A stretch of DNA of 5,814 bases, taken from contig JBDREC010000020.1 of the NCBI GenBank assembly GCA_043820105.1, positions 1-5,814 on the forward strand, read 5' to 3'. The position numbers were made by a program, and so were the translations under genes. Under the pieces are notes generated by a model that was not told the DNA's origin, made no database searches, and saw nothing but the letters and a program-made list of their open reading frames with translations. Source of the DNA: JBDREC01 sp043820105 [NCBI: Pseudomonadota bacterium] (GTDB lineage Bacteria; Bdellovibrionota_F; JAHFAK01). Below are positions 1 to 5,814 of the stretch, piece after piece (the stretch's first letter is position 1; every line of letters begins with the position of its first letter).

Positions 1-188
1 CTCTTCCTGAATTTTTCTACCCGGCCCAAAGCATCAACCATCTTTTCTTTGCCTGTGTAGAATGGATGGCACTTGGAACAGATTTCAACTTCAATAGATT
101 CTTTAGTTGAACCAACGATAAAAGTATTGCCGCAGGCGCAGCGCACTTGTGCGCGAGGATAATATTTTGGATGGATATCTTTTTTCAT
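1..188 (-). CDS. rpmE: 50S ribosomal protein L31 (bL31), partial at left edge
   Basis: Reading the minus strand from the ATG at 188 gives 62 codons before the window ends, starting [20 protein letters not shown]. This is the classic amino terminus of bacterial ribosomal protein L31, which sits on the large subunit and takes part in an intersubunit bridge. Four cysteines (C17, C19, C37, C40) form the zinc-binding set of the zinc-containing L31 type, and the later [15 protein letters not shown] segment is also typical of the family. The carboxyl end, usually a few to some tens of residues more, lies outside the window. The start codon overlaps the stop codon of the upstream UMP kinase gene by four bases (ATGA), so translational coupling is likely. 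An AAAGGT stretch upstream is too far away to be a convincing ribosome binding site. Family identity is secure. Confidence 0.95.
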
Positions 189-877
189 GAAATGATTGTA
201 CCTTTAAACTTCTTATTTGTCAAAACATTTTCCAGGTTTTTTAAATCTGTTCCTTTGGCCACAACTACTGTAAGACCTATTTCCTGGGCTTTTTTAGCTG
301 CTATGGGGTCAAAAGGCGCTGACATGCCGGGGATCCATTTGGAGCCGATAAGTTTGCGGTAGTCATGCCACTTTATTTCTTTGATTGCCTTAGCCGTTGG
401 ATTCAAAGCAATGTCTTTCTCGTGGACATAAGCAATATTCGAAGCATTGATAACCATTTTTGTTTTAAACCTTTCTGCCAGTAAAACAGCGATATAGTCT
501 GTTGACCATCCAGGCCGCCAGCCAGAGGCTATAAAAAGCTTGTATTTGTCTCCTTCCATTTCTTTGTATGGGCTATCCAGAACAATCGGATAAGCTTGTT
601 TTTTAAAGATTGTCCTTAAGAGGTGGGCGTTGAAGCGGGTAGCGTGTATTCCTAGCCAGTCCTTGTCTTCGTCAGAAACCTGGGCGATTTCGCCGGCTGC
701 TTTTTGATAGTTGCGGGCAACAGCTCCGCCGCCGGCCACCACGATGAATTTGTAGTTTTTTTCAAGAAACTTCAAAATAAATTCCTTAAACTGCTTAAGG
801 AAATCAACTTGGATTTTACCCGGAACGATTATTGAACCCCCCAGGGAAATAACAATCGTTTTATTTTTGTTTTCCAT
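185..877 (-). CDS. pyrH: UMP kinase, archaeal-type (amino acid kinase family)
   Basis: This 230-residue protein is an amino acid kinase fold nucleotide kinase that converts UMP and ATP to UDP and ADP in cytosolic pyrimidine synthesis. Visible motifs in order: SLGGS near residues 11-15 (phosphate binding), [12 protein letters not shown] near 46-57, [17 protein letters not shown] near 119-135, [13 protein letters not shown] near 143-155, and [12 protein letters not shown] near 184-195. The short amino terminus and the GWRPGWSTD and SAPFDPIAA motifs match the archaeal-type UMP kinase branch (the TIGR02076-like group) better than the E. coli type. I chose the ATG at 877 because the family begins a few residues before SLGGS; a TTG at 925 would add 16 unlikely residues and start inside a hairpin next to the transposon palindrome. 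The gene overlaps rpmE downstream by ATGA. Its base composition looks somewhat richer in G and C than the plus-strand genes. Function is confident; assignment to the archaeal branch is from motif recognition only. Confidence 0.9.
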
Positions 878-890
878 CTCTTTTATCTTA

Positions 891-920
891 TCATGTCTTG
901 TGGTCTTTTTGAAGACATGA
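891..920 (-). promoter_or_regulatory. Hairpin in the pyrH upstream region
   Basis: TCATGTCTT at 891-899 is perfectly complementary to AAGACATGA at 912-920, giving a 9-bp stem with a 12-base loop. On the minus strand a shorter alternative stem (GTCTT with the nearer AAGAC, 4-base loop) would use part of the same left arm, so the two folds exclude each other. The structure lies just upstream of the pyrH start and just outside the left transposon palindrome. No T-run follows on either strand, so it is not a standard terminator. It could be part of the pyrH control region or a remnant of the mobile element end; its role is unknown. Confidence 0.4.
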
Positions 921-925
921 GACAA

Positions 926-950
926 ATGTTAGACGTCCGACGTCTAACAT
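926..950. repeat. Left palindrome of the transposase element
   Basis: The arm ATGTTAGACGTC (926-937) and its reverse complement GACGTCTAACAT (939-950) flank a single central C at 938. Two further A-T pairs (924-925 with 951-952) extend the arms to 14 bp. Each arm ends in the self-complementary hexamer GACGTC, so the centre is two GACGTC sites one base apart. The right flank touches the TAA stop of the transposase. The long stem would form a strong hairpin in RNA or single-stranded DNA, but there is no adequate T-run for a standard terminator. Confidence 0.92.
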
Positions 951-1638
951 TTACTCTATAAGAAGATCTTGAATTAACGATTCTTTTAACTGAAGTTTTG
1001 CAGTGCTAGTTTTTATAAATTTATAATACTCATTAATACCGGAAAATTGATCAAGAATGATGTCCGGTTTTAAAAGTTTTCCCCAGCGATTATTTTTAGC
1101 AAAATCTTGATAGCTTGACCAAGGATAATTTATTTCTTTATTTTCCCATTGTTTTAATTCTCTTGGGTTGCGATGAATGTATGCTGAAAGATAAAGAAGT
1201 TGTTCGTTTGTTTCTACGCGTATCGCTCGAAAAGAACCTTGAAAAAGATGTCCCCTTTTTTTATATTTTGCGTTAAAGTATTTTGCATAGCCAGTTTGTA
1301 TCCGCTGAAGATAACGGGAAATACCATTGCCGTCATCAGTTTTTTCTTGAGTTAAAAGATGAAAATGGTTTGGCATAATAGTAAACGAATTTAATTCTGT
1401 AATTCTTTTGGCGATAATTTGGCGTACTATCTCTTCTGGCATATTAAATCGCGAATGCTTGAGAAAATAGGAACTCTGGCGGCTAATATTATAAAAAGAC
1501 AATGGAGCTTGGTATACAAGGATAAAAAAAAAGAAAACGGCTATAATCTCTTTCATCAAGAAAGATTGGAGTTTCGTTGTTGCTACGATTACAGATATGA
1601 TAATAATTATTTTGCGCAAACTTAAATTTCCTTATCAT
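951..1638 (-). CDS. REP-associated-type Y1 (HUH) transposase, interrupted by a one-base frameshift
   Basis: Two minus-strand frames together encode one protein. From the ATG at 1638, the first frame starts MIRKFKFAQNNYYHICNRSN and continues through IFLDERDYSRFL, the typical amino terminus of this transposase family, but it stops at 1491-1489 after 49 residues. The next frame carries the rest, to a TAA at 951-953. The frames join across a run of nine T on the coding strand (A at 1524-1532). Removing one T gives a continuous 228-residue protein. In that reconstruction the HUH metal-binding motif is MPNHFHLL (H91, H93), followed by KKRGHLFQGSF near 126-136 and YIHRNP near 153-158. Y153 is the likely catalytic tyrosine by comparison with E. 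coli REP-associated transposase. A TTG at 1619 in the second frame is an unlikely start because the residues after it are meaningless for the family. Whether this is a pseudogene, a sequencing error or slippage-dependent expression cannot be told from the sequence. Confidence 0.85.
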
Positions 1639-1652
1639 AATTATAACCTAAC

Positions 1653-1677
1653 ATGTTAGACGTCGGACGTCTAACAT
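1653..1677. repeat. Right palindrome of the transposase element
   Basis: The arm ATGTTAGACGTC (1653-1664), a central G at 1665 and the arm GACGTCTAACAT (1666-1677) form a perfect 12-bp-arm palindrome. It is identical to the reverse complement of the left copy, differing on the same strand only in the central base (G here, C there). The flanking bases do not pair, so the stem stays at 12 bp. It ends 11 bases before the DnaA-box-like 9-mer and about 20 bases before the -35 element of the greA promoter. It could therefore act as an upstream boundary for that transcription unit. Confidence 0.92.
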
Positions 1678-1687
1678 CGTCAATAGT

Positions 1688-1696
1688 TTATCCACA
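1688..1696 (+). promoter_or_regulatory. Perfect DnaA-box 9-mer (TTATCCACA)
   Basis: TTATCCACA matches the strict consensus DnaA box. It stands alone, one base before the -35 element of the greA promoter and just outside the right transposon palindrome. A single exact 9-mer can occur by chance in a window this size (a few percent, over both strands), and I see no cluster of boxes or AT-rich unwinding region that would suggest an origin. Possible roles are DnaA control of greA or none. Confidence 0.35.
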
Positions 1697-1697
1697 C

Positions 1698-1725
1698 TTG
1701 ACAATGTTTTGTATTTCATTATGAT
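1698..1725 (+). promoter_or_regulatory. Sigma70-like promoter for greA
   Basis: A perfect -35 hexamer TTGACA (1698-1703) is followed after 16 bases by TATGAT (1720-1725), one mismatch from the TATAAT consensus. A start about seven bases after the -10 would fall at 1731-1734, at or next to the greA ATG at 1734. There is no Shine-Dalgarno sequence before that ATG, which fits a leaderless or nearly leaderless mRNA. This is the clearest promoter in the window and probably drives greA, and perhaps part of the lysS-serS cluster by readthrough. Confidence 0.7.
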
Positions 1726-1733
1726 GGCTTAAT

Positions 1734-2186
1734 ATGGAAAAATATTTAACCCCCGAAGGGTTAGAAAAATTAAAAAAAGAATTAAACGATTTAAAAACAG
1801 TTAAACGGCAAGAGATTGCTGAAAAACTAGAGAAAGCTATTGCTTACGGTGATTTAACTGAAAACGCTGAATACCACGAAACAAAAGAAGCTCAAGGTTT
1901 TTTAGAAGGCCGCATTTTGGAATTAGAAAATTTACTTAACAACGCTGTAGTAGTTGAATCACAACAAAAGGGTGTAGCCCAGGTTGGTTCAACTATTTTA
2001 GTTCAAGCAGGAGCCAGCAAAGAAAAATTTAAGATTGTGGGTGCCCAAGAAGCCGATCCTTTAACTGGCAAGATTTCCGTTGATTCTCCTTTAGGTCAAG
2101 CTGTTTTTAACAAGAGTAAAGGCGCAGTTGTTCAAGTAATAACACCCGAAGGTAAGACTCAATATAAGATTATTAATATTGAATAA
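1734..2186 (+). CDS. greA: Transcription elongation factor GreA
   Basis: The 150-residue protein starts MEKYLTPEGLEKLKKELNDL, the standard GreA amino terminus. GreA enters the secondary channel of RNA polymerase and stimulates cleavage of the backtracked transcript 3' end, which rescues stalled complexes. Residues 1-75 form the antiparallel coiled coil. Its tip carries GDLTENAEYHETKEAQ (residues 39-54), with the acidic pair D40 and E43 that coordinates the catalytic metal. Residues from about 80 to 150 form the FKBP-like carboxyl domain (VGSTILVQ, ISVDSPLGQAVFNKSKGAVV). The length is slightly below the usual 155-160. The start is fixed by the family's conserved beginning, although no ribosome binding site precedes it and a promoter -10 box ends only eight bases upstream. 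It is the first gene of the plus-strand group, and a probable weak terminator follows it. Confidence 0.96.
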   Translation: MEKYLTPEGLEKLKKELNDLKTVKRQEIAEKLEKAIAYGDLTENAEYHETKEAQGFLEGRILELENLLNNAVVVESQQKGVAQVGSTILVQAGASKEKFKIVGAQEADPLTGKISVDSPLGQAVFNKSKGAVVQVITPEGKTQYKIINIE

Positions 2187-2211
2187 ATAGAGCTAAAACA
2201 TTGTTTAATTT

Positions 2212-2233
2212 GAGCCTATGGACGGGCTCTTTT
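2212..2233 (+). terminator. Probable weak intrinsic terminator after greA
   Basis: GAGCC at 2212-2216 pairs with GGCTC at 2225-2229, and a T-G wobble can extend the stem to six pairs around a six-base loop. TTTT follows immediately, then CATTT. This looks like a short GC-rich intrinsic terminator 25 bases after the greA stop codon. Its stem is short, so partial readthrough into lysS is plausible. An in-frame ATG at 2218 lies in its loop, one reason not to use that ATG as the lysS start. Confidence 0.5.
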
Positions 2234-2268
2234 CATTTCGTTTAAAATCAAGTAATATTAAATTAGTT

Positions 2269-3615
2269 ATGCCAATATCCAATATTAGAAAAAGCAGGGT
2301 AAAAAAGCTCGAAGCGATTAGAGAGGCAGGGATTAATCCTTATCCCATTAAGGTTAATAGAACTCATTTAATTGAGGAGGTTTTAATAGGTTTTGAAAAA
2401 CTCTTTCAAGCTGGAACTAAAGTAAGTTTGGTTGGTCGGATTATGTCGATTAGAGAACATGGCGGTTCAACTTTCATTCATTTTGTAGACGGTACTGGTA
2501 AGATCCAAGCTTATTTTAAACAAGATAAACTTGGTCAGAAAGATTATAAGTTCTTCTTGGATAATTTTGATATTGGTGACTTCATCGAGATCGTCGGTGT
2601 TTTGTTTGAAACAAAAAAGGGAGAGAAAACTTTAGAAGTTGATACTTTTAAAATATTAACCAAATCTCTTTTGCCTTTACCCGAGAAATGGCATGGCTTG
2701 AAAGACGTTGAAGAAAGATTTAGAAAAAGATATTTAGATTTAATTATGAATCCTGAAGTGAAAGATAAGGTTAAAATGCGCAGTAAAGTGGTTCAAGAAT
2801 TGCGTACTATTTTAGCTAATCAAGGATTTTTAGAAGTAGAAACACCTATTTTACAACCTATTCCAGGGGGCGCCTTATCAAAACCATTTAAAACACACTT
2901 AAATGCTTTAAAGCTTGATTTGTATTTAAGAGTAGCGCCTGAACTTTATTTGAAGCGGCTACTTGTTGGTGGTTTCGAAAAGATTTATGAGATTGGTCGT
3001 TGTTTTCGCAATGAAGGCATGGATGCTTATCATAATCCTGATTTTACAATGATTGAGCTTTACTGGGCTTATCAGGATAGAGATAGCTTAATGAAGTTTA
3101 TCGAAAACCTTATCATTGATTTGGTGGAAAAAACCAAAGGTACTGACCAAATTACTTATCAAGGACAGCAGATTAATTTTAGAACGCCTTGGCAGAGAGT
3201 TAAATTTAAAGATTTAGTTAAAAAAACTAAAGGCAAAGATTTAGACGAATTATTTAAAGAAGCTGTTAAGAAAATTGTTCAACCAACTTTTATAATTGAT
3301 TACCCAATTGAAATGGCGTCTTTAGCTAAGGCCAAAGAAGAGAATCTTCAATATGCTGACAGATTTCAATTAATAATTGGGGGAATTGAATTAATGAACG
3401 GCTTTTCTGAATTAAATGATCCAATTGAGCAGTTAAAGCGCTTTAAGTCTAAATTAAGTCAGGATAGAATGGACAAAGACTTTATTGAAGCCTTAGAATA
3501 TGGCATGCCGCCAACCGCGGGCTTGGGCATGGGCATTGATAGATTAGTTATTCTTTTAACTGATTCGCACAGTTTAAGAGAAGCTATTATATTTCCGACA
3601 ATGCGACCTAAGTAA
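2269..3615 (+). CDS. lysS: Lysyl-tRNA synthetase, class II
   Basis: This 448-residue cytosolic enzyme attaches lysine to tRNA-Lys using ATP. The anticodon-binding OB fold covers about residues 50-120 (VSLVGRIMSIREHGGSTFIH). Class II motif 1 is around 185-208 (GFLEVETPILQPIPGGA, then KPFKTH). Motif 2 is around 236-267 (FEKIYEIGRCFRNEGMDAYH, then NPDFTMIELYWAY). Motif 3 is near 417-446 (GLGMGIDRLVILLTDSHSLR, then FPTMRPK). IIGGIELMNGFSELND near 369-384 is also diagnostic. It is shorter than the roughly 500 residues usual for bacterial LysRS, mainly because the stretch between motif 2 and QPTFIIDYP is compact. I prefer the ATG at 2269 (MPISNIRKSRVKKLEAIREA) over the in-frame ATG at 2218, whose extra 17 residues resemble nothing in the family and begin inside a terminator hairpin. 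No Shine-Dalgarno precedes either start. A weak promoter (TTTTCA 2230-2235, TAATAT 2253-2258) is possible. Confidence 0.96.
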   Translation: MPISNIRKSRVKKLEAIREAGINPYPIKVNRTHLIEEVLIGFEKLFQAGTKVSLVGRIMSIREHGGSTFIHFVDGTGKIQAYFKQDKLGQKDYKFFLDNFDIGDFIEIVGVLFETKKGEKTLEVDTFKILTKSLLPLPEKWHGLKDVEERFRKRYLDLIMNPEVKDKVKMRSKVVQELRTILANQGFLEVETPILQPIPGGALSKPFKTHLNALKLDLYLRVAPELYLKRLLVGGFEKIYEIGRCFRNEGMDAYHNPDFTMIELYWAYQDRDSLMKFIENLIIDLVEKTKGTDQITYQGQQINFRTPWQRVKFKDLVKKTKGKDLDELFKEAVKKIVQPTFIIDYPIEMASLAKAKEENLQYADRFQLIIGGIELMNGFSELNDPIEQLKRFKSKLSQDRMDKDFIEALEYGMPPTAGLGMGIDRLVILLTDSHSLREAIIFPTMRPK

Positions 3616-3622
3616 TTTAAAT

Positions 3623-3685
3623 ACTATGCTCGATATAAGAACCTTGCTTTTCAGCAAGAACCTTGAATCTCACTATGCTCGATAT
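3623..3685 (+). repeat. Direct repeats and possible 20-codon leader ORF before serS
   Basis: The 14-mer ACTATGCTCGATAT occurs at 3623-3636 and again at 3672-3685, where it contains the serS start codon. A second direct repeat, AAGAACCTTG, occurs at 3637-3646 and 3656-3665. Between its copies CTTGCT (3643-3648) and AGCAAG (3653-3658) can form a 6-bp hairpin with a 4-base loop. The first ATG (3626) opens a 20-codon frame beginning MLDIRTLLFSKN and ending at the TAA at 3686-3688, out of frame with serS and overlapping its first codons. The repeats are certain. A regulatory role or translation of the small frame is unproven. Confidence 0.55.
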
Positions 3686-4973
3686 TAAATTCATTAGAGA
3701 AAATTTAGAGAAGGTAAAGGATGCTTGTAAAAAGAAACAGGTTGATCTTGATATTGATAAATTATTGAATGTAGATAAAAAAAGACTAGGGCTGTTGCAA
3801 GCCCTTGAAGACATGAGAGCTCAAAAAAACAAAGCTAGTAAAGAAATTCAAAAGGCTAAAGATAAAGAAGAAAAAGAGATGATAATTTTAAAAATGCGGG
3901 AATTAGATACAAATTCAGATAGGGTCGCCGGTGATTTCAAAAAAATAGATGCAGAATTTAAAGAATTAATGTTGCAGGTTCCAAATATTATTTCTAAAGA
4001 TGTGCCAGTTGGTCCTGATTCAAAATCGAATAAAGAGATTAATAAATGGGGGAATATCCCAAAGTTTAATTTTAAAATTAAAGATCATATTAAATTAGGG
4101 AAAGAGTTAAATATTATTGATACTGAAGCTGGTGCGAAGACCGGAGGCTTTAGAGGATATTATCTTAAAAATGAGGCTGTTTTTTTACACTTAGCTTTGA
4201 TGTGGTACACCATAAATAAAATGAGGGAAAGAGAATTCGAACTATTTGTGCCGCCTACCCTTATTCGCGAATTTACCTTAATTGGCAGTGGTCATTTTCC
4301 AGCTGGCCGGGAAGAGGTATTCCATATAGGAAACCAAGGAAAGATTGAAAGCGAGGAAACAGCCAAAGAGCCTCTTTTTCTGGCTGGCACTGCTGAGCCG
4401 TCTTTATTGGCCTATTATGCTGATAAAATTTTAGATGAAAATGAATTGCCAATTAAAGCTTGTGGCATCTCTCAATGTTACAGATCAGAAATTGGCAGTT
4501 ACGGCAAAGATACTAAAGGATTGTATCGTGTTCACGAATTTATGAAAGTTGAACAAATAGTAATTTGCAAGGCTGATTTAAAGGAAGCAGAAAAATGGCA
4601 CGAAGAAATGCTGAAGATTGCCCGAGAAATATTGAAAGATTTAAAGTTGCCTCATCGGGTGGTGATTAATTCTAGTGGTGATATGGGTGTTGGTAAGTAT
4701 AAAATGTATGATATTGAAACCTGGATGCCATCTAGGAATGACTATGGTGAAACCCATTCTGATTCTAATATGACAGATTGGCAAACAAGAAGATTGAATA
4801 TTCGCTATCGTGAAAATGGCAGTAAAACTAAGTTTGCTTACGCTTTGAATAATACCGTTATTGCCAGCCCGAGAATTTTAATTGCAGTTTTAGAGAACTA
4901 TCAACAGAAAGACGGCAGTATTAAGGTTCCTAAAGTTTTGCAAAAATATACAGGATTTAAAAAGATAGGTTAA
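3675..4973 (+). CDS. serS: Seryl-tRNA synthetase, class II
   Basis: The 432-residue cytosolic enzyme charges tRNA-Ser with serine. Residues 1-105 form the long antiparallel coiled coil that grips the tRNA-Ser variable arm (rich in K and E, ending LMLQVPNIISKDVPVG). Then come the serine and ATP site elements: GTAEPSL near 238-244, motif 2 as QCYRSEIGSYGKDTKGLYRV near 267-286 followed by HEFMKVEQ, YDIETWMPSRNDYGETHSDS near 345-364, and motif 3 as LNNTVIASPRILIAVLENYQ near 391-410 with the conserved R400. The ending DGSIKVPKVLQKYTG is typical. I start at 3675 because MLDIKFIREN is the canonical SerRS beginning; the TTG at 3663 only adds four residues. No Shine-Dalgarno precedes it, and the same start context is duplicated 49 bases upstream. 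The next gene begins two bases after the stop codon, so the two are very likely co-transcribed. Confidence 0.97.
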   Translation: MLDIKFIRENLEKVKDACKKKQVDLDIDKLLNVDKKRLGLLQALEDMRAQKNKASKEIQKAKDKEEKEMIILKMRELDTNSDRVAGDFKKIDAEFKELMLQVPNIISKDVPVGPDSKSNKEINKWGNIPKFNFKIKDHIKLGKELNIIDTEAGAKTGGFRGYYLKNEAVFLHLALMWYTINKMREREFELFVPPTLIREFTLIGSGHFPAGREEVFHIGNQGKIESEETAKEPLFLAGTAEPSLLAYYADKILDENELPIKACGISQCYRSEIGSYGKDTKGLYRVHEFMKVEQIVICKADLKEAEKWHEEMLKIAREILKDLKLPHRVVINSSGDMGVGKYKMYDIETWMPSRNDYGETHSDSNMTDWQTRRLNIRYRENGSKTKFAYALNNTVIASPRILIAVLENYQQKDGSIKVPKVLQKYTGFKKIG

Positions 4974-4975
4974 AT

Positions 4976-5677
4976 ATGGATACTATATTAATTCTTCATG
5001 GTTGGGGGTCTTGCGCCAAAAACTGGCAGAGGGTGAAAGAGGGTTTAGAAAATGGGGGATGCAAGGTTTTTTTACCAGATTTACCTGGTTTTGGAGAGAG
5101 TCCACCATTAGAAAAAGCTTGGTCAATTGATGATTATGTAGTTTGGGTCAAAGATTTTGTTGAGAAAAATAATTTTGACCAGTTTTTTTTGACGGGTCAT
5201 TCCTTTGGTGGTAGTATTGCTACCAAATACGCTTTAAAATTTCCTAAAGAGGTTAAAAAATTAATTCTAATTGATCCAGCTGTCGTTAGGGTAAAAGATA
5301 TCAGAAAAAAGATAATAGCGAAAATATCAAAATTTTTTAAGATATTCTCTTGCTTGCCATTTTACTCCTTAATGAGAAGAGCTTTTTATAAATTTATTGT
5401 GAAAAGCGACTATTTAAGCACTGAAGGTCCTATGCGAGAAACTAGGGAAACATATCTAAGGGTAATTAAAGGAGACCTTTCTAATAGTTTATCTGATATT
5501 TCTGTACCAACAGTATTAATTTGGGGGAAAAAAGATAAGTTTACTCCTCTGAAAGACGCTTATTTTATTAAAGGGAAGATTGTTGAAGCAAGATTAGAAA
5601 TACTGCTTAATATTAAACATAATCCTCAAACAGAAAACCCAGAGTTATTAGTTGAAACAATTTTAAAAAATCTATGA
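4976..5677 (+). CDS. Alpha/beta hydrolase family protein
   Basis: A 233-residue protein with the alpha/beta hydrolase fold and no signal peptide. The oxyanion-hole motif HGWG is at residues 8-11, LPDLPGFGESP follows at about 33-43, and the nucleophile elbow GHSFGG places the serine at S76. The likely acid is D187 in IWGKKDKFTP and the likely base is H215 in IKHNPQTENPE, so the catalytic triad looks complete. A basic cap region (residues about 105-165, KKIIAKISKFFKIF) separates core and carboxyl parts and would set substrate choice, which cannot be read from the sequence. The start lies two bases after the serS stop, with a weak AGG six bases upstream. Its stop codon overlaps the next gene's start as ATGA, tying its expression to a probable murF gene. 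A role in lipid or envelope metabolism is a guess from that neighbour; general esterase activity is equally possible. Confidence 0.88.
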   Translation: MDTILILHGWGSCAKNWQRVKEGLENGGCKVFLPDLPGFGESPPLEKAWSIDDYVVWVKDFVEKNNFDQFFLTGHSFGGSIATKYALKFPKEVKKLILIDPAVVRVKDIRKKIIAKISKFFKIFSCLPFYSLMRRAFYKFIVKSDYLSTEGPMRETRETYLRVIKGDLSNSLSDISVPTVLIWGKKDKFTPLKDAYFIKGKIVEARLEILLNIKHNPQTENPELLVETILKNL

Positions 5678-5814
5678 TATTTTTAATCTTAATTTCTATT
5701 TTCTGGTCCATTGTTTTTACAAAGAAACTTTTGTTTTGGGTTTATCTTTGGCAGCTTAAAGCATATCATATTGGCAGATTTCAAGATCATTTCCGCACTC
5801 ATAAAGGCAAGGCG
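5674..5814 (+). CDS. murF: Probable MurF-like Mur ligase with amino-terminal membrane segment, partial at right edge
   Basis: An open frame of 47 codons runs from the ATG at 5674 to the window edge without a stop. Residues 1-15 (MIFLILISIFWSIVF) are strongly hydrophobic and look like a membrane segment. FWVYLWQLKAYHIGRFQDHF follows, then RTHKGKA. From memory, this YLWQLK(E/A)Y..GRF.DH.RT pattern is the pre-sequence found on UDP-N-acetylmuramoyl-tripeptide--D-alanyl-D-alanine ligase homologues in Patescibacteria, placed ahead of the usual Mur ligase domains. MurF joins D-Ala-D-Ala to the peptidoglycan precursor using ATP. The ATGA overlap with the hydrolase gene supports a real, coupled start. 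No catalytic motif (for example the GTNGKT-type P-loop) is inside the window, so the product name rests on the pre-sequence and context alone. Confidence 0.6.
   Translation, partial: MIFLILISIFWSIVFTKKLLFWVYLWQLKAYHIGRFQDHFRTHKGKA

What the first reader, a model, noticed from the sequence alone, without database searches (positions are those of the whole stretch)
926..1677. Transposase bracketed by two reverse-complementary 25-bp palindromes
Each end is itself a 12-bp-arm palindrome, and the two copies are exact reverse complements that differ only in the central base. This is consistent with hairpin substrates for a Y1 transposase, as in REP-associated transposase systems or IS200 ends. It differs from the textbook GTAG-plus-imperfect-hairpin REP, because the hairpins are nearly perfect and no GTAG tetranucleotide flanks them. 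It may represent a CPR-specific element type.
Basis: partly seen in the sequence, partly recalled or inferred. Interest (0 to 1): 0.6.

Follow-up and report, generated by a model that had tools for sequence, protein, structure and literature searches.

The report
Transposase with matching gene-invading palindromes
A small transposase gene in an uncultured ultra-small bacterium is flanked by two copies of a 25-base palindrome; in related genomes such palindromes, each kind matched to its own transposase, also sit in frame inside essential genes, which makes it testable how short palindromes invade proteins.

Summary
In detail: two 25-bp palindromes (12-bp arms) flank a Y1 transposase gene, which in the window is frame-shifted at a homopolymer. 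The enzyme is a HuH/Y1 protein whose predicted fold is closest to a REP-associated transposase bound to its REP hairpin (4er8), but it scores below the REP-transposase family cut-off and no GTAG flanks the palindromes. The layout is common in related CPR genomes: 90 of 140 distinct transposase ORFs have matched palindromes (both ends and/or internal) against 5 of 427 control ORFs. Each gene tends to have its own palindrome. For four other palindromes 52 of 63 copies lie in genomes with the cognate gene; for the window's own type only 41 of 89 do. Many solo copies sit in frame inside housekeeping genes (argS, murC, murD, trmD, rsmA, ileS, mpg and others). At the same gene site other genomes often carry a different palindrome (12 of 31, against 6 of 246 control windows). 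Best reading: a GTAG-less REPtron-like system whose hairpins spread as tiny non-autonomous elements, like Rickettsia protein-coding palindromes but with a candidate enzyme. Movement is inferred, not shown. New variant of a known kind.

The parts
926..950 (.). palindrome at the 3' end of the transposase gene (12-bp arms, centre C; 14-bp arms over 924-952), directly after the stop codon
951..1640 (-). Y1 (HuH) transposase gene, TnpAREP-like; C-terminal frame 951-1619, N-terminal part in another frame from an ATG at about 1638
   Evidence: PF01797 E 6.9e-10; NF047646 41.6 bits, cut-off 80; frames; relatives intact
1524..1532 (.). A9 homopolymer where the reading frame shifts; A8 in relative G073
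1653..1677 (.). palindrome at the 5' end of the transposase gene (centre G), 14 nt upstream of the start codon
1678..1681 (.). CGTC between the palindrome and flank homologous to G002; element or flank undecided; marks the greA-side boundary

Best explanation
A REPtron-like unit. A TnpAREP-like HuH/Y1 enzyme works on single-stranded hairpins formed by its own family of perfect palindromes, one at each end of the gene and, in many relatives, one in frame inside the gene. Hairpin copies spread through the genome as tiny non-autonomous elements of about 25 bp, between genes and, where frame and protein loop allow, inside genes. Enzyme and palindrome change together, so each transposase lineage has its own palindrome. 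Shown: anatomy, matching palindromes per gene, paired stem changes, a genome-level link for several palindrome types, in-frame sites in essential genes, different palindromes at the same site. Inferred: single-strand cleavage and transfer, strand choice, and that the enzyme moved the solo copies. In the window the gene is probably broken (or the extra base is an assembly error).
For: Matched 5'-3' pair in 69, matched internal copy in 49, either in 90 of 140 transposase ORFs; control 5 of 427 pairs, 0 internal. In a sample not chosen by palindrome: 19 of 35 against 1 of 46. Ten window-clade palindromes: 97.5% of stem cells paired, two-sided changes at 4 of 12 pairs, slid controls 22-47%. Leaving out the TTAGACGTC type, 17 of 198 solo palindromes in fetched loci match a transposase of their own genome; permutation mean 1.3, maximum 8, 0 of 5000 reach 17. 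Whole-genome counts of four other palindromes in 27 genomes: 52 of 63 copies in genomes with the cognate gene. Fold: best PDB match 4er8, E 1.8e-6, target TM 0.67.
Against: No movement was observed. For the window's own type only 41 of 89 copies are in genomes with a detected cognate gene (7 of 18 genomes). 50 of 140 transposase ORFs show no matched palindrome, and 3 of the 49 internal copies (660-744 nt before the stop) are more likely 5' copies in ORFs extended upstream. Copy numbers of 1-11 per genome are far below the more than 100 given for classical REPs (abstract in listing). At least one solo copy (L050) looks like the end of a decayed element. The four other palindromes were picked after solo copies had been seen, so their counts are not blind.
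Confidence: 0.68

Rival explanations
1. The same loops of the same genes are hit again and again by independent insertions, because only there is a small in-frame insert tolerated; no exchange of palindromes happens.
For: Sites are length-variable loops (recG, ileS, rsmA). Di Nocera 2013 reports different REPs at about the same recB site in two Xanthomonas species (PMC3733652 section 15).
Against: At the murC site palindromes of different sequence lie in the same register without gaps in G002, G001 and G097 (G143 has an imperfect one). Internal transposase copies cluster at clade-typical places (32 of 46 in three clusters) although the palindrome differs.
Confidence: 0.5
2. An ordinary IS200-type insertion sequence with perfect subterminal hairpins; solo palindromes are scars of lost copies.
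For: Some IS200-group elements have perfect palindromic ends (PMC8266576 section 29); L050 looks like an element remnant.
Against: Y---N motif invariant in 24 of 24 hand-picked relatives, as in class 2 of Quentin 2018 and unlike the Y---Q of IS200; no near-identical copies within a genome (best 26-75%, 24 genomes); many solo palindromes are clean in-frame inserts in genes.
Confidence: 0.1
3. The palindromes are regulatory or terminator hairpins, or operators of an autoregulated gene, not transposition substrates.
For: In the window one lies 14 nt before the start codon and one right after the stop codon.
Against: In-frame copies inside unrelated housekeeping genes and inside the transposase gene.
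Confidence: 0.12
4. DNA uptake sequences or another genome-wide signal.
For: Short repeat shared between related CPR genomes.
Against: Only 1-11 copies per genome; sequence differs from transposase to transposase. That uptake signals are far more numerous is recalled.
Confidence: 0.03

Closest known systems
REPtron: REP-associated tyrosine transposase (RAYT/TnpAREP) with REP hairpins
   Same: HuH/Y1 enzyme with class 2 Y---N motif, gene bordered by palindromes, solo palindromes in the genome, enzyme and palindrome co-vary; one REP group has perfect palindromes (PMC8266576 abstract)
   Different: No GTAG/GTGG foot; below the NF047646 cut-off; few copies; often in genes
TIRtron / TIRYT (Di Nocera 2013; Quentin subclass 2.1)
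   Same: Class 2 Y1 protein of similar length, flanked by repeats without GTAG, some self-complementary, some present elsewhere in the genome
   Different: Here near-perfect palindromes in many families, in-frame internal copies, solo copies inside genes; no GGGGWSAS motif seen in the window's palindromes
TnpAREP subclass 2.4 with REPs inside the gene (Quentin 2018)
   Same: Palindrome inserted in frame in the transposase gene itself
   Different: Internal copy often before the HuH motif rather than between HuH and Y; FQ and Y-IHRNP motifs closer to subclass 2.1
Rickettsia palindromic elements (RPE) and CGTC REPs
   Same: Palindromes in frame inside conserved genes, including tRNA ligases and DNA repair genes
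   Different: RPEs first described are about 105-150 bp; CGTC repeats were found to lack a dedicated transposase; here about 25 bp with a matched Y1 gene
IS200/IS605
   Same: Y1 HuH fold, hairpins near both ends; ISDra2 and IS608 follow in the fold search
   Different: Y---N instead of Y---Q, no near-identical copies, no tnpB beside the window gene

Membership tests
REPtron / RAYT (TnpAREP) | Y1 HuH protein with class 2 Y---N(P) motif | tested here: met
   HuH, Y153 and N157 invariant in 24 of 24 hand-picked relatives; motif class from Quentin 2018 Table 1
REPtron / RAYT (TnpAREP) | Score above the curated family cut-off (NF047646, 80 bits) | tested here: not met
   27.0-45.2 bits in 6 of 6 proteins
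REPtron / RAYT (TnpAREP) | GT[AG]G tetranucleotide at the foot of the hairpin | tested here: not met
   absent next to both window palindromes; not scored in the other families
REPtron / RAYT (TnpAREP) | Gene flanked by its own palindrome family with dispersed copies | tested here: met
   weak for TTAGACGTC, 41 of 89 copies
REPtron / RAYT (TnpAREP) | Cuts its own ssDNA hairpin | not testable with these tools
   needs purified protein
TIRtron / TIRYT | Class 2 Y1 gene flanked by terminal inverted repeats without GTAG | tested here: met
   window and relatives; definition
TIRtron / TIRYT | GGGGWSAS motif in the repeats (most, not all, TIRtrons) | tested here: not met
   not in the window palindromes
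TIRtron / TIRYT | C-terminal HTH domain of subclass 2.1 | not tested
   only PF01797 was reported by Pfam; no dedicated search
IS200/IS605 | Y---Q motif (subclass 1.1) | tested here: not met
   Y---N in 24 of 24
IS200/IS605 | Near-identical copies within a genome | tested here: not met
   best pair 26-75% in each of 24 genomes
Rickettsia-type protein-coding palindromes | In-frame insertion of palindromes in unrelated genes | tested here: met
   10 of 14 scanned TTAGACGTC host ORFs named, plus glyS, pcm, dnaG for two other palindrome types
Rickettsia-type protein-coding palindromes | Sequence family shared with Rickettsia RPEs | not tested
   no RPE sequence was compared

The most novel reading that the evidence does not exclude
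The transposase exchanges one palindrome for another in place: old hairpins inside essential genes are replaced by the hairpin of the resident enzyme, so loops of housekeeping proteins are rewritten in step with the mobile gene and without loss of frame. This would be a new mode of concerted evolution and a mechanism for Rickettsia-type protein-coding palindromes.
Probability: 0.28. Interest if true: 0.87.

Novelty: new variant of a known kind. Interest (0 to 1): 0.7.

Why it matters
Palindromes inserted in frame in proteins have been known from Rickettsia since 2000; a 2007 review says movement by transposases had no experimental support (PMC2229807, passages), and CGTC-type repeats were reported to lack a dedicated transposase (PMC3733652 abstract). 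Here in-frame palindromes come with a matched candidate enzyme, in a lineage where many palindrome and enzyme types coexist, so the question of how they spread can be tested directly. It also bears on how very small genomes tolerate inserts in essential enzymes.

Tried and rejected
Empty pyrH-greA site: not found; in the seven relatives looked at (G001, G002, G073, G097, G132, G143, G154) a gene with a penicillin-binding transpeptidase domain (two of them checked with Pfam) lies upstream of greA. Literature: no paper holds the palindrome core; searches joining CPR names with REP, RAYT or palindrome terms listed no paper on this system (only the first 20 of 153 were listed). Absence from print is claimed for these searches of an open-licence library only. 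PDB sequence search with the L015 protein: no hit at E 1. The first own-versus-cross test (34 of 246 solo palindromes against 15.4 expected) is biased, because loci had been fetched by the TTAGACGTC pattern; it was replaced, which leaves that type out. The likeness of the CGTC foot to CGTC REPs was not pursued.

Limits. Detection needs perfect arms of 7 or more, so worn palindromes (L028, L247) count as misses. Of 145 PF01797 matches in 28 genomes five were not fetched (four of G019, one of G008); the 140 ORFs include the window's, two of Aminicenantes and some fragments. In one search three of the five positive controls lie in viral contigs and one beside a transposase. Searches looked at 46 loci (26 given by the tool for best-scoring matches, 20 I chose from the printed list); they gave 38 transposase ORFs, 35 of 195 aa or more. 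Five of these 35 score under 120 bits and none of the five has matched palindromes. The tree used 131 of 140 ORFs; branch support was not read. The 24 proteins and the ten palindromes were picked by hand. Six control windows reach arm 8; I did not check whether they hold real elements; rows are related, so the Fisher p (5e-9) is only a guide.

Full report
What is in the window. Two 25-bp near-perfect palindromes at 926-950 and 1653-1677 flank a minus-strand Y1_Tnp gene. The gene runs from an ATG at about 1638 to the stop at 951-953, but its frame changes at an A9 run (1524-1532). G073 (locus L160), the closest transposase found, is 89% identical in DNA over 724 columns, has A8 there and an open frame. 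The 5' palindrome lies 14 nt before the start codon, the 3' one directly after the stop. Both fold as ssDNA hairpins.

Ends. In G001, G002, G097, G132, G143 and G154 greA follows a penicillin-binding-protein gene with a spacer of about 53-79 bp, and in G073 a transposase element lies between such a gene and greA. The window's greA-side flank is alike to the G002 spacer up to AATAG at 1682, so there the element ends at the palindrome, give or take the bases CGTC. The pyrH side stays open. The transposase is 89% identical between window and G073, greA-lysS 70%, and both copies lie upstream of greA but at different distances (about 10 and 97 bp from the shared promoter-like stretch). This fits transfer or fresh insertion better than joint descent, but does not prove it.

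Where the palindrome occurs. An exact scan of the genome collection (84,980 species) for TTAGACGTCNGACGTCTAA gave 55 stretches: 50 with titles naming CPR lineages, 4 from untitled bacteria that the tools group with these genomes, and 1 in an Aminicenantes tandem repeat. Pattern length alone predicts about 4 (own arithmetic, equal base frequencies). The viral collection gave 4 stretches. In the 19 genomes behind these loci the counts with up to 2 mismatches are 1-11; the reversed-pattern control is 0 in 19 of 19. Of the 62 CPR copies in the stretches 14 belong to transposase elements and 48 are solo (counted); one of these, L050, is followed by a remnant alike to the transposase start.

The layout is general. 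From 145 PF01797 matches in 28 genomes and the window, 140 distinct transposase ORFs were examined. With perfect arms of 7 or more, 69 have a matched palindrome pair at 5' and 3', 49 a matched internal copy, 90 either. Control ORFs in the same loci: 5 of 427 pairs, 0 internal. In genomes not chosen by palindrome, 19 of 35 transposase ORFs of 195 aa or more are positive, 1 of 46 controls. Palindromes differ from gene to gene. Of 46 internal copies in the tree set 32 fall in three clusters before the stop (about 181-186, 438-446 and 511-528 nt), each typical of one part of the tree, although the palindrome differs within it; three (659, 718, 744 nt) are more likely 5' copies. I read this as old in-frame insertions whose stem changed in all copies together.

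Stem constraint. Ten flanking palindromes of five window-clade elements (window, L015, L026, G073, G027) form standard pairs in 97.5% of cells, with two-sided changes at 4 of 12 pairs; sliding one arm gives 22-47%. G073 and G027 were found by DNA similarity, the others through the palindrome. G027 has the same two-sided change in both of its palindromes.

Cognate link. Four other palindromes were counted in 27 genomes; they were picked after solo copies had been seen. CTTGGCGTCC: 6 copies, all in G005 (4 in the element, 1 in mpg, 1 in dnaG). CTTGGGAAC-NNN-GTTCCCAAG: 7 in G004 (3 in its element) and 6 over five other genomes, 5 of the 6 with another loop. ATACACCGGTT: 7 in G001 and 10 in G027, both with a cognate gene, 3 imperfect in G002. 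CTTGGGTGTC: 8, 5 and 9 in G003, G006 and G018, all with a cognate gene, 1 each in G010 and G011. Together 52 of 63. Without the TTAGACGTC type, 17 of 198 solo palindromes in the fetched loci match a transposase of their own genome; permutation mean 1.3, maximum 8 of 5000 runs. Against this, for TTAGACGTC itself a cognate gene was detected in only 7 of the 18 CPR genomes, holding 41 of 89 copies; G010 (11 copies), G013 (7), G011 (6), G004 (5) and G007 (4) have none. Missing contigs, lost genes or mere shared descent could each explain that.

Inside genes. 25 of the 48 solo copies lie in open frames of 170 codons or more. Of 14 host ORFs of this type scanned, ten were named: argS, a GT4 glycosyltransferase, mpg, rsmA, trmD, recG, murD, murC, ileS and elp3; four (L017, L019, L037, L043) had no hit. 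The GT4 hit and the cut-off recG ORF are below the NCBIfam cut-offs but above Pfam's. Copies of two other palindrome types lie in glyS, dnaG and pcm (pcm below its NCBIfam cut-off). Typical peptides are LRR[PR]TSK, VRR[PR]TSN and LDV[RG]RLS. Orthologues without the insert keep both flanks, for example trmD in G263 and recG in G163, G073, G132 and G002. In transposase L044 the peptide (residues 61-67) lies in a coil before the HuH strand.

Turnover. At nine gene sites 41 orthologous rows were aligned. Ten carry the TTAGACGTC type. Of the other 31, 12 have a different perfect palindrome of arm 8 or more, against 6 of 246 windows elsewhere in the same stretches. At the murC site G002, G001 and G097 carry three unrelated palindromes in one register, G143 an imperfect one, G027 another with extra bases, and G163 a loop of the same length without palindrome. 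Four of the 12 (mpg in G005 and G004, murD in G006, murC in G027) match a transposase of their own genome; the other eight do not match one that I found. Repeated landing in tolerant loops and exchange in place remain open.

Enzyme. HuH residues, the tyrosine and the N four residues on are invariant in 24 of 24 hand-picked proteins. The AlphaFold model of the L015 protein (pLDDT 83) is closest to 4er8, a REP-associated transposase bound to a REP hairpin (E 1.8e-6, 14% identity, the only match under 0.001); ISDra2 and IS608 follow. NF047646 (REP-associated tyrosine transposase) scores 27-45 bits, cut-off 80. By the motif table of Quentin et al. 2018 (abstract, section 12 and part 1 of section 15 read) NHFH, FQ and YIHRNP come nearest to subclass 2.1, where no REP-like sequences were found and which those authors link to TIRYTs. 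I made this assignment by eye.

Known ground. Di Nocera et al. 2013 (abstract, sections 15 and 16, passages) describe TIRtrons with partly self-complementary repeats, REPs inside genes, and different REPs at about the same recB site in two species. Corneloup et al. 2021 (abstract, part 1 of the discussion, section 29) report REPs with perfect palindromes and co-evolution of enzyme and REP. Rickettsia elements were seen through passages of two reviews. Hence a new variant of a known kind. What is added here is a CPR system that joins a GTAG-less Y1 transposase, its own perfect palindromes, in-frame internal copies, and in-gene solo copies that differ between species at the same site.

Noticed in passing
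L001:5072-5869, L003:692-1828, L004:4760-5569 (viral contigs): ORFs flanked on both sides by TTAGACGT-T/C-A-ACGTCTAA-like palindromes (control list), without a transposase found there; possibly a CPR-phage relative of the repeat.
   Followed up: no
window 1678-1681; left of L015 palindrome 3979-4003; L160 about 1120-1185 and 1908-1960: CGTC (or GACG on the other strand) next to the palindrome, and half-arm repeats outside it in G073; recalls the CGTC-tagged REP class, but only in some copies.
   Followed up: partly
L027:5383-5801 (G001): Near a tRNA-like stretch several different palindromes lie within about 300 bp, one of them the ATACACCGGTT type whose transposase is in the same genome.
   Followed up: no
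L160:888-2053 (G073): The flank right of the transposase resembles the end of a penicillin-binding-protein gene, while another such gene end stands left of it; perhaps a duplication or a disrupted gene end.
   Followed up: no
L092:1143-1919 (G001): A different transposase with another palindrome lies directly downstream of greA in G001, so the greA region carries unrelated elements in different genomes.
   Followed up: no
G027 C1, C3, C13: Four copies of a variant ATACACCGGTG-C/G-CACCGGTGTAT with changes on both arms beside the main type in the same genome, as if a new subfamily were spreading.
   Followed up: no
L249 (G004 rsmA), L198 (G154 ileS): Other in-gene palindromes, CCCCCTTTCCCCTT-ACG-AAGGGGAAAGGGGG-like and CCTGCCTGCCGGCCAGGCAGG, with no transposase assigned.
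   Followed up: no
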